Below are positions 1-64,000 of a DNA stretch of 64,000 nucleotides, piece after piece. This DNA comes from Salinigranum rubrum (GTDB lineage Archaea; Halobacteriota; Halobacteria; Halobacteriales; Haloferacaceae). The first letter of the stretch is position 1. The number at the start of each line of letters is the position of its first letter. The notes beneath the pieces were generated by a model. That model worked only from the letters and a program-made list of their open reading frames with translations, was not told the origin of the DNA and made no database searches. Both the position numbers and the translations under genes were made by a program. The stretch lies in assembly GCF_002906575.1 (NCBI RefSeq), contig NZ_CP026309.1:1736001-1800000 (forward strand), read 5' to 3'.

Positions 1-664
1 TCGCGACCGGCGTCACGCTGTATCTCGTCTCGGACGTGTTCAAAGACCCCAACAGCCAGGCGAATCAGACCGTTCCTCTCCCCGACTACGCGACGTTCCC
101 CTCGATTTTGTTCGGAGGGGCGACGGACTTCTCGCTTCTCGCCCTTCTCTTCGGCGTGGTCGCGCTCGTCGCCCTCGCGTACCTCATCAACCGGACGACG
201 TTCGGCTACGACGTTCGGACCTCCGGGCTCCAGCCGGAGGCCGCCGAGTACGGCGGCGTCGACTCGAAGAAGACCATCGTGGCGAGCATGATGCTCTCCG
301 GCGCGCTCGGAGGAATCGGCGGCGCGATGTACGTGCTGATGATCCTCGGGAAGTTCCAGACCGGCGTTCCGGCCTACGGCTTCGACGGCATCACCGTCTC
401 CATCCTCGCCGGGAACAACCCCCTGGGCGTCGGCTTCGCGGCCCTGCTGTTCGGCGTGCTGAAGAGCGGTACGACGGTGGTGCAGTTCGCGACGGACGTC
501 CCGCCCCAACTGGTGGGCGTGCTCCGCGGGCTCATCATCCTCTTCGTGGCGATGCCGGAGTTCTTCCGGCTCATCGGCAAGCGCCTCGGCTCCGTCGGGA
601 GCGCGGGTCGAAGCCGGCCGCGACCGACGGCGGCGTCGAGTCGGGAGGTGCCGGCGATGAGTGA
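1..664 (+). CDS. ABC transporter permease, first of pair (5' partial, frameshifted)
   Basis: This is an inner-membrane permease of the PF02653 (branched-chain/simple-sugar/nucleoside) family. It would form the channel of an ATP-driven importer with the next gene; the ATPase and BmpA-like binding protein are presumably upstream of the window. The N-terminus is cut off. Visible are hydrophobic helices and the family-typical segments RTTFGYDVRTSG and GPGG-like LSGALGGIGGAMYV. The open frame runs without a stop into the next gene, which is abnormal. Adding one G to the GGG at 597-599 gives a normal acidic tail ending GDE and a TGA at 662-664, overlapping the next ATG at 657. I therefore read a single-base deletion near 597. 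Substrate is inferred from family only. Confidence 0.8.
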   Translation, partial: RDRRHAVSRLGRVQRPQQPGESDRSSPRLRDVPLDFVRRGDGLLASRPSLRRGRARRPRVPHQPDDVRLRRSDLRAPAGGRRVRRRRLEEDHRGEHDALRRARRNRRRDVRADDPREVPDRRSGLRLRRHHRLHPRREQPPGRRLRGPAVRRAEERYDGGAVRDGRPAPTGGRAPRAHHPLRGDAGVLPAHRQAPRLRRERGSKPAATDGGVESGGAGDE

Positions 665-1729
665 GTCGACCGTCTCGCAGGTGCGTGACCTGCCCACGCG
701 GGCGGTCGCGACCGTCGTGACGCTCGCCGCGCTCGTCCTCGTCGTGGCCGCCGGCCTCGCCGCCCCCGACTCCCTCGCCGGGACGCTGGTCGACATCCTC
801 GCCCGGGAGGGGACGCTCTCCTCGGCGCTCCGGCTCTCGGTCCCCATCGCGCTGGCCGCGCTCGGGGGCATCTTCTCCGAGAAGTCCGGCGTCATCAACA
901 TCGGGCTCGAAGGCCTGCTCATCATCTCGGCGTTCGCCGCCATCTACGTCGCGGACGTCACGGGCGGCGTCTGGGTCGGGTTCGCGGGCGGCGTCGTCGC
1001 CTCGATGCTCCTCTCGTTGCTCTTCGCCGTCGTCGTCATCGAGTTCCGTGCCGACCAGATCATCGCGGGACTGGCCGTGTGGCTCATCGCGCTCGGCCTC
1101 GCGCCGTTCGCCTCGCAGGTCATCTACGGCCGGCCGAACTCCCGAGCGTCTCGACGCCCGGCACGGTCACGGTCCCGGTGCTGTCGGAACTGTCGGTGCT
1201 CGGTCCCTTCCGCGCCCTGTTCGACGCCTCGCCCACGGTGTACTTGATGTTCCTCGCCGTCGGCGTCTCGTGGTACGTCCTCAACCGCACCCGCTTCGGC
1301 AGGTGGGTCCGCGCCTCCGGCGAGAACCCGAAGGCGCTCGACACCGCCGGCGTGAGCGTTTCGAGAGTACGGTACGCGGCCGTCCTCCTCTCGGGCCTCC
1401 TCGCCGGCATGGGCGGTGCCTCCCTCTCGCTGGACCTCGGGCAGTTCACCGGCAACGGTCCGACGATGGTCAACGGCAAGGGGTTCATCGCCATCGTCGC
1501 CTACCTGTTCGGTAACTACAACCCGGTCGGGGCGTTCCTCTCGACGCTCCTCTTCGCGGGGCTCGACGCGATGCAGACGGCGCTGCAGCTACAGAACATC
1601 GGGATTCCGAACCAGTTGGTGCGCGTCCTCCCGTTCGTGATGGTCATCGTCGTGCTCGCGCTCGTGGGGCGGACTCGCATCCCCGAGGCGGCGGGCGAGC
1701 ACTACGAGTCGGGCGACGACAGTCGGTGA
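657..1729 (+). CDS. ABC transporter permease, second of pair (frameshifted)
   Basis: This is the second PF02653-type permease, partner of the preceding gene in a nucleoside/simple-sugar importer. The ATG at 657 overlaps the corrected end of permease 1, which suggests translational coupling. The N-terminal half has the conserved FSEKSGVINIGLEGLL segment seen in YufQ-like permeases. The frame breaks at the CCC at 1141-1143. After that point the protein continues in another frame from PSVSTPGTVTVPV through RTRFGRWVRASGENP to a stop at 1729. One extra C restores a protein of about 357 residues with multiple membrane helices. This fits a sequencing deletion better than a real mutation, because both halves keep family conservation. 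The 520 nt after it hold no gene. Confidence 0.8.
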
Positions 1730-1857
1730 GTGCGTGGACTGTGCTCCGCGTTCGACGTTTCGCGCGGTCTGTACGCGTTCCGTGGTTGAGTGTGGGTTCG
1801 TCGACGGGGGAGCCACGTCGGACAGAGACGTCGAGCGACACCCGGACGCGGTGTGGT

Positions 1858-1999
1858 GGCGGTGGCGCGTGACGGCACGCGGGCTTGCCGCGTGACGCAC
1901 GCGCGAGGGATGAGGGCCGGAGCCGCGAACGCAGTGAGCGGCGAGGACCGCAATCGGCTGGGGAGGGCGTGGCTGCGGTCCACCGCGCCCGTGTCCCGC
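1858..1999 (+). repeat. dispersed hairpin element, copy a (right half only)
   Basis: This non-coding stretch shares three blocks with the elements near 11.7, 49.0, 51.3 and 58.2 kb. They are a GGTGGCGC lead-in, a hairpin (stem CACGCGG/CCGCGTG at 1876-1882 and 1888-1894), and the core CGCGCGAGGGATGA followed by a right arm TCGGCTGGGGAGGGCGTGG ending CGCGCCCGTGT. I cannot find the matching left arm, so this copy looks truncated. It lies between the ABC permeases and the isoprenoid reductase. Function is unknown. Confidence 0.65.
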
Positions 2000-2014
2000 A
2001 CGGTCGCTCTCTCG

Positions 2015-2108
2015 TGTCACAGTGTCTCTCGTATGCGGTTGCTCTCCCGCGCCGCAGACATCCTCTATCCCTCGTACGCGGTTGTTTTCCCCTGTCACAG
2101 TGTCTCTC
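2015..2108. repeat. pair of 16-nt direct repeats
   Basis: TGTCACAGTGTCTCTC occurs exactly at 2015-2030 and again at 2093-2108. Related GTAYGCGGTTG words lie between the copies at about 2031 and 2074. They form an imperfect repeat of about 78 nt just after dispersed element copy a and upstream of the isoprenoid reductase. The rest of the 1730-2250 interval shows no convincing coding sequence. Confidence 0.6.
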
Positions 2109-2250
2109 TCGTGCCCGGTCGCTCCCCAGTCGAGAACACTGGTCGTATCTCGCGCCAACTCCGGTCACCACGTGTAGCCACACGAGCGACGAACGAGACG
2201 ACCGACTCGGGAACGAAGAGTTTTCACCTCCGACTCGGGAAGACCTACCA

Positions 2251-3617
2251 ATGACTACCCACGAGTACGACCTCGTCGTCGTCGGCGCGGGCACCGCCGG
2301 GTGCTACGCCGCGGCGACGGCGGCCCGAGAGGGTCTCGACGTCGTCGTCGTCGAGCGCAAGACGCGGGAGGAAGCGGGCCACATCGCCTGCGGCGACGCC
2401 CTGAAGGGCGCGGACAACTTCCCCGACGCCATCCCCAAGTCCCAACTGGCGCCCGCGTTCACCAACACGGGCGTCGACCACGGCCGCTTCGAGATTCCCC
2501 AGGAGGACACCGTCCTCGAAATCCCGGTCCCCGGCGAGTTGGCCGTCATCGACCGCTGGGAGTACGGCCGCCGCATCATCGAGGGAGCCTCCGAGGCCGG
2601 CGCGGAGTTCCACTACGACACCGTCGTGCAGGACGTCACCCAGGAGGACGGACGGGTGACGGGCGTCCGCGCGAAGCGGAAGGGGGAGGTCGTCACCTAC
2701 GAGGCCGCGGTTACCCTCGACGGGGCGGGTTCGCTCTCCATCCTGCAGGACAAGGCCGACCTCTCGGGGCGACGTTCGACACCAACGTCTCGTACTCGCA
2801 GTTCTCCTCGGCCTACCGCGAAATCGTCGAGGTCGAAGAGGAAGTCCCCTGGAAGGACGCGCTGGTGTTCAAGCCCACCCAGCGCGCCGCGGGCTACCTC
2901 TGGTACTTCCCCCGGACGGGCACCGAAATCAACGTCGGCCTCGGCTTCCAGATGAACGAGGAGCCGATGAAACTCGTCGAGGACCTCCGGCGTGACCTGC
3001 GCGACCGACCCGAGTTCCGGAACGCCCGGGTGACGGACAAACTCGGCGCGGCCCTCCCCACGAGACGACCGTACGACTCGGCGACCGCGCCGGGCTTCAT
3101 CGCGGCGGGTGACGCGGCCGGCCTCGTCAACCCGACGACGGGGGGCGGCATCGCCGGCGCCGCTTACTCGGGGAAGTACGCGGCCGAGCAGGTCGTCGAA
3201 GCCGTGAGCGAGGGCGACGTGAGCGAGGAGACGCTCTGGCGCTACAACGAGCGCGTGATGGACCACTTCGGCGCGCGCTACGCCGCCCTCGACGTGTACA
3301 ACGTCCTCTCGACGGCCGTCGACGTCGACAGCCTCATGGGTCTGCTCGCGTCGCTCCCGGGCGAGAAAATCGCCGAGGCGCTGTACGACGGGTCGACCTC
3401 GATGTCTCCGTTCTTGATCGCACAGACGCTCAAGGAGAGCTACGGCCACTGGAGGCAGATCTGGAACTTCTTCGAGACGAAGCGCGTCGCGGACGACCTG
3501 CTGAGCCACTACCAGCGGTACCCCTCCCGGCCGGGTGCGCTCGGCGGCTGGCAGGCCACCCGCGACGAGATCATGGACCGCGTCTACGAGACGACCGGCG
3601 CCGACCCGAAGTACTGA
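2251..3617 (+). CDS. geranylgeranyl reductase family FAD-dependent oxidoreductase (frameshifted)
   Basis: This is an FAD enzyme of the archaeal geranylgeranyl reductase family, which saturates isoprenoid chains of membrane lipids or prenyl side chains. The ATG at 2251 gives an N-terminal dinucleotide-binding motif VVGAGTAGCYAAATAA. A second FAD motif, FIAAGDAAGLVNPTTGGGIA, lies in the C-terminal half. The frame is broken at the GGGG run at 2766-2769; one more G joins KADLSG to ATFDTNVSYSQFSS and restores about 455 residues, normal for the family. An AT-richer GAGTTTTCACC lies about 33 nt upstream of the ATG. Lipid versus quinone or carotenoid substrate cannot be decided here. Confidence 0.88.
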
Positions 3618-3640
3618 CGCTCCGAGTCGGACCGCCCGGG

Positions 3641-3648
3641 CCGTTTAT
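3641..3648 (+). promoter_or_regulatory. TATA-like box for Na/Pi-type carrier
   Basis: CCGTTTATCC in a G+C-rich setting lies about 30 nt before the ATG at 3675. This spacing is expected for a leaderless archaeal transcript. Confidence 0.45.
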
Positions 3649-3674
3649 CCGTTCGGCTTGCGGGTCTGCAGACG

Positions 3675-4784
3675 ATGGACCGAAAGGACGTGCGGGCCCG
3701 CATCGCCGCCTTGCCGACGTGGGCCGGCGTCGTCGCGACCGTTCTCTGCTTCCTGTTCGCCGTCCGCCTCCTCGGCACGGCGACCGGCGCGCTGACGCCG
3801 ACGCTCCAGCGGTTCGTCGCGGCGAACCACGTCTCGGCCCTGCCCGCGCTGGGGACGGGGTGGCTCGTGGCGACCCTCCTCGGGAACGAGACGGTCGTCG
3901 CCGCCGTCTCCCTCTCGCTGCACGCCTCGGGCCTCCTCACGGCGTCACAGCTGTTGCTGCTCGTCGTCGGGTCGCGCCTCGGCGCGACGGGCATCGTTCT
4001 CGTCGTCGGCGCGCTCGACGCGCTCCGGGGCCGTGCCGTCGCGGCGGGGACGACCGTCGGCGTCGGGAGTTCGCTCGAACTCGGGTTGCTCGCGAGCGGG
4101 CTCACCGCGGTCGTCTACCTCCCGACGGCCGTCGGCGGCTACCTCCTGCTCCGGTGGCTCCGGGTCGACTCCCTCGACGGGGTGACGGCGGCGCTCGGGC
4201 GGGGAGTCGCCGGCCACGGCGTGACGGTTCCCACGGTCTTCGAACCGGTCGCCGCGTCGGTGATCGAATGGGTCGGCGCGCCCCTCGCCGCGGCCGGGGC
4301 CGTCGTCTTGCTGTTCGTCTCGCTCGACGTGGCGGACCGCGTCCTCGACTCGGTCGACGGCGACCGGGTCCGCGCGTGGGTCACGACGGGGCTCGACAAC
4401 CGCTGGCGAGCGGGGGCGGTCGGGTTCGTCGTCACCGCGCTCACGACGAGCGTCGCCTTCTCGCTCGGGATTGTCGTCCCGCTGTACAGCCGCGGCTACC
4501 TCGACCGCCGCGAGACGGCGCCGTACGTGCTCGGGGCGAACGTCGGGACGCTCGCGGACACCCTCGTCGTGGCGATGCTGCTCGGCGACGGCGGGGGCGT
4601 CGTGGCCGTGGTGGCCGTGGGTGTCGTCGCGAGCGCGATCACGCTCGTCGTCCTCCTCGCGCTCGACCCGGTCGTCCGCGCCGTCTCGGTCGGACTCGAC
4701 ACCGTCCGCCGGTCGCCGTGGCACACCGTCGCGGCGCTCGCGGGCTTTCTCGCCGTCCCCGCGGGGTTCGTGGTGTTCGGGTGA
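3675..4784 (+). CDS. Na/Pi-cotransporter family membrane protein
   Basis: This is a polytopic membrane protein of 369 residues resembling the Na/Pi cotransporter (PF02690) fold. Two related halves are visible. The first contains GNETVVAAVSLSLHASG followed by GSRLGATGIVLVVGAL. The second contains TSVAFSLGIVVPL and GANVGTLADTLVVAML. Such paired helices with small Gly/Ala/Thr residues form the substrate path in the family. It is expected to move phosphate or another anion with sodium at the cytoplasmic membrane. The canonical QSSS motifs are not obvious, so the substrate is uncertain. It converges with the M20 hydrolase on the other strand. Confidence 0.65.
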   Translation: MDRKDVRARIAALPTWAGVVATVLCFLFAVRLLGTATGALTPTLQRFVAANHVSALPALGTGWLVATLLGNETVVAAVSLSLHASGLLTASQLLLLVVGSRLGATGIVLVVGALDALRGRAVAAGTTVGVGSSLELGLLASGLTAVVYLPTAVGGYLLLRWLRVDSLDGVTAALGRGVAGHGVTVPTVFEPVAASVIEWVGAPLAAAGAVVLLFVSLDVADRVLDSVDGDRVRAWVTTGLDNRWRAGAVGFVVTALTTSVAFSLGIVVPLYSRGYLDRRETAPYVLGANVGTLADTLVVAMLLGDGGGVVAVVAVGVVASAITLVVLLALDPVVRAVSVGLDTVRRSPWHTVAALAGFLAVPAGFVVFG

Positions 4785-4827
4785 TGGAGCAGAGTGGGTT
4801 TTCGGGCGACCGTTCGAGAGACGACGC

Positions 4828-6093
4828 TCAGGGCCGTTCGACGGCGATCCGCTCGATGGCACCCGAGAGCGTCTCGATACCGATTCGGATCGACTCCTCG
4901 TCGACGTCGAACCGCGGGGTGTGGTGGCCGGTCGGGTGGTCGGTGCCGATGCCGACGTAGGCGGCCTTCCCTCCCCGCTCCTGGACGTGCTGCATGAGGT
5001 ACGTCGCGTCCTCGCTCCCGCCGAGCGCGTCCGACGGGAGGACGCGCTCGACGCCCTCCACCCCCGATGCGACCGCGCCGACGACGTCCGCGAGTTCGGG
5101 GTCGCTCACCGCGGAGGGCGCGCGGGCGACGCTCTCGATTTCGACCTCGCAGGCGTGCATCTCCCCCGCGGCGCGGACGATACGCTCGGCGTGCTCGCCC
5201 ATGTACTCCATCAGGTCAGTCGTCTCGCCGCGGACCTCGACCTCCATCTCGCTCGCCTCGGCGACGATGTTCGACGCCGTGCCGCCCTCGATGACGCCGG
5301 CGTTCACTCGCGTCGCCCCGTCGGCGTGACGGGGGATGGCGTGGAGGTTCTGTACTGCTGTGGCGAGCGCGAGGTTCGCGTTCCGGCCCTGTTCGGGGCG
5401 CGCACCGGCGTGCGACGATTCACCAGTGAAGGCGACCGAGAGGTGGTGGACGGCGAGGAAGCCGTCGATACCGGCGACGACTTCGCCGCTGGGGTGGTCG
5501 AGGCCGACGTGCACGGCGAGCAGGTAGTCGACGTCGTCGAGGTGGCCGCCCGCGACGACGGGTTCGCCGCCGCCGATGACCTCCTCGGCGGGCTGGAACA
5601 CCACCTTGAGCGTCCCCTGGAAGTCGCTGTCGAGAATCGCATCGATGACGCCGATGCCGATGGTCGCGTGGGCGTCGTGTCCGCAGGCGTGCATGAACCC
5701 CTCGTTCTCCGAGCGGAACCCTTCTTCGAACGGACGGTGGTCGTCGTCGGCCTCCAGGATGGGGAGGCCGTCGATGTCGACGCGGAGGCCGACCGTCGGA
5801 CCCTCTCCCCGTTCGAGGACGGCCAGTGCCCCGGTGTAGCCACCGGCGAGACGCTCGACGATGTCCTCGCGCGCCCCCGCCTCGCGGGCACGGGCCATCC
5901 ACGAGTCGAGTTCGTCGTCGTCGGGAACGGCGTTCCGGTCCTCGCCGAGCACCTCCGGTCCGACGTAGAGGGCGTCGAGCGGGCGGGTTTCGAGTTCGTC
6001 GACGATGCGGGCGGTGGTGTAGAACTCGCGCCAGGCGGGTTCGGGATGACGGTGGAGGTCGCGACGGAGGTTCCGGAGGTCCTCGATGCTCAT
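4828..6093 (-). CDS. M20 family amidohydrolase/peptidase
   Basis: This is a zinc-dependent amidohydrolase of the M20D group (N-acyl amino acid or IAA-amino acid hydrolase type), 421 residues. It hydrolyses amide bonds of N-acylated amino acids or related compounds in the cytoplasm. Family features are LRRDLHRHPEPAW at residues 9-21, VDIDGLPI around 105-112, the metal motif HACGHDAHATIGIG around 135-148 and QPAEE around 166. The middle third corresponds to the lid/dimerisation domain, with SHAGARPEQGRNA near its start. Length is normal. The exact substrate cannot be told from sequence. Confidence 0.85.
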   Translation of the reverse strand: MSIEDLRNLRRDLHRHPEPAWREFYTTARIVDELETRPLDALYVGPEVLGEDRNAVPDDDELDSWMARAREAGAREDIVERLAGGYTGALAVLERGEGPTVGLRVDIDGLPILEADDDHRPFEEGFRSENEGFMHACGHDAHATIGIGVIDAILDSDFQGTLKVVFQPAEEVIGGGEPVVAGGHLDDVDYLLAVHVGLDHPSGEVVAGIDGFLAVHHLSVAFTGESSHAGARPEQGRNANLALATAVQNLHAIPRHADGATRVNAGVIEGGTASNIVAEASEMEVEVRGETTDLMEYMGEHAERIVRAAGEMHACEVEIESVARAPSAVSDPELADVVGAVASGVEGVERVLPSDALGGSEDATYLMQHVQERGGKAAYVGIGTDHPTGHHTPRFDVDEESIRIGIETLSGAIERIAVERP

Positions 6094-6178
6094 ACCCGGG
6101 AGAAGACTCCCACCTGTCTAAGTGGTTCCGACGTGCAAGCCGAAGAGAGTTGATGTGTCTCGCCGTCGAAACGAGGGT

Positions 6179-6859
6179 ATGCGAGTCGTCCTGACGGATG
6201 GAACGGAGTTCTCCTGTGAGAACTTCAAGGCGCTCGAATCGGGCGTGTTGCTCACGAAAGACAAGAAGCGCAAGAAGGTCATCGGGTTCGTGCCGATCCA
6301 CCAGCTCCGGTACGTCGTTCCGGAGGACCTCGAACCGGTGGAGACGCCCTCGTCGGCCGAGGGCCAGCGGGGTGGTGTCGGAACCGGCGCGCCGGACGGG
6401 GCCGTTCCCGAGACCGGTGACCTGACAGTCGGCCCGCCGGCGAGTTCCGCACAGCCGGTCGAGAGCGCCGGGGATGTCACGGAGTTCGAGATGCCCGAGG
6501 AAGAAAGCGACCTGCGACGACTCGGCGGACTCGGTTCGACCTACGCCGAGCGGTTGCAGACGGCCGGGTACGAGACGCTCGCGGACCTCGCCGCGGCCGA
6601 CCCGGTCACCGTCGCCGAGGCCGCGTCCGTCGCCCCGGGCAGGGGTCGCCGGTGGGTCAACGCCGCGAGGCGGGCGGTCTCCGGGGAGGGACAGTCCGAC
6701 GACGGGGAGAGCGAGGTTGACAGCGACGCGGCTGACGAAGCCAGCGACGGCGACAGTGACGACGGCGACGACGAGAACAAGGACGAGGGAGCATCCGAAG
6801 ACGGCGCGGGAGGAGACGAAAGCGAAAGAGGGAACGACGACGAAGACGCCGAGGAGTAG
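6179..6859 (+). CDS. helix-hairpin-helix protein with acidic tail
   Basis: A haloarchaeal protein of 226 residues if started at the ATG at 6179, before MRVVLTDGTEFSCENF. An upstream in-frame ATG at 6122 would add an unlikely basic leader. The first 60 residues form a small conserved basic/beta-rich region (GVLLTKDKKRKKVIGFVP). A middle segment starting LRRLGGLGSTYAERLQTAG reads as a helix-hairpin-helix/SAM-like module of the kind that binds DNA or mediates protein contacts. The last 60 residues are Asp/Glu/Ser-rich and probably disordered. The gene diverges from the M20 hydrolase. Function unknown; nucleic-acid binding is an inference. Confidence 0.7.
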   Translation: MRVVLTDGTEFSCENFKALESGVLLTKDKKRKKVIGFVPIHQLRYVVPEDLEPVETPSSAEGQRGGVGTGAPDGAVPETGDLTVGPPASSAQPVESAGDVTEFEMPEEESDLRRLGGLGSTYAERLQTAGYETLADLAAADPVTVAEAASVAPGRGRRWVNAARRAVSGEGQSDDGESEVDSDAADEASDGDSDDGDDENKDEGASEDGAGGDESERGNDDEDAEE

Positions 6860-6950
6860 CGGTCGACGAGACGGGCCCCGGACGGAGTCGCGACCGTCGC
6901 AGGCGGACGTCACACGTCACCACGGGTCACGGAAGCGATAGTCCGTGCGG

Positions 6951-6957
6951 TTTTATC
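6951..6957 (+). promoter_or_regulatory. TATA-like box for NhaC antiporter
   Basis: TTTTATC lies about 30 nt upstream of the ATG at 6983 in G+C-rich DNA and supports that start as a leaderless one. Confidence 0.45.
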
Positions 6958-6982
6958 AGTCACCTCGCCCCGCTACCGACAA

Positions 6983-8512
6983 ATGAGCGACCAACCCAGC
7001 GGAGTCGACGGAACCGACGAAGGGACGCGTCTGACGTTCCGCGGCGGTCCCGCGGCGAGTGCGGTGCCGGTGGCGTTCTTCGTCGTGTGGGCGGTGGTCC
7101 AGAGCGGCCTGCTCGGAATCGGCGACACCACCGGCCTCGTCGTGGGGATGCTCCTCGGCCTCATCGTCGGCCTCTTCTTCGTCCGCGGCGACTGGAAGGA
7201 GTACGCCGACGTGGTGTTCGACGGCATGACGAAACGGGTGGCGGCGACGGCCATCGTCGCGTGGCTCTGGGCGGGGATGTTCGCCGCCACCATCCAGACG
7301 GGCGGGTTCGTCGACGGCCTCGTCTGGGCCGCGTCCGTCGTCGACGTGGGCGCGGCGCTGTTCCCCGCGGTCACCTTCCTCCTCGCGGCGCTGCTCGCGA
7401 CCGGCATCGGGACGGGCTACGGGACGGCCATCGCCTTCACGGCGCTCGTCTTCCCGGCGGGCGTCCTTCTGGGCGCCTCGCCGGTGCTGCTGTTCGGCGC
7501 CATCCTCTCGGGGGCGGTGTTCGGCGACAACCTCGCGCCCGTCTCCGACACGACCATCGTCTCGGCGGTCACGCAGGACGCCGACATCGGCGGCGTCGTC
7601 GCCTCGCGGTTCAAGTACGCCATCGTTGCCGCCGTCCTCGCGTTCGTCGGGTACCTCGTCGCCGGGCCGGCGATGGCCGGGACGCCACTGGAGGGTGCGG
7701 CGGGCATCACCGAGGCGGCCCGCCCGCTCGGCCTCGTCCACCTCCTCTCCATCGGTGTGGTCATCGGGACGGCCATCAGCGGGCGGCACATCGTCGAGGC
7801 CGTCTCGTGGGGGTTGCTTCTCAGCATCGCGCTCAACCTCGTGCTCGACCTCGCGCCGGCCGCCGGGATGTTGGTGTTCCGCGCGCCCGAGTCGGCGGGG
7901 GTCGCCCGGTCGCTCGACGCGGTCCCCCTCGTGGGGAGCGTCATCACGCTCGTTCCCACGACCGAGTCGGGTGTCGGTGGCTCGCTGTACTCGGGCGCGG
8001 CGGGGTTCTTCCCGCTCATCGTCCTCGTCCTCCTCATCGTCGCCGGCGCGGAGGTGATGCAGCGGGGCGGCGGCTTCGACGCCGTCCAGTCGTTCCTGCT
8101 CGAACGGGTGGCGACCAGTGTTCGAAGAGCGGAGACGACGATGGTGCTCGGGACCGCGACGGTCAACGCCGCCATCACCATCAACACCGCGGCGGAGATC
8201 GCCATCGCGCCGTACATCTCCCGTATCGGGACCCGGTTCAACATCAACGGCTACCGACGGGCGAACATCCTCGACGCCAACACCTCGGCGCTGGGGTACA
8301 TCTTCCCGTGGGGCGGCGGCGTGCTCGCGGGCTTCACCGCCATGCAGGGACTGCCCGGCGAGTACGAGTGGTTCACGTCGGCGATGCTGGTCAACCCGGC
8401 GTCGGTTTGGCCGTTCGTCTTCCACGGCTGGTTCCTCGTCGGCGTGTTCCTCCTCGCCGCGTGGACCGGCTACGGTCGGGAGTACGTCAGCGACCGCCGC
8501 TCGGGGAGGTGA
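6983..8512 (+). CDS. NhaC family Na+/H+ antiporter
   Basis: A membrane antiporter of 509 residues of the NhaC family, exchanging sodium for protons, central to low internal Na+ in a halophile. About a dozen hydrophobic helices are visible. Diagnostic stretches are TGIGTGYGTAIAFT, FGDNLAPVSDTTIVSA (the buried Asp/Ser/Thr motif of the family) and the pseudo-repeat NTAAEIAIAPYISRIG. The short acidic N-terminus is cytoplasmic. A small conserved gene follows after 7 nt and may be co-transcribed. Some NhaC-like proteins exchange organic acids, so sodium specificity is inferred. Confidence 0.85.
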   Translation: MSDQPSGVDGTDEGTRLTFRGGPAASAVPVAFFVVWAVVQSGLLGIGDTTGLVVGMLLGLIVGLFFVRGDWKEYADVVFDGMTKRVAATAIVAWLWAGMFAATIQTGGFVDGLVWAASVVDVGAALFPAVTFLLAALLATGIGTGYGTAIAFTALVFPAGVLLGASPVLLFGAILSGAVFGDNLAPVSDTTIVSAVTQDADIGGVVASRFKYAIVAAVLAFVGYLVAGPAMAGTPLEGAAGITEAARPLGLVHLLSIGVVIGTAISGRHIVEAVSWGLLLSIALNLVLDLAPAAGMLVFRAPESAGVARSLDAVPLVGSVITLVPTTESGVGGSLYSGAAGFFPLIVLVLLIVAGAEVMQRGGGFDAVQSFLLERVATSVRRAETTMVLGTATVNAAITINTAAEIAIAPYISRIGTRFNINGYRRANILDANTSALGYIFPWGGGVLAGFTAMQGLPGEYEWFTSAMLVNPASVWPFVFHGWFLVGVFLLAAWTGYGREYVSDRRSGR

Positions 8513-8519
8513 GCCGCGT

Positions 8520-8780
8520 ATGAGCCTCCTGGAGACGATACGTTCGGCCGTCACCTTCCGGACGGCGACGCCCGGCTTCGAACCGGGCGAGGAGTTCACC
8601 GCCTACGTCACGGGGACGAACGAGTCCGGCGTCGTCGTCCGCATCGGCGACTCGAAGCTTCACATCCGCGACGCCGACCACGCGCTGCTCGACGAGCAGG
8701 TTCGGCTCAGGGTTCGGTCGTTCGATTCGGCGTCACACGAGGGAGAGGCCGAACTCCTCTCGGTCGTCGGGGCGGACTGA
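8520..8780 (+). CDS. small conserved protein, TRAM/OB-like
   Basis: An 86-residue protein starting with ATG at 8520, 7 nt after the antiporter and probably in its transcript. The sequence MSLLETIRSAVTFRTATPGF is followed by a beta-rich stretch, FTAYVTGTNESGVVVRIGDSKLHIRDAD, which resembles a TRAM or OB-type barrel. I recognise no named family with certainty. It ends just before the convergent uS10 gene. Function unknown; a nucleic-acid binding role is a guess from the barrel pattern. Confidence 0.6.
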   Translation: MSLLETIRSAVTFRTATPGFEPGEEFTAYVTGTNESGVVVRIGDSKLHIRDADHALLDEQVRLRVRSFDSASHEGEAELLSVVGAD

Positions 8781-8887
8781 ACCGACCGAAACGCGATAGG
8801 TCGGCAGGGGGTGACGGCCCAGGAGCGTGCGGACGCTGCGCCGTCAGAAGTGATAGTCGCGTCGGCTCTCGGGGGCAGGACTCGGCC

Positions 8888-9220
8888 TCAGGAGCGGCGG
8901 TGGCCGGCCGGTTTTCGGTGTTCGACCTCGATTTCGACGTGGAGGCTGGGCGGGAAGTCGCGGTGGCCGATCTGACGAGCGATGTGGTCGTTCCCGTGGA
9001 TTTCGAGACGGCGCGAGTACACCGGATAGTCCCACGGGGAGAACCGGTCGCCGGGGGAGAGGTTGCGGTACTGCGGCACCGAGAGGTGCTGCGGCGGGTC
9101 GTTGAACGGGCCGCGACACTCCGCGCCCTTCCGCTCGAGGAACTGCTTGATGTCGGTAACGGTCTCCTCGAGGACGGCCCGGTCGCCGCTCTCGAGCGAG
9201 AGTTTCGTGACGAAGGTCAT
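8888..9220 (-). CDS. uS10-family ribosomal-like protein (paralogue)
   Basis: A 110-residue protein matching the uS10/mL48 fold: MTFVTKLSLESGDRAVLEE, then FLERKGAECRGPFNDPP and YTVYSRR-like YPVYSRRLEIHG. It resembles the second, non-canonical uS10 paralogue found in haloarchaea rather than the main S10. It is not next to elongation factor genes, where the canonical uS10 gene usually sits. It may bind the ribosome or act in rRNA handling. The start at 9220 gives the expected length. The gap 9221-9466 holds only the promoter of the next gene. Confidence 0.65.
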   Translation of the reverse strand: MTFVTKLSLESGDRAVLEETVTDIKQFLERKGAECRGPFNDPPQHLSVPQYRNLSPGDRFSPWDYPVYSRRLEIHGNDHIARQIGHRDFPPSLHVEIEVEHRKPAGHRRS

Positions 9221-9438
9221 TACTACTCCCTTCTATTCGCTGGGTTCAAAAGCGCATCTGAACACGGCTCGCCCATCGGTGGTGTCGCTCGTCAGGACTC
9301 GTCGGGACGCCTCGCTGTCTGGGGAGGGGCGGTGGGCCGTGTCCACCCACCGCCGTCTCCCGGCGTTTACAAACCGATTGACACGAACTGCGCCGCGGTC
9401 CGTCGGCGGAGCCGACGGTTCCTGGCTCCGACACCCTC

Positions 9439-9445
9439 TTAAACG
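9439..9445 (+). promoter_or_regulatory. TATA-like box for NUDIX gene
   Basis: CTTAAAC lies about 25 nt before the ATG at 9467. This supports 9467 rather than the upstream in-frame ATG at 9446 as the start. Confidence 0.5.
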
Positions 9446-9466
9446 TTGGCATGGTTATCAGAGGTA

Positions 9467-9922
9467 ATGGCAGTGGAAGCGGTTAGCGCTGGAGCGATCC
9501 TCTTCCGCGACACCCGTGGCCACCGGGAGTACTTGCTCCTGAAGAGCCGACCGGGGGACTGGGAGTTCCCCAAGGGCGGGGTCGAAGGCGACGAGGAACT
9601 CCAGCAGACGGCGATCAGAGAAGTCAGAGAGGAAGCCGGTGTCGAGGATTTCCGCCTCGTCGACGGCTTCCGCGAGGATTACAGCTACGTGTTCGAAGCG
9701 AACGGGACGACCATCCACAAGACGGTTCACCTGTTCATCGCGCGGTCGTTCGAGGCCAGCGCCGAACTCTCCCGCGAACACCGCGACCTGCAGTGGCGCG
9801 ACTACGAGCAGGCCATCAACACCATCACCCAGGACGGCCCGCGCGAGATATTCAGGCGCGCCCACCGATACCTGGACGAACTCGCGGAGAAGACCGAGGA
9901 GGGGCGGACGTACCTCGCGTAG
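9467..9922 (+). CDS. NUDIX hydrolase, diadenosine tetraphosphatase type
   Basis: A soluble hydrolase of 151 residues that cleaves a nucleoside diphosphate linked to another moiety. The complete Nudix box is seen as GGVEGDEELQQTAIREVREEAGVE, with the catalytic REVREEAG core. The preceding WEFPKGGVE and the small size resemble bis(5'-nucleosyl)-tetraphosphatases of the Ap4A group. Starting at 9467 puts MAVEAVSAGAILF at the N-terminus, as usual for the family. The next gene begins 3 nt after the stop, so the two are probably co-transcribed. Confidence 0.85.
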   Translation: MAVEAVSAGAILFRDTRGHREYLLLKSRPGDWEFPKGGVEGDEELQQTAIREVREEAGVEDFRLVDGFREDYSYVFEANGTTIHKTVHLFIARSFEASAELSREHRDLQWRDYEQAINTITQDGPREIFRRAHRYLDELAEKTEEGRTYLA

Positions 9923-9925
9923 CGC

Positions 9926-10903
9926 GTGACGGACCTGGCGGTGGATTCGGAGTTCACGTTCGAACTCGTCGCCTGCCGGTGGGCCGAGCGCGAGTGGCCG
10001 CCGGACGGGCCGAGAGCCGACGCCGTCCTCGTCGCACGACAGGTCGGCACGCGGAAGCGCCGGTGGGACACGCTCGTCGTCGAGGCGGACCCGGCCGGGC
10101 TCAGAGGTCGTGACCTCCTGGGTCCGGACGAACTCGACTCGGATCTCCTGCACGTCGTCCGGCACGCCCCGGCGGAGTGGGCGTGGTACCGCGACGCCCT
10201 CCCGCACCCGGGCTACCCCTGGCGGTACGTCCGCGAGGCGATTCACCGCGCGGCCGCCCGGGACGCGGTCGAGACGCGCCGCCGCGGGAATCGCATCGAA
10301 CTCCGGCGGGTCGCGCCGTACCCGGACTGGATTTCGAGAGTCGTCGCCATCGAGAACAAGCCCGACCTCGACGCGAGCGCCGCCCGCGCGCTCGCGTCTC
10401 AGATCAGATACGACGTGGACTGCGGCCTCCTCGACGAGGTGTGGGTCGCCACGCGAGCGACCGACGAGTCCGTGCCCGCCGTCCTCTTAGAGGAGTTCCC
10501 CGTCGAGGCGGGCGTCCTCGCGGTCGATCCTCTCTCCGGTACGGCGGAGGTGCTGTGGCACCCCTCGCGGCTCTCCCCCGACGACGAGAGCGAAGACCGC
10601 CGAACCGTCATCGCCGAACGCGCCTACGGGCGGGGCTGGCGGTCGTACGTCGACACGATGCGACCCGACTGTCGACACTTCGAACTCACCGAGGTCGGCG
10701 GCGCGTTCGTCCCGCACTGTGCGGCGAAGGGGCGGTGTCAGACGAACGCGGAGTGTGCCGGTTCCTGTCGCTCGTTCGAACCGGAGCCGCCGGGGTGGCG
10801 GACGCGAGGCTGGCCGATCGAGGGGGGACCGGGGAAGGGGATCAGGTCGCTGCTCGAACGTCGGCGCGAGCGCGTTCGCGGCCGGGAGCGAGAGGAGGAG
10901 TAG
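9926..10903 (+). CDS. DUF5787-like protein, PD-(D/E)XK nuclease candidate
   Basis: A 325-residue haloarchaeal protein starting with GTG, 3 nt after the NUDIX stop. In the middle, RVVAIENKPDLDASAARALASQ gives the E-x-K element and following helix of PD-(D/E)XK nucleases, then a beta strand DEVWVAT. The C-terminal third has a Cys/His cluster, with CRHF, PHC, GRC, NAEC and GSC in order, plausible zinc or iron-sulfur ligands. The N-terminal domain contains FELVACRWAEREW, PGYPWRYVREAIHRA and other Trp-rich strings. I recall similar haloarchaeal proteins as DUF5787, function unknown. The nuclease idea is an inference from motif order. Confidence 0.7.
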   Translation: MTDLAVDSEFTFELVACRWAEREWPPDGPRADAVLVARQVGTRKRRWDTLVVEADPAGLRGRDLLGPDELDSDLLHVVRHAPAEWAWYRDALPHPGYPWRYVREAIHRAAARDAVETRRRGNRIELRRVAPYPDWISRVVAIENKPDLDASAARALASQIRYDVDCGLLDEVWVATRATDESVPAVLLEEFPVEAGVLAVDPLSGTAEVLWHPSRLSPDDESEDRRTVIAERAYGRGWRSYVDTMRPDCRHFELTEVGGAFVPHCAAKGRCQTNAECAGSCRSFEPEPPGWRTRGWPIEGGPGKGIRSLLERRRERVRGREREEE

Positions 10904-11437
10904 TCAGTCGCCGGTGGCGCTCTCGTCGTTCGACGCGCTCTCGACGGCCTCGACGGTGACGGCGTCGGCCGCGACGGCCCGTCGAAACGTCGGAACCGCG
11001 CGGTACTCGACTTCGACGACCCCCTTGCGTCGGAGGCTCTGCAGCGCCTGCCGGACCGCGTCGACGTCGGGGTCGAGCGCCGTCGTCTCGCGAAGCCGGT
11101 GGAGCACGCTCACGACGCTCATCGACCGCTCGTCGGGGCCGGCGACGGCCTCGAACACCCGCGCTTCGAGTTCGGGGACGCGGATGACCGACGGGACGCC
11201 GCCCTCGTCGTCGGCCTCGACGCCGGGGTCGACGTCGACCAGTTCGGCCGCCTCGGCCGTCGCGCGGATGAGGCTGTTGTCGTCGCGGTAGTAGTACTCC
11301 TTCAGGTCGTTTTCGAGGTACTGGTGGACCTCGCTCCCGCTGTCGAGACCCCAGCGTTTCTGGAGTTCTTTGTTCTTCGTGGGCTGGAGGCGGACGATGT
11401 CGGCCAGTCGCTCCGTGGCCTCCTCGGAGAGCGTCAT
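10904..11437 (-). CDS. DUF5797-like winged-helix protein
   Basis: A 177-residue protein with two helix-rich halves compatible with winged helix-turn-helix folds. The first is MTLSEEATERLADIVRLQPTK with KNKELQKRWGLDSGSEVHQY. The second is the C-terminal SVVSVLHRLRETTALDPDVDAVRQALQSLRRKGVVEVEY. The last segment reads as a recognition helix plus wing. It is probably a DNA-binding regulator found widely in haloarchaea. Its stop codon abuts the stop of the DUF5787-like gene on the other strand with no spacer. Targets are unknown. Confidence 0.65.
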   Translation of the reverse strand: MTLSEEATERLADIVRLQPTKNKELQKRWGLDSGSEVHQYLENDLKEYYYRDDNSLIRATAEAAELVDVDPGVEADDEGGVPSVIRVPELEARVFEAVAGPDERSMSVVSVLHRLRETTALDPDVDAVRQALQSLRRKGVVEVEYRAVPTFRRAVAADAVTVEAVESASNDESATGD

Positions 11438-11670
11438 CTGTCGGTGCGTGGGTCGGCTTCGTACATGGGTGTTCTGTTCTGCGGTTAGAACCCTCGTCGC
11501 TACCGCGCTTTTGGTTGCGCTGAACGGACTCGACGCTAACGCGTGCAGTCCGTCGCCCGTTTCAGATATCGGGGTACTCCCCTCGGCGAACGAAACCTGC
11601 TGGCTACTCCGAGAAGCCTCAGCCGAAACGCGGTCACGGTGACTACCGAACAGCAGTCAAGCGCACGAAG

Positions 11671-11850
11671 GCAGTCGCCAGGGCGGTGATGCCACACCCT
11701 CCCCAGCCGATTCCTTCGCTCAGTCACTCACTTCGTTCGTTCGGTCGCTCAGTCATCCCTCGCGCGGCGGTCCGACCGGAGTCGGACCGGCCGCGCCACC
11801 GCAGGGCCGGTCGGCGGACGGGAGTGAGCGAGTCCTGCGAGTCACCGACG
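11671..11850 (-). repeat. dispersed hairpin element, copy b (inverted)
   Basis: Read on the minus strand this matches the other copies. The right arm appears as TCGGCTGGGGAGGGTGTGG, the core as CGCGCGAGGGATGA and the lead-in as GGTGGCGCGG. The central hairpin has a 9-bp perfect stem CGGTCCGAC/GTCGGACCG at 11768-11776 and 11781-11789, with loop CGGA and outer pairs GCGCGG/CCGCGC. It lies in the roughly 490-nt gap between divergent genes. The remainder of that gap (11438-11670) shows no gene. Confidence 0.65.
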
Positions 11851-11900
11851 GGCCCGTCTCGCACAACACCCACTGCGACGATTGGCCGCGGAGCCAACGG

Positions 11901-11908
11901 TTAAACCC
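11901..11908 (+). promoter_or_regulatory. TATA-like box for enoyl-CoA hydratase
   Basis: TTAAACCC, about 25 nt upstream of the ATG at 11930, favours that ATG over the in-frame upstream start at 11882. Confidence 0.5.
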
Positions 11909-11929
11909 GACGGCCACGTGGCCCCGCCC

Positions 11930-12715
11930 ATGACGACAGATACGGACTGGGAGACAGTCTCGCTCGACATCGCTGACGACGTCGCCACCCTGACCGTGGA
12001 CCGCCCCGACAGCCTCAACGCGCTCAACACGGAGACGATGGACGCCCTGGAGGAGGCGCTCGCGGCCGCCGAGGACGCCGATGTCCGCGCGCTCGTCCTC
12101 ACGGGTGCGGGCGACAAGGCGTTCATCGCGGGTGCGGACATCTCGTACATGCAGTCGCTCTCCACCGAGGAGGCAGAGGAGTACGCCGCGCAGGGCCACG
12201 ACATCTGCCGGACGCTCGAACGGCTTCCCGCCCCGACCATCGCCGCCGTCAACGGCTACGCCTTCGGCGGCGGCTGCGAGATGGCGCTCGCGTGTGACCT
12301 CCGCGTCGCCTCGGAGCGCGCCGTCCTCGGTCAGACCGAAATCGACCTGGGCATCATCCCCGGCTGGGGCGGCACCCAGCGGCTCCCCGCGCTCGTCGGC
12401 GACGAGGTGGCACGCCGACTCGTCTTCTTCGGCGACCGCATCGACGCGCAGGACGCCTACGAGTACGGCCTCGTCGGGGAGGTGGTCGCCCACGACCAGC
12501 TAGACGAACACGTCGCTGAGATGGCAGCCGAACTCGCCGCGAAGCCGAAGTTCGCGCTCCGGGCGGCGAAGGAGGCGCTGAACAAGCACCACGAGGCGCC
12601 CCGGGACGCGGCGCTGGACTTCGAGCGGCGCACCTGGTCCGGCCTCTTCGGGACGCACGACCAGCGCGAGGGGATGGAGGCGTTCGTCGAGAAGCGCGAC
12701 GCCGACTTCGAGTAA
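11930..12715 (+). CDS. enoyl-CoA hydratase/isomerase (crotonase family)
   Basis: A cytoplasmic crotonase-fold enzyme of 261 residues that hydrates trans-2-enoyl-CoA in beta-oxidation or related pathways. Substrate and oxyanion-hole motifs are AFIAGADISYMQ and VNGYAFGGGCEMALACD. The two catalytic glutamates of true hydratases appear to be present, in GGGCEMAL and in TEIDLGIIPGWGGTQRL. The chosen ATG gives MTTDTDWETVSLDI, with normal family length. It stands alone between a regulator and an MFS gene, but fits the acyl-CoA genes at 22-31 kb. The chain-length preference is unknown. Confidence 0.9.
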   Translation: MTTDTDWETVSLDIADDVATLTVDRPDSLNALNTETMDALEEALAAAEDADVRALVLTGAGDKAFIAGADISYMQSLSTEEAEEYAAQGHDICRTLERLPAPTIAAVNGYAFGGGCEMALACDLRVASERAVLGQTEIDLGIIPGWGGTQRLPALVGDEVARRLVFFGDRIDAQDAYEYGLVGEVVAHDQLDEHVAEMAAELAAKPKFALRAAKEALNKHHEAPRDAALDFERRTWSGLFGTHDQREGMEAFVEKRDADFE

Positions 12716-12789
12716 GTCGCGCTCTGGCGGGCGGCGTTCGGGTGGATGGCGTTCGCGTTCGAGTTCGAGTGCGTGTACGTGTAGGTGAG

Positions 12790-14055
12790 TCAGTCGTCCT
12801 GCGGCGTCACCCCGCTCAGTCCGGCGGGGTCCGAAACGGTTTCTTCGACCTGGCTGTAGGTGACGACGAGCGCGACCACCGCGAGGGCGGCCCCGAAGAC
12901 GAACGGGACGGCGAAGCCGAACCGTTCCAGATACCCGGAGACGAGTGGACCGAAGGCGACGCCGAGGCCGAACGCCATCGTCAGCACCGACAGCGTGGTC
13001 CCCGACTGTCCCTCGCCGGCGAGGTCACCCGCCAGCGCGAGCGACGGGGCGAACACCATCGCGACGGCCACGCCCTGAACGAAGCGCGCGCCGACCATGA
13101 GCAGCGAGTCGGTGACGAACCCCTGTGCGAGGACGGAGGGGACCAAGAGGAGAAAGCCCACCAGCAGGAACGGTCGGCGACCGATTCGGTCCGAGGCGCG
13201 GCCGACGGGAATCTGAAAGAGGACGTTGGCGATGACGACGGCGCCGAACTGCACGCCGAACAGCAGCGTCCCCTGCGAGAGACGGTCGTTGACCTGCCCT
13301 TCGAGCGTGGCGAACAGGGCGATGCCGATTGCCATGCAGAACGTCCCGACGCCGAGAGCGAACACGGGGTCGAGGAGGGAGTCGGTGCCGCGCATGGAGA
13401 CCGAGAGGTCGTCGGCCGCCGTCGTGTCCGTCCGCTGGGGGTCCTCGACCAGGACGACGACGAGGAGCAGCGAGACGAACGCGCCGACGACGGCGACGGC
13501 GAAGGCGGCGTCGATGCTGACCGTCTCGACGACGACGCCGGCGACGATGGGGCCGAAGCCGAAGCCCACGAGTCTGAGCGTGTTGAAGACGCCGAAGTTG
13601 CCGCCCCTGTCCCCCGAAGTCGCGAGTTCGTTCACCAGCGCGACCGTTGCGGGGATGGTGAAGCCGGCGGCGATGCCCTGCAGGGCGCGGAGGACGAGCA
13701 CCAGCCAGTACGACGAGACCACGAGGTACGCGGCGCTGGCGACGCCCAAGAGTGCGAGGCCGAAGAGGATGTAGACCCGACGTCTGCCGGTCCGGTCCGA
13801 GAGCCGCCCCGTGAGGGGCTGACAGAACGAGTTCAGGAAGCCGAACAGCGAGAGGACGATGCCGATGAGCAGCGACTCGGTGACGAGCAACGAGACCGGT
13901 CCGAGAGAGAGGCGAACGCCGGCGATGCCCGCCAGCGAGACGCGGCCGCTCGCGATGAACAGCGGGAGGACGATGATGAGAAACGAGTTACCGAGCGCGT
14001 CTGCCATGCGGGCGAAGCCGAGCGCGAGCACCCGACGGTCGGTTCCGAGGACCAT
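12790..14055 (-). CDS. MFS transporter
   Basis: A 12-helix major facilitator superfamily carrier of about 421 residues in the cytoplasmic membrane. The hallmark loop 2-3 motif is GRLSDRTGRRRVYILFG, and the equivalent in the second half is GRASDRIGRRPFLLVGF. The ATG at 14055 (MVLGTDRRVLALGFARM) is preferred. A longer frame to 14148 would add a basic, Arg-rich leader out of keeping with the protein. The pattern resembles drug or sugar efflux members, but no substrate can be named. It is divergent from the DUF5789-like gene and convergent with enoyl-CoA hydratase. Confidence 0.85.
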   Translation of the reverse strand: MVLGTDRRVLALGFARMADALGNSFLIIVLPLFIASGRVSLAGIAGVRLSLGPVSLLVTESLLIGIVLSLFGFLNSFCQPLTGRLSDRTGRRRVYILFGLALLGVASAAYLVVSSYWLVLVLRALQGIAAGFTIPATVALVNELATSGDRGGNFGVFNTLRLVGFGFGPIVAGVVVETVSIDAAFAVAVVGAFVSLLLVVVLVEDPQRTDTTAADDLSVSMRGTDSLLDPVFALGVGTFCMAIGIALFATLEGQVNDRLSQGTLLFGVQFGAVVIANVLFQIPVGRASDRIGRRPFLLVGFLLLVPSVLAQGFVTDSLLMVGARFVQGVAVAMVFAPSLALAGDLAGEGQSGTTLSVLTMAFGLGVAFGPLVSGYLERFGFAVPFVFGAALAVVALVVTYSQVEETVSDPAGLSGVTPQDD

Positions 14056-14181
14056 CTGCTTGCTCCTACGACGCCGGCGGAAAGAGCGTTCCGAGTCGCG
14101 TCCGGACGTGGTCGTTCCCGGGCGCGTTCGTATGTGTTCAAGTGACACGACCGGCGCGGTTAAATACGATAACGATTAATA

Positions 14182-14445
14182 ATGTATGTGGAATCAGAAC
14201 TCAAGCTGAACACCCTCTACGAGCAGTTCGAGACCCTGGAGTACCCCCTCAACCGCGAGACGGCGGCCGAGTCGTTCGAGCAGTCGACGCTGTTGATGGC
14301 CGACGGCCAGACGAACCTCGGGGCGCTCATCGAACGGACGCGGACGCCCACGTTCGACTCCCCGGAGGACCTGTTCGTCGAACTCCAGACCGTCCTGCCC
14401 ATCGAAGCCGTCGGCGAACCGGGGCAGTCCGACGGCGACGCCTGA
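14182..14445 (+). CDS. DUF5789-like small protein, copy 1
   Basis: An 87-residue acidic haloarchaeal protein. The conserved pattern is LYEQFETLEYPLNRETAAE, then a segment with TNLGALIERT and an ending FDSPEDLFVELQTVLP. The same pattern recurs in the gene at 14540, so the two are paralogues 95 nt apart. The AT-rich ATTAATAATG at the start and TTAAATA at 14160-14166 look like a leaderless promoter. I recall this as DUF5789, function unknown. No catalytic motif or metal ligands are visible. Confidence 0.75.
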   Translation: MYVESELKLNTLYEQFETLEYPLNRETAAESFEQSTLLMADGQTNLGALIERTRTPTFDSPEDLFVELQTVLPIEAVGEPGQSDGDA

Positions 14446-14539
14446 CACCCCGCACGTTTCCGCGTTTTCGATACAGTCGATCCGAGAAGACAGTCACCAC
14501 GGCCCATACAGCCAAGTCGCTGGCATCGCTTGGGGAAGT

Positions 14540-14764
14540 ATGAACGACCCGAGCGGGGGAGGCGGCGTCGAAGAGCGGTGTGAGCGGCTGGAGTACCCGG
14601 TGATGCGGGCCGACGCCGCGGCCGCGTTCTCGGACGTGACCGTCGATGCGAACGGGGATGAGACCAACCTCGGGGTCGTCGTCTCCGAGTCGGAGCGCGA
14701 CTCCTTCGCGAACCCGGAGGAGCTGTACGCCGAACTCGAAGCGGCGGTGGGAGAGCCGCTCTGA
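14540..14764 (+). CDS. DUF5789-like small protein, copy 2
   Basis: A 74-residue acidic protein paralogous to the gene at 14182. It shares ERCERLEYPVMRADAAAAF, ETNLGVVVSESE and FANPEELYAELEAAVG, so the YP...TNLG...NPEELY order is retained. Copy 2 is shorter and has a Gly-rich start. Function unknown. The pair sits upstream of TFS on the same strand, but the 146-nt gap argues against a tight operon. Confidence 0.75.
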   Translation: MNDPSGGGGVEERCERLEYPVMRADAAAAFSDVTVDANGDETNLGVVVSESERDSFANPEELYAELEAAVGEPL

Positions 14765-14910
14765 GACGAGCCGTTCGCCGCGACGGGAGGGGTCCCTCGT
14801 CGGTCGCAGTCGGGCGTCGCCGGAACGGTCGACGGAGTGCCGGTAACAGGGGACGACAGCGCTTATCACTCCGGGGAGCTTAAGTGTGCCAACCGATTGA
14901 GTCCAGTACC

Positions 14911-15237
14911 ATGGAGTTCTGTGACGAGTGCGGCTCGATGATGAAGACGGACGGAGACAAGTGGGTCTGTCCGGAAGGTCACGAGAAGCTGCGTGACCGC
15001 GCGAAGGAGGCGACGATGAAGACGACGCAGGGCCAAGAACACAGCAGCGCGGTCGACATGTCCGACGTCGACGACGCCGAGATCGGCCCCACCACGAGGG
15101 TCAAGTGTGCCAACCCCGACTGCGACAACGACCGCGCCCGCTACGAGATGAAACAGATCCGCTCGGCCGACGAGTCCGAGACCCGCTTTTTCACCTGTAC
15201 CGAGTGCGGCCAGAAGTGGCGCGAGGACGACCACTGA
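14911..15237 (+). CDS. tfs: transcription factor S (TFS, TFIIS/RPB9-like)
   Basis: Archaeal transcript-cleavage factor, 108 residues, acting with RNA polymerase to rescue backtracked complexes. The N-terminal zinc finger begins MEFCDECGSMMKTDGDKWVC. The C-terminal zinc ribbon has CANPDCDN and FTCTECGQKW. The acidic pair needed to enter the polymerase active site is seen in IRSADESETRFF. The ATG at 14911 is favoured over the ATG at 14884 because the protein then begins at the zinc finger like its relatives. The next gene starts 1 nt after the stop, which suggests an operon with two tandem paralogues. Confidence 0.92.
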   Translation: MEFCDECGSMMKTDGDKWVCPEGHEKLRDRAKEATMKTTQGQEHSSAVDMSDVDDAEIGPTTRVKCANPDCDNDRARYEMKQIRSADESETRFFTCTECGQKWREDDH

Positions 15238-15238
15238 G

Positions 15239-15829
15239 ATGGCCCATCCCCCCGCTCCGTCGGTCCCGTCGCTCGACGAGCGGGGGTGGGAGCGAACGGA
15301 CGAGCGGCGGGAGGTCCGCTTCGAACTCCCGACGATGCGGGTGCTCGCGCACACGCTCGTCTACGAGGACCGGGCGCTTCGCATGCGAGTTCGGGAGGCG
15401 ACCGGCGTCGACCACACCTGGCGCTTCTTCTTCGCGACGCGGCTCGCGTTCGACCCGCCGTTGCCGCCGCTGACGGGGAACGCCTCCGTGTACGGCACGG
15501 TCCGGTCGGAGGCGCGTGAGGCGTTCGTCGACGACCTCCGCGCGCGCGGCGTCGACCGCATCGAGCGTGGACGGACCGACCGAACGAGAACCGAGACGGG
15601 CGACCGCGTCTCGCTGACGCGCTACCGGGGGCGGTATCGGCTCGAACGGGCGGGTGTCGACGTCCCCGTGGCGGGCGTCCTCGGCGTCTGGACGCACGAC
15701 GGCGACTTCCGACTCGCCGGGGGGTGGTACCCGGACCAGTCGCTCGCGGTCACGCTCTCGGATGCGCCGGAGACCGACCCGAACGCCTTCCGGAACGAAC
15801 TCCTCGACCTCGTGAGGGGAACGAGATGA
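15239..15829 (+). CDS. conserved haloarchaeal protein, tandem paralogue 1
   Basis: A 196-residue protein of unknown function, starting 1 nt after TFS and overlapping the next gene by 4 nt (ATGA). Recognisable blocks are VRFELPTMRVLAHTLVYEDRALR, TWRFFFATRLAFDPPLPPL and AREAFVDDLRARGVDRIER. The same order recurs in the next gene, so they arose by duplication. No signal peptide, membrane helix or catalytic motif is visible. The tight coupling with TFS suggests co-expression but does not prove a role in transcription. Confidence 0.7.
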   Translation: MAHPPAPSVPSLDERGWERTDERREVRFELPTMRVLAHTLVYEDRALRMRVREATGVDHTWRFFFATRLAFDPPLPPLTGNASVYGTVRSEAREAFVDDLRARGVDRIERGRTDRTRTETGDRVSLTRYRGRYRLERAGVDVPVAGVLGVWTHDGDFRLAGGWYPDQSLAVTLSDAPETDPNAFRNELLDLVRGTR

Positions 15830-16413
15830 CCGACGAGGACCCGCCGGCCCCGCGCGTCGACGTGCCCGACGGCTGGGTGGCGACAGAGACCACCACGGAG
15901 CGCGTCTTCTCGGTGAGCAAGGTGACCGTCACCGCCACGACGGTCGTCTACGAGGACGAGCGGCTTCGCGAGGGCGGCGACGACGGAGGCGAAGCCGAGA
16001 CCAAGTCGTTCCGCCGGTTCGTCTTCGCCAGCCGTCTTCGACTCCGGCCGACGACGAAGCCGTCGAAGCCGCTGACCAAACTGGTCAGGTCGCGGGCGAA
16101 GGCGGGCTTCGCCGACCGCCTGCGCGAGCGCGGGATGGACGGCGTCGAGGAGCGGGAGTCGAGGCGCTTCCGCGTGAGGGATCAAGACGCGACGCTCGTC
16201 GGCTACGACGCCGAGTGTACCGTCGAGGGGACGCGCCTCGCCGTCGACGGCTGGGTCGCCGTCTGGCCTCGCGACGACGGCGACTACGTCGTCGCGGGCG
16301 GCGCGTATCCCACGCGCGTCCTCGACGGCGGTGGAGTCGAAGGGGGGAACGAGACGCTCGAACCCGGCCGCTACCGGGACGACCTGTTCTCGATCATCCG
16401 AGAGATCAACTGA
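15826..16413 (+). CDS. conserved haloarchaeal protein, tandem paralogue 2
   Basis: A 195-residue paralogue of the preceding gene, whose ATG overlaps the preceding stop. Shared blocks are KVTVTATTVVYEDERLR, FRRFVFASRLRLRPTTKPSK and AKAGFADRLRERGMDGVEE, followed by a common strand-rich half and an ending LFSIIREIN comparable to LLDLVRG. An upstream in-frame ATG at 15724 lies inside the neighbouring gene and is rejected. Function unknown. Confidence 0.7.
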   Translation: MTDEDPPAPRVDVPDGWVATETTTERVFSVSKVTVTATTVVYEDERLREGGDDGGEAETKSFRRFVFASRLRLRPTTKPSKPLTKLVRSRAKAGFADRLRERGMDGVEERESRRFRVRDQDATLVGYDAECTVEGTRLAVDGWVAVWPRDDGDYVVAGGAYPTRVLDGGGVEGGNETLEPGRYRDDLFSIIREIN

Positions 16414-16464
16414 GGCCGGTCCCCAGCCGTAACGGGCAAGTGACACCACGCCGAACGGGCGTCG

Positions 16465-18220
16465 ATGGCAGACGACGCTGGTCTCGACGGGCGGGACGAA
16501 CCCGCGCGCGGACCCGACGACCACGCCGAACTCCTCTCCGCGCTCGACTCACACGACCTCGCGGTGGCGACCGACCCCGTGGCCCCGGACGACGACGGCT
16601 TCGACTTCGCACTCGGGGCGTCCGAACCCGCAGATACCGTCTTCCCCCAGTCCGTCGCGAGCGGCGGCCCGACGCCCGAAGGCGTCATCCTCTGGACGCG
16701 CATCGCCCCCGACGCGTTCGACGCCGACGAACCGCTCGGGTGCAGGTCGCACACGACGAGGCGTTCACCGACGTCTGTTACGAGGGGGTCGTGACCGACA
16801 CGGAGCGCGTTCGGGCGCACGACTACACCGTCAAGGTCGACCTGGACGGGTTGCTCTCGTCCGACAGTCAGTACTACTACCGGTTCGTCTACCGGAACAC
16901 CGCCTCGAACACGGGCCGGTGTCGGACGCTTCCGGCCCCCGATTCGTCGCCGGAGTCGCTCCGTATCGGCCTGCTCGCGTGTCAGAACTACCTCAACGGC
17001 TACTACCCGGCGTACCACTACGTCGCCGAAGAGGACGTCGACTTCCTCGTCCACGTCGGCGATTTCGTCTACGAGTCGAGCGCGGGCGACTTCAAAGGGC
17101 TCGGCTCGTACGACTACCCGGCCGGGAGAAGGCGCTGCCGAGCGGCAACGGCCGCGTCTGGAACCTCGACGACTACCGGTACCTCTACCGCCTCTACCGG
17201 AGCGACCGCTTCCTCCAGGAGGCGATGGAGCGACACACGCTCATCGCTGGCTGGGACGACCACGAGATGGTCAACGACGTCTACTGGGACCGCCAGACCG
17301 ACGCGCCGGCCGGCGACCACCCGATGGGAGACGACCCGCACTTCATGACCGAACTCGTCGCCGACGCGATGCACGCCTGGTGGGAGTTCATGCCCGCGCG
17401 GGTGGAGTACGACCCGAACGGCGACTCGTTGCAGGAGCGGTTCCGCCTCTGGCGTGACTTCTCGTTCGGGGACCTCGTGACGCTCGCGATGACCGACGAG
17501 CGCCTCTTCCGCGACCCGCCGCGGGAGGCGATTCCCACCGCGGACAACGTCGGCCCGCAGTACGAACCGCCCGGGCGGACGATGCTCGGCACCGACCAGC
17601 GCGAGTGGCTCGTCGAGACGCTCACCGAGTCGGGGACGACGTGGACCGTCTGGGCCGACGAGGTGCTGACGGTCCCCTTCAGGCTCGGCTCCGGCCCGCT
17701 GTCGCTCTACCCGGTGCAGGGTGGGTGGGACGGCTACACGAGGGAGCGAATGCGCATCACCGAACAGGTCGCCGAGGCGGGCGTCGACAACTTCGTCACG
17801 CTCACGGGCGACATGCACTGTTACATCGCCGCCTACCAGCAGACCTCCTATCCGGGTCGGGTGTCGGGAGGGGAGGGGGTCGCACAGGGAGAGCGGATGG
17901 GCGTGGAGTTCATGACGCCCGCCATCACCTCGCTGAACGTCGCCGAGGCGCTGCACCTCACCCGGGGACGACGCAAGCGGGTGACGGAACCGCTGCTCTC
18001 GTGGCTGATTCCGCTGATGAACCCACACATCGAGTTCTTCGACAGCCACAACTGGGGCTACTCCGTCGTGGAGTTCACCCGCGAGGACTGCACGTACGTC
18101 GGCTACGCCGTCGACAAGACGGTGAACAGCCCGGACGCCGAACGGGAGGTCGTCACCGCCTACCGCGTCCCCGAGGGACGGGTCGAACTGCAGGACGTGA
18201 CCGACGAGTACGCGACGTAA
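16465..18220 (+). CDS. PhoD-like alkaline phosphatase/phosphodiesterase (two frameshifts)
   Basis: A metallophosphoesterase of the PhoD family (about 585 residues once repaired), cleaving phosphomono- or diesters. The N-terminal domain has FPQSVASGGPTPEGVILWTR. Metal-binding motifs are FLVHVGDFVYES, GWDDHEMVND and VTLTGDMHCYIA. The frame breaks at GGG 16738-16740 and again at GGG 17124-17126; one extra G at each gives a continuous family-like protein. Most PhoD enzymes are Tat-exported, yet no Arg-Arg signal is visible at this N-terminus, so it may be cytoplasmic or the true start may be missed. Gene ends convergent to the DM13 gene. Confidence 0.8.
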
Positions 18221-18309
18221 GAGACGCTGGTGAGACCCGCCGTGGGTGATCGGACGTCGCGGCCACCGGGAGACGGTTCGACGTTTCTGGTGTTGCCGAG
18301 AACGGGGTG

Positions 18310-18372
18310 ACTGCGTGGACGTCACGCGCGAGGACGAGGGCGTGGCCACGTCGCGCCCGTGTGCCGTGCTAT
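18310..18372 (+). repeat. possible right-arm remnant of dispersed element
   Basis: GCGCGAGGACGAGGGCGTGG followed by CGCGCCCGTGTGCCGTG resembles the right arm of the elements at 1.9, 49, 51 and 58 kb, but lacks the GGCTGGGG word. It lies in the 269-nt convergent gap. The resemblance could be due to general base composition. Confidence 0.3.
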
Positions 18373-18489
18373 CCGCCTGTTCTCACTGACCGGTTCGCCG
18401 ACAGCATTCCCTCCACTCGATGCCGAGCAAATCCACCCTGCTGAGCGGTTCGACACTGCTCTCGTGGTCGACGGGTCCGCAATACTCGT

Positions 18490-19047
18490 TCAGCGGTCTG
18501 GGGGAGCCGACAGCGTCGCCGCGCCGAACGGCACCGAAAATCGGTCACACCAGATGCCGACGCCGTTCATCCTCTCGACGTCGGTATCGTTCGAGAGCGG
18601 TTGGACGAACGTTCCGGTCTTCGTCATCTCGCCCCCGTCGGCTCCGCCGTCGACGAGGACCTTCACGCCGGCGTCGATGGCCGCCGTCGTGTCCGGGTCC
18701 GCGTCGGGCGTGAGGTAACAGAACACGTCCGGTCCCTGCGTCTGGTCGTAGTCGCGGAACTGGAGGAAGGGTCCGGCGTCGTCGCGGGCGAGTTCGACCG
18801 TGCCCGAACAGCGGTGGTTGTCCTTGCCGACGAACTCGCCGGTCTTCAGGAGTTGTACTCCACCCGTGTCCCCGTTTCCGGTTTCGGTCCCAGATTCACC
18901 CCCAGCACCGCTCGCCACGCTCGCCATCGCACGCTCTTCGTTCACGCGCGTCGCCCGCTCGGGGGCGAACAGTTCCCACCCGACGTAGCCGCCGCCACCG
19001 AGCACCGCAAGCCCGCCGACCGCCCCGAGCACTGTTCGCCGTTTCAT
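18490..19047 (-). CDS. DM13 domain protein with membrane anchor
   Basis: A 185-residue exported or membrane-anchored protein. Starting at the ATG at 19047 it begins MKRRTVLGAVGGLAVLGGGG, a basic stretch plus hydrophobic helix typical of haloarchaeal anchors or Tat signals. The mature part carries a DM13 domain: GEFVGKDNHRCSGTVELA, FLQFRDYDQTQGPDVFCYL. DM13 domains have been linked to electron transfer or extracellular adhesion. The conserved Cys residues of such domains are seen in HRCSG and VFCYL. A linker rich in Gly/Glu/Thr joins the two. Role is otherwise unknown. Confidence 0.75.
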   Translation of the reverse strand: MKRRTVLGAVGGLAVLGGGGYVGWELFAPERATRVNEERAMASVASGAGGESGTETGNGDTGGVQLLKTGEFVGKDNHRCSGTVELARDDAGPFLQFRDYDQTQGPDVFCYLTPDADPDTTAAIDAGVKVLVDGGADGGEMTKTGTFVQPLSNDTDVERMNGVGIWCDRFSVPFGAATLSAPPDR

Positions 19048-19167
19048 ACCCTCGAGACGTCGGATACGGAGAAAAGCGCTTTTCCAACTCTCTCCCACAC
19101 TGTCCCCACCGACTTCCAAATCTCCCCACAATCGGGAGCGGTGGCAGGGTAGTGGCGGGGCGGCGGG

Positions 19168-19914
19168 TCAGTTCCGCGCGAAGGTCAGATAGCCCGTGTG
19201 GCCGACCCCAGCCGTCGAGGGACGAGAGCCGCGCTCGCCGAAGTCCATCCGGCGCTGGATGGTCTCGAACGTCTCGACCTCACCGAGCCCTGCCTCCCGT
19301 GCGGCCTCGTGTGCGGCGCGGGTCCCCTCGACGAACGGCGAGTACACCGCGACGAAGCCGCCGGAGACGAGGAGGTCGGGCGCGCGTCTCACGGCCGCGG
19401 GCGCGTCCTCGGTGTCGAGGGTGAGGAGGTCGAATCCGTCGTCGTCCGCGACGAGCGAGTCGAGGTCGTCGGTGAGGTCACCCGTCCGCACCTCCACCGT
19501 CGGTTCGACCCCCGCGAGCGCCATGTTCTCGCGGGCGACGTCGGCGAAGTCGGGGTCGCGCTCGTACGTCGTCACCGCACAGCCGACTCGACCCAGGTAG
19601 GCGGCGAGGACGCCGGTTCCGGTGCCGGCGTCGAGGACCCGGTCGCCGCGGGAGGCACCGGTGTGGCCCACGACGAGTCCGATGTCGCGCGGCATCATCG
19701 GCGCGCCGGTCCGTTCGAAGTGGTCGAACAGGTCGGGGCCGCGGGGCTCGCGGGCGACGAACTCGGTGCCGAGATGCGTCTCGACGGTGTCGCCGGGCGC
19801 GACGTCTTCGGGCACCTCGATGACGCCGAGGTCGGTGCCGAACTCCTCGCCGGGTGCTAGCAGGTACTCGCGGTCGTCGTGGACGAAGAGGAGCCGCACG
19901 TCGTGGGCGCTCAC
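19168..19914 (-). CDS. trmI: tRNA (adenine-N1)-methyltransferase, TrmI family
   Basis: A SAM-dependent methyltransferase of 248 residues that methylates N1 of adenine in tRNA (positions 57/58 in archaea). The small N-terminal barrel contains [20 protein letters not shown]. The Rossmann motif I is [19 protein letters not shown], with [16 protein letters not shown] after it and [10 protein letters not shown] as motif IV. I choose the GTG at 19914, whose GTGA overlaps the stop of the NAC gene. A much longer frame upstream runs through NAC in another frame and is spurious. Pairing with NAC suits a shared role in translation. Confidence 0.85.
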
Positions 19915-20297
19915 TCCAACCGCGAGATGGCCGCAGCGAGGTCGCCGTCCTCCATGGCGAGCGCCTCGCGGGCCTCGTCGGGGGTGACGCCGGCGCGCTC
20001 GACGACCAGCTGGACGTCCTCGTCGGGAATCGCCTCGGCCGCCCCTGCGCTGTCGTCTTCGGCGTCTCCGGCGTCCGCCTGGCTCGCCCCCCGCTCGCGC
20101 GTCTCGGGTTCGCCGACGACCTGGTAGGTCTGGGTGCCCTGGGCGTCCATCCGGGTGACCTGCGCGTCCGAGAAGACGAGTTCCTCGTCGGCGGTCCGGA
20201 TGATCACCTCTTCGGCATCGATATCGGTGACGTCGATGCCCATCTGCTTCATCATCTGCTGCATCTTCCGCGGGTTCATGCCGCCGCCTCCGAACAT
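19911..20297 (-). CDS. nac: nascent polypeptide-associated complex protein (NAC alpha)
   Basis: Archaeal NAC, 128 residues, which binds nascent chains at the ribosome exit. It begins [20 protein letters not shown] at the ATG at 20297, the normal archaeal start. The NAC beta-barrel follows ([20 protein letters not shown]). A Glu/Ala-rich linker leads to a C-terminal UBA domain, [20 protein letters not shown]. Its stop overlaps the start of trmI, indicating translational coupling. Confidence 0.92.
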
Positions 20298-20354
20298 ACT
20301 CGGCGAGAAGGTACGGGTCGGCAAAAGCGTGGCGAACGCTCGGCGGATGCGGAC

Positions 20355-21128
20355 TCAGACGTGTTCTTTCGGCACGAGCGCCTCGAACGGTTGGCCCGAG
20401 AGCCACTCACACAGTTGGACGAGTTGGTCGGTGGCGGCCTCGAACAGCCGTCCGCCCTTCTCTGCGGTCGCGTCGGTCTGGTCGCCCAGCACTCCGTTCG
20501 GTGTGTTGTCGATGGCGTCGTAGAACGTCCGCGCGCCGTTCTGGAGCGCACCGGGGTGGTTCTCCCAGTCGACGAGCCCGCCGTCTCTCGCGGCTTCGAG
20601 CCGGTCGTCGTGGACGAGGTCGGGGTGGAGATACTGGATGAGCGACGTCTCCTTCGGCCCGCCGTGCGGTCCGGGCTGGGAGAACACCTCCTCTACGAGG
20701 TCGGGGATGGAGTCGTTCCACATCCACTCGATGGCGTAGGCGTCTCCGGAGTCGCGGAGGCGACGGCCGACCTCCCGCAGGTGTTCGACGTTGCCGCCGT
20801 GGGCGTTGACGTAGACCACGCGGTCGATGCCGTGGTAGGTGAGGTTACGGGTGAGCGACTCGACGTAGTCTCTGAACGCGGGGGCGTCGGCCCACATCGT
20901 GCCGTGGAACTGCCGGTGGTGAGGGCTGACGCCGACCGTGACGGTGGGCGTACAGAGGTAGTCGGTGCGTTCGGCGGCCTCACGGGCGAACGCCTCGGCG
21001 ATGAGGTGGTCGGTTCCCTCTGGAAGGTGGGGGCCGTGCTGTTCGGTCGAGCCGAGCGGGACGAGTGCCAGGGACTCCTCGTCGAAGTAGGTCTCGAGGT
21101 CGGGCCACGCCTCGTCTGCGAGATACAT
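20355..21128 (-). CDS. creatininase family protein (amidohydrolase)
   Basis: A metal-dependent amidohydrolase of 257 residues. Hallmarks are LVPLGSTEQHGPHLPEGTDH near the N-terminus and VVYVNAHGGNVEHL in the middle, giving the Glu/His/Asp ligands of the creatininase fold. In archaea this family includes ArfB, the formamide hydrolase of riboflavin and F420 synthesis, as well as uncharacterised members. The window also holds a candidate for the previous enzymatic theme, a RibD-type reductase at 50.5 kb, but far away, so assignment to ArfB is only possible. It lies 57 nt upstream of NAC on the same strand. Confidence 0.82.
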   Translation of the reverse strand: MYLADEAWPDLETYFDEESLALVPLGSTEQHGPHLPEGTDHLIAEAFAREAAERTDYLCTPTVTVGVSPHHRQFHGTMWADAPAFRDYVESLTRNLTYHGIDRVVYVNAHGGNVEHLREVGRRLRDSGDAYAIEWMWNDSIPDLVEEVFSQPGPHGGPKETSLIQYLHPDLVHDDRLEAARDGGLVDWENHPGALQNGARTFYDAIDNTPNGVLGDQTDATAEKGGRLFEAATDQLVQLCEWLSGQPFEALVPKEHV

Positions 21129-21180
21129 CGAGTGGATATCCGTCGTCGGGTAAGTATAGCTTGGGTCGGCGGCGGTCGAG

Positions 21181-21855
21181 TCACTCGACGCGGACGCTCA
21201 CGGCGAGCCCCTCACCGACGGGCAGGAGCGTCGTCTCGAACCCGGGGTCCGAGCGGACGAGGTCGAGATACACTCCGATCCCCTCCGTCGTCGTGTCGAC
21301 GTCCCACGACGCGTCACGGGTGGGCGGGTCGGCGTAGTCGTCCTCGGACAGCATCGCGACGAGCGTCTCGGTGTCGACGGGACCGGTCGCGACGTTGTCG
21401 GCCACCACGACGCCGCCGGGCCTGAGCTTCGAGCGAACGCGCGCGAGCGCCGGGGCGTAGCGCGCACCCTCGTGGTCCAAGAGGACGACGTCGAACGGGC
21501 CGTCGTACCGCTCGAAGGCCGCCATCGCGTCGCCGGACTCGAACGCGAACTCGACGTCGTACGTCCCGTCGAGGAAGTCGCGCGCGAGGGCGAGTTCCTC
21601 GTCGTCGTACTCGGTGAGGACGACTCGGCCCGTCCCCATTCCGCGGGCGAACCACGAGGCGGAGTAGCCGAAGCCGGAGCCGAACTCGAAGACGTCGCGC
21701 GCGTCGACCAGGCGGGCCAGGAGCCGAAGCACCCCGCCTGCGTCGCGGCCGACGGTCGGAAAGCCCGCGGCGGCGGCGTGTTCGAGCATCGCCGACTGGC
21801 AGTGGTCGTGTTCGGGGCCGACCGCGTGGACGAGGGCGTCGAGCGGGTCGTTCAC
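21181..21855 (-). CDS. class I SAM-dependent O-methyltransferase
   Basis: A 224-residue methyltransferase of the caffeoyl-CoA/catechol O-methyltransferase type. Motif I is VFEFGSGFGYSASWFARGM, then VVLTEYDDEELALARDFLDG and DVVLLDHEGARY, followed by LRPGGVVVADNV. I choose the GTG at 21855 (NDPLDALVHAV...), because the longer frame starting at 22038 adds an unlikely leader and crosses the promoter region of the small gene at 22032. The acceptor is unknown. It lies upstream of the creatininase with a 52-nt gap. Confidence 0.75.
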   Translation of the reverse strand: MNDPLDALVHAVGPEHDHCQSAMLEHAAAAGFPTVGRDAGGVLRLLARLVDARDVFEFGSGFGYSASWFARGMGTGRVVLTEYDDEELALARDFLDGTYDVEFAFESGDAMAAFERYDGPFDVVLLDHEGARYAPALARVRSKLRPGGVVVADNVATGPVDTETLVAMLSEDDYADPPTRDASWDVDTTTEGIGVYLDLVRSDPGFETTLLPVGEGLAVSVRVE

Positions 21856-22031
21856 GTCTCCAGGGTCACTCGGGGGAGCGGATAACTGTGACTCTCCTCG
21901 TACGCCGGTGCAGAGGCGCGGCTGAAGTCCCTCCGTAGATACATTCACGAATTGATGATAAACAGGTCTTCGAAGAACAACTGTTATGACCTGACGGGGA
22001 GTTGTCGGGACCTGAAGGGAGAACACGAGAG

Positions 22032-22160
22032 ATGCCAATCGCGCCGTACGACCCCGACGACGACCCCGAGCCAGAGCCGTACCTGCCCGACTTCAACGAG
22101 ATCCTCGACCGCATCCTGAACGGCGACGAGGAGCGGTCGCGGACGGCGGGTCGCGCGTAG
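22032..22160 (+). CDS. 42-residue acidic microprotein
   Basis: A short frame from ATG 22032 to TAG 22160. The product starts MPIAPYDPDDDPEPEPYLPD and continues FNEILDRILNGDEERSRTAGRA. It is acidic and Pro-rich at the front with an amphipathic helix behind. Codon use is typical haloarchaeal, with G or C at most third positions. A purine-rich GGGAGAACACGAG precedes the start. It is divergent from the methyltransferase gene and followed by the mutase gene. Function unknown. Without comparison to relatives, chance cannot be excluded. Confidence 0.5.
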   Translation: MPIAPYDPDDDPEPEPYLPDFNEILDRILNGDEERSRTAGRA

Positions 22161-22259
22161 GCTCAGGGCTGGTATCGCCAATCGAACAGTCGCCGTTCTC
22201 CTCCGTCGGAACCGTCGTCGCCCCCCGTTCACGGTTTTCTCACCCCGGTAACGACCACC

Positions 22260-22267
22260 GTTAAGTC
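22260..22267 (+). promoter_or_regulatory. TATA-like box for methylmalonyl-CoA mutase
   Basis: GTTAAGTC lies about 28 nt before the ATG at 22291, at leaderless spacing. Confidence 0.4.
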
Positions 22268-22290
22268 GCATCCGGCCATCACGGTAGTCA

Positions 22291-23970
22291 ATGTACGACG
22301 CCGACGAACTCGAGCGCATCCGCGAGGCGAAAGCCGAGTGGGAAGCGGAGACGCTCGAACCCACCCTGGAACGGTTCGGCGAGCGCGAGGAGCAGTTCAC
22401 GACCGACACCGGCGGGCAGGTGGTCGACCGACTGTACACGCCCGCGGACGCCGAGACCGACTACCGAGAGGACCTCGGCTTCCCGGGACAGGAGCCCTAC
22501 ACGAGAGGCGTGTACCCGACGATGCACCGCGGTCGGCTGTGGACGATGCGGCAGTACGCCGGCTTCGGGACCGCCCGGGAGACGAACGAGCGCTTCCGCT
22601 ACCTCATCGACAACGGGTCGTCGGGGCTCTCTCTGGCGTTCGACCTGCCGACGCAGATGGGGTACGACTCCGACGCGGCGATGGCCGCCGGCGAGGTCGG
22701 GAAATCGGGAGTGGCCATCGACACCATCGACGACATGCGGACGGTGTTCGAGGGCATCCCGCTCGACGAGGTGTCGACCTCGATGACGATCAACGCGCCC
22801 GCGGCCGTCCTGTTGGCGATGTACATCGCCGTCGGCGACGAGCAGGGCGTCGACCGCGAGAAGCTTCGAGGGACCATCCAGAACGACATCATGAAGGAGT
22901 ACGTCGCGCGGAACCTCTACATCTACCCGCCGGAGCCGTCGATGAGGCTGATCACGGACATCTTCGAGTTCTGCGCGGCCGAGACCCCCAAGTTCAACAC
23001 CATCTCCATCTCCGGCTACCACATCCGCGAGGCCGGTTCCACCGCCGCACAGGAGGTCGCCTTCACCCTCGGCAACGGCATCGAGTACGTCCAGGCGGCC
23101 GTGGATGCCGGGTTGGACGTCGACTCGTTCGCCCCGCAGTTGTCGTTCTTCTTCAACGCGCACAACAACATCCTCGAAGAGGTGGCGAAGTTCCGCGCGG
23201 CGCGGCGGATGTGGGCGACCATCATGGAGGAGCGCTTCGGTGCGGAGAATCCGAAGTCGAAGCAACTGAAGTTCCACACCCAGACGGGCGGCTCGACGTT
23301 GACCGCACAGCAGGTCGAGAACAACATCGTCCGGGTGTCGTATCAGGCGCTCGCGGCCGTCCTCGGCGGGACCCAGTCGCTCCACACCAACGGGAAGGAC
23401 GAGGCGCTGTCGCTTCCCACCGAGAAGTCCGTTCGGACCGCGCTCCGCACACAGCAGATACTCGCCCACGAGTCGGGCGCGGCCGACACTATCGACCCGC
23501 TCGCGGGGTCGTACTACGTCGAATCGCTCACCGACGAGGTCGAAGAGGAGGCGTTCGAGATACTGGATGAGGTGGACGAACGCGGCGGGATGCTGGACTG
23601 CGTCAAGAACCAGTGGGTGCAGAAGCAGATACAGGACGTCGCCTTCGAGCGCCAGCGCGAGATCGAAACGGGCGAGCGCGTCATCGTCGGCGTCAACGAG
23701 TACCGCGTCGACGAGGAGCCAGCGGTCGACATCGAGGAGGTGTCCGAGGAGGACGAGGCGCGACAGGTCGAACAGCTCGAATCGGTCCGAGAGGAGCGGG
23801 AGGAGAGCGCCGCCGAGGAGGCGACCGATGCGCTCCGCGAGGCCGCCCGCGGCGACGACAACCTCGTGCCGTACATCATCGACGCGGTGAAGGCGCGCGT
23901 GACCGTCGGCGAGGTCTGTAACGTGCTGCGCGAGGAGTTCGGCGAGTACCAGCCGGGCAGCGCGCTCTGA
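22291..23970 (+). CDS. mcmA1: methylmalonyl-CoA mutase, large (catalytic) subunit
   Basis: Catalytic chain of the B12-dependent mutase that interconverts (R)-methylmalonyl-CoA and succinyl-CoA, 559 residues. The TIM-barrel substrate region contains [35 protein letters not shown] and [33 protein letters not shown] and [18 protein letters not shown] are further family blocks. The C-terminal B12-binding domain (DxHxxG) is absent, as in archaea that encode it separately; that subunit is not in the window. The epimerase lies 370 nt downstream, separated by a small zinc-finger gene on the other strand. The last 90 residues are Glu-rich. Confidence 0.95.
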
Positions 23971-24021
23971 ACTCCCTCCCTCACTAACGTCCCCGACCGG
24001 CGAACGTGAGAAGCGGAGACG

Positions 24022-24059
24022 GCTTACGAGTCGCTGACGGGCTTACGAGTCGCCGACGG
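24022..24059. repeat. 19-bp tandem duplication across a stop codon
   Basis: GCTTACGAGTCGCTGACGG at 24022-24040 is followed directly by GCTTACGAGTCGCCGACGG at 24041-24059, one mismatch apart. On the minus strand each unit encodes the end of the zinc-finger gene including its TAA. The second unit, read first, supplies the stop actually used, so the extra copy is now non-coding. Confidence 0.8.
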
Positions 24060-24228
24060 GGACGGCCGGGCGCTCACGGCGCGCCCGGGAGTCGTCTCTC
24101 GCCTCGATGGTCTCGAGCAGTTCCTCGGTGAGCGAACTCTTGCGGTGGTCACACATCAGGTGGACCCGCAGGTCGGTCCGGTCGGCGAAGCCCTGTGCGC
24201 ACATCGGGCAGCGCGTGGTATTCTTCAT
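24043..24228 (-). CDS. small C2H2-type zinc-finger protein
   Basis: A 61-residue protein starting with ATG at 24228 (MKNTTRCPMCAQGF). The pattern C-x2-C, then RTDLRVHLMCDH, gives two Cys and two His in C2H2 order: a classical finger with an unusually short H-x4-H end. The rest is charged (ELLETIEARDDSRARRER). Such single-finger proteins are common in haloarchaea and probably bind nucleic acid or mediate protein contacts. It lies between the mutase and epimerase on the opposite strand. The 3' end carries a 19-bp tandem duplication. Confidence 0.7.
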   Translation of the reverse strand: MKNTTRCPMCAQGFADRTDLRVHLMCDHRKSSLTEELLETIEARDDSRARRERPAVPVGDS

Positions 24229-24312
24229 GGTCGTTAATGATATATTGAACACCGACCTCAAATAGGTGTCGGTGACGTGTCCTTCACCCGATACGTCGGG
24301 GCGGGGGTACCG

Positions 24313-24318
24313 TTTATG
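24313..24318 (+). promoter_or_regulatory. TATA-like box for methylmalonyl-CoA epimerase
   Basis: TTTATG sits about 27 nt before the ATG at 24342 in a G+C-rich interval. Confidence 0.4.
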
Positions 24319-24341
24319 CCTCGGGGACGAGTGTCGCGGGT

Positions 24342-24725
24342 ATGGAACTCGACCACATCGGTGTCGCCACCGACGACGCCTCCGCGCTGGCCGGACTGTA
24401 CGCCGACCTTCTGGGGACGAGCGTCGTCCACGAGGAGGTGTTCGACGGGATGCACGTCGTCTTCCTCGCGATGGACGACGGCTACTTCGAGTTGCTCGAA
24501 CCGCAGGAGGGAGGCACCATCGCGCGGTACCTCGAACGGAACGGGCCGGGGATGCACCACGTCGCGTTCGTGACCGAGGACGTCGACGCCGCGCTCGACC
24601 GCGCCCGCGACCTCGGCGTCAGCCTCGTCGACGAGGAACCCCGTCCCGGCGCGTGGGATCACACGGTGGCGTTCTTGCACCCGAAGTCGACCGGCGGCGT
24701 CCTGGTCGAGTTCGTCGAGCACTGA
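24342..24725 (+). CDS. mce: methylmalonyl-CoA epimerase
   Basis: A vicinal-oxygen-chelate metalloenzyme of 127 residues converting (S)- to (R)-methylmalonyl-CoA before the mutase. The first beta-alpha-beta unit begins MELDHIGVATDDASALAGLY, with the first metal His. MHHVAFVTEDVDAAL supplies further ligands, and the C-terminal VLVEFVEH holds the conserved Glu. Length fits the family. The location just after the mutase gene supports the assignment. Confidence 0.92.
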   Translation: MELDHIGVATDDASALAGLYADLLGTSVVHEEVFDGMHVVFLAMDDGYFELLEPQEGGTIARYLERNGPGMHHVAFVTEDVDAALDRARDLGVSLVDEEPRPGAWDHTVAFLHPKSTGGVLVEFVEH

Positions 24726-24904
24726 CACGGCCTCTTGTCGGTCCCGGCTATCGCCGTCCTCGGCTGCGACGACCGGGATACGGTGCCAACAGACCGTACG
24801 AGACGCACCGCGGTAGTCGGATGAACGAAAGCCGGTGAGGCGACCGGCACGGGTCGAGAGAAAGAAAAGACAGTAGTGGGCGCGCGGAGAGGGGGACGCT
24901 ACGG

Positions 24905-26989
24905 ATGCAGGACTGGCTCTCTCACCGCGTACGGGCGACACCGAACCGGACCGCGCTCGTGCGCGCATCGACCGGCGAGACCCTCGACTTCGCGAACCTC
25001 GACGCGATGGTCGACGACCTCGCCGGTCGTCTCGCGGCGCTCGGGGTCAAGCGGGGCGACCACCTCGGGATGGTGATGGAGACCCGACTGGCCGCGGTCT
25101 GTACCGTCCACGCCGCCGAACGCCTCGGTGCGGTCCTCGTGCCGCTCGGCGACGGCCTCACCGCGGTCGAACTCGCCGACCAGCTCGACGCAGCCGACGT
25201 CACGACGCTCGTCTGCTCCGAAGAGACGGAGGCGACGGCCTGTGAGGCGTTCGCGGGGCCGGTCTGCTCGGTCGACGACCCGGCACACGATACCGTAGCG
25301 TCGCTCGCGGAGACGGCGCCCGAGCGCGTCGTGCCGGCCGAGTGGAACCTCGGCGACACGCGTCTGCTGCTCTTCACGTCCGGGACCACCGGCGAGCCGA
25401 AGGCCGTCCGGCTCACGGAGGGGAACCTCCTGTGGAGCGCGGTCTCCTCGGCGTTCCGCCTCGGACTCCACGGCGACGACCGCTGGCTGGTCTGTCTCTC
25501 CTTGCACCACATGGGCGGGCTCTCACCCGTCCTCCGCATGCCGCTGTACGGCACGACGGTCGTCTTGGAGGAGTCGTTCGACCCCGGCCGGACGGCCGAT
25601 AACGTCGGGAGCTACGACGTCACCTGCGTCTCGCTCGTGCCGACGATGCTGAAGCGCATGCTCGACCTCCGGGGAACGCTGGCGGATTCGCTTCGGGTGG
25701 TCCTGCTCGGTGGTGCGCCCGCCCCGGAGGACCTCCTTCGACGCTGTCGGGACTTCTCCGTCCCCGTCTATCCCACGTACGGGATGACCGAAACCGCTTC
25801 GCAGGTGGCGACCGCCACGCCCAGGGAGGCGTTCGACGAACTCGGGACGGTCGGCCGACCACTCTTTTGGACTTCGGTTACGGTCCGCGACGGGGACAGA
25901 CCGGTCCCACAGGGGGAGCCGGGCGAACTCGTCGTCGACGGCCCGACGGTTTCCCCGGGCTACTACGGCAACCCCGACGCGACCGAGGCCGCGTTCGGCC
26001 CGCACGGTCTGCGGACGGGCGACGTGGGCTATCTGGACGACGAGGACCGGCTGTTCGTTCTGGGTCGGATCGACGACCAGATCATCACCGGCGGGGAGAA
26101 CGTCCATCCCCGGGAGATCACCGACGTCCTCCGCTCGCACCCGATGATAGGCGACGCCGTCGTCGTGGGCGTCCCGGACGACGAGTGGGGCGAACTGGTC
26201 GGGGCGCTCGTCGTCCCGGCCGACGACGACCTGACGGTCGGCGACATCGAAGCGTACTGCCGCGAGCGGCTCGCGGGGTTCAAACTCCCGCGCGTCGTCT
26301 CGTTCGTCGAGGAACTCCCGCGGACCGCCTCGGGAACCGTCGAGCGGGAGGCCGCGCGAACGCGACTGATCGAGGGCATGGCCGGGTCGGGGACCGAGCG
26401 CGGACTGGACGTCGCGATAGACGCCGACGGGGAGGACGCTCTCGCGGCGGAGAGCGAGACGAACGACGGGGCGGCGCAGACGAACACCGACACGGACGAA
26501 CGGGAGGGCAGCCGTACGGCCGAGAGCCAGTCGGAAGACGCTCCGGAGGTGCGCGAGGCAGGGGGCCCGACTGAGTCGAGCGCGTCGGCTACGGTTGGGG
26601 ACGGAGCGCGCGACGAGCGCGACGAGCGCGACGAACACGACGACGTGGCGGCGCACGACGACGACACCGAACCGCACGAAGTCGCCGAGACGTTCCTCAT
26701 CGGCGGGTCCGACTGGAGCCCGGGTGAGCACGCTCTCCCCGACCGGGCGGACGAACCGGAGGAGGTCGGGAGGACCGAAGACGACCCGGTAGAAGAGCCC
26801 GAAACCCCCGACTTCGTCCGGGAGGTCCTCCCGGACGACGAACCCGAAGCGTCCGACGAGCGCGTCGACGATGAACGGGACGACTCCGACGAAGCGGCCG
26901 AAGCGGACGGAGCGGCCGACGGACGGGACGACACCGACGTTGACGAGGGAGACGACACGAGCGACACGGGCAACGACCGGGCGAACTGA
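24905..26989 (+). CDS. menE: MenE-like acyl-CoA ligase with long acidic tail
   Basis: An adenylate-forming ligase, best match o-succinylbenzoate-CoA ligase of menaquinone synthesis. The phosphate-binding motif is LLLFTSGTTGEPKAVRLT, followed by YPTYGMTETAS and GRIDDQIITGGENVHPREIT. The catalytic domain ends near residue 495. The usual A10 lysine is replaced: PRTASGTVERE has Thr where most ligases have Lys. About 195 residues of Asp/Glu/Ser/Thr-rich, probably disordered sequence follow, with a short more conserved patch AETFLIGGSDWSPGEHALPD. No other men gene is visible here, so the substrate is inferred. The next ligase gene starts 65 nt downstream. Confidence 0.7.
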   Translation: MQDWLSHRVRATPNRTALVRASTGETLDFANLDAMVDDLAGRLAALGVKRGDHLGMVMETRLAAVCTVHAAERLGAVLVPLGDGLTAVELADQLDAADVTTLVCSEETEATACEAFAGPVCSVDDPAHDTVASLAETAPERVVPAEWNLGDTRLLLFTSGTTGEPKAVRLTEGNLLWSAVSSAFRLGLHGDDRWLVCLSLHHMGGLSPVLRMPLYGTTVVLEESFDPGRTADNVGSYDVTCVSLVPTMLKRMLDLRGTLADSLRVVLLGGAPAPEDLLRRCRDFSVPVYPTYGMTETASQVATATPREAFDELGTVGRPLFWTSVTVRDGDRPVPQGEPGELVVDGPTVSPGYYGNPDATEAAFGPHGLRTGDVGYLDDEDRLFVLGRIDDQIITGGENVHPREITDVLRSHPMIGDAVVVGVPDDEWGELVGALVVPADDDLTVGDIEAYCRERLAGFKLPRVVSFVEELPRTASGTVEREAARTRLIEGMAGSGTERGLDVAIDADGEDALAAESETNDGAAQTNTDTDEREGSRTAESQSEDAPEVREAGGPTESSASATVGDGARDERDERDEHDDVAAHDDDTEPHEVAETFLIGGSDWSPGEHALPDRADEPEEVGRTEDDPVEEPETPDFVREVLPDDEPEASDERVDDERDDSDEAAEADGAADGRDDTDVDEGDDTSDTGNDRAN

Positions 26990-27054
26990 CCGCGTTTCGT
27001 TCTCCACCGCCGTTTCGGAGGAACAATCATTACGGTTCCGCGTCAGCACGGAGT

Positions 27055-28707
27055 ATGGCAGGGACCACAGCACAGACGTTACGGCCGTTCCTGTGGCGAG
27101 CGGCGAGGCTCTACCCCGAGCGCGAGATCGTCTCGCGGACCCACGAGGGTATCGAACGGACGACGTACGCCGCCTACGAGCGACGCGTCGCGCAGTTGGC
27201 GAACGCGCTCGACGACGCCGGTGTCGGTCGCGACGAGCGAATCGCGACCGTCTGCTGGAACCACACCCGGCACTTCGAGACGTACTTCGGCGTGCCGTGT
27301 CGCGGGTCACAGCTCCACACCATCAACCCGCTGTTGCCCGACCACCACATCCAGTACATCGTCGAGAACGCCGAGGACAGGCTGGTGTTCGTCGACCCGT
27401 CGCTCGTCGAGAAACTGGAGAGCTGCTACGCTGACTCGAACGGCGCGTTCGACACCGTCGAACGGTTCGTCGTGATGGGCGGTGAGGTCCCCGACACGTC
27501 GCTCGCGCCCGTGACGGACTACGAGTCCTTCGTCGAGGGACACGACGAGACGTACGACTGGCCCGACCTCGACGAGGAGACGCCGGCGGGGATGTGTTAC
27601 ACGTCGGGTACCACTGGGAAACCGAAGGGCGTCGAGTACACCCAGAGCATGATGTGGGCGCACACGATGGGCATCCTCCCGGAGGCCGGTCTCGACCTCG
27701 GCGCCGACGACGTGGTGATGCCCGTCGTCCCGATGTTCCACGTGATGGCCTGGGGGCTCCCCCACGCGGTGACCGCGGCCGGAGGCAAACACGTCTACCC
27801 GGGGCCGGCCCCGGACCCCGCCGACATCGCTCGACTCATCGAGGAGGAGGAGGTGACGTTCACGGCGGGCGTGCCGACGGTGTGGCTCGGCCTTCTGGAG
27901 TATCTGGAGGAGAACGACGCCGACCTCTCGTCGCTCGAACGCATCGCCATCGGCGGCGCGGCGGCGCCGAAATCTCTCATCAGGACGTACGAGGAGGAAC
28001 ACGGCGTGCAGGTGTTACACGCGTGGGGGATGACGGAGACGTCGCCGGTGGCCGCCGCGGCGCACCTCAAGCCGGGCATGGAGGAGTGGCCCGCCGAGAA
28101 GAGAGACGAAAAGCGGGTCAAGCAGGGGCTCGTCCTCCCCGGGCTGGAGTTCAAGGTGATGGGCGAAGACGGCGAGGTGCCGTGGAACGACGAGGACTTC
28201 GGCGAACTGTGGATTCGCGGGCCGTGGGTGACGACGGAGTACTTCCAGCGACCGGAGGCGAACGAAACCGACTTCGAGGACGGTTGGCTGAAGACCGGCG
28301 ACGTCGTCCGCGTCGATTCTGAAGGCTACATCCAGATCGTCGACCGCGCGAAGGACGTCATCAAGTCGGGCGGGGAGTGGATTTCGAGCCAGGAACTGGA
28401 GAACGCCATCATGGCCCACGACGACGTGAGCGAGGCGACGGTCATCGGCGTTCCCCACGAGAAGTGGCAGGAGCGGCCGGTGGCGTTCGTCGTCCCGCGC
28501 GAGGGCGTCGGGAAGGGTCCGCTGGCGAGCGACCTCATGGACCTCCTCTCGACGGAGTACCCGAAGTGGTGGCTCCCCGACGACGTCGTCTACATCGAGT
28601 CGGTGCCGAAGACCGCAACTGGAAAGTTCGACAAGAAGGTTCTGAGAGAGGAGTACTCGAATCACGCGGTGGAGGCCCCCGAGGAAGCCGCGCCGGACGA
28701 GGAGTGA
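27055..28707 (+). CDS. AMP-dependent acyl-CoA synthetase (medium/long-chain type)
   Basis: A 550-residue ligase that activates a carboxylic acid to its CoA ester through an acyl-adenylate. Motifs are GMCYTSGTTGKPKGVEYTQ, VLHAWGMTETSPVAA, DGWLKTGDVVRVDSEGY and the catalytic-lysine motif VPKTATGKFDKKVL, which is intact. The length and HTINPLLPDHHIQYIVENAED resemble fatty acyl-CoA synthetases of the AlkK group. Together with the acyl-CoA dehydrogenase at 29.5 kb and the hydratase at 11.9 kb it fits fatty acid degradation. Chain length is unknown. Confidence 0.88.
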   Translation: MAGTTAQTLRPFLWRAARLYPEREIVSRTHEGIERTTYAAYERRVAQLANALDDAGVGRDERIATVCWNHTRHFETYFGVPCRGSQLHTINPLLPDHHIQYIVENAEDRLVFVDPSLVEKLESCYADSNGAFDTVERFVVMGGEVPDTSLAPVTDYESFVEGHDETYDWPDLDEETPAGMCYTSGTTGKPKGVEYTQSMMWAHTMGILPEAGLDLGADDVVMPVVPMFHVMAWGLPHAVTAAGGKHVYPGPAPDPADIARLIEEEEVTFTAGVPTVWLGLLEYLEENDADLSSLERIAIGGAAAPKSLIRTYEEEHGVQVLHAWGMTETSPVAAAAHLKPGMEEWPAEKRDEKRVKQGLVLPGLEFKVMGEDGEVPWNDEDFGELWIRGPWVTTEYFQRPEANETDFEDGWLKTGDVVRVDSEGYIQIVDRAKDVIKSGGEWISSQELENAIMAHDDVSEATVIGVPHEKWQERPVAFVVPREGVGKGPLASDLMDLLSTEYPKWWLPDDVVYIESVPKTATGKFDKKVLREEYSNHAVEAPEEAAPDEE

Positions 28708-28907
28708 GCAGTCAGTGAGGAGATTCGGTGAGGCGTCGTTCGAGTGGCCAGCGTGGTCGTGGTCACTGTTTGTTCGAGCGGGACGACCCAGCACGACCAC
28801 AGTGACCTCACCGAACGCTGTCAAGAGCGACGCGCTGAGTACAGAGGGTGCATGCAGCAGAAGAAGTATATCCGATTGCACGTAATTGGTGTCAATGATC
28901 TGAACTC

Positions 28908-29267
28908 ATGCCCACGACACAAACTCGTCAAATGATGTTCTCTGGAAGGTGGTGGATTCCAGTTCTGATGATTCCTGTGCTGTTCCTTCTCTGGTTCGCA
29001 ATGGCACTGTCGAACACTCTTTTAGCCCCGTACCTCGGCGTACAGTTCTCTGGGTATCTTACAGAGATTGCCTCTGTGCCCATCTTCCTGAGTTATGCGG
29101 TTTCTCTCTTTGCGCCGTTTGCGCTCTACCACGACCGGAAGTACGTCAGTGAGCGGTCTGGATGGACGCCAACTCTCCTCTACCTGTTCGTGTTCATCCC
29201 ACTGCTAAACGTCCTCATAGCTGGCGTCTACCTTATCCAGCGACACCGGTTCGTGGGGACACCTTGA
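28908..29267 (+). CDS. small membrane protein, AT-richer than neighbours
   Basis: A 119-residue protein with three predicted membrane helices: WWIPVLMIPVLFLLWFAMAL, SVPIFLSYAVSLFAPFAL and LLYLFVFIPLLNVLIAGVYL. I do not recognise a family. Its codons use A and T at third positions far more than neighbouring genes, and the surrounding DNA from about 28.76 to 29.29 kb is also AT-richer. Both suggest recent acquisition or relaxed selection. The first ATG at 28908 is used; a second in-frame ATG at 28932 is possible. It lies alone between the ligase and the acyl-CoA dehydrogenase. Confidence 0.6.
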   Translation: MPTTQTRQMMFSGRWWIPVLMIPVLFLLWFAMALSNTLLAPYLGVQFSGYLTEIASVPIFLSYAVSLFAPFALYHDRKYVSERSGWTPTLLYLFVFIPLLNVLIAGVYLIQRHRFVGTP

Positions 29268-29465
29268 TTCGGTCATTGGTCCCACTTGGTCCGCGATAGT
29301 AGTCTGTCACTCCGAGTTGTGGAACGACCGACTTGCGCTCTGTATGCAGCAGAACGTCTGAAACCGCTCGCTCTTCGAGACTCTCGACAGAGCCACTCAG
29401 GGACGACCCAGCGTCACGCCGAGACGTTCACGAACTATTTTCACGGTCCGCTCGAACCCCGCTAT

Positions 29466-30614
29466 ATGAACCTCCTCGACGACTCCGTCGTCCCCGAACG
29501 TGCCCGCTCGGTGAAGGAGCGAGCGCGGGCGTTCGCCGCCGACCACATCGAACCCGTCGCCGCCGAGTACCACGCCTCCGGCGAGTACCCGTGGGAGGTG
29601 CTCGAAGCGGGGATGGACGCCGGCCTCGTCGCAGGAGACATCGGCGAGCAGTGGGGCGGGAGCGGGTACGACCTCCTCGAACAGTTGGCCGTCGCGGAGG
29701 AGTTGTACCGCGCCGACGCGGGCATCGCGCTCACCCTCCAGTTGGCGAGTTTCGGCTGCGACATCGTCGAGCGGTACGGGAGCGAGAGCCAGGGTGAGAC
29801 GTGGCTCGAACCGGTCGCCGCTCACGACCAGATTTCGGGGCTGGCGGTCTCCGAACCCGACACCGGGAGCGACATGGCGGGGATGACCACCTCTGCGGAG
29901 GAAACCGACGAGGGGTGGGTGCTGAACGGCGAGAAGTACTGGGTCGGCAACGCCGTCGAGGCCGACTGGCTCACCCTCTACGCGAAGACCGACGACGGCG
30001 AGAAGGCCCACGGAAACTACTCGCTGTTCGTCGTACCGACAGACGCCGAGGGGTATCACGCCGAGCACATCCCGGAGAAGATCGGCATGCGGGCGTCGAA
30101 ACAGGGCCACATCGTCCTCGACGACTGTGTCGTCCCCGAGTCGAACCTCGTCGGCGAACGGGGTGCGGGCTTTCGGATGCTCGCGGACTTCTTCAACAAG
30201 GGGCGGGTGATCGTCGGCGGGCACGGCATCGGCCTCGCGGCGGCGGCCATCGAGGAGGCGTGGTCGTTCGTCCACGACCGGGAGGCGTTCGACCGCTCCA
30301 TCGCCGAGTTCCAGGCCGTCCAGCACACGCTGGCCGACATGCGGACGGAGTTCGAGGCCGCCCGGGCGCTCACCTGGCGCGCGGCGGAGAAGGTCTCTCA
30401 CGGCGAGGAGCCGGGGCTGTGGGCCGCGATGGCGAAATTGAAGGCGACGGAGGTCGCAACCGACTGCGCCGAGCGCGGGATGCAACTACACGGTGGCCGC
30501 TCTATCCTGGCCGAGAACCGCATCTCCCGCGTCTACCGGGACGTTCGCATCCCCGTCATCTACGAAGGAGCGAACGAGATTCAGCGGGACCTCGTCTACC
30601 GCCAGTCGGGATGA
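29466..30614 (+). CDS. acd: acyl-CoA dehydrogenase
   Basis: An FAD enzyme of 382 residues catalysing alpha,beta-dehydrogenation of acyl-CoA. The start at 29466 (MNLLDDSVVPERARSVKERA) gives the normal length; upstream in-frame sequence is spurious. FAD/substrate motifs are GLAVSEPDTGSDMAGM and YWVGNAVEADWL. The C-terminal signature is GMQLHGGRSILAENRISRVY, then IPVIYEGANEIQRDLV, which carries the catalytic Glu. It probably works with the ligase at 27.1 kb. The electron acceptor would be ETF, whose genes are not in the window. Confidence 0.93.
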   Translation: MNLLDDSVVPERARSVKERARAFAADHIEPVAAEYHASGEYPWEVLEAGMDAGLVAGDIGEQWGGSGYDLLEQLAVAEELYRADAGIALTLQLASFGCDIVERYGSESQGETWLEPVAAHDQISGLAVSEPDTGSDMAGMTTSAEETDEGWVLNGEKYWVGNAVEADWLTLYAKTDDGEKAHGNYSLFVVPTDAEGYHAEHIPEKIGMRASKQGHIVLDDCVVPESNLVGERGAGFRMLADFFNKGRVIVGGHGIGLAAAAIEEAWSFVHDREAFDRSIAEFQAVQHTLADMRTEFEAARALTWRAAEKVSHGEEPGLWAAMAKLKATEVATDCAERGMQLHGGRSILAENRISRVYRDVRIPVIYEGANEIQRDLVYRQSG

Positions 30615-30678
30615 ACGGCGACGTCGACCGGCCGCAAGCGTCTCACGGAGCGTCGCCGGCATTCGAGGACCGACCCCG

Positions 30679-31920
30679 ATGAGCGGGCGGACCGTACCGA
30701 GCCGTGCGCGGGTTCGGACCGCGGGTGTCGTCGCCGGGCTTTGCGTGCTCTCGGCGGCCGCCGCGGCGTACGAAATCGTCCCGGCGAGCGTGACGCCGCT
30801 CGTCCGCGAGTCGCTGGGTATCGGCGCGGCGGCCGCCGGACTGCTCGTGACCGTCATGTACGCGACGTCCGTCGTCGTGAGCGTCCCCGTCGGGGTCGCG
30901 CTCGACCGCGTCGGGGTCACCCGGGCGGTCGTGGCGGCCGGCGTCGCGCTGCTCGTCGCCGGTGCGTGGGGGTACGCCGCCGCCGTCGCCGGGGCGTACT
31001 GGTGGCTGGTCGCCTCGCGCGTCCTCGGCGGGTTGGCGTACGTCGTCCTCTGGAACGCCGGCGCCAACCTCGTCGGCGAGACCGTTACGCCCGAGAACCG
31101 CGCGACCGCCGTCGGCGTCTTCACCGCGAGCGCCCCGCTCGGGTTCGCCCTCGGACAGTTCGGCGGGCCGCAGGTCGCCGCACGCGCGGGCTGGCCGGCC
31201 GTCCTGCCCACGTTCGCGGGGCTCGCCGTCGTCGGAGTGGGTGTCTTCCTCGCCGCCACCCGTGGCCAGGAGCTTTCGGTGACGACCGAGACGCCCGACC
31301 GGGCGGCGTTCGTCGCGCTCTTCACCAACCGTGGGATGTGGACGCTCTGTCTCCTCTGTTTCGTCGCGTACGACCTCTACCTCGTTCTGAACAGTTGGCT
31401 GCCGAGCTACTTGGCGGAGGGACTCGGCGTCGACCTGGCGCTGAGCGGTCTCCTGACGGCGCTGTTTCCGGCCGTCGGTATCGTCGCGCGGGCCGCAAGC
31501 GGCGGGATTTCGGACCGACTGTTCGACGGCCGTCGGCGGCCGGTCGCCGTCCTCGCGTTCGCCGTCGCGACGCCGGGCGTCCTCGGTCTCGCGGTGACGA
31601 CGGACGTCGGGAGCGTCGTGGGTCTCGTCGTCACCGCGGGTCTCGGGATTCAGCTCGCCATCGGACTGCTGTTCTCGTACGTGACGGAGGTCGTCGCAAG
31701 CGAGGTCCGGACGACGGCCGTGTCGCTCCTGACTGCGGCCGGCCTCGCCGGCGCGGGCATCGCCCCCGTGGTCGCCGGCGCGCTCATCGAGCGCGTGGGC
31801 TACCGGTCGACGTTCCTGCTCGCCGGCGTCGTCGCTGCAGCCGGTATCGTGGTGGCGTGGTGGGCTCCGGAGCCGTCGGGGGGGCGCTCTGGCAAACGAG
31901 ACAGTCACGAACCAGTTTAG
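30679..31920 (+). CDS. MFS transporter
   Basis: A 413-residue, 12-helix major facilitator. The start at 30679 (MSGRTVPSRARVRTAGVVAG) follows the dehydrogenase by 64 nt on the same strand. Motif A in loop 2-3 is VPVGVALDRVGVTRAVVAAG, and the second-half equivalent is GGISDRLFDGRRRPVAVLA. YDLYLVLNSWLPSYLAEGLG resembles anion or sugar-acid carriers such as nitrate/cyanate or hexuronate permeases. Its position before an SDR and a DapA-family aldolase suggests uptake of the acid degraded by them, which is inference. Confidence 0.82.
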   Translation: MSGRTVPSRARVRTAGVVAGLCVLSAAAAAYEIVPASVTPLVRESLGIGAAAAGLLVTVMYATSVVVSVPVGVALDRVGVTRAVVAAGVALLVAGAWGYAAAVAGAYWWLVASRVLGGLAYVVLWNAGANLVGETVTPENRATAVGVFTASAPLGFALGQFGGPQVAARAGWPAVLPTFAGLAVVGVGVFLAATRGQELSVTTETPDRAAFVALFTNRGMWTLCLLCFVAYDLYLVLNSWLPSYLAEGLGVDLALSGLLTALFPAVGIVARAASGGISDRLFDGRRRPVAVLAFAVATPGVLGLAVTTDVGSVVGLVVTAGLGIQLAIGLLFSYVTEVVASEVRTTAVSLLTAAGLAGAGIAPVVAGALIERVGYRSTFLLAGVVAAAGIVVAWWAPEPSGGRSGKRDSHEPV

Positions 31921-31957
31921 AATGGTATTTGCTATCATGCGACGATGAGTACGCGCT

Positions 31958-32770
31958 ATGTCGACAGCAGAACTCGATGGCAAGACGGCGGTGGTGACTG
32001 GTGCGGGTGGACAGATCGGTGGCGGTATCGCCCGCGAGTTGGCGAAAGCGGGCTGTGACGTCGTCCTCGCGGACGTGGACGTTCTCGACACCGCGTACAA
32101 CCAGCAGGGGAGCGAGGAGGTCCACGGGGCGGAGACGGCACACAAACTCGCCGACGACATCGAGTCGATGGGTCGGCGCGCCATCGTCGTCGAGTGCGAC
32201 GTGACGAAGGCAGCGCAGGTCGAGGCGATGATAGACGCGACCGTCGAGGAGTTCGGCGGCCTCGACGTCATGTGTAACAACGCCGGGATCATCACGCTCT
32301 CGACGGTCGAAGAGTTGGCGGAAGCGGAGTGGGACTCGGTCATGGACGTCAACGCGAAGGGGGTGTTCCTCTGTGCGAAGGCGGCGATTCCCGAACTCAA
32401 GCGGAGCAAGGGGACGATTATCAACACCGCCTCCATCGCGGGTGAAATCGGCGCGGCCGGATTGGGCCACTACGTCGCCTCGAAGCACGCCGTCATGGGG
32501 CTGACGAAGTGCCTCGCGCTGGAACTCGCCCCGGACGACGTGACGGTCAACGCCATCTGCCCGGGCATCGTGAACACGCCGATGTGGTCGAAGGTGCTCA
32601 CGCCGGCGATGGGGGGCGATTACGGGGACATCATCGAGGACGTGATGCCGCTCGGACGCGACCAGACGCCCGAAGACATGGGTCGGTTGGCCGTCTTCTT
32701 CGCGACGAACCGCAACGTCACCGGCGAGGCGGTCAAGGTCGACGGCGGCATCACCCAGAACGTCATCTGA
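31958..32770 (+). CDS. short-chain dehydrogenase/reductase
   Basis: A 270-residue NAD(P)-dependent oxidoreductase of the classical SDR type. The nucleotide-binding motif is VVTGAGGQIGGGIARELA. Then come CNNAG, the catalytic Ser in NTASIAGEIG and the YVASK active-site Tyr/Lys. DVDVLDTAYNQQ after the second strand, with an Asp, favours NAD over NADP. It ends GEAVKVDGGITQ, usual for the family. It follows the MFS gene by 37 nt and precedes the DapA-family gene by 62 nt on the same strand, so the three may form a unit for sugar-acid or hydroxy-acid catabolism. Confidence 0.85.
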   Translation: MSTAELDGKTAVVTGAGGQIGGGIARELAKAGCDVVLADVDVLDTAYNQQGSEEVHGAETAHKLADDIESMGRRAIVVECDVTKAAQVEAMIDATVEEFGGLDVMCNNAGIITLSTVEELAEAEWDSVMDVNAKGVFLCAKAAIPELKRSKGTIINTASIAGEIGAAGLGHYVASKHAVMGLTKCLALELAPDDVTVNAICPGIVNTPMWSKVLTPAMGGDYGDIIEDVMPLGRDQTPEDMGRLAVFFATNRNVTGEAVKVDGGITQNVI

Positions 32771-32832
32771 GCCGCGTCCCGAACGCGCCCGCCCACACAA
32801 CGCTTTTCCCCCGGCACTCGGAGTTCTCAACG

Positions 32833-33726
32833 ATGTCAGAGTATCCCGTGTATGCGCCGCTCGTCACGCCGTTCACTCCCGCGGACACCGTCGACGTCGA
32901 CGCCCTCGCATCGCTCGTCGACAGCGTCGAATCCCGCGGCGTCGACGGCGTCGTCCCCTGCGGAACCACGGGCGAGTTCGCCAGCCTCGCAGACGAGGAG
33001 TACGGGCGCGTCGTCGAGGCGACGGTCGACGCCGCCTCCGGAACCGTCGTGACCGGCGTCTCCGACACGAGCGTTGCGGGCGTCCGCTCGAAGGTCGCTC
33101 TCGCGACCGATGCGGGCTGTGACGCCGTGTTGCTGACGGGGCCGTACTTCCACACCGAGAACGCGACCGGCGGGACCGAGGCGTTCCTCCGGGAGGCCGT
33201 CGCCGACGCGCCCGTGCCGGTGTACCTCTACAACCTTCCGGCGTACGTCGGCGTCCGTCTCGAACCGGCCACCGTGCGCTCGCTCGCCGAAGACAGAGTC
33301 ATCGACGGCATCAAAGACTCCAGCGGCGACGTCGAGTACCTCCTCACGCTCGTTCGCGCCACCCCGCCGGAGTTCGAGGTGTTCTGCGGGTACGACAGCG
33401 TCCTCGTCCCGGCGCTCACGGGCGGGATAACCGGCGGCATCAACGCCCTCGCGAACGTCGTTCCCGAGGTGTTCGACGTGACGACGTCGGCGCTGGCCGA
33501 CGGAGACGTCGAGCGGGCCGTCCGCCTCTCACAGGCGGCCATCGCGCCGCTGTTCGAACAGTGTTCGACCCACGGGTTCGCGCCGGCGACGAAGGCCGGG
33601 GCGGCCGCCCGCGGGTTCATCGACTCGACGGCCGTCCGGCCGCCGCTCGTCGACCTCGACGACGGAGCACAGGAGGACGTTGCCGCCGCCGTCGAGGACG
33701 CCTTGACCGTCGTGGACACGAGTTGA
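32833..33726 (+). CDS. DapA/KDG-aldolase family protein
   Basis: A class I TIM-barrel lyase of 297 residues in the dihydrodipicolinate synthase/N-acetylneuraminate lyase superfamily. The carboxylate-binding motif is VPCGTTGEFASL, the Tyr motif VYLYNLPAYVG and the Schiff-base lysine IDGIKDSSGD. In haloarchaea such enzymes include 2-keto-3-deoxygluconate aldolases. The SDR and MFS neighbours and absence of lysine-pathway genes favour a catabolic aldolase over DapA, but this is not certain. Confidence 0.82.
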   Translation: MSEYPVYAPLVTPFTPADTVDVDALASLVDSVESRGVDGVVPCGTTGEFASLADEEYGRVVEATVDAASGTVVTGVSDTSVAGVRSKVALATDAGCDAVLLTGPYFHTENATGGTEAFLREAVADAPVPVYLYNLPAYVGVRLEPATVRSLAEDRVIDGIKDSSGDVEYLLTLVRATPPEFEVFCGYDSVLVPALTGGITGGINALANVVPEVFDVTTSALADGDVERAVRLSQAAIAPLFEQCSTHGFAPATKAGAAARGFIDSTAVRPPLVDLDDGAQEDVAAAVEDALTVVDTS

Positions 33727-34142
33727 GAGGCGGGCGACGAATCACTCCGCAGTCCCGCCCCAGTCCGACACCGTCCCTCGCAGTCGACGGAAGCCAGTCC
33801 CGAGAACGCCGGCGTACCGCCTCGAACGGCCCGGATGCCGTCCGAAGAGGAGCGGGTGCTGGCGTGGGGACGACAATAACGGGGAGACGGGCCGCGGCCC
33901 CGGTGACTCTTCGGGCACGCCGTCACCACGGTCCGAACAGCCAGAACGGGTCCGAACGTTCATATCCGATTCCGCGGCCACCCGCCGTATGGTCTGAGCG
34001 CAACCACGGGACGCTCTGCGGCCGTGCGGCACACCGTCTCCGTGTCATCGACTCGTGTCGCCTGTTCGCCCCTTCGCTCCGAGCGACGCGGTCTCCTGAC
34101 ATCGGGCTGAACGCTTATCCGCGCTCGACCCTACTTCTGGCC
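33727..34142. other. intergenic stretch without a gene
   Basis: No supported coding frame, RNA gene or copy of the dispersed element is seen in these 416 nt. The downstream end holds GCTTATCC at 34113-34120, a TATA-like box about 27 nt before the lactonase-like gene. Confidence 0.5.
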
Positions 34143-34952
34143 ATGGTAGACGCATCCGTCCACCTCCTCGACCGTGGTCGCGTCCGCGCCGACCGCGGTT
34201 TCGTCGTCGACGGCTACACCATGGGCACGGCGGACGAACCGAACCCCGACCACGACATCGCGGAGTTCGTGGTGTGGAACGCCGTCGTCGACCACCCCGA
34301 CTGTACCGTGCTGTGGGACACCGGTTCACACCCGGAGGCGGGTGACGGCTACTGGCCCGAACCGCTGTACGCCGCGTTCCAGCACGTCGACGCCGACGAG
34401 CACCACCTGGAGTCGGACCTCGACCGCGCCGGCTTCGACCTCGCCGACATCGACGCCGTCGTGATGAGTCACCTCCACCTCGACCACGCCGGCGGCCTCG
34501 CGGCCTTCGCGGGGACTGACACCCCTGTGTACGTTCACGAGGAGGAACTCAAGTTCGCGTACTACTCGGCGAAGACGACCGAGGGTTCCATCGCGTACCT
34601 CGCCGCGGACTTCGACCACGACCTCGCCTGGGAGGTCGTCCACCGCGACCGACACACGCTCGCCTCGGACTTCGAACTCGTCCACCTGCCGGGGCACACG
34701 CCGGGCGTCCTCGGAGCCCGCATCGACCTCCCCGAGGAGACGGTCCTCGTCGCCGGCGACGAGTGCTACGTCGACGCCAACTTCACCGAGGAGGCTCCGC
34801 TGGGCCCGGGGCTCCTCTGGAGCGAGCGCGACTGGCTCGACAGCCTCCACCTGCTGAAAGAGGAGGTCCGGCGAACCGACCGGCCAGTCGATGTCCTCTA
34901 CGGACACGATCTGGAGCGGTTCCAGTCGTTCGACGGCGGCTGGAACCGCTGA
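34143..34952 (+). CDS. metallo-beta-lactamase fold hydrolase, lactonase-like
   Basis: A 269-residue MBL-fold enzyme similar to N-acyl homoserine lactonases (AttM/AiiA group). The metal motif is VVMSHLHLDHAGGLAAF, giving HxHxDH. Further ligands are FELVHLPGHTPGVLG, VLVAGDECYVDA and the C-terminal LYGHDLERF. The start at 34143 gives MVDASVHLLDRGRVRADRG, normal for the group, supported by a TATA-like box. Lactone hydrolysis is the family activity; a role in quorum quenching or sugar lactone opening is not resolved. Confidence 0.82.
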   Translation: MVDASVHLLDRGRVRADRGFVVDGYTMGTADEPNPDHDIAEFVVWNAVVDHPDCTVLWDTGSHPEAGDGYWPEPLYAAFQHVDADEHHLESDLDRAGFDLADIDAVVMSHLHLDHAGGLAAFAGTDTPVYVHEEELKFAYYSAKTTEGSIAYLAADFDHDLAWEVVHRDRHTLASDFELVHLPGHTPGVLGARIDLPEETVLVAGDECYVDANFTEEAPLGPGLLWSERDWLDSLHLLKEEVRRTDRPVDVLYGHDLERFQSFDGGWNR

Positions 34953-35022
34953 CCACCGGGATGGTCAGTCGTGTGCAAAGAGAACAAATCCTTTTAGGTG
35001 CAGGACCCGTACTCTCGAATCA

Positions 35023-35421
35023 ATGCCGAGTTCGATGGCCGAGTACCTGCGAGCGGATATGGAGTGTGAGGGTCTCCTCGAGTGCTTCCACGGGCTCAAG
35101 GAGCTCGACCGGGAGGTCTTCCAGTCGCTCGTCGACGTCGACCAACGGTTGACCGTCGACGAGATCGCCGAACGCGTCGACCGTGAGCGCTCGACCGCCT
35201 ATCGGAGCGTCCAGCGACTGCTCCAGGCAGGGCTCGTCCAGAAGGAACAGGTCAACTACGAACAGGGCGGCTACTACCACGTCTACCGACCGGTGAGCGC
35301 CGAAGAGGTCACGGACGACATGCAGCGGATGCTCAACGACTGGTACGCCAAGATGGGACAGCTCATCCAGGAGTTCCGTGACAAGTACGACGACGAACTG
35401 GAACCGGCTACCGCCGACTGA
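35023..35421 (+). CDS. HTH transcriptional regulator (TrmB/MarR-like)
   Basis: A 132-residue DNA-binding protein. The winged helix-turn-helix is visible as VFQSLVDVDQRLTVDEIAER followed by VDRERSTAYRSVQRLLQAGLV, with a wing QVNYEQGGYYHVY. The C-terminal helix DMQRMLNDWYAKMGQLIQEF probably dimerises it. ATCCTTTTAGG at 34988-34998 is a good TATA-like box about 30 nt upstream of ATG 35023, supporting a leaderless start with MPSSMAEYLRADMECEG. Target genes are unknown. Confidence 0.8.
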   Translation: MPSSMAEYLRADMECEGLLECFHGLKELDREVFQSLVDVDQRLTVDEIAERVDRERSTAYRSVQRLLQAGLVQKEQVNYEQGGYYHVYRPVSAEEVTDDMQRMLNDWYAKMGQLIQEFRDKYDDELEPATAD

Positions 35422-35497
35422 CCGACGACCCCGAGACACTCGTTATCACCCACCTTACCGGTCCACTTACCCGTTCTGAGCGCCTACGTACTACGTT

Positions 35498-35743
35498 GTG
35501 AACAAGAACGAACTCGTCCACCTCCACGCCCTCCTGGTCCGGGTGGCCGAGGAGTACGTCGAGTGGGACGTCGCAGCCCGCGGCGACTTCTCGGCGTACC
35601 ACGCGCTCGGGACGACCCCGATGTCGCTCCGGCGGTCACGCGCCGATCACGAGACCGCGACACTCGTCCTCGCACGGACGCTCGCCGGACTGTCGGACGC
35701 ACCACGGACCGAACAGACGCTCGAAGACGCTACGGCACGCTGA
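35498..35743 (+). CDS. UPF0058 family protein
   Basis: An 81-residue archaeal protein of the UPF0058 family, marked by the start NKNELVHLHALLVRVAEEY and the helical remainder (YHALGTTPMSLRRSRADHE). The start is GTG at 35498; relatives start at the same place. It is probably an all-helical, possibly regulatory protein, with no known biochemical role. It sits between the HTH gene and the MutS-like gene on the same strand. Confidence 0.8.
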   Translation: MNKNELVHLHALLVRVAEEYVEWDVAARGDFSAYHALGTTPMSLRRSRADHETATLVLARTLAGLSDAPRTEQTLEDATAR

Positions 35744-35833
35744 CCGGTACCGATTCAACTGCATACTGCTGTGAGTCGGCCCCGGTTCCCGCCGCCGCGG
35801 CGGCAGCGACGACCGGTGGGTAGTCACAACAGT

Positions 35834-35842
35834 CCTTATAAG
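35834..35842 (+). promoter_or_regulatory. TATA-like box for MutS-like gene
   Basis: CCTTATAAG, about 28 nt upstream of the ATG at 35866, is one of the best TATA boxes in the window. Confidence 0.55.
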
Positions 35843-35865
35843 TTCCACCCGGCGTAGCCACGGGT

Positions 35866-37590
35866 ATGCGACTGGAGGACTTCTGGGGCGTCGGACCGAA
35901 GACTGCCGAGCGACTGCGCGACTCGCTCGGCGAGGCTCAGGCGGTCGACGCTATCGAGGCGGCGGACGTTCGACGGCTCGTCGAGGCGGGTGTGACGCGC
36001 GGGCGGGCGACTCGCATCCTCAGGCGGGCACAGGGACAGGCAGGGATGGATCTGCTGGCGACGCGTGACGTTCGGAAGGTGTACGACGACCTGGTCACAC
36101 GGGCCGCCAGCCACGCGGTCACAGCCCACGCGGCCGACAGAATCCGCGTCCTCACCCCGCTGACCGACCGGGAAGAACAGGAAGCCCGGTTGGACGAGGT
36201 TCTGACCGCCCGCGACGCGTGGCGCGCTCTCGACGACGACGGACGAGAGCGCGTCGTCGACGCGTTCGAGGCCTACGACGACGCGACGGCGACGAAACCC
36301 GCGGCCGTTCGCGCCGCGCTCGCGCTCCGCGAGGCGGGACTCGACGGCGAGACGTTCGCGGCGCTCGACGACGTCGACGAGGACCGACTCGCCGACGCGG
36401 CCGACGCGCTGGAGGCGCTCGAAACGGGCGAGGGGGTCGCCACGGGAGCGGACGCCGAACTCGACCGGCTTCGGACGCAACTGGCGGCCGCCGAGGAACT
36501 GGAGGGAAGCGCCTTCGACCTCATCGACCGCATCCGCGAGCGGGGCGTCCGTGACCTCTCGGACTTCCAGAACGCGTTCGTCGAACACGTCGCGGAGGAG
36601 ACCGACCTGACCCGCGGGACGGTGACGGCGGCGACGGCCGACGACGCCGTCGACGCCGCGGACTTCGTCTCCACCTCGCTTCGGGCGCTGGTCGCCGACC
36701 TGCGCGCGCAGGTCGACGAGCGCGAAGAGACGGTCAGAGCCGAGTTGGAAGGGACCGTCGACGCCGTCCGGGACGACGTCGACCGGGCGGTGGCGGCCGT
36801 CGACGACATCGCCGTCGCGCTCTCGCTCGGGCGGTTCGCCGACGCCAACGACCTCACCAGACCGACGCTCGTCGAGAACGGCCTCGCGGTCGACCGGGCG
36901 CGGAACCTCACCGTCTCGAATCCCCAACCCGTCACCTACGGCGTCGGGAGCCACTCGCTGTCGGCGCCGTCCTCGGACCGGGTCGCAGTGCTCACCGGCG
37001 CCAACAGCGGAGGGAAGACGACGCTCTTGGAGACGCTCTGTCAGGTCGTACTCCTCGCCTCGATGGGGCTTCCCGTCCCAGCCGAGCGTGCCGAAGTGGG
37101 ACGGTTCGACGCAGTCGTCTTCCACCGCCGACACGCCTCGTTCAACGCCGGCGTTCTGGAGTCGACGCTGAAGACCATCGTTCCGCCGCTCTCGCGGGAG
37201 GGGCGGACGCTGATGCTCGTCGACGAGTTCGAGGCGATCACCGAACCCGGCCGAGCGGCGGACCTCCTCAACGGTCTCGTCTCTCTCACGGTCGACCGCG
37301 ACGCGCTCGGCGTGTACGTCACTCATCTCGCGGACGACCTCTCGCCGCTCCCCGACGAGGCGCGGATCGACGGCATCTTCGCGGAAGGGCTCACGCCCGA
37401 CCTCGAACTCGAAGTCGACTACCAACCTCGTTTCGGCGAGATTGGGACCTCCACGCCGGAGTTCATCGTCTCACGCCTGGTGGCGAACGCGCGCGACCGC
37501 ACCGAACGACAGGGGTTCGAGGCGCTGGCGGCCGCGGTGGGCGAGGAGGCCGTCCAGCAGACGCTGTCCGATGCCCGCTGGACGAATTAA
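35866..37590 (+). CDS. HhH-MutS-type ATPase (MutS2-related)
   Basis: A 574-residue protein combining an N-terminal helix-hairpin-helix (LEDFWGVGPKTAERLRDSLG, residues about 2-60) with a MutS-family ABC ATPase. The Walker A motif is LTGANSGGKTTLLETLCQ near residue 385. The Walker B is LMLVDEFEAITEPGRAA, and VYVTHLADDL gives the switch His. Between them lie long helical lever segments, like MutS core and clamp regions. It lacks the N-terminal mismatch-recognition domain of MutS1 and the Smr domain of MutS2. It probably binds branched DNA, but this is inference. Expected to act as a dimer. Confidence 0.82.
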   Translation: MRLEDFWGVGPKTAERLRDSLGEAQAVDAIEAADVRRLVEAGVTRGRATRILRRAQGQAGMDLLATRDVRKVYDDLVTRAASHAVTAHAADRIRVLTPLTDREEQEARLDEVLTARDAWRALDDDGRERVVDAFEAYDDATATKPAAVRAALALREAGLDGETFAALDDVDEDRLADAADALEALETGEGVATGADAELDRLRTQLAAAEELEGSAFDLIDRIRERGVRDLSDFQNAFVEHVAEETDLTRGTVTAATADDAVDAADFVSTSLRALVADLRAQVDEREETVRAELEGTVDAVRDDVDRAVAAVDDIAVALSLGRFADANDLTRPTLVENGLAVDRARNLTVSNPQPVTYGVGSHSLSAPSSDRVAVLTGANSGGKTTLLETLCQVVLLASMGLPVPAERAEVGRFDAVVFHRRHASFNAGVLESTLKTIVPPLSREGRTLMLVDEFEAITEPGRAADLLNGLVSLTVDRDALGVYVTHLADDLSPLPDEARIDGIFAEGLTPDLELEVDYQPRFGEIGTSTPEFIVSRLVANARDRTERQGFEALAAAVGEEAVQQTLSDARWTN

Positions 37591-37685
37591 CAGATTTATC
37601 ACATCATGGATGAGCTTTGACCTCTCAGACGAATTGTATTAGATATTAGTAACACTATTCTCGGATATAGTCTATACACGTCCGT

Positions 37686-37692
37686 TTTACTT
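37686..37692 (+). promoter_or_regulatory. TATA-like box in AT-rich upstream region
   Basis: TTTACTT lies about 20-25 nt before the ATG at 37710. The whole stretch 37590-37710 is strikingly AT-rich for this genome. Confidence 0.4.
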
Positions 37693-37709
37693 TACGAAGT
37701 TTTTAGTAC

Positions 37710-37964
37710 ATGGGTCTATTGAGAGATATTGTGAAATCGAGCCCTCCATTCTACGTGAGTTGTGTTCCAGACTGTGACTACGAGGCCGAAGCGCGAGACG
37801 AAAGAACGCTCGTCGAGACGATGACGGCACACATGTGGGAGGAACACCGCCTCCCGGTCGACCCGCTCGACGTCCGCGAGATGGTCCGGCCGACTCACCG
37901 CATCTCACACAGGGAGACGAACGCGTCCCTGTCCGCGGAGAGCCACGTCTCGAGCCGTTCGTAG
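37710..37964 (+). CDS. small Cys/His protein, DUF1059-like
   Basis: An 84-residue protein. PFYVSCVPDCDYEAEARDER, then VETMTAHMWEEHRLP, gives Cys-x3-Cys and His-x4-His in the pattern of DUF1059 small metal-binding proteins. The C-terminal 25 residues are encoded where the DUF7511-like gene ends on the other strand; the two overlap by about 70 nt tail to tail. An AT-rich promoter lies upstream. The metal-binding role is inferred. Confidence 0.6.
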   Translation: MGLLRDIVKSSPPFYVSCVPDCDYEAEARDERTLVETMTAHMWEEHRLPVDPLDVREMVRPTHRISHRETNASLSAESHVSSRS

Positions 37965-38089
37965 TGCGAACGGTCCCGTGGATAGATCGTACAGCGGTCC
38001 GCCCGGTGCTCGTAGCTGACGACGACGCTGTGGAGGTCGAACGAGCGGTTCCTCGGGGTGTCGGTCGTGTCGGAGTGGACGGCCATCAC
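37895..38089 (-). CDS. DUF7511-like small protein
   Basis: A 64-residue protein. The pattern VVSYEHRADRCTIYPRDRSH, then YERLETWLSADRDAFVSLCEMR, matches a small haloarchaeal domain I recall as DUF7511, present in many copies per genome. Start codons at 38089 and 38086 are both possible. Its 3' end overlaps the 3' end of the DUF1059-like gene by about 70 nt. Function unknown. Confidence 0.65.
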   Translation of the reverse strand: MMAVHSDTTDTPRNRSFDLHSVVVSYEHRADRCTIYPRDRSHYERLETWLSADRDAFVSLCEMR

Positions 38090-38293
38090 TCGACGTCTCG
38101 CCGCCGTCCCGCATGAACGCTGCTAAGTCGCGTATATAGACGACGCCACGGATATTGTGAGCCATGGTATCGAGAGACGGTGTCGGACGGCGAGCGGCCG
38201 CCAGCGCGAATCGGGACGACGGATCGGCGTTCTCGCCCCCGTTCGCGACGAAAGTGGCAGTTTGAAGTACCCGGACGGGCCTCCTTTCGTGAG

Positions 38294-38488
38294 ATGGTTG
38301 ACCCGACCTCCGACCTCGACGAGGACGTCGACGAGAGCAACGCACCGACCTGTGCCGTCTGTGAGACGACGCTCATCCGCGACCCGAACCACCACGTCGT
38401 CACCTGGATCGACGACGGACAGATCCAGGTCCGACACTTCTGCAGTCCCGAGTGCCGAGACGCGTGGGACGACGACGAACGCCCCTGA
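38294..38488 (+). CDS. small zinc-ribbon-like protein (DUF7576-like)
   Basis: A 64-residue acidic protein starting at ATG 38294 (MVDPTSDLDEDVDESN). Two Cys pairs are visible: CAVCETTLIRDPNHH and HFCSPECRDAW, spaced as in a treble-clef or zinc-ribbon finger. An upstream frame from 38180 adds a basic leader and is rejected. Function unknown; probably a protein-interaction or nucleic-acid finger. It converges with the helicase gene, 50 nt away. Confidence 0.65.
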   Translation: MVDPTSDLDEDVDESNAPTCAVCETTLIRDPNHHVVTWIDDGQIQVRHFCSPECRDAWDDDERP

Positions 38489-38538
38489 CGGTCGCGTCTC
38501 GCGTTCTCCCGCTTCTTCTCGCGTTCTCACGCTCCGCC

Positions 38539-40928
38539 TCACTCGCGCGCCCAGAAGCGGTCGAGCCCGTACGAGAGCATGTCGGCGCTGACGGGCCGGA
38601 ACTCCTCGCGCTCCGTTTCGGGGAGGAAGCCGCGAACGCTGTCCCACGAGTCGCGGGCGTAGCGTTCGTCGACGAGGACGCGAACGCCGCGCTCGTCGGC
38701 CCCGCGGATGACGCGCCCGAGCGCCTGGCGGGCTTTCCTCACCGCGGGGACGAGCAGTGCGGTTCGAAAGCCGTCGCCGAACGTGCGGTCGTACGCGGCC
38801 CGGAGGGCCGCGGTCCGCGGACTCGACGTATCCACGATGGGGACGCCGCAGACGACGGCCGCCGAGAGGCGGTCGCCACGGTAGTCGACTCCTTCGGTCA
38901 GCGTCCCGCGGAGGCTCGTCACCAGTACCTTCCCGGGGCCGGCGAAGAACTCGCCCTTCAGCGACTCCGTCTCGGCGTCGCCCGATGACTCGTCGACGAG
39001 GACACTCTTCTCGACTCGTTCTCCGAGCCGTTCGGCCATCCATCGCGCCTCCGCGTAGCTCGGCATCCCGACGAGGACGTTGCCCGGCGAGCGGGCCACC
39101 TCGGTGACGGCGTCGACGTACACCTCCCGCGTCTCCGTCTCCGACCCGACCGATCCGCGGTTCTCGTAGGTGTACTTGGGCGCGTCGACGGCGAAGCTCT
39201 CGCGGTTCTCGTCCGGAAACCCCAGTCCGTACGTCCGTTCGACCACCGGACGGCCTCGTTCGGCGAGGTCGTCGAGGCCCGTGACCTGTCGGAAGACGGC
39301 CATCGGTTCGAGCGTCGCGCTCATCAGCACGCCGCCGCCGAACGTCGAGAGTCGGTCGGCGATGGCCTCTCCCGGGAGACAGTTGTGAAGCGCGAGACGG
39401 GCGTTGTAACCGCGGCGCCACCCGGTGGCCGCCTCGTCGTGGGTCCGTTCGAGTTCGATCTCCCGGAAGTAGTTCCCGTGATCGAGCGAGCGCCACGCCG
39501 TGAGCGCTCGTCCCACGGTTGTCACCGCCCGCGTGCGGTCCTCGTCGTCGAGTTCGTTCAGCACGCGGGCGACGACGCTCCCGACGGCTTCGGCGCGCGT
39601 CCACGCGTCGAGGTGACCCGCCTCGCGTGCCCATCGCGTGAGTTCGTCCTCGTCGGTCGACGCCGGGTCCCGAAGCGGCAGTTCGTGGTCGTCGAACGTC
39701 TCGGGCACGTCGTCGAGGGACGCACGCCAGTCGGGGCGCTCGCGGTCGAGATACGCTTCGACGCGACGGTCGAGTTCCTCCCGTAGCGCGCTGACGGCGT
39801 CGCGGACCGACCGGACCTCCGCCAGCGTCACGTCGGCGTCGTCGAACTCCTCGCGGACGAGCCTCGCGTCGTCGGTCCCGCGACCCCCTCCGCTGCTCTC
39901 GAGGCCGGCGTCGTCGAACTCCAGCGGCGTGACGATGCGGTTCAGTTCGCCCAGGGCGTCCCTGAGCGTCGCGTCGCCGACGCCGTCGCTCACGAGGTTT
40001 CGCACCCTCGGTTCGAGCATGTGCGCCTCGTCGCAGACGACGAACGTCGACTCGTCCAAGAGTGCGCCCGTAAACGTCGCTGCCGTCGTCGGGTCGAACG
40101 CGTGGTAGTAGTTGCCGACGACGACTTCGACCTCCGAGAGGAGCGCGCCCATCACCGAGTGCGGACAACTCCCGTGGGAGGCGGCCAGTCCCACGAGCGC
40201 CTCGGTGTCGATGAGGCCGCGGTCGTCGAACGCGAAGGGAATCGCTTCGGCGGGTTCGCCGTCGTCGGGGAGGTCGTCGAGGTACTGCGCGTAGAACGGA
40301 CAGAACTCCGTCCCGTCGTACTCGGGGGTCTCGGGGAGGTACGGCGTCGGCTCCCCGGCGGTTTCGAGGTACCGGACCCCTCCCGACCCCGAATCGGCGA
40401 GCCCCGTCTGCGCCTGCCGCGCCTCCCGTGCGAGCGCGCCGGCGGTCGTCGGCCCGTCCTCCGTCGAGAGGTTCCGCGTCCGCTCTCGAAGTCCCTCACA
40501 GCGCTCGTAGACGTTCGCCGTGTCGATTCGTCCCCGCCGTTCGCGGGCGTAGGGACAGACGTCGGCCTTGCCGACGAGCGTGAGCGCCGAGACTGGCCGC
40601 CACTCCTCGGGGAGGTTGGCGTTGATGGTTCGGACGTCCTCTTCGAACTGCCGGAGTTGCTGTTTGACGCTCGTCAACACCAGCACGCGCTCGTACTCGG
40701 TGTCGGGGTCGCGGACGAGGTCGATGCCGGCGGTGAGCGCCAGCATCGTCTTGCCCGTTCCACAGGCGCCCTCGACCACGGTGAACCCCCGTTGAGGCCG
40801 ACCTCGATGGCCGTCTCGATACCGTCGACCTGCTCGGGGTACGGCGAGTCGTGGCCGAACACCTCCTCCCACTGCACGCTCGCTTCTCGCTCCCCGGCAC
40901 ACAAAGCGGTGTCGCCCTCGCTTGTCAC
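38539..40928 (-). CDS. XPD/DinG-like superfamily 2 DNA helicase (frameshifted)
   Basis: An ATP-dependent 5'-3' DNA helicase of about 795 residues. The start is GTG at 40928. The frame breaks at CCCCC 40786-40790 (plus strand); one extra C joins EVGLNG to GFTVVEGACGTGKTML, which is Walker A. Walker B is FVVCDEAHMLEP. Four cysteines in CPYARERR, YERCEGL, CPFYAQ and GSCPHSV sit where XPD-type enzymes hold a 4Fe-4S cluster. The C-terminal domain has GVLMSATLEPM and the final motif RQALGRVIRGADERG. It probably acts in repair or removal of R-loops. A much larger open frame extending to 41391 is a spurious fusion caused by the indel. Confidence 0.87.
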
Positions 40929-40973
40929 GGGATGGACTGTGCCGGCCTCGTATTTGAACTTCGACCCTCGAAC

Positions 40974-41360
40974 TCAGAGCAGGCTCACCCCGTGGACCAC
41001 GACGGCGAGGTTGTTCGCGAAGACGAGGAGACCGCCGGCGACGAGCAGGCCGAGCCACAGTTCGACGGTCAGCGCGAAGCCCGCGCGGAGTCGCGGTGAC
41101 GTCTCCCGGAGCAGTCGGAGGACAGCCGCGAACCCACCCACGGCGGCGACGACGGCGACGAGGTTCGTGACGACGAGCGCCCACAGCGGCCCCGAGAGCA
41201 GGGAGGCGACGAGCGGGTTCGCCTCGGTGCCGACACCGAATCGGGCGGCGGCACCGAGCGTCGTCAGGAGGTCGACGGTGACGAGGAGGAAGAGCGCGAC
41301 GGTGAGCCAGTCCCAGTACTCCTCGTGGCGGGCACGGGGGCGCGTGCGGGGGACGGTCAT
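40974..41360 (-). CDS. small membrane protein, DUF5658-like
   Basis: A 128-residue protein with four predicted helices. It starts MTVPRTRPRARHEEYWDWLT at the ATG at 41360. The segment DLLTTLGAAARFGVGTEANP with EANP at the end of the first loop is the signature seen in DUF5658 membrane proteins. Function unknown. It lies 45 nt upstream of the helicase on the same strand. Confidence 0.65.
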   Translation of the reverse strand: MTVPRTRPRARHEEYWDWLTVALFLLVTVDLLTTLGAAARFGVGTEANPLVASLLSGPLWALVVTNLVAVVAAVGGFAAVLRLLRETSPRLRAGFALTVELWLGLLVAGGLLVFANNLAVVVHGVSLL

Positions 41361-41463
41361 CGTCCTCGGGTTCGGCCGCACCACATATCAATTTTTGTGA
41401 TTGTAGGTTCGAAGAACACGAACAGCGTCCATGGCGGGCGAGGCAGTCGAAGCGGGCGCGAAG

Positions 41464-42654
41464 TCAGTCGCCGGACGCGTCGGTGTGGCCTCCGCCCGCC
41501 GCGTTCGGAAGCCGTCCAGCGAGCGAGAGCGCGACGAGCGCGGCGACGACGACGACCATTCCCGCGGCGAAGACGCGGAACACGGCGTCGAAGGCGTAGC
41601 CGGCTTCGAGGAGCACGCCGACGACGCCGCTTCCGGTGGCCTCGACGAGGAGCGAGAGGCCGCTGAAGACGGCGTACGTGCTCCCGCGCGTCCCCGCCGG
41701 GAGCGCGCCGAGGACGTACGCGTCGAGCGCCGGGAAGAGGCTGTGGATGGCGTAGCCGAGGAGGACAGAGACGGCGAGAAGGCTGCCGAACCCGCGGGCG
41801 ACGGTGAACGCGAAGACGCACAGAGTGAACGCACAGAGCAGGCCGACGATGTACGGGAGATGCGGGAGGCGGTCGGCGAGTCGACCGCTGATCCAGAAGG
41901 CGGGTACGCCCGCCGCGAAGGTGAGCGTCAGGAGCGTGCTCGCCGTGGTCGCGTCGAGGCTTCGGGCGGTCGTGAGGTAGCCCACGTAGAAGTTGAACAG
42001 CCCCTGCCAGACGAAGCCCGCCGTGGCTATCATCAGGATGCCGGTCCCCATGACGCGCCAGTTCCCGAGCGCGGCGCGGAACGAGCGGTCCATCGATTCG
42101 CTCGGGGCGGACTCGTTTCGAGTGGCGACGACGAGGGCACCGGTCACGAGGAGACAGGCGGCGGCGAGCCCCCAGAACACCGCGCGCCAGGAGGCCACTC
42201 CGAGGACGACGACGACGGCCGTCGGCGCGACGACGGCGGCCAACTGCGCGGCGGTACCGTGGATACCGACGGCCCGCCCGACCCGCTCGGGGAAGAGGTC
42301 GCTGATGAGGGGGACGGCGGCGGCGAAGTACGCGCCGGAGGCCAGTCCAACCAAGAGTGAGCCGAACTGGAGGATACCGACGGTGGGCGCCGTCGCGGTG
42401 AAGCCGGCGGCGACGGCGAGGACGAGGCCCGCGGCGACGACGACGCGCTGTCTCGGCGTCCGCGTGAGGAGGTAGCCGACGGGGAACCGCACGACTCCGG
42501 TCCCGATCCAGACCAGCGAGGCGACGACGCCCACGGCCGCGGGGCCGACGCCGAACGCCGTCTGGAGTTCGGGGAGGAGGGGCGCGAACGCGGTCCGTCC
42601 GAAGTTGACGAGGAAGACTAACCCGAGGAGCGAACCGAAGAGTCGGCGGGTCAC
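41464..42654 (-). CDS. MFS transporter
   Basis: A 396-residue, 12-helix carrier. I choose the GTG at 42654 (TRRLFGSLLGLVFLVNFGRT); longer frames run into the divergent Nnr gene. Loop 2-3 motif: FPVGYLLTRTPRQRVVVAAG. Second half: ISGRLADRLPHLPYIVGLL. The helices FAPLLPELQTAFGVGPAAVG and GLFNFYVGYLTTARSLD resemble the predicted efflux or organic-acid members. Substrate unknown. The promoter region with Nnr is about 120 nt. Confidence 0.82.
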   Translation of the reverse strand: MTRRLFGSLLGLVFLVNFGRTAFAPLLPELQTAFGVGPAAVGVVASLVWIGTGVVRFPVGYLLTRTPRQRVVVAAGLVLAVAAGFTATAPTVGILQFGSLLVGLASGAYFAAAVPLISDLFPERVGRAVGIHGTAAQLAAVVAPTAVVVVLGVASWRAVFWGLAAACLLVTGALVVATRNESAPSESMDRSFRAALGNWRVMGTGILMIATAGFVWQGLFNFYVGYLTTARSLDATTASTLLTLTFAAGVPAFWISGRLADRLPHLPYIVGLLCAFTLCVFAFTVARGFGSLLAVSVLLGYAIHSLFPALDAYVLGALPAGTRGSTYAVFSGLSLLVEATGSGVVGVLLEAGYAFDAVFRVFAAGMVVVVAALVALSLAGRLPNAAGGGHTDASGD

Positions 42655-42775
42655 AGGGGCAGTGATTCCGGTTCGCGGTAAAGCGTTGCGTTCCGGTCGC
42701 CGCACACCGTGTCGTCCGTCGCCAGCCTGCGGGGAGGACACGCCATTTAGGTGCTCCCCGACCGAAGCCCGAAGC

Positions 42776-44218
42776 ATGATAACCGCAAGACGGATGGCCG
42801 CCGTCGACGCCAACGCGGCCGCCCTCGGCGTCCCGCGCAAGCAACTGATGGAGTCGAGCGGGAACGCGGTCGCCCGCGTCGTCCGCGACGTCGCGGGGGG
42901 CGAGGGAGCGGAGATAGCCATCGTCGCCGGTCGCGGCAACAACGGCGGCGACGCGTTCGTCGCCGCGCGCTTCCTCGACGGGTTCGACACCCGAACGTAC
43001 CTCCTGGGCCGCCCCGAGAGCGTCTCGACGGACATCGCCCGCGAGAACTACGACGCGCTCGTCGAGGCCGAGTACGACGTCGAGACCGTGACCGACTCCC
43101 GCGAGTTCGGCCTCGGCGACCCGGACGTGGTCGTCGACGCCATGCTCGGAACGGGCGTGACGGGCGCGCTTCGGGAACCCGAAGCCTCGGTCGCCGAGCG
43201 GATAAACGCGCTCGACGCCACCGTCGTCGCCGTCGACGTTCCCTCCGGCGTCGACGCGGACACCGGCGAGTCCGAGGGGGTCGCGGTCGAAGCGGACCAC
43301 GTCGTCACGTTCCACGACGAGAAGCCTGGCCTGTCGAGCCTCGACTCGAAAGTGCACGTCGCGGACATCGGCATCCCCGCCGCCGCCGAGACGTTCACCG
43401 GCCCCGGCGACCTCCGCTCGCTCACGCGCGACCCCCAGTCGCACAAGGGTGACCACGGCGAAGTGCTCGTGGTGGGCGGCGGGCCGTACACCGGCGCGCC
43501 GGCCCTGGCCGCGGGGTCGGCGCTCCGCGCGGGGGCGGACCTCGTCCGCGTCGCCTGTCCCGAACCGGTGGCCCGCGAGATTCAGGGGTACAGCGAGAAC
43601 TTCATCCTGGTCCCGTTCGAGGGGAGCAGGTTCGCGCCGGACCACGTCGACGACCTGCTCGGGCGGGCGAACGACCACGACGTCGTCGTCTTCGGACCCG
43701 GTCTCGGCTCCGCCGACGAGACGCTCGACGCCGTCGAGGAGTTCCTCGCGCGGTACGACGGGAGAGCGGTCGTCGACGCCGACGCTCTCCAGGTCGTCCC
43801 CGACGTGGAGACCGAGGCGACGCTCGTCTGCACGCCGCACCAGGGCGAGTTGGAGAAGATGGGCGGCACCACCGCCGAAGCGTGGCGCGAGCGGCGGAGC
43901 CTGGTTTCGGAGTTCGCGGGCGACCTCGGGCACACGTTGCTCGTGAAGGGCGCGTACGACGTCGTGAGCGACGGCTCCGAGACCAGAGTCAACCGCACGG
44001 GCAACCCGGGCATGACCGTCGGCGGGACCGGCGACGTCCTCGCGGGCGTCACGGGCGCGCTGCTCAGCACGCAGGACCCGCTCGACGCCGCGGCCATCGG
44101 CGCGTACGCGAACGGCCGGGCGGGTGACATCGTTGTCGACGAGCGCGGTTTCGGCCTGGTGGCGACGGACCTCCTCGAACGAGTCCCCGAGGCCCTGTGG
44201 GGTGAGCGCGATGACTGA
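42776..44218 (+). CDS. nnr: bifunctional NAD(P)H-hydrate epimerase/dehydratase
   Basis: A metabolite-repair enzyme of 480 residues that restores NAD(P)H from its hydrated form. The N-terminal YjeF epimerase domain (about 1-215) has VAGRGNNGGDAFVAARFL and VVVDAMLGTGVTG, with VVAVDVPSGVDADTG. The C-terminal ribokinase-like ADP-dependent dehydratase has KGDHGEVLVVGGGPYTGAP, VFGPGLGS and NPGMTVGGTGDVLAGVTGAL. The stop overlaps the start of moaC by 8 nt, indicating translational coupling. No oddities. Confidence 0.95.
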   Translation: MITARRMAAVDANAAALGVPRKQLMESSGNAVARVVRDVAGGEGAEIAIVAGRGNNGGDAFVAARFLDGFDTRTYLLGRPESVSTDIARENYDALVEAEYDVETVTDSREFGLGDPDVVVDAMLGTGVTGALREPEASVAERINALDATVVAVDVPSGVDADTGESEGVAVEADHVVTFHDEKPGLSSLDSKVHVADIGIPAAAETFTGPGDLRSLTRDPQSHKGDHGEVLVVGGGPYTGAPALAAGSALRAGADLVRVACPEPVAREIQGYSENFILVPFEGSRFAPDHVDDLLGRANDHDVVVFGPGLGSADETLDAVEEFLARYDGRAVVDADALQVVPDVETEATLVCTPHQGELEKMGGTTAEAWRERRSLVSEFAGDLGHTLLVKGAYDVVSDGSETRVNRTGNPGMTVGGTGDVLAGVTGALLSTQDPLDAAAIGAYANGRAGDIVVDERGFGLVATDLLERVPEALWGERDD

Positions 44219-44741
44219 TTCCGAGACGCCGACCGGCGAGGACCCCAGAGAGACCGAGAGGGGTGGGGAACTCACCCACACCGACAGGGAGGGGAACGTC
44301 CAGATGGTCGACGTCGGCGCGAAACCGGACTCGGACCGGCGGGCGGTCGCCCGCGGAACCATCCACCTCCAGCCGTCGACGGTCGACGCCGTCCGCGCCG
44401 ACGACATCGGGAAGGGGGACGTGCTCGCGACGGCCCGGGTGGGCGCGGTACAGGCGGTGAAACACACCTGGGAGACCATCCCGATGTGTCACCAGATTCC
44501 GATCACGAACGTCGACACCGACTTTCAGGTGAGAGACGACCGTATCGTCCTCACCGTCGCGGTCGAGACGACCGGAAAGACCGGCTGTGAGATGGAGGCG
44601 CTGGAGGGGGTGACGACGGGATTGAACGTCGTCTGGGACATGGTGAAAGCCGCCGAGAAGGACGAGAGCGGGCAGTACCCCGACACGCGAATCACGGACG
44701 TCCACGTGGTGCAGAAGGAGAAGCGAGTACGCGAGGAGTGA
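44211..44741 (+). CDS. moaC: cyclic pyranopterin monophosphate synthase MoaC
   Basis: The second enzyme of molybdenum cofactor synthesis, forming cyclic pyranopterin monophosphate, 176 residues. Signature motifs are VKHTWETIPMCHQIPITNVD, TGKTGCEMEALEGVTTGLN and VWDMVKAAEKDESGQYPDT. The start at 44211 overlaps the end of nnr by 8 nt. The first 25 residues are an acidic haloarchaeal extension. No other moa gene is present. The pairing with nnr is a conserved haloarchaeal order as far as I recall. Confidence 0.95.
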   Translation: MTDSETPTGEDPRETERGGELTHTDREGNVQMVDVGAKPDSDRRAVARGTIHLQPSTVDAVRADDIGKGDVLATARVGAVQAVKHTWETIPMCHQIPITNVDTDFQVRDDRIVLTVAVETTGKTGCEMEALEGVTTGLNVVWDMVKAAEKDESGQYPDTRITDVHVVQKEKRVREE

Positions 44742-44816
44742 GCCAGGAGAACGGTCAGTAAGAGGAGAACGTTCATCACGGTGGACCGACGACCGGCGGT
44801 CGAGACCGAGATTGAG

Positions 44817-45974
44817 ATGCCCGCTCCGCCCTCCCCACCGTCCCGCTCACGTCGACGGTTCCTCCGCACCGCCGCCGCGACCGTCGGCACCGGCCTCACC
44901 ACCGCCGTCGCCGGGTGTAGCACGCGAAACCTGTTCTCGGAGGTCGACGTCCACTTCCGGACGCTGGCCGTCGAGTCACCACCGGTGGGCCTCACCACGG
45001 CGGGTGTCTGGCTCGTCGCCGCCGGGAGGGACGGTCAGGTGGTCGGGATGGACCGCGGTGACGGCGAGGCCCAGTGGGAGACGGACGCCGTCGACGAACT
45101 CCAGGTACCGCCGGTCGGTCACGACGGCGAACTGTACGTCGCCGGCGAGGACGTCGTCAGCGTCGACGGCGCGATAGAACGCTGGCGAACCCCGCTCTCG
45201 GGCGTCGCCAGCGCGCTCGCGGTGGTCCCCGAGAACAACGTCGTCGTCGCCGGCACCGAGGACGGACACGTCACCGGCGTCAACGGCGACGACAGCGGCC
45301 TCGTCGACGCCGACGACGGCGACCGTCTCTGGGAGACTCGCCTGACCGAGTCGGGGGCGGCACGCGTCGACGCGCTCGCGGCCGGCGACGGCGTCGTCTA
45401 CGCGGGGTCGCGTGACGGTGTCGTCGTCGCCTTCGACGCTCGGACAGGGGAGGAGCGGTGGCGGACCGACCACGTCGCGAGTGCTCTTTCCTCGACCGGT
45501 TCGTCGGTCCTCCTCGGCCGTCGTCGGGTCCACAGCGTCCGCGACGGCGACGGCGGAGTCGAGGTCGAATGGCATCACGACACCGGGAACAACTGGACGA
45601 CCGGAATCGCGTCGACAGCCGCCGGGCCGTCGACATCGAAGCGAGCCGAATCGCCGACACCGACGGCGAGCGCGCGGTGGTTCCTCGCGGGGACCCGCAC
45701 CGGAGAGGGTGGCTACGTCCTGGCGCTGACATCCGACGGCGAACGACTCTGGCGGCACCAGCTCACGGGCGATGCGGTGGCACTGACGCCTGTCAGGAAC
45801 GACCGATTCGCCGTCGGTATCGAGGGCGAACGGCCGGGCGTCCAGCAGTTCACGACCGACGGCGAGTCGGCGTGGCTCTTCGAGACGGAGACGAGCGTCG
45901 TCGACGTCGTCTTCGGCGGTGACTGGGTGTGGGCGGTGACGGGCAGCGGGAGGGTCGTCGGGCTGTCGGAGTGA
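44817..45974 (+). CDS. PQQ-like beta-propeller lipoprotein
   Basis: An exported beta-propeller protein of 385 residues. The N-terminus RSRRRFLRTAAATVGTGLTT followed by AVAGC is a Tat signal with lipobox, so the mature protein is a lipid-anchored extracellular protein. Repeats of about 45 residues end in W-containing strands such as GEAQWETD, GDRLWETRL, GEERWRTD and GERLWRHQ, as in PQQ/Trp-docking propellers. ATG 44817 is preferred to the GTG at 44781. Possibly a scaffold for outer-surface enzymes; no catalytic motif is seen. Confidence 0.8.
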   Translation: MPAPPSPPSRSRRRFLRTAAATVGTGLTTAVAGCSTRNLFSEVDVHFRTLAVESPPVGLTTAGVWLVAAGRDGQVVGMDRGDGEAQWETDAVDELQVPPVGHDGELYVAGEDVVSVDGAIERWRTPLSGVASALAVVPENNVVVAGTEDGHVTGVNGDDSGLVDADDGDRLWETRLTESGAARVDALAAGDGVVYAGSRDGVVVAFDARTGEERWRTDHVASALSSTGSSVLLGRRRVHSVRDGDGGVEVEWHHDTGNNWTTGIASTAAGPSTSKRAESPTPTASARWFLAGTRTGEGGYVLALTSDGERLWRHQLTGDAVALTPVRNDRFAVGIEGERPGVQQFTTDGESAWLFETETSVVDVVFGGDWVWAVTGSGRVVGLSE

Positions 45975-46002
45975 CGTGGAGGAAGGCGAGAGAGGGGCCG
46001 AA

Positions 46003-47304
46003 TCAGGCCGACTCGACGGCGGCGAGGTCCGCGGCCTTCGACCGTGCCTTCTCGACGACGGCGGGGCGCGCCTCGAACTCCAGGGTGACGGAGTCCTCGC
46101 CGTACTCCTCGCGCTCGACGTGGCCGTGGTCGTGGACCCACGAGACGAGGCTCATCGTGTCGTCGGTCATCGGCAAGAGGAGTCGTTCGCGCTGCCAGTC
46201 GGGGAGTTCGGCTTCGATGCGCGCGGTCAACTCTTCGACGTTTTCGCCCGTCAACCCCGAGACGACGACGGGGTTCGGCGCGAGCGCCGACAGGGCGCGC
46301 TTCTTTTCGGCCAGTTCGCTCTCGTCGACCTTGTCGACCTTGTTCAACACGGTGACGATGGGCGCCTCGTTGCGCTCGTACAGCGTGTCGTGGCAGGTGA
46401 CGAGTTTCTCGCGCATCTCCTCGGTGGACTCGGACGCGTCGACGACGAGGAGCACGAGGTCGGCGCGATACACCGAATCGAGCGTGGACTTGAACGACTC
46501 CACCAGCCAGTGGGGGAGGTCCGAGATGAAGCCGACCGTGTCGGTCAGGAGGACGTTTCTGGTCCCCGTGTCGGCCCGGCGGGTGGTCGTCCCGAGCGTG
46601 GTGAACAGGCGGTCCTCCGACTCGGCCGTGGGGTCCAGGTCGGGGTGGAGTTCGTCGTTCTCGTCGACGGAGAGGTCCGCGGCGAGTTGACGCATGAGCG
46701 TCGACTTCCCGGCGTTGGTGTACCCCGCGAGCGCGACGAGGTCGAACCCCGATTCGCGGCGCTCTTCCCGTCGGGTCTCCTCCTTCTCGGCGATGGCGTC
46801 GAGTTCCCGCTTGATGCGGGCGATTTGGGCTTTGATGTCCTGTTCGCGGCTCTCGTCGTACTCGCCGAGCCCCATGAACCCGGGGCGCTCGTCGCGCTTG
46901 GCGAGGGAGGCTTTCGCCTCCGCCCTCGGCAACTCGTACCGGAGTTCGGCGAGTTCGACCTGTAGCTGCGCCTTCTTCGTGTGGGCGCGCTGTCCGAAGA
47001 TGTCGAGGATGAGCGTAAAGCGATCGATCACCTCGACCTCGTCGGGGAGCTTCGAGCCGATGTTGAACAGCTGGTAGGGCCCGACGCGGTTGTCGACGAT
47101 GACGACGTCCGCGCCCGTCTCGACGACGAGCGCGGCCAGTTCCTCGACCTTGCCCTCGCCGAACATGTACGCCCCGTCCTCCTCGCGCGACTGGGTGAGT
47201 TCGCCGACGACGTCGTACCCGGCCGCCCGGGCGAGGTCACTGATCTCCGTGAGGTCGGCCGACCCGCTGTCGACGCGTTTGGCGACGATGGCGTCCCGAC
47301 TCAT
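46003..47304 (-). CDS. hflX: GTPase HflX
   Basis: A ribosome-associated GTPase of 433 residues of the HflX family, which splits stalled ribosomes. The N-terminal domain has YMFGEGKVEELAALV, VDNRVGPYQLFNI and DRFTLILDIFGQRAHTKKAQ, then a helical linker with EQDIKAQIARIKREL. G1 is GYTNAGKSTLM, G3 DTVGFISDLPHWLV and G4 VLNKVD. The C-terminal domain is small and acidic. Sits close to SBDS, also involved in ribosomes. Confidence 0.93.
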   Translation of the reverse strand: MSRDAIVAKRVDSGSADLTEISDLARAAGYDVVGELTQSREEDGAYMFGEGKVEELAALVVETGADVVIVDNRVGPYQLFNIGSKLPDEVEVIDRFTLILDIFGQRAHTKKAQLQVELAELRYELPRAEAKASLAKRDERPGFMGLGEYDESREQDIKAQIARIKRELDAIAEKEETRREERRESGFDLVALAGYTNAGKSTLMRQLAADLSVDENDELHPDLDPTAESEDRLFTTLGTTTRRADTGTRNVLLTDTVGFISDLPHWLVESFKSTLDSVYRADLVLLVVDASESTEEMREKLVTCHDTLYERNEAPIVTVLNKVDKVDESELAEKKRALSALAPNPVVVSGLTGENVEELTARIEAELPDWQRERLLLPMTDDTMSLVSWVHDHGHVEREEYGEDSVTLEFEARPAVVEKARSKAADLAAVESA

Positions 47305-47529
47305 CGCGTTCCCTCCGCGGTGTGTTCCAGCACTGTTGTCGGAGGTTGGCCGTCGAGCGGCTTAAACGGGCGGGCGTTCGTGATGGTGATCTCACACCTC
47401 CATACCCCCGTGTACAGCCTCCCTGGTATTGTATGTTACCTCGTGGCACGACTCCGACCGGGCGAAAGCTGTCGTTTCGCCGACGAGACCCCCACAAACG
47501 ACTTATGTCGACCCACGCGATGTGGCGCT

Positions 47530-47847
47530 ATGGTCGACATCAACCTCCAGCAACTCGGGCTCGAACTCGGGAGCGGGGCAGTCGTCGGCGGGATCATCGG
47601 CTTCGCGGCCAAGAAGGTCGCGAAGATCATCGCCATCATCATCGGGCTCGAACTCGCCCTGTTCAAGTTCCTCGAGTCGCGGCAGATCCTCATCGTCGAC
47701 TGGGAACGGCTGACCGCGGGGATGATCGAGACGGGGGAGGCCGCGGCGTCGGGAGCGCCCCCGGACTGGGCGATGACCATCCTGTCGACGCTGTCTGTGT
47801 CGGCCGGGTTCACCGGCGGGTTCCTGCTCGGATTCAAGAAGGGATAG
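47530..47847 (+). CDS. FUN14 family membrane protein
   Basis: A 105-residue membrane protein of the FUN14 family. It starts MVDINLQQLGLELGSGAVVG, then GFAAKKVAKIIAIIIGLELA gives the conserved KK motif and the first pair of helices. The C-terminal helix TLSVSAGFTGGFLLGFKKG ends with the typical FxxGFKxG. ATG 47530 is supported by the family start. Function in archaea unknown. Divergent from hflX and convergent with the GNAT remnant. Confidence 0.85.
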   Translation: MVDINLQQLGLELGSGAVVGGIIGFAAKKVAKIIAIIIGLELALFKFLESRQILIVDWERLTAGMIETGEAAASGAPPDWAMTILSTLSVSAGFTGGFLLGFKKG

Positions 47848-47931
47848 CGCCTCGATCACGACTCCGGTCTCGGGTTCGCGGCGCGAACGGAACTCTCCAC
47901 TTCGACCGGACGACTCACGCCACGCGGTGGG

Positions 47932-48118
47932 TCACGACGGCGAACCCCCCTTCAGGCGGCGCGTGTACTGGACCTGTTTCTCCTCGAACCCGCAGTCCTC
48001 GTAGAACCGCCCCGCATCCGTGGCCGCGATTCCGGTACGCCTCGTCGACGAACAGGTCGACGACGTGGAGGACGACGAGCGTGTCCACGTCGTCTTCCGT
48101 GGCTCCGACGAGTTCCAT
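47932..48118 (-). pseudogene. GNAT acetyltransferase remnant
   Basis: A fragment of a GNAT N-acetyltransferase. The start MELVGATEDDVDTLV matches typical haloarchaeal GNAT N-termini. Then VVDLFVDEAYRNRG gives the beta4/acetyl-CoA motif region. After a frameshift comes the C-terminal RFYEDCGFEEKQVQYTRRL, the usual last motif. Together they amount to about 65 residues instead of about 160, so a large internal deletion has removed the middle. It lies between the FUN14 and SBDS genes. No function is expected. Confidence 0.65.
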
Positions 48119-48152
48119 GGGTGTACGTTCTGTCCCACCCGACGTCGAGCGG

Positions 48153-48878
48153 TTACCGCACGTTCAGGTCGTCCTTGTCCTTGATGATCCGCGTCTCCGC
48201 CTCGCCGCTCGTGACGTCGTTCACGAGGTCGTAGAAGTCGTTCTGCATCCCCGCCGGGAAGGTGAGGACGCCGACCCACGACCCGTCGTTCTGCCACTCC
48301 TCGCGTTCGAGGTCACCGAACTGACGGATGCGCGACTGCGCGCTGCCGGCCCTGTCCGCCGGAACCTGGACGGCGATGGTCACCTCGGAAAAGCGGATGG
48401 GGATGACCGGTCTCAGTGCCTCCAGGGCGTCGTCGACCTGCGTCTCGACGGGTTCCATCGGGTCGACGCGGAAGCCGGCCTCTTCGAGCGCTCGCTCGAT
48501 TCTGTCCGGGGGATGCGGGGCGTCGTCCATCTGGGGGTTGACCGCGTTGCGCGCGATGCGGTCGATGAGCTGTCGCCGCTTCTGCTCTTGCATCTCGCGT
48601 CGCTGATCCGCCGTGATCTGTATCTCCCCGCGTTTGACCACCTCGGGGATGATCGTCATCGGGTCCGTCGTCTCGAACACCTCTTTCAGATCGGATTCGG
48701 CGGGACGGTCCCCCCGAGAGGCGTCCTCGAAGACGTCCTCGGCGGCGATGACGTCCTCTAGGTCGCCGTCGAACTCCCCGCGCTTGATGGCGAGGGCGGC
48801 GTCGGGGTCGATGAGGACCTCGAAGCGCGCGCCGTGGGATTCCAGACGGGCCGTGACCGCTTCGTCGAGTGAAATCAT
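48153..48878 (-). CDS. sbds: ribosome maturation protein SBDS (SDO1)
   Basis: The archaeal homologue of Shwachman-Bodian-Diamond protein, 241 residues, acting in large-subunit maturation. It starts MISLDEAVTARLESHGARFE at the ATG at 48878. The FYSH domain includes EVLIDPDAALAIKRGE and DVIAAEDVFEDASRGD. The central three-helix domain has TIIPEVVKRGEIQITADQRR. The C-terminal ferredoxin-like domain is ALRPVIPIRFSEVTIAVQVP. Length is normal. The roughly 565-nt upstream gap holds a dispersed element. Confidence 0.95.
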   Translation of the reverse strand: MISLDEAVTARLESHGARFEVLIDPDAALAIKRGEFDGDLEDVIAAEDVFEDASRGDRPAESDLKEVFETTDPMTIIPEVVKRGEIQITADQRREMQEQKRRQLIDRIARNAVNPQMDDAPHPPDRIERALEEAGFRVDPMEPVETQVDDALEALRPVIPIRFSEVTIAVQVPADRAGSAQSRIRQFGDLEREEWQNDGSWVGVLTFPAGMQNDFYDLVNDVTSGEAETRIIKDKDDLNVR

Positions 48879-49003
48879 ACCGCAGGCTACCACCTCCGAA
48901 TTTAAAAGCCCTCGCAGCCCTGTGGAGGTTCGGAGGAGGTGCGCACACCTCCGAGAGCGGACGTGGACCCGTCAACGGAACCGGTGGCTGCAGCGAGAAC
49001 GCT

Positions 49004-49282
49004 GCGCAGTACACGGGCGCGGTGGACCGCAGCCTCGCTCCTCCCCAACCGGTCGCTCGCGCACGGAGGCGCGAGCGGGCCCTCGCGCGCCGTTCGCTCG
49101 CAGGCTCACTCTTCCGCGCGCCGACCGCGACAGGCTGTGCGGTGCAGTGGCGCGTGAGTCGCGCGGTCCCTCCGCGCGACTCACGCGCGAGGGATGAGGA
49201 GCGGAAGGAGCGAACAGAGTGAGCGACTGAGCACCGCAGTCGGCTGGGGAGGACGTGGCTTCGTCGCGTCCGTGTACTGCGC
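49004..49282 (+). repeat. dispersed hairpin element, copy c (complete)
   Basis: The cleanest copy, 279 nt. It is bounded by a perfect 13-bp inverted terminal repeat: GCGCAGTACACGG at 49004-49016 and CCGTGTACTGCGC at 49270-49282. Left arm: GACCGCAGCCTC...CTCCCCAACCGGTCGC. Right arm: TCGGCTGGGGAGGACGTGG, its imperfect inverse. The central hairpin is perfect over 16 bp: CGCGTGAGTCGCGCGG at 49151-49166, loop TCCCT, CCGCGCGACTCACGCG at 49172-49187. The core CGCGCGAGGGATGA follows. No open reading frame is supported. It lies between the divergent SBDS and NifU-like genes. No target-site duplication is obvious. Confidence 0.8.
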
Positions 49283-49413
49283 AATCGCTATCTCGCTCTT
49301 TTCGGTCAGTCTCCCGACAGCCGTAGAACCACGTCGCCATCGCGCAGTCCGCCCTCGTACAGAACACCGACGTCATCAGCGCCCCGACTCCGCGTCCCAT
49401 CCACGGCGAGTAA

Positions 49414-49421
49414 GCGCTATA
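49414..49421 (+). promoter_or_regulatory. TATA-like box for NifU-like gene
   Basis: GCGCTATA lies about 28 nt before ATG 49445. Confidence 0.4.
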
Positions 49422-49444
49422 TCCGTTGCCCGCCCGTAGGTCTC

Positions 49445-49756
49445 ATGGACACCGCTACCGAAACGGACCCCCTCGAACGACGGCTCAAACGGTTCATGCA
49501 CCGGAACTTCCCGCAAATCTCGATGCACGGCGGCACCGCCGGTATCGACGCCATCGACGAGGAGACGGGCGAAGTGTGGATAACGCTCGCCGGGGCGTGC
49601 TCGGGGTGCGGCATCTCGCCGATGACGATTCAGGCGCTGAAGTCGCGGATGGTGATGGAGTTCGACGAGGTGCGTGAGGTCCACGCCTCGACCGGGGACG
49701 CCTACGGGTACGACGACGAAGAGGAGCGACCGGACCTCTCCGACGTCCCCTTCTAG
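49445..49756 (+). CDS. NifU C-terminal domain protein
   Basis: A 103-residue iron-sulfur scaffold or carrier of the NifU-like (Nfu) family. The cluster-binding motif is WITLAGACSGCGISPMTIQA, with C-x2-C. Flanking residues FMHRNFPQISMHGGTAGIDA give the start of the domain, and the acidic C-terminus YDDEEERPDLSDVPF is a haloarchaeal extension. Delivers Fe-S clusters to target proteins in the cytoplasm. A single-gene unit between the dispersed element and a microprotein. Confidence 0.9.
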   Translation: MDTATETDPLERRLKRFMHRNFPQISMHGGTAGIDAIDEETGEVWITLAGACSGCGISPMTIQALKSRMVMEFDEVREVHASTGDAYGYDDEEERPDLSDVPF

Positions 49757-49817
49757 CCCGTTTAGTGGGCGGTTAAGTCGATGAATGCGGTGGTTTAGAC
49801 TCGCACACGCTCCGCGT

Positions 49818-49826
49818 ACTTAATTG
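49818..49826 (+). promoter_or_regulatory. TATA-like box for zinc microprotein
   Basis: ACTTAATTG lies about 27 nt upstream of the ATG at 49849 and supports it as a leaderless start. Confidence 0.5.
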
Positions 49827-49848
49827 CTGGCCGTGTCTCGTTATCGAT

Positions 49849-49998
49849 ATGCTCACACAGGGACGCCAGACCTTCCACGTCGTCTGCCACGACTGCTCGT
49901 TCGAGTCGCTCACCGAATCGGAGGCGGAGGCCAGCCAGTTGGCCGACGCCCACCGTGCGGAGCGGAACCACCAGACCAGATACGCGAAGATACAGTGA
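49849..49998 (+). CDS. 49-residue zinc-finger microprotein
   Basis: A short frame from ATG 49849 to TGA 49998. The product begins MLTQGRQTFHVVCHDCSFES, then LTESEAEASQLADAHRAERN and HQTRYAKIQ. The C-x2-C near the front and His residues at the end of a helix (AHRAERNH) form a plausible single zinc site. Haloarchaea encode many such zinc microproteins. A TATA-like box at leaderless spacing supports expression. It converges with thioredoxin, 45 nt away. The function is unknown. Confidence 0.7.
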   Translation: MLTQGRQTFHVVCHDCSFESLTESEAEASQLADAHRAERNHQTRYAKIQ

Positions 49999-50043
49999 AC
50001 GCCGTCGCTGAATCGGTGAAGAACCGCGCCGAAAACCGACCGT

Positions 50044-50376
50044 CTACGACAGTTCTGCGATGACGTCGAGGAGGTCGTCCTTGTCCTGCACGCCGATGAG
50101 TCGCTTCGCCTCCTCCCCGTTCGCGTAGAACTGGAGCGTCGGGACGCTCCGCACCCCGGCGTCGCGGGCGAGGTCCTGCAGTTCGTCGATGTCGATCTTC
50201 ACGACAGCGGCCTCGGTCTCCGCGGCGATCTCCTTGACCGTGGGTTCGAGCATCTTGCACGGGCCGCACCAGTCGGCGTAGAAGTCGGCGAGGACGACGT
50301 CGTGTTCGGCGACGAGTTCGTCGAGGTGTGCCTTGCTCTTCACGTGGATGGGCTCTCCGGGCTGTACGGTGCTCAT
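50044..50376 (-). CDS. trxA: thioredoxin
   Basis: A 110-residue thioredoxin that reduces protein disulfides in the cytoplasm. The active site is FYADWCGPCKMLEP. The conserved cis-Pro is in RSVPTLQFYANGEE and the fold is complete: AVVKIDIDELQDLARDAGV and the terminal helix. The start at 50376 gives a short acidic leader. Reductase genes are not in the window. Confidence 0.93.
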   Translation of the reverse strand: MSTVQPGEPIHVKSKAHLDELVAEHDVVLADFYADWCGPCKMLEPTVKEIAAETEAAVVKIDIDELQDLARDAGVRSVPTLQFYANGEEAKRLIGVQDKDDLLDVIAELS

Positions 50377-50480
50377 AACCTCACTTGCGGCGCGACCTTC
50401 TTAAGGATTGAGACCCGTTGTCGGCCACCCGCACAGCCGCGAAAGAGGGGAAGCGTCGAGACGCGAGGTCGTCGGCGCGT

Positions 50481-51158
50481 TCACACCGCGTCGTACCACA
50501 GCACCACGCCGTCGTCGAGCCGTTCGACGTCGCGGAGGTCGAGCCGCGGGAACCCCTCGACGAAGCCGTCGCCGTCGACGAGCGTCGGCGCGTCCCGACC
50601 GCCGACCACGAGCGACCCGACGTAGACGGAGAGTTCGTCGACCAGCCCGGCTCGAAAGAGCGACGAGAGGAGTTCTCCGCCGCCCTCGACCATGAGTCGG
50701 TCGATGCCGGCCGATTCGAGCGCCGCGAGACCGGCTGTGAGGTCGACGTGTCCCGAGTCGTCGGTGTCGACGGGATGGACGTGCACGTGCTCTCCCGCGC
50801 CTGCGAGCGCCTCGCGGCGACTCTCCGTGGCGGCGTCGGTCACGAGCAGGTGTGTCTCGGCCGCGTCGTCGAGGATGCGGGCGTCGGCGGGCGTCCGAGC
50901 GCGGGAGTCAGCCACGACGCGGGCGGGGTTGCCGGGACGCCCGTTCCGGAGACGGTGGACGCGGCGGTCGTCGTCGTCGAGCGTGAGGTGCGGGTCGTCC
51001 GCGAGGACGGTCCCGACGCCGACCATGACCGCGTCGGCCGCGGCGCGGAGGCGGTCGACGCGGTCGAAGTCCGCCTCGCCACTGATCTTCAACTGTTCGC
51101 GCCGCCGGGTCGAGAGCTTCCCGTCGACGCTCATCGCGGCGTTGACGACGACGTCCAT
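50481..51158 (-). CDS. arfC: 2,5-diamino-6-ribosylamino-pyrimidinone 5'-phosphate reductase (RibD C-domain type)
   Basis: A 225-residue NADPH-dependent reductase of the archaeal riboflavin and F420 pathway, reducing the ribosyl side chain of the pyrimidine intermediate. It begins MDVVVNAAMSVDGKLSTRRR. Other family blocks are ADAVMVGVGTVLADDPHLTL, NPARVVADSRARTP and the C-terminal DRLMVEGGGELLSSLFRAGL. Length equals stand-alone archaeal enzymes without the deaminase domain. It lies 104 nt upstream of thioredoxin on the same strand. A creatininase-family gene at 20.4 kb is a possible partner (ArfB), unproven. Confidence 0.88.
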   Translation of the reverse strand: MDVVVNAAMSVDGKLSTRRREQLKISGEADFDRVDRLRAAADAVMVGVGTVLADDPHLTLDDDDRRVHRLRNGRPGNPARVVADSRARTPADARILDDAAETHLLVTDAATESRREALAGAGEHVHVHPVDTDDSGHVDLTAGLAALESAGIDRLMVEGGGELLSSLFRAGLVDELSVYVGSLVVGGRDAPTLVDGDGFVEGFPRLDLRDVERLDDGVVLWYDAV

Positions 51159-51299
51159 ACCGTCTGAGTGTGTGGGCGGCGTGAACTACCTTTCGTCGAT
51201 GTCGGTGACGGGGACGCGACGACGAGGACAGCGGGTGTGTCGTTAGGTATCTGACGGTTCGGTCGGACGTGTTCGACGCCGGACAGTGACGCCGTGACG

Positions 51300-51570
51300 A
51301 CCGCAGAGTGTACGGACACGGTGAACCGCAGCCTCACGCCACCCCAACCGGTCGCTCGCGGACGGAGCCGCGAGCGACCCCCCGCGCGTTCACTCGCTCC
51401 TTCGTCGCTCGTTCATCGCGCGCCGACCGCAACCGCAACAGTGCGGGGCGGTGGCGCGGCCGGTCCGACTTCGGTCGGACCGCCGCGCGAGGGGTGATGC
51501 GGCCGAGCGAGCGAAGGCGCGAATCGGCCGGGGAGGACGTGGTCTCACCGCGCCCGTGTACCGCAGGCGG
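51300..51570 (+). repeat. dispersed hairpin element, copy d (complete)
   Basis: About 270 nt, most similar to copy c: left arm GAACCGCAGCCTC...ACCCCAACCGGTCGCTCG and right arm TCGGCCGGGGAGGACGTGG ending CGCGCCCGTGTACCGC. The central hairpin is CGGTCCGAC (51461-51469), loop TTCG, GTCGGACCG (51474-51482), enlarged by outer pairs GCGCGG/CCGCGC. The core CGCGCGAGGGGTGA follows. It lies between divergent arfC and the glycosyltransferase gene, within a 611-nt gap that otherwise holds only the glycosyltransferase promoter. Confidence 0.78.
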
Positions 51571-51734
51571 CTCTCGTGTACTCACACTGCCTCACCGGCC
51601 CTGACTCTCACACCAGCCTCACGGACACTCGCCCCCACCTCACTGGTTCTCGAACTCCCTCGTCGACCCGGCCCGTCTCCGTCGACCGAGGCACCCAGGT
51701 ACATACGCGGACCACGACTCCGAGTACCGTCATG

Positions 51735-51743
51735 AATTATATA
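51735..51743 (+). promoter_or_regulatory. TATA-like box for glycosyltransferase
   Basis: AATTATATA, strongly AT-rich in this setting, lies about 30 nt before the ATG at 51770. Confidence 0.6.
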
Positions 51744-51769
51744 GTGGCTCCCGGAAGGTTGGGGCAATC

Positions 51770-52813
51770 ATGTCACTCGAAGTGCTCTGGCTCGGCTGGG
51801 GATACCCACCGAACGTGACCGGTGGCCTCGACACGTTCGTCGGCGAGATGTTCGAACGTTTCCTCGACCGGGACGTCGATATCGAACTCGTCCTCCCGGC
51901 GGAGTACGCACCCGAGGGACGCGACAACATCGTCGGCGTTCCGACGGGCGACGGTGACATCATCACCCGCATCGGTCGCCTCTCCGCGGAGTTCGCGAAC
52001 CGCGCGGAGGGGAAGGACATCGTCCACACTCACGACTGGTTCGGCTACGGGCCGGGCTCGCGGGCGATGAACAACACCGACGCGAAGTGGGTGACGACGT
52101 TCCACTCGCTCTCCTCGGACAGGAACATCGACCCCCCACAGCGCGAAATCGAGACCGAACGGCGCGTCGTCGAGCGCTGTGACGAACTCATCGCGGTGAG
52201 CCACATCACCGCCCGCAAGGTGAACGAGGAGTACGGCGGGGAGTCGGAGGTCATCCACAACGGTTTCTCGACCGTCGAGCCGACCGGCCGCGACATCAAA
52301 GCCGAGCTAGGAATCGACGGCAAGATGCTCTTTTACGTGGGACGACACACCGACCAGAAGGGCATCTCACACCTCATCTACGCCCTGGAGAAGCTCCGCC
52401 GCGACGACGTGACGCTCGTGATGGGCGGGAGCGGCCACCTCACGGACCAACTGAAGAAGTTCGCCGAACTCCTCGGCGTCGAGGACAGTATCGAGTGGGT
52501 CGGCTTCGTCGAGGAGAAGTACCTCGGCGACTACTACAGTTCGGCGGACCTCTTCGTCTCCCCCTCGCTGTCGGAGCCGTTCGGCATCACCATCACCGAG
52601 GCGCTCTCGGTTGGCACGCGCGTCGTCGCCACCGAGTGCGGGGCCGCCGAGGTCATCCCCGAGTCCTGCGTCGTGCCCGCCGAGGTCGACTCCGGGTCGC
52701 TCGCGGACGCCATCGAACACGGCCTGTCGCTCGAAGGGCCGCTCGAGTACGAACCGCGGACGTGGGACACCGTCGTCGACGAACACCTCGACTTCTACGA
52801 ACGAATCGCCTGA
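51770..52813 (+). CDS. glycosyltransferase family 4 protein
   Basis: A 347-residue GT-B glycosyltransferase of the GT4 type. The N-terminal domain begins MSLEVLWLGWGYPPNVTGGL with the usual Gly-rich loop (VTGGLDTFVGEM). DIVHTHDWFG and ELIAVSHITARKVNEEYG are family motifs. The donor domain has LFYVGRHTDQKGISHLIYAL and the catalytic E-x7-E in SEPFGITITEALSVGTRVVA. It transfers a sugar from a nucleotide donor; glycogen-synthase-like or trehalose-type activities are possible, the substrate is not resolved. Confidence 0.88.
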   Translation: MSLEVLWLGWGYPPNVTGGLDTFVGEMFERFLDRDVDIELVLPAEYAPEGRDNIVGVPTGDGDIITRIGRLSAEFANRAEGKDIVHTHDWFGYGPGSRAMNNTDAKWVTTFHSLSSDRNIDPPQREIETERRVVERCDELIAVSHITARKVNEEYGGESEVIHNGFSTVEPTGRDIKAELGIDGKMLFYVGRHTDQKGISHLIYALEKLRRDDVTLVMGGSGHLTDQLKKFAELLGVEDSIEWVGFVEEKYLGDYYSSADLFVSPSLSEPFGITITEALSVGTRVVATECGAAEVIPESCVVPAEVDSGSLADAIEHGLSLEGPLEYEPRTWDTVVDEHLDFYERIA

Positions 52814-52854
52814 GCGCGAGCGAACGAGAGAGCGCGCGGAGAGTCGTTTCCCCG

Positions 52855-53244
52855 TTACCGCAGGACCCGAACGTCGGTGACGGGTTCGGGGTGCCGGATG
52901 GCGTAGCCGTCGCGGGTCGACCGCATGCCCTCTTCGGGGAACTGCTGTCGGGCGGACTGGTAGGGGCTGTCGTTCCGGGCGGCGGACTGATACGGGCTGT
53001 CGTTGCGTGCCGATTGATACGGGCTGTCGTTCCGGGCGGCGGACTGATACGGGCTGTCGCTGCGTGCCGACTGGTAGGGGCTGTCGCTCGTCTGCGGCGG
53101 GCGCTCGAAGTCCTCGGGCGGGAGGTAGATACGCTCGCCCGACGCCGAGCGGACGACGACGGCCGTGTCGCGGTCGCCCGCCATCTCGATCAGCGTCTCG
53201 CCGTCGACGATCTCCATCGTGAACTCGACGTCTTCGTCGGCCAT
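52855..53244 (-). CDS. DSPYQS-repeat protein
   Basis: A 129-residue haloarchaeal protein. The N-terminal half is a small beta-rich domain (VEFTMEIVDGETLIEMAG, then VVVRSASGERIYLPPEDF). It is followed by five tandem copies of DSPYQSAARN or DSPYQSARN (52955-53090), alternating 10 and 9 residues. It ends EEGMRSTRDGYAIRHPEPVT. No signal peptide or membrane helix. The repeat may be flexible and interaction-mediating. It is convergent with the glycosyltransferase. Function unknown. Confidence 0.75.
   Translation of the reverse strand: MADEDVEFTMEIVDGETLIEMAGDRDTAVVVRSASGERIYLPPEDFERPPQTSDSPYQSARSDSPYQSAARNDSPYQSARNDSPYQSAARNDSPYQSARQQFPEEGMRSTRDGYAIRHPEPVTDVRVLR
52955..53090. repeat. in-gene tandem repeat (30/27-bp alternating)
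   Basis: Five units starting at 52955, 52985, 53012, 53042 and 53069 encode DSPYQSA(A)R(N) on the minus strand. Spacings alternate 30 and 27 bp, so a 57-bp two-unit block has itself been duplicated. Confidence 0.85.
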
Positions 53245-53420
53245 GCGAGACGATGTGTCGGGCGGGTACTTAACTGTCGGGCCGCGGCCGTTCCCTCGCG
53301 AAACCGCGGGTCGGCGGCCGAGTCGCGGAGGGCCTCACCCGACGCGGGGGGAGTCGGCGGTACACCGGAGCACGGTCGGCAGCACACATTTACTGCTGGG
53401 GAACGCAGCCGTCAGGATGC

Positions 53421-53969
53421 ATGAACAGGCGCCGGTATCTCGCCCTGTGTGCCGGAATCGCCGCCCTCCCCGGCTGTGCGAACCGCCCTCCAGAACCGTC
53501 CGAAACCGAGTCCGACTCCACCACGTCAACTTCACCGTCGTCGACGCCGAGCGAAGCGCCGGCGACCCCGACGGAGTCGCCGACGGTGGCGGGCGACGCA
53601 CCCCCGACGGACTCGTCCCCCACGGACCCGCCGACGGCCGCCCCCGCGTCGCATCTCGGCTGGTTCGTCCTCTGGAACGACGACGACGAGCCACACCGGG
53701 TCACCCTCACCGTCAGCCGCGAGGCCCGGGTGATTCTCGACGAGACGCGCGACCTGTCGCCGGGCGCCGCCGCGGACGTGGAGAACCCCATCGAGACGCA
53801 GGGCGTGTACGAGGTCGTCGCAACCGTCGACGACGAGCGACGCGCCGAACGCGAGTGGCGAGTGTCCAACTGCGACAGCATCGAGTACCTGCAGGTGTAC
53901 GTCGGTGAGGACGGCGAGACGGAGATACGGACGATGCGGCAGACGATCGACCCTCACCCGACCTGTTGA
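53421..53969 (+). CDS. small lipoprotein with Thr/Pro/Ser linker
   Basis: A 182-residue exported lipoprotein. The N-terminus MNRRRYLALCAGIAALPGC has twin-type arginines and a lipobox, so the Cys at position 19 would be lipid-modified. About 55 residues rich in Ser/Thr/Pro follow, a likely glycosylated or flexible linker. The C-terminal 100 residues form a beta-sandwich-like domain (HLGWFVLWNDDDEPHRVTLT, then VYEVVATVDDERRAEREW). Function unknown. Confidence 0.72.
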   Translation: MNRRRYLALCAGIAALPGCANRPPEPSETESDSTTSTSPSSTPSEAPATPTESPTVAGDAPPTDSSPTDPPTAAPASHLGWFVLWNDDDEPHRVTLTVSREARVILDETRDLSPGAAADVENPIETQGVYEVVATVDDERRAEREWRVSNCDSIEYLQVYVGEDGETEIRTMRQTIDPHPTC

Positions 53970-53996
53970 TACCTCGCCGTATGCACGCGTGGAACG

Positions 53997-54004
53997 CTTT
54001 TAAT
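53997..54004 (+). promoter_or_regulatory. TATA-like box for rpa operon
   Basis: CTTTTAAT lies about 28 nt before the ATG at 54029 and fits leaderless spacing for the rpa transcript. Confidence 0.5.
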
Positions 54005-54028
54005 GCAGCCCGCCCATATCTCTTCCCG

Positions 54029-55324
54029 ATGGACATCGACGATCATGCCGAGGAGCTCGCCTCCGCCCTCGGCGTAGACAAAGCGGAGGTCAAAGCGGAC
54101 CTGGAGAACCTGCTTCAGTACAGCGTCCCCATCGAGGAAGCGAAACAGAGCGTCCGACGCAAGCACGGCGGCGACTCGGGGAGTTCTCGGTCGGCCCCGT
54201 CGGCGAAGGACGTCGGCACCATCACGACCGAGGACGGGAACGTGACCGTCACCGTCCGGGTGCTCACGGTCGGCACGCGCTCGATTCAGTACCAGGGCGA
54301 CGAACAGGTCATCCGCGAGGGCGAACTCGCCGACGAGACGGGGACGATATCGTACACGTCGTGGGAGGACTTCGGCTTCGAGGCGGGCGACTCCGTCACC
54401 ATCGGTAACGCGGGCGTCCGCGAGTGGGACGGCGCGCCCGAACTCAACCTCGGGAGTTCGACGACGGTGGCGATGGCGAGCGGGACCGTGGAAACGCCCT
54501 ACGACGACGAAATCGGCGGCGAGGCGGAACTCGCTGCCCTCGAACCCGGCGACCGCGGCCGGACGGTCGAGGCCCGCGTCGTCGAGGTCGAAGAGCGGAC
54601 GATCAACGGCCGCAGCGGCGAGACCGACATCCTCTCGGGCGTCCTCGGCGACGCGTCGGGGCGATTGCCGTTCACCGACTGGGAGCCGCGCGAGGGGATA
54701 ACGGAGGGGGCGAGCCTCCGGATGGAGGGCGTCTACGTCCGCGAGTTCCGGGGTGTCCCTTCCGTCAACCTCTCGGAGTTCACGACCGTCACGCCGCTCT
54801 CCGAAGCCGTACCGGTCCGCGAATCCGCACCGCAGTTGTCGATCCGTGAGGCCGTCTCGTCCGGTGGCATGTTCGACGTCGAGATCGTCGGCAACGTGCT
54901 GGAGGTTCGGGACGGTTCGGGACTCATCGAGCGCTGCCCCGAGTGCGGGCGGGTCGTCCAGAACGGCCAGTGTCGCACCCACGGCGACGTCGACGGCGAG
55001 GACGACATGCGCGTGAAGGCCATCCTCGACGACGGGAGCGGTACCGTCACCGTGGTATTGGACCGCGACCTCACAGAAGAGGTGTACGGCGGCACGATGG
55101 CCGAGGCGCGCGAGCAGGCACGCGAAGCGATGGACAAGGAGGTCGTCGCCGACCACATCCGCGAGCGGGTCGTGGGGAGAGAGTACCGGGTGCGAGGGAA
55201 CCTCTCGGTCGACGACTACGGCGCGAACCTCGACGCCGACGAGTTCGCCGAATCGGACGACGACCCGACGACGAGGGCGCGCGAGGTCCTCGACCGAATC
55301 GAGGACAGGGAGGTGTCCGCATGA
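54029..55324 (+). CDS. rpa1: replication protein A (RPA, ssDNA-binding)
   Basis: Single-stranded DNA-binding protein of 431 residues for replication and repair. The N-terminus MDIDDHAEELASALGVDKAE with VPIEEAKQSVRRKHG is a haloarchaeal RPA leader. Three OB folds follow: VTVTVRVLTVGTRSIQYQGD, GRTVEARVVEVEERTINGRS and MFDVEIVGNVLEVRDGSG. A C-terminal zinc motif is RCPECGRVVQNGQCRTHG. Start 54029 is favoured over an upstream in-frame ATG. Its stop overlaps the next gene (ATGA). Order rpa-rpap-rpe matches the rpa1 operon known from Haloferax. Confidence 0.9.
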   Translation: MDIDDHAEELASALGVDKAEVKADLENLLQYSVPIEEAKQSVRRKHGGDSGSSRSAPSAKDVGTITTEDGNVTVTVRVLTVGTRSIQYQGDEQVIREGELADETGTISYTSWEDFGFEAGDSVTIGNAGVREWDGAPELNLGSSTTVAMASGTVETPYDDEIGGEAELAALEPGDRGRTVEARVVEVEERTINGRSGETDILSGVLGDASGRLPFTDWEPREGITEGASLRMEGVYVREFRGVPSVNLSEFTTVTPLSEAVPVRESAPQLSIREAVSSGGMFDVEIVGNVLEVRDGSGLIERCPECGRVVQNGQCRTHGDVDGEDDMRVKAILDDGSGTVTVVLDRDLTEEVYGGTMAEAREQAREAMDKEVVADHIRERVVGREYRVRGNLSVDDYGANLDADEFAESDDDPTTRAREVLDRIEDREVSA

Positions 55325-57279
55325 GTTCGAGTTCGAGTTCGAGTTCGAGTTCGAACGCGAACGCGAACGGTGCCGAGGAGGCCCGACCGAGCCGGGAGGT
55401 CGCCTACCGGCTGTTCGCCGCCGAGTTCGACGACGCCTCCTTCTCGTACTCCGAATCGGACGAGGAGCGCGCGCCGAACTACGTCGTGACGCCGACCGGC
55501 GCGCGGGTGAACCGTCTGTTCGCCGTCGGCGTCCTGACCGAGGTGGAGCAGGTCAACGACGACGTTCTCCGGGGACGAATCGTCGACCCGACGGGCGCGT
55601 TCGTCAGCTACGCCGGGCAGTACCAGCCCGACGAGATGGCCTTCCTCGACCGCGCGTCGCCGCCGGCGTTCGTCGCGCTCTCGGGGAAGGCGCGGACGTT
55701 CCAGCCCGAGGACTCCGACCGCGTGTTCACCTCGGTCCGACCGGAGTCGATGAGCCGCGTCGACGCCGACACCCGCGACCGCTGGACCGTCTCGACCGCC
55801 GAGGCGACCCTGGATCGGGTCGGCGTGATGGCCGCCGCGCTCCGGTCGGGGCTTCGAGGCGGAGCACTCAGCGACGCCCTCCGCGATGCGGACGTGGACG
55901 AACCGCTCGCGAAGGGGATTCCGCTCGCTATCGACCACTACGGGACCACACCGGGGTACCTCGCCGCCCTTCGTCGTCTCGCCCTCGACGCGCTCGGGGT
56001 CGTCGCGAACGACCGCGACAGCGTCCGTCCGTTCGACCGCGAACCCGGGGAGGCGAGCGAGGGCGTCGACCTCGACTCCCTGGCGGCCGACCTCGACCTC
56101 TCCGCACCGGAGGGACGCGACGCGGCGGAGGCGCGTGCCGAGGAGGCGACTGCTCCGTCGACCGACACGGCCACCGAGGCGACCGAATCGACGGAAGCCA
56201 TCAGCACGGACGACACGGAGTCGGTCCCGGAGTTCGACGGAACGGCCCCCGAGCCCACAGCCGAGACGTCGACGTCACCGGCGGAATCGGCTCCCGAGAC
56301 GACCGCGACTGAAGCCGACGCCCCGTCGTCGGAGTCGACGTCGACCACGACGGAGTCCGGCGAGTCGGACATCGGTGGCGAGGAGAGCGAGGACACGGGT
56401 GCGGCGACACCCGCCGACGCCCCGTCGGCGCCCGAGAGCGCGGAGTCGACAGAGACCACGGAACCGACAGAGACCGGAGAGTCGACGCCGACCGAACCGG
56501 TGGAGGCGTCGGCAGGAGACGAACTCGGCGACTTCGACAGCGACACCACCTCGGAGGGGGAACTCGGTGACTTCGACGCGGACGACGCAGAGGACGCGGC
56601 GTCGACACCGAGCAACGAGACGGACGCGACGACCGGTGAGGCGACCGCACCCGAACCCGACACGCCCGACACGTCCGGGGCCGACGTAGAGGCGGCCGAC
56701 GCGGAGACGGCAGACGACCCGACGGCGGTCGACACGGAGGACGACGCCGAGGAGGGGATGTACGAACTCGACGCCGAGGAGCGCGCACAGATCGAAGAGG
56801 AGTTCGGCACGGAGTTCTCGACGGGGAGCGAGGTCGCGCCGGCGGGCGAGGCGGACATCGACGTGCCCTCTGTCGACGAACTCGAAGAGGAACTCGACGA
56901 GGAGGCCGGTGCGGAGAACGAGGCCGACGAGTCGGCCGCGGCCGCGACGCCCGACGGGACCACAGCGACGGCAGACGCCACCTCTGAGGCTGCGAACGAA
57001 CCGGAGGGGGCGGCTGACGCAACGGAAGCGACAGACGAGTCGGAGACGGCCGACGACGCGGGAGCGGACGAGGCACCCGAAGACGTCGACCTCGAAGCCG
57101 TCGCAGTCGAGGCGATGGACGACCTCGACGACGGTGACGGGGCCTCCCGCGAGGCGGTCGTGGCCCGCGTCGTCGACGAGTACGGGGTCGACCCCGAGGC
57201 CGTCGAGGACGCCATCCAGAGCGCGCTGATGAGCGGGCAGTGCTACGAACCGACCGAGGACTCGCTGAAGGCCATCTGA
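55321..57279 (+). CDS. rpap1: RPA-associated protein (RPAP)
   Basis: Partner of RPA, COG3390 family, 652 residues here. The N-terminal OB-like domain starts EVAYRLFAAEFDDASFSYSE and contains FAVGVLTEVEQVNDDVLRGR. It ends near residue 240. A disordered linker of about 300 residues rich in Glu/Thr/Ser/Pro/Asp follows, far longer than in typical RPAPs. A C-terminal helical domain comes last (DLEAVAVEAMDDLDDGDGAS, then VVDEYGVDPEAVEDAIQSAL). The first residues are ten Ser encoded by five AGTTCG repeats, a length-variable microsatellite. Overlaps rpa by 4 nt. Confidence 0.87.
   Translation: MSSSSSSSSSSNANANGAEEARPSREVAYRLFAAEFDDASFSYSESDEERAPNYVVTPTGARVNRLFAVGVLTEVEQVNDDVLRGRIVDPTGAFVSYAGQYQPDEMAFLDRASPPAFVALSGKARTFQPEDSDRVFTSVRPESMSRVDADTRDRWTVSTAEATLDRVGVMAAALRSGLRGGALSDALRDADVDEPLAKGIPLAIDHYGTTPGYLAALRRLALDALGVVANDRDSVRPFDREPGEASEGVDLDSLAADLDLSAPEGRDAAEARAEEATAPSTDTATEATESTEAISTDDTESVPEFDGTAPEPTAETSTSPAESAPETTATEADAPSSESTSTTTESGESDIGGEESEDTGAATPADAPSAPESAESTETTEPTETGESTPTEPVEASAGDELGDFDSDTTSEGELGDFDADDAEDAASTPSNETDATTGEATAPEPDTPDTSGADVEAADAETADDPTAVDTEDDAEEGMYELDAEERAQIEEEFGTEFSTGSEVAPAGEADIDVPSVDELEEELDEEAGAENEADESAAAATPDGTTATADATSEAANEPEGAADATEATDESETADDAGADEAPEDVDLEAVAVEAMDDLDDGDGASREAVVARVVDEYGVDPEAVEDAIQSALMSGQCYEPTEDSLKAI
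55324..55353 (+). repeat. hexanucleotide microsatellite in RPAP 5' end
   Basis: AGTTCG repeats five times directly after the start codon, encoding ten serines. Two and a half AACGCG units follow and encode Asn-Ala. Change by whole units keeps the frame. Confidence 0.85.
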
Positions 57280-58059
57280 ATGTCCCGGCGGGCGCGCGTC
57301 GAACCGGTCCCCGGCGAACCCGCGGCGGTCGCTCGAACCGACAGCGAGCGCGTCCTCGTCGTCGCCGACTACCACGCGGGTATCGAGGCCGGCCTCCGGT
57401 ACGAACGCGGCGTCGAACTGGAGAGCGCGGCGGACGTCCGTCTCGCCCGCCTGGAGCGCCTGCTCGACCGGACGGGTCCCGACAGGCTGCTCGTCCTGGG
57501 CGACCTCGTCCATCGAATCGGTCCCCCTGACGGCGACGAAGTCGACGAACTCGTTCGGGTCGTCGACCGCGTGACCGACCGGGTGCCGATGACGCTCGTC
57601 CCCGGCAACCACGACGGCGGCGTCGCCGACGCGGTGGCCGAGCGCGCCGTCGACCTCGCCGTCGTCGACTCCGGGGGGATTCGGTTCGGTCCGGTCGGGT
57701 TCGTCCACGGGCACACCTGGCCGGCGAGCGACGTTCTTCGTGCAGAGGTCGTCTGCATGGGACACGAACACCCCACGGTGAAGCTAGCGGACGAGGTGGG
57801 CGGGAGTCGCGTCGAGCGCGCGTGGCTCCGCGGCCGACTGGACCGCTCGGCGTTCGAGGGACACGTCGAGGGGGCCAGGAATGAGAGAGTGACCGAAACG
57901 GAACTCGTCGTCGTCCCGGCGTTCAACGACCGCTCCGGGGGGACGTGGGTCAACGTCGACGGTCAGACGTTCCTCTCGCCGTTCCTCCCCGACGCGCTCC
58001 CCGACGGCGAACTGTACCTCCTCGACGGGACGCGGCTGGGTCACTACCGGCGGGTGTGA
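57280..58059 (+). CDS. rpe: RPA-operon phosphoesterase (calcineurin-like)
   Basis: A metallophosphoesterase of 259 residues, third gene of the rpa operon; its ATG lies directly after the RPAP stop. Metal motifs are VLVVADYHAGIEAGL, LLVLGDLVHRIG, LVPGNHDGGVAD and GFVHGHTWPASDV, then CMGHEHPTV. This is the class III nucleotidase-like order of calcineurin phosphoesterases. Its substrate may be nucleic-acid ends; this is inferred from the operon. Length normal. Confidence 0.9.
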   Translation: MSRRARVEPVPGEPAAVARTDSERVLVVADYHAGIEAGLRYERGVELESAADVRLARLERLLDRTGPDRLLVLGDLVHRIGPPDGDEVDELVRVVDRVTDRVPMTLVPGNHDGGVADAVAERAVDLAVVDSGGIRFGPVGFVHGHTWPASDVLRAEVVCMGHEHPTVKLADEVGGSRVERAWLRGRLDRSAFEGHVEGARNERVTETELVVVPAFNDRSGGTWVNVDGQTFLSPFLPDALPDGELYLLDGTRLGHYRRV

Positions 58060-58170
58060 GTTCGTCGAGGTGACGGAGGAGGGGGAGGGCTCGGGACGTA
58101 CGGGTGATAGACTCCTCGTGTTTGGACGGCCGTACTGACCCGAGAGAGCGTCTGAGAACGTAAAGACCGA

Positions 58171-58624
58171 ACGGTACACGGCCACGGTGTGACCACACCC
58201 ACCCTAACCGACTCGTTCACTCGCCCCTCGCGCGGTGTCGGGTTGGCGAGACCTGTGGTCTCGCTGCTTCCCGTTCGTTTCGTCGCCGGCGTTGTGCGCC
58301 GGCTTCCAGCGGAACCGTCGGTTCCGCGCGGCTCACGGGAACGCGGACGGAGCCGCGACCGTCACGCGCCACCGCGCCCCGATTACGGTCGGCGCGCGGG
58401 AGCGAGTGAACGAAGCGAACGAGCGGCGTGGGAGGTCTTCGTAGGGGAGCCGAACGAACGGCTCGAAGCGAACCCAGTCGCTTCGGTGGGCCGCGAGCGC
58501 CTCCGTGCGCGAGCTACTGGCGGACGAGTCAGCCAAGCCCTCCGTTCGTTCCCTCCGGTCTCTCACGGAGACACCGGCTGGGGAGGCGTAAGACAGCGGT
58601 CCATCGCGCCCGTGTGCCACGCGG
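58171..58624 (-). repeat. dispersed hairpin element, copy e (long, inverted)
   Basis: About 455 nt. Terminal arms are ACGGTACACGGCCACGG at the left and a right arm CCGGCTGGGGAGGCGTAAG ending CATCGCGCCCGTGTGCCAC. Internal blocks match the minus strand of copies c and d: CCCCTCGCGCGG, GCGCCACCGCGCC and GGTCGGCGCGCGGGAGCGAG. Two hairpins are visible: GCCGGCG/CGCCGGC (58285-58303) and GCGGAACC/GGTTCCGC with loop GTC (58309-58327). The extra length lies between the second hairpin and the right arm. No gene is supported from 58060 to 58749. Confidence 0.68.
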
Positions 58625-58749
58625 CGTCCCTGTTGATCTGAGCGCTCTCGTCGCTGAACCTGCACCACCCACCGCTCGATACCCCGGCTGTATTCAGCGC
58701 ATCCCTCCCGTCAGCCGACGGTCCGAGAATCGAACCCAGCGCCGCCGAC

Positions 58750-58926
58750 TCAGACGATGGCCGCCAGCGTGAACGCCGAATAAACAATCGCGGCGAGGAC
58801 GGCGACGACGAGCAGCGGTGTCGGCTCGGTCGGCGCGCCGGACGCGGCGGGGTCCTTCAACCCCCGCACCGCGGTACCGAGGACGACCATCCCGACGACG
58901 AGGAGGACGAGCGTCTGGAGCGTCAC
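58750..58926 (-). CDS. 58-residue membrane protein
   Basis: A small membrane protein from GTG 58926. The first helix is TLQTLVLLVVGMVVLGTAV; then a short loop RGLKDPAASGAPTEP; then helix LLVVAVLAAIVYSAFTLAAIV. The GTG overlaps the stop of the 34-residue gene upstream (GTGA). Function unknown. Longer frames on this strand are out-of-family extensions. Confidence 0.6.
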   Translation of the reverse strand: MTLQTLVLLVVGMVVLGTAVRGLKDPAASGAPTEPTPLLVVAVLAAIVYSAFTLAAIV

Positions 58927-59027
58927 CCCGAGAGCCCCACGACGACGGCCCGGAGGAGCGTGACGAGTCCGGCGACGGCGAAGGAGAGCCAGTACAGCCG
59001 TGGGTAGTCGACCTCGATGTCTGCCAT
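58923..59027 (-). CDS. 34-residue single-helix membrane protein
   Basis: A very short frame, ATG 59027 to TGA 58923. Product: MADIEVDYPRLYWLSFAVAG, then LVTLLRAVVVGLSG. One hydrophobic helix after an acidic leader. The stop overlaps the GTG of the 58-residue membrane protein, which suggests both are real and translated together. It is divergent from the Lhr helicase. Function unknown. Confidence 0.55.
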   Translation of the reverse strand: MADIEVDYPRLYWLSFAVAGLVTLLRAVVVGLSG

Positions 59028-59131
59028 AGCGACACGTCGGCGGCGAGCGCCAAGAGCTCACCGTCTGAGCCGAGTCGTCTCCGGGGGGTTCGAAACGAGT
59101 CGCTTAATCCGCTCGCGTCGTTACCCCGGCT

Positions 59132-61980
59132 ATGACCGGTCCCCCGACCGAGAGCGAGGGGCTCGACGCGTTCACGCACCTCCACGAGCGGGTGCGGGGC
59201 GCACTCTCCGAGCGGGGGTTCTCGACGCCGACGGAGCCACAGCGACGGGCGATTCCGCCCCTGGCGTCGGGCCGGAACGCGCTCGTCATCGCGCCGACGG
59301 GAACGGGAAAGACGGAGACGGCGATGCTGCCGGTGTTCTCGGACATCTGTGGGATGCGTGAGGAAGAGCGCGAGGGCATCTCGGCGCTGTACATCACGCC
59401 CCTGCGGGCGCTGAACCGCGACATGCGCGACCGGCTGGAGTGGTGGGGGGAGAAACTGGACATCGAGGTCGACGTCCGCCACGGCGACACCACGCAGTAC
59501 CAGCGGACGAAGCAGGCGAACGACCCGCCCGACGTGCTGGTGACGACGCCCGAGACGCTCCAGGCGATGCTCACCGGGGAGAAGCTCCGGCGGGCGCTCT
59601 CGGACGTGTCACACGTCGTCGTCGACGAGGTGCACGAACTCGCCTCGTCGAAGCGGGGCGCACAGTTGTCGGTGGGGCTCGAACGGCTCCGTCTGCTCTC
59701 GCACGAGTTCCAGCGTATCGGCCTCTCGGCGACGGTCGGCTCGCCCGAGGAGGTGGGCCGGTTCCTCACCGGCGACCGCGACTTCACCATCGTCGAAGTC
59801 GACGTGGGCAACCGTGTCGAGTTCGACGTTCACTGGCCCGAGCCGGAGGAGGGAGACCGCCTGCTGTCGGGGGAACTCGCCTGCGACGAGGAGATGGCTA
59901 CTCACGTCCGGTTCATCCGCGACCTCGTCCGCGAGAACGAGTCGACGCTGATCTTCGTCAACACCCGCCAGACCGCCGAGGCGCTCGGTGCGCTCTTCAC
60001 GAAACTGGACGAACCCATCGGCGTCCACCACGGGTCGCTCTCGCGGGAGGCGCGCGTCGAGGTCGAAGACCGGTTCAAATCGGGCGGGATCGACGGCCTC
60101 GTCTGCACGTCGTCGATGGAACTCGGCATCGACGTGGGGCGGGTGGACCACGTCGTCCAGTACGGTAGCCCGCGCGAGGTGGCTCGACTGCTCCAGCGCG
60201 TCGGGCGGGCGGGGCACCGACAGGACCTCGTCTCGGAGGGAACCGTCGTCGTCGGCCACCCGGACGACGCGCTGGAGGCGCTCGTCATCGCCCGACGGGG
60301 TCGAGAAGGAGAGGTCGAGCCCGCGGCCATCCACCACGGGAGCCTCGACGTGGTCGCCAATCAGCTCGTCGGCTTACTGATGGACGTCGGGGAGGTCCGC
60401 GCCCCCGACGCGTACGAACTCCTCACCCGCGCGTATCCGTTCCGGGCTCTCTCGGAGGAGCAGTTCAAATCGGTCGTGCGAGAGCTGTCGAAGAACCGCC
60501 TCGTCTGGCTCGACGAGGACGCTGATCGGCTGGAGAGGTCGGGCGGGACGTGGCAGTACTTCTACGCGAACCTCTCGATGATCCCCGACGAGGAGACGTA
60601 CGAGGTGTACGACCTTTCCTCGCGAACGCAGGTCGGTACCCTCGACGAGCGGTTCGTCGTCAACTTCGCCGAACCCGGCGCGTCGTTCATCCAGCGCGGG
60701 GAGATGTGGCGCATCGACGAGATCGACGACGAGGACGGGAGAGTAAACGTCAGCCCCATCGCCGACCCCACGGGCGAGATTCCCTCGTGGGTCGGCCAGG
60801 AGATTCCCGTCCCGCAGGCCGTCGCGCGGGAAGTGGGCGAACTCCGGGGCGTCGCCGGGTCCCAGTTGGAACGGGGGGCCGACCTCGATGCGGTCGCTCG
60901 CGACCTCTGTGTTCGGTACCCGGCCGACGTCGAGACGCTGAAGCACGCGCTCGAACCGGTCGCCCGCCACGTCGAGGCCGGCCACCCGCTGCCGACCGAC
61001 GCTCGACTCGTGGTCGAATCGAGCGCCCGACAGGTCGTGTTGAACTCCACCAACGGCCACCAGGTGAACGAGACGCTCGGGAGACTGCTCGCGGCGCTCG
61101 TCGGCCAGCGGACCGGGTCGTCGGTCGGGATGGAGGTCGATCCCTATCGAATAGAGTTCGAGGTGCCGGCGAAGACGCGCGCCTCGGCGTTCGTGTCTAC
61201 CCTGAACGAGACGGACCCCGCCCACGTCGAGGCCATCTGCGAACTCGCGCTGAAGAACTCCGACACGCTCAAGTTCACCCTGGCGCAGGTCGCCGCGAAG
61301 TTCGGGACCCTCAAGCGGTACCAGGGGCGGGGGCGGTTCGGCGGCGACCGCCTCCTCGCGGCGCTGGCGGATACCCCGTGTTCGACGAAGCCGTTCGGGA
61401 GGTGTTCCACCGCGACCTGGCTGTGGAGGCGACGGCCGACCTCCTCCGTGGACTCCGCGAGGGGGGGACGGAAATCGAGGTCGCTCGCGAGCGAACGCCG
61501 CTCGGGACGGGCGGGCAGTCGTCGGGGCGGGAGTTGCTCGTTCCCGAAAACGCGGACGCGAGCGTCATCGACGCGGTGCGCGAGCGCATCCAGAACGACC
61601 GGGTCATCCTCTTTTGCTTACACTGTCAGGAGTGGCGGCGGAAGACCAAAGTCAGGAGAGTGCGCGACCGGCCCGAGTGTCCCGAGTGCGGCGCGACGCG
61701 AATCGCCGCGCTGAACCCGTGGGACGAGGAGGCGGTGAAGGCCGTCCGCGCCCCGGAGAAAGACGACGAGCAGGAGCGTCTGACCGAGCGGGCGTATCGG
61801 TCGGCGAGTCTCGTGCAGGCGCACGGCAAGAAGGCGGTGGTGGCGATGGCTGCCCGCGGCGTCGGCCCGCACAACGCGGCGCGCATCATCTCCAAGCTTC
61901 GGGAGGACGAGGACGACTTCTATCGGGACATCCTCGAACAGGAGCGGCAGTACGCCAGGACGCAGTCGTTCTGGGACTGA
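59132..61980 (+). CDS. lhr: Lhr-like DEAD/DEAH helicase (frameshifted)
   Basis: A large superfamily 2 helicase of about 949 residues related to archaeal Lhr proteins that act in repair and RNA/DNA processing. N-terminal RecA domain: PTEPQRRAIPPLASGRN, Walker A APTGTGKTETA, DEVH box VVVDEVHELASSKRG, then GLSATVGSPEEV. Second RecA domain: STLIFVNTRQTAEALG and LLQRVGRAGHRQDLVSEG. The frame breaks at CCCC 61374-61377; one extra C links ALADTP to VFDEAVREVFHRDL. The end has a zinc pair CLHCQEWRRK and CPECGATRI, then a helical tail. Normal length once repaired. Confidence 0.9.
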
Positions 61981-62074
61981 GACGGTCCGTCGTGAGCCGC
62001 TCCCGGTGTTCGGCGGAGCGGCCGACGAACTGCCGGTGAACAGTTACGACAGACCGTCTGAACTGCAGACTCCG

Positions 62075-63804
62075 TCACGTCTCCTCGTCGCCAGCCGAAT
62101 CCGGGGCCGACGCGGGCTCCGAAACCACCTCGACGCCGCGGAACTCGAACCGGGCGCCCCCCATGCTGCCCTCCGTGACTGTGACCGTCCACCCGTGCGC
62201 CTCAGCGATCCGTTTGACGATGGTGAGGCCGAGGCCGACGCCGTTCCTGTCGGTGGTGTACGCGGGGTCGAATATCGTCTGACGGGTCTCCTCCGGGATG
62301 CCCGGGCCGTTGTCTTCGACGTAAAAGCCCTCGTCGCCGATCGGTCCGACGCCGATGGCCACGTCGGGCCCGCCGTGCTCGACGCTGTTCCGCACCAGGT
62401 TCTCCACGATGTGTCGCAGGCGGTCCGGGTCCGCCCGAACGGTGGCGTCGGCGGCAACGTCGAGCCTCGCATCGTCGGTGGAGACCGTCCGCCAGCACCC
62501 CTCGACGACCGCCCGTAGGTCGACGGGGTCCATCTGCCCGACCGACTTCCCCTGTCGCGCCAGCGTCAGCGTGTCGTCGACGATGGTCTCGATACGGTCG
62601 AGCGACCTGGTGGCGCTCTCCAGGTGTTCGCTGTCGGACTCGCGGCGGGCCAGCGTCACTCGCCCCTGAGCGACGCTCAACGGGTTTCGCAGGTCGTGGG
62701 CGACGACGCTCGCGAACTCGTCGAGCCGCCCGTTCTGTCGCTGAAGCTCCCGCTGGTGTCGCTTGTGCGCCGTGATGTCTCGGAAGACCACCGACCAGCC
62801 GAGCAACCGGGAGTTGGCGATCGGGGTCACGACCGCGTCGAGATACCGGCTCTCCCCTCGCGCTCGATGGCGACCTCGTGACGGACGGGCTGGGACTCCT
62901 CCCCGTCGACGAACAGGCCCGTCCCGTCCGGGAGAATTCGTTCGACGGAGCCGCCGAGCGACGTGGGATCGATGCCGAACAGGTCGCACGCGGCGGGGTT
63001 GGCGTGGACGACCCGGCGGTTCCGGTCGACGACGAGGTAGGCGTCCTGCATGTTGTTGACCGTGATCGCGTGGCTGATCGGCGTGAGGTCGAGGAGCCGG
63101 TAGCGGAAGATGCCGAAGACGAGGAGCACGTTGGCGAGGGCGAACCCCGCGGACGTGAACTCGACCTGCGAGAAGAACCCGAGGTCGAACACGAAGCCGA
63201 CGTTGCCGACGAACGGCGCGACGACGGCTCCGGCGAGCGCGGCGACCTGTCCGCGGTACGGGTTCTCGGACGTGACGTACGCCCTGACGAGGAGGTAACA
63301 GCCGATCAGTACCAGCACGTACGAGTACGCGATGTGGACGTAGAACCACGGACCGAACGCCCGTTCGAGGACGCTGACAGAGCCGGCGTCGACGACCTGC
63401 ACGTCCGACCACATGAGGTGGTGGACGGGGTTCGTCGCGACCAGGAGGAACGCGACGAGCGGTTCGACGGTGAGCAGACCGATCCGGCGCGGGGTGAGTC
63501 GGGAGCCGTATCCGGCGTACTCCGCGGCCAGCACGAGCCACCCGACGGCCATGAGCCCGGAGCCGGCGTACTCGATCAGTACCCACGTCAGTTTGGCCTC
63601 CACCCCCACGCTGACCAACCGGAACAGGTACGCGACCGACCACTGAGCCGCCAGAACCAGCAGCACGACGATGGTCGCCGTCGTTCGGTCCGTCAGTTCC
63701 GTCCGCGGATGCCGAACGACGTAGACCGCGAGCAGGAGCGAGATGGCCGCGGACACGAGGAAGGGGACGACGTACGGGGAGACCATCCACTGTACGCTAT
63801 TCAT
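62075..63804 (-). CDS. sensor histidine kinase with 7TM N-terminus and PAS domain (frameshifted)
   Basis: A membrane sensor kinase of about 575 residues. The N-terminal region (1-215) shows seven hydrophobic helices of the 7TM histidine-kinase N-domain. A PAS domain follows (AYLVVDRNRRVVHANPAACD, then FRDITAHKRHQRELQ). The HisKA region is FASVVAHDLRNPLSVAQGRV with the phospho-His. ATPase boxes are DRLRHIVENLVRNSVEHGG, VEDNGPGIPEETRQ and NGVGLGLTIVKRIAEAHGW. The frame breaks at CCCC 62854-62857 (plus strand); one more C joins EREG to ESRYLDAVVTPI. The signal and response regulator are unknown. The remaining 63805-64000 shows no gene. Confidence 0.87.
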
Positions 63805-64000
63805 GCGAGGGAGGCTCCGCTCGGACCGGGGCTATCGATATCATGGCCTCACGTGGTCGTCGTGTTCGCGTTCGTATGGCTGTGCATCACCCCGGGATAG
63901 TTTCAGTGTTGTCTTTCGGTTATCACGGATTGAACCGCGACTACGCCGGGGACGAGAGCGGCGTTCGGTCCCGCCAGAACTCGGTGTGGTTCGGTCGTAT

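Follow-up and report, generated by a model that had tools for sequence, protein, structure and literature searches.

The window, that is, the whole stretch of 64,000 nucleotides of the Salinigranum rubrum chromosome that was analysed, carries five copies of a non-coding element built from a unit of about 105 nt, here called the H-unit. The element forms a family with a two-hairpin fold maintained by compensatory change, its location is intergenic and mainly chromosomal, and it has been gained and lost between species. With a probability of about 0.5, the H-unit dimers are a REP/BIME-like but distinct haloarchaeal repeat family, acting at the DNA level and selected for its single-stranded fold. 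An RNA element ranks behind this reading, and a MITE behind both.

The sequence-only reading had described five related non-coding copies in the window, and all five found other copies in the same genome by blastn, with E-values from 5.7e-28 to 7.9e-53 (copy a 4.5e-28, to L008; b 5.7e-28; c 7.9e-53; d 1.7e-39; e 1.4e-52). The similarity exceeds that of shuffled DNA, as 250 first-order Markov shuffles of the five copies gave no blastn match at 1e-4. The positions first given for the arms, for the core CGCGCGAGGGATGA, and for the central hairpin were all confirmed. A high density across the genome had been predicted and is borne out by 78 matches to a covariance model of the unit (R1) at E<=0.01, and by 66 non-overlapping matches at E<1e-3. 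A blastn search with copy c finds dozens of sites on the 4.25-Mb chromosome contig, the best being L002 with approximately 80% identity over 272 bp. Copy e was not detected by R1, and is instead 80% identical to L074 across 277 bp and also matched by L011. The tail of the right unit of copy c is present in loci L002, L005, L010, and L013 as well. When folded and compared with dinucleotide shuffles, copy c has a z of -6.7 and L002 a z of -8.6. The copies are listed in the table.

Copies of the element and their parts in the 64-kb window (R1 matches in contig coordinates)
Feature	Position in window	Strand	Evidence and details
Copy a, single H-unit	1859..1966	+	R1 covariance-model match 1737859-1737966 +; tail to about 2005
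Copy b, H-unit	11698..11802	-	R1 match 1747698-1747802 -; degenerate partner unit to about 11850; alternative tail 11671-11690
Copy c, whole head-to-head dimer (two H-units and matching tails)	49004..49282	.	Sequence, blastn, fold
Copy c, left H-unit (inverted) and its tail	49013..49134	-	Sequence reading; hairpin 49053-49077; CCTCCCCAACCGG at 49040-49052
Copy c, right H-unit	49144..49252	+	R1 match 1785144-1785252 +, E 5.6e-14; hairpin 1 49150-49188, GAGGGATGA, hairpin 2 about 49191-49240, TCGGCTGGGGAGG 49240-49252
Copy c, lineage-specific tail of right unit	49253..49282	+	Complementary to left tail
Copy d, head-to-head dimer	51310..51565	.	Right unit 51448-51536 +; R1 match 1787448-1787536 +
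Copy e, head-to-head dimer split by nested palindromic inserts	58171..58624	.	blastn

The H-unit has the order GCGGTGGCGCG-[hairpin 1]-CGCGCGAGGG-[hairpin 2]-TCGGCTGGGGAGG and is followed by a lineage-specific tail; sequence comparison shows that only the part of about 105 nt is common to other genera. The linkers between the hairpins are nearly invariant in the alignment of units (A1). In Salinigranum the left arm, read on the other strand, is a second H-unit, and the two units stand head-to-head. The apparent terminal inverted repeats of copies c and d are therefore the two tails. This reading is supported by other loci, where inverted R1 matches directly adjoin upright ones (e.g. 226597 + and 226485 -). 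What had been described as one long inverted-repeat element thus has real inverted arms, but they are two opposed copies of a shorter unit. Genera g4 and g12 share the head-to-head plan of Salinigranum with other tails. In family f7, which on the evidence of its best named plasmid match, in Natrinema, is probably from the Natrialbaceae, blastn matches begin at the first base of the unit and end approximately 138 bp on at the tail ...TTGCCACGATAGCAG. Here the units are single or paired tail-to-tail, and have crisp ends and no terminal inverted repeats.

Other modules are found near or within the units. Module B is approximately 110 nt, with the plan GGGTGGGACTGAAAGGGG-stem-GCAAGCAC...-stem'-GGGGCTTTC, in which the stem is swapped yet remains complementary. 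It frequently follows an H-unit at a distance of 20-50 bp downstream, and is also present on plasmids that have none (L051, L053, L054, L056, L090, L108, L112, L189, L191, L203, and the 3' end of the plasmid stretches described below). A palindromic module of approximately 65 nt (GGTCTTCG...GGCTCGAAGCGG..CCGCTTCGGTGG) is at 58430-58495 of the window and in L003, L004, L006, L021, L029, and L030. It is nested inside H-dimers at a joint that varies, and the L004 version has its own G-A-type hairpin. At L010, L018, L022, L026, and L104 the unit tail is directly adjoined on its outer side by short tandem repeats, about 20-35 bp in length, which suggests slippage near the hairpins.

In S. rubrum all 66 non-overlapping units are on the chromosome contig, for which an even spread over the genome gives a chance of 3e-5. 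Three congeners have 18, 60, and 19 R1 matches. At E<1e-6, 65 of 151 haloarchaeal genomes are positive, in a patchy distribution over 27 of 59 genera. Among 199 genomes of the phylum there are 16 positives, every one of the same order, and no H-unit was found outside this haloarchaeal order. Unit numbers per genome from the class and phylum scans are lower bounds, and the searches favour the conserved linkers, so that degraded copies are under-counted. The f7-type unit is rare on plasmids, matching four in PLSDB, and has no phage match. The plasmid NZ_CP100462.1 of Salinigranum marinum has a match (G002:C2:89271-89522). A wider query adds 43 plasmids, where the matches examined are mostly to a different module. 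None of 4227 Rfam models matches the window, nor is there a match at E<=1 for eight element-bearing loci, and an Rfam family was rejected as the identity of the element. Searches of the open-access literature for the core strings of the H-unit returned unrelated matches only.

Plasmids of the Natrialbaceae have a further non-coding stretch of approximately 640 bp that is GC-rich and hairpin-rich (L199:1980-2611, L200:1980-2611, L201:1955-2609, L202:1975-2611). Its mean column identity is 87% across plasmids of Natrinema, Halopiger, and Natribaculum. It lies just upstream of a gene for a 'DNA-binding protein' of approximately 290 aa, with a weak OB-fold match in one, and has no Rfam match. A plasmid origin and a large structured RNA are both possible identities. 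At L199:4505-4700 an annotated transposase gene overlaps a near-threshold Rfam match to sot2652, which scores 59.6 bits against a cut-off of 61.

The fold of the unit is strictly conserved. In hairpin 2, tandem G-A steps alternate with two-base Watson-Crick blocks, usually beneath a GNA-triloop cap; the commonest loops are GGA (25), GAA (19), GCA (5), and GTA (5), and the stem-closing pair is T-A in 83, C-G in 23, and T-G in 11. Among 120 distinct copies, both pairs of the block are formed in 108 of 114, 96 of 102, and 83 of 87 cases at depths 0, 1, and 2, while the maxima from 2000 shuffles of the partners are 58, 52, and 53. Block pairing is thus approximately 95%, against 40-50% for shuffled partners. 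Across alignment A1, 94.1% of cells are paired versus 83.3% when shuffled, and the covariation score is 0.355 versus 0.163, with none of 500 shuffles scoring as high as the real alignment. Changes on both sides are seen in 52 cells versus 15.9, and sliding the partners gives sharply lower values. Kinship among the copies is not taken out by these shuffles, but the effect also appears at orthologous intergenic sites across species, where 38 blocks differ, of which 27 have changed in both arms with pairing kept and 5 have lost pairing; these pairs of sites are partly non-independent, and some of the change could stem from wholesale replacement of a unit by another copy. Hairpin 1 is variable in sequence and retains its pairing, with a mean of -27.3 kcal/mol versus -19.8 for half-swapped chimeras. 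That the sequence drifts while the folded shape is strictly preserved points to an undescribed chromosomal element that is recognised by shape.

The neighbours of the G-A steps are far from random, with YGAR found 471 times, YGAY 86, RGAR 77, and RGAY not at all. Under RNA parameters RGAY blocks are at least as stable as YGAR, and the DNA set barely separates them and has no YGAR preference. YGAR is the context in which DNA favours sheared G-A pairs. The hairpins of Streptomyces telomeres have GNA caps with sheared pairs (PMC7205883). The G-A context and the GNA caps therefore lean towards DNA, although they fall short of deciding the matter.

The gene context was as first read for the copies of the window. 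From gene calls made by a simple codon model trained on the window, copies b (DUF5797 and enoyl-CoA hydratase), c (SBDS and NifU-like), and d (RibD_C and glycosyltransferase) are between divergent genes, and copy e is between convergent genes. Genome-wide, 44 of 44 S. rubrum loci are intergenic: 17 divergent, 10 convergent, 9 tandem on the same strand as the genes, and 8 tandem on the opposite strand. In other genera nearly all of 106 loci are intergenic, with 39 convergent, 22 divergent, 22 tandem same, and 23 tandem opposite; the unit usually starts 6-100 bp past a stop codon and is mostly at least 60 bp from a start codon. On the chromosome 35 of the 66 units are on the plus strand, showing no replication-strand bias. 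This context suits elements that are retained, or at least tolerated, in either orientation between genes better than it suits mRNA signals, although f7 prefers convergent sites.

The strongest competitor is a cis-acting RNA, in which the unit would be part of a neighbouring gene's transcript and would control 3' processing, stability, or termination through its fold. We consider this possible but doubtful. The single-strand structure is strong, as expected of such an RNA, and in hairpin 2 G.T (34) outnumbers A.C (10). It is also the reading best served by f7, where 24 of 42 loci are convergent and many units have their 5' ends 10-100 bp past a stop codon, an arrangement also seen in REP RNA elements and a counterpoint to action as DNA. 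Against it, the even split of the tandem loci outside Salinigranum is joined by genus g32, where 10 are opposite and 2 the same; 17 of 44 loci in Salinigranum are divergent; a U-tract is absent; and RGAY is never used in spite of its stability under RNA parameters. An mRNA 3' element in particular was rejected, tandem genes having no orientation bias.

The history of the sites bears on how the units spread. Empty sites in relatives had been proposed as a check, and three congeners (G001, G002, and G003) indeed lack copies b, c, and e at the orthologous positions; the intergenic region at the site of copy c is 85-123 bp in these species versus 552 in S. rubrum. A clean empty site or a target duplication was not seen, however, the flanks being too diverged at all comparable empty sites. 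Mobility would thus follow from presence and absence. Copy d has a shorter counterpart in the same orientation at the orthologous site of G003. Close species keep f7 units at the same site, and one site is occupied in three species and empty in others. Across genera, 3 of 6 orthologous sites are occupied versus 34 of 407 (8%) intergenic regions longer than 150 bp (binomial about 0.01, on a small sample). Units have been gained and lost between species, with some positions retained or reused, and given these partly conserved positions some copies may have a local job. Around copy a, the region at about 1730-2210 of the window is approximately 0.5 kb here and approximately 1.3 kb in three congeners, as if a gene-sized piece had been lost where the single unit sits.

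Such differences between congeners, the nested inserts of some copies, and the long inverted ends of the copies of the Salinigranum type and of g4 and g12 are what a classical MITE would show, mobilised by a DDE or other transposase acting in trans on its terminal inverted repeats. This is nonetheless improbable. The inverted repeats resolve into the tails of a dimer and f7 has none at its crisp ends, no transposon with H-unit tails was found in 1.2 Mb (28%) of the chromosome, and plasmid copies are rare. The best match of copy c differs by about a fifth, unlike the products of recent MITE bursts, and conserved linkers with compensated stems are unexpected in a dead insert. A Y1 (IS200/REP-type) transposase was also rejected as the motor. 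The single Y1 gene of the S. rubrum genome is away from H-units, with none in the flank examined, and several H-rich genomes lack the gene: G020 and G058 are listed without PF01797, and G040, G077, G110, G112, G142, and G156 are outside the set of genomes that carry it.

Multi-copy, independent small-RNA genes would account for the conserved fold and linkers and for the defined 5' edge; they are very unlikely, with a TATA-like box at only 4 of 39 units, no T5 run at any of the 39, flat A+T upstream, no terminator, and no Rfam family. Least likely of all is a mutational by-product, in which template switching keeps palindromes perfect and the fold arises without selection. Frequent slippage is suggested by the hairpins of both arms, by nested palindromes, and by short tandem repeats at the edges. 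Switching would, however, remove the G-A mismatches in favour of Watson-Crick pairs, yet more than 100 copies from different families keep these mismatches in register, and the linkers are nearly invariant. Of the alternatives first offered for the element, the structured one is strongly supported, as DNA or RNA, the MITE-like one is weakened, and the regulatory repeat lacks an orientation rule.

On the preferred reading, a REP/BIME-like element of DNA, each unit would fold as a single strand and be recognised in that form by one host factor, shared by all copies. A single trans-acting reader is suggested because the linkers stay constant and the stems co-vary. The strand would be exposed when the duplex opens at the fork or behind polymerase. 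Action as DNA is more likely than as RNA because there is no promoter, terminator, or strand preference relative to genes, because RGAY is avoided where RNA energy rules allow it, and because the caps resemble bacterial DNA telomeres. New copies would probably come from occasional DNA-level copying of units or dimers and not via IS200/REP transposases. A bolder proposal, which we put forward tentatively and think rather unlikely, is that these are chromosome-wide single-stranded DNA hairpins of alternating sheared G-A and Watson-Crick pairs, with one conserved protein reader, that serve replication, repair, or nucleoid structure. If true, dozens of sites in each genome would hold DNA elements of a class under selection for a non-canonical fold. 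To our knowledge few archaeal counterparts of the bacterial REP/BIME have been described. Hairpin 2 presents the repeating G-A/Watson-Crick pattern in living genomes, and together with the two linkers it is a concrete bait for the reader protein. Selection on non-B single-stranded DNA structure in a chromosome can thereby be asked about directly.

Of the known systems, the bacterial REPs are single palindromes of 20-40 bp with a GTAG or CGTC tag, the GTAG types being tied to RAYT transposases (PMC3733652). The H-units resemble REPs and BIMEs in being dispersed intergenic hairpins with large secondary structures that vary between relatives (PMC3733652), and in forming dimers, head-to-head in Salinigranum and tail-to-tail in f7. 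The intergenic location, at every S. rubrum locus and nearly all of those in other genera, is likewise shared. They differ in having two separate hairpins and a tail in place of a single short palindrome, a stem of tandem G-A steps, and no invariant GTAG or CGTC tetranucleotide in alignment A1, and differ from the GTAG types in being present in genomes without any Y1 transposase.

The H-units are like MITEs in being short, non-coding, and intergenic with apparent inverted ends; terminal inverted repeats are present in H-dimers and absent from single f7 units. Streptomyces telomeres (PMC7205883) share the GNA-triloop hairpins and sheared G-A pairing, and act as single-stranded DNA. Those are at chromosome ends, whereas the H-units are dispersed and repeat the G-A steps along the stem, and the resemblance is one of form only.

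The closest archaeal comparison is with the PATEs and SMRs of Haloquadratum walsbyi, which are short, palindrome-rich repeats free of a transposase (PMC3119063). SMR-A is approximately 110 bp, and SMRs are absent from the large plasmid of that species (PMC3119063). PATEs are related to IS605 ends, and SMR-A inserts into IS605/PATE palindromes (PMC3119063); the comparison of H-units with PATEs covered the presence of Y1 genes. SMRs are commonly more than 95% identical (PMC3119063), whereas H-units differ from one another by approximately 20%, the best match of copy c being approximately 80%. Unlike both, the H-units lie between genes and combine conserved linkers with a G-A stem.

Follow-up and report, generated by a model that had tools for sequence, protein, structure and literature searches.

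The covarying hairpin pattern that had been reported for positions 49151-49187 of the analysed window (64,000 nt; G000:C1:1736001-1800000, from the main contig of a haloarchaeal genome of 4.97 Mb) was confirmed: the letters of the hairpin change freely, provided that the top strand still folds. The hairpin is part of a repeat of approximately 100-280 bases, which is present in dozens of copies per genome in haloarchaea. We favour, with a probability of roughly one half, the explanation that the repeat is a dispersed non-coding element, found in the class Halobacteria and devoid of a transposase, which resembles REPINs and PATEs and is recognised as a folded single strand. The constant blocks of such an element, presented by the folded single strand, would be recognised by a trans-acting factor operating at the DNA level. 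This factor would spread or maintain the element, as is thought for REPINs and for the IS605-derived PATEs; the element is presumably mobilised.

Structure of the repeat and its copies in the window

Alignment of the copies revealed a unit of approximately 100 nt with the organisation GCGGTGGCGCG-H2-CGCGCGAGGGATGA-H1-ATCGGCTGGGGAGG, in which H1 and H2 are variable hairpins. The copies of the window, designated a to e, are presented in Table 1. Copies c and d are dimers of two units in a head-to-head, inverted arrangement, and in each of them a covariance model, designated R1, detects both halves; in the genus of the window the left half is often the unit in inverted orientation. The dimers are predicted to fold as a long stem bearing side hairpins, and the predicted folds of both strands are very stable (the long-range fold of copy c has an energy of -189 kcal/mol, z -7). 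In most other genera the unit is one-sided; such one-sided units are devoid of terminal inverted repeats (TIRs).

Table 1. Location of the repeat copies and of their parts within the window
Feature	Position	Strand	Evidence or remarks
Copy a, single unit	1859..1973	+	R1 53.9 bits, E 4.4e-12
Copy b, single unit	11691..11802	-	R1 67 bits, E 1.8e-15
Copy c, entire inverted dimer	49003..49283		TIRs TGCGCAGTACACGGGCGCG / CGCGTCCGTGTACTGCGCA, one mismatch
Copy c, left-half unit, inverted	49032..49128	-	R1 32.9 bits, E 1.2e-6
Copy c, right-half unit (H2, constant block, H1, GGCTGGGGAGG block)	49144..49259	+	R1 55 bits, E 2.2e-12
Copy c, H2 hairpin (the stem noted earlier)	49150..49188	+	Sequence, covariation
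Copy c, constant block CGCGCGAGGGATGA joining H2 and H1	49184..49197	+	
Copy d, left unit, inverted	51331..51430	-	R1 30.4 bits, E 5.2e-6
Copy d, right unit	51448..51543	+	R1 52 bits, E 1.4e-11
Copy e, degenerate composite unit	58192..58273	-	R1 28.2 bits, E 1.9e-5

The sequence-only reading of this region had placed the central stem of copy c at the apex of the element; according to the predicted fold and the R1 model, it is actually a side hairpin in the right half of the inverted dimer. Its pairing is perfect, as had been claimed, and is one pair longer (17 bp), comprising GCGCGTGAGTCGCGCGG (49150-49166), the loop TCCCT (49167-49171) and CCGCGCGACTCACGCGC (49172-49188), with 17/17 positions paired. 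At a match probability of approximately 0.28 per pair, the chance expectation of such perfect 17-bp hairpins is approximately 3e-5 per 64 kb. The stems given for copies a, b, d and e were also found as described, the letters differing from copy to copy and the self-complementarity being kept; copy e is a composite, into which extra hairpins have been inserted. The flanks of the stem, said to be held constant, are indeed near-constant among the copies of the window, but several of their letters had been misreported or are variant: copy c has CAGTGGCGC instead of CGGTGGCGC as its 5′ flank, and GAGGGATGA is replaced by GAGGGGTGA in copy d and by GAGGGGCGA in copy e. The flank pattern GGTGGCGC-N10..40-CGCGCGAGGG has 30 matches genome-wide, compared with 0 for the reversed control.

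In many other genera, a second structured domain (GGGACTGAAAGGGGC-long stem-GGGGGCTTTC) is located 17-68 nt 3′ of the unit (loci L071, L077, L079, L103, L175, L193 and others); this domain was also found alone. It may be a separate repeat, or the 3′ portion of a more extensive element.

Base pairing and covariation of the hairpins

The hairpin pairing score of 181 distinct inserts was 16.2, compared with 6.9 for shuffled sequences, and 124 of these inserts outscored every one of 40 shuffles. Inserts of equal length share a median pairwise identity of only 0.47. The helical antidiagonal carried the strongest covariation in all six gapless groups of equal length, and in four of the six it exceeded the 95% level of a tree-aware null, generated by branch-wise shuffling on a FastTree tree (a simplified implementation of our own of the R-scape idea). 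Within the group of 44-nt inserts, which includes copies b and d, two pairs were individually significant (E 0.000 and 0.003). The earlier proposal that compensatory change reflects selection on structure is therefore upheld by covariation under a tree-aware null.

Changes of the same kind are visible in direct comparisons. Across genera, the pair at the base of H1 occurs as U-A (27 cases), C-G (7), G-C (5) and U-G (2), and pairs of orthologous copies show paired changes, e.g. from GTCACGG/CCGTGAC to GTCGCGG/CCGCGAC. RNAalifold, applied to a MAFFT alignment, recovered nothing of H2 beyond its invariant base, as the variable arms cannot be aligned in this way.

Distribution, turnover and gene context

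The R1 model detected 61 copies in G000 and at least 66 in a relative, G016. Matches were obtained in 84 of the 145 sampled genomes of the class Halobacteria, representing 35 of 59 genera, with at most 27 candidates scored per genome, and in none of 50 genomes of the same phylum from outside this class; within one family, the presence of the repeat is patchy. A scan of contigs with the strict pattern yielded 104 stretches, and among the matches listed all but one were haloarchaeal by title. The exception (L138; PXTN01000088.1) is a contig assigned by its label to a Bacteroidetes MAG, obtained from a hypersaline sample, and is probably mis-binned haloarchaeal DNA. Among the matches listed, every copy of G000 was placed on contig C1, although contigs C2-C6 account for approximately 14% of the genome; either a restriction to the chromosome or simply an age greater than that of the plasmids may explain this. 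Carriage by viruses was rejected, since the strict pattern had no match in viral contigs; plasmid matches came from just three records. A literature search with the motif letters returned nothing relevant, and we did not find the repeat described in the papers searched.

Comparison with three congeners (G001-G003) revealed a turnover of copies by presence and absence. For copies a and b, no R1 match was found at the syntenic site of any of these genomes, and copy c is missing from the syntenic site in all three. Copy d is missing in G001 and G002, and the same gap in G003 is occupied by a one-sided copy, the H2 of which is unrelated. Copy e lies within a stretch of approximately 690 bp that is missing from the three congeners, the syntenic gap in G003 being 3 nt. 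The copies compared with congeners displayed no clean target duplication and no precise empty site, and the insertions are old. Between congeners, approximately five of the strict copies could be matched as orthologs. In some orthologous copies from different species the constant blocks are kept and the adjoining intergenic DNA is unalignable, a constancy that is partly ascertained, since the exact pattern had served to detect these pairs. Blocks kept at orthologous sites are as would be expected of a sequence useful to the host, and this counts against the favoured explanation, as do the missing target duplication and empty site.

The orientation of the copies relative to neighbouring genes looks random (34/29/26/25), and none of 128 neighbouring Pfam families was enriched; a terminator, a UTR or a regulator linked to the neighbouring genes was rejected for these reasons. 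A replichore-polarised chromosomal signal was rejected on account of the lack of polarity in G000 and G016. We also rejected the presence of an own promoter, since there is no consistent AT-rich box: no positionally conserved AT-rich signal was found upstream of the unit, apart from a mild one in G016.

Strand asymmetry of the hairpins

The mismatches within the H2 stems are unequally distributed between the strands: G.T occurs 61 times and A.C 25 times, G.A 155 times and T.C 16 times, these counts including related, non-independent copies and not being equivalent to exact probabilities. The H2 stems also contain 51 tandem G.A/A.G steps. The plus strand folds better than the minus strand in 115 of 134 H2 and 133 of 142 H1 hairpins. 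The excess of G.A is found in the genus of the window (18 vs 2), in G016 (100 vs 7), in G005 (12 vs 0) and in the named organisms (79 vs 9). The excess of G.T is found in the genus of the window (23 vs 8) and in the named organisms (28 vs 13), and is absent in G016 and G019. A duplex cruciform would weight both strands equally, and the asymmetry of the mismatches therefore supports the fold of one single strand, either RNA or ssDNA, as the unit of selection. Of the earlier suggestion that the selected structure is RNA or cruciform DNA, the selection of structure stands, whereas a duplex cruciform is disfavoured.

The hairpin tips are also strand-specific. C(GNA)G triloops occur 39 times, their reverse complement 0 times and GNRA loops twice; in H1, GC(GNA)GC was found in 45 cases and GNRA in one. 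Some tips are of the C(UUCG)G type, e.g. that of copy d. Two points count against the favoured explanation: GNA loops form in RNA as well as in DNA, and the genomes concerned abound in GC-rich GA repeats. GNA loops closed by two G-C pairs are very stable DNA mini-hairpins (PMC4686876), and the triloop preference leans, short of proof, towards ssDNA, which is presumably the selected molecule.

Alternative explanations

Selection of a cruciform or protein-binding palindrome as double-stranded DNA would agree with the inverted-dimer symmetry in the genus of the window and with the high stability predicted for the fold of either strand; it would, however, constrain both strands alike, and the one-sided units of most genera have no dimer symmetry, which makes this explanation very improbable. 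It is also decidedly unlikely that the arms covary mainly by mutation, i.e. that one arm is rewritten from the other by template switching at quasi-palindromes, with no selection of the fold. This process is documented for hairpins (PMC8794818), and several copies differ by replacement of the whole stem (e.g. copy d and its G003 counterpart), in line with the low identity of equal-length inserts. Template switching is, however, strand-neutral and erases mismatches, yet only one strand retains the G.A tandems and the G.T pairs, the loops are non-random and strand-specific, and the basal pairs of H1 change one pair at a time across genera. It may supply part of the compensatory changes, which, given the strand asymmetry, we argue are then filtered by selection.

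It is possible, though not probable, that the repeat represents a multi-copy family of structured ncRNAs or RNA elements in transcripts; the plus strand would then be transcribed, selection would act on the folded RNA, and recombination would have dispersed the copies. The strand asymmetry, with its tolerance of G-U and its tandem G.A pairs, would suit such an RNA, as would the C(UUCG)G-type tips and the additional structured domain that follows the unit in other genera. The arguments against it are (i) the lack of a match in Rfam, (ii) the lack of a positionally conserved promoter signal, except for the mild one in G016, (iii) the random orientation to neighbouring genes, (iv) GNA triloops that greatly exceed GNRA loops and (v) the patchy presence inside one family.

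Candidate mobilising functions

The Y1 transposase domain (PF01797) had no match in the copy-rich genomes G016, G019 and G027, and one match in G000; a RAYT was rejected as the mover, since these three copy-rich genomes have no Y1 gene. The reverse transcriptase domain (PF00078) had no match in seven copy-rich genomes. A retroelement or SINE-like nature was accordingly rejected, and spread via RNA copies is therefore unlikely. None of 30 TnpB loci gave a significant R1 match (best E 0.035), nor do TnpB counts follow the copy number, and on these grounds an IS605/TnpB guide RNA or PATE parent was rejected. The missing Y1 matches and the TnpB loci devoid of a unit count against the favoured explanation.

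Were the selected form folded ssDNA, dispersed with the aid of neither a Y1/HUH transposase nor a reverse transcriptase, a recognition or mobilisation factor not described before would be implied; we consider this stronger proposal unlikely. A mover that is neither of these two enzymes would imply that small palindromic repeats can disperse by a new route.

Comparison with known repeats

The closest known kinds are REPINs and the PATE and SMR repeats of haloarchaea. In REPINs, inverted conserved blocks enclose a spacer whose length and ability to form a hairpin are important, and in which compensatory changes are frequent (PMC3116915, PMC8266576). The repeat described here resembles REP/REPIN sequences in its intergenic location, its tens of copies per genome and its inverted pair of blocks around a variable hairpin with compensatory change. 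It differs from them in (i) the size of the unit (approximately 100 nt, with two hairpins, compared with a REPIN palindrome of 20-40 nt), (ii) its occurrence in the class Halobacteria, (iii) its constant blocks, in which no GTAG/CGTC tag was noted, (iv) the lack of a detectable Y1/RAYT gene in G016, G019 and G027 and (v) the one-sided units of many other genera, which contrast with the inverted doublets of REPINs.

The PATEs of Haloquadratum are transposase-free, heterogeneous and palindromic, they generate no target duplication, and their palindromes match the ends of IS605-type transposons (PMC3119063). Our repeat shares with them the haloarchaeal host, the lack of a transposase, the heterogeneity and the palindromes, but it has no link to IS605/IS1341-type ends, the 30 TnpB loci being without the unit. 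PATEs have no TIRs, and neither do the one-sided units, whereas the dimers in the genus of the window do; at the old insertions compared here, no target duplication was seen. In being short, non-coding and dispersed, and in the TIRs of these dimers, the repeat also resembles the haloarchaeal SMRs/MITEs; the latter differ in that their copies are more than 95% alike (PMC3119063), whereas those analysed here are highly diverged, with no target duplication seen, and the one-sided units of other genera are devoid of TIRs. The strand-specific fold and covariation are reminiscent of multi-copy families of structured ncRNAs, from which the repeat differs in having no Rfam match and no linked promoter or gene context. 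Since it lacks a tested defining feature of REPINs (the Y1 gene) and one of PATEs (IS605/TnpB-linked ends), it was not filed as a member of either.

The repeat thus occurs in over half of the sampled Halobacteria genomes, in up to at least 66 copies, and corresponds to no Rfam family. Compensatory changes are densely recorded in its hairpins, and this natural archive allows the effects of selection, of template switching and of the choice of strand to be told apart; the strand asymmetry makes the choice between RNA and ssDNA directly testable.

Additional sequence features

The H1 hairpins (e.g. positions 49198-49240 of the window) contain GAGCGAACG...GTGAGCGA runs, which are common in haloarchaeal intergenic DNA and are able, on one strand, to form helices that contain sheared G.A pairs in tandem. 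The minus strand of the window also contains, at positions 52855-53244, a 129-aa ORF in which the peptide DSPYQSA(R/A) is repeated in tandem, as encoded by a 57-bp tandem DNA repeat (52949-53062).
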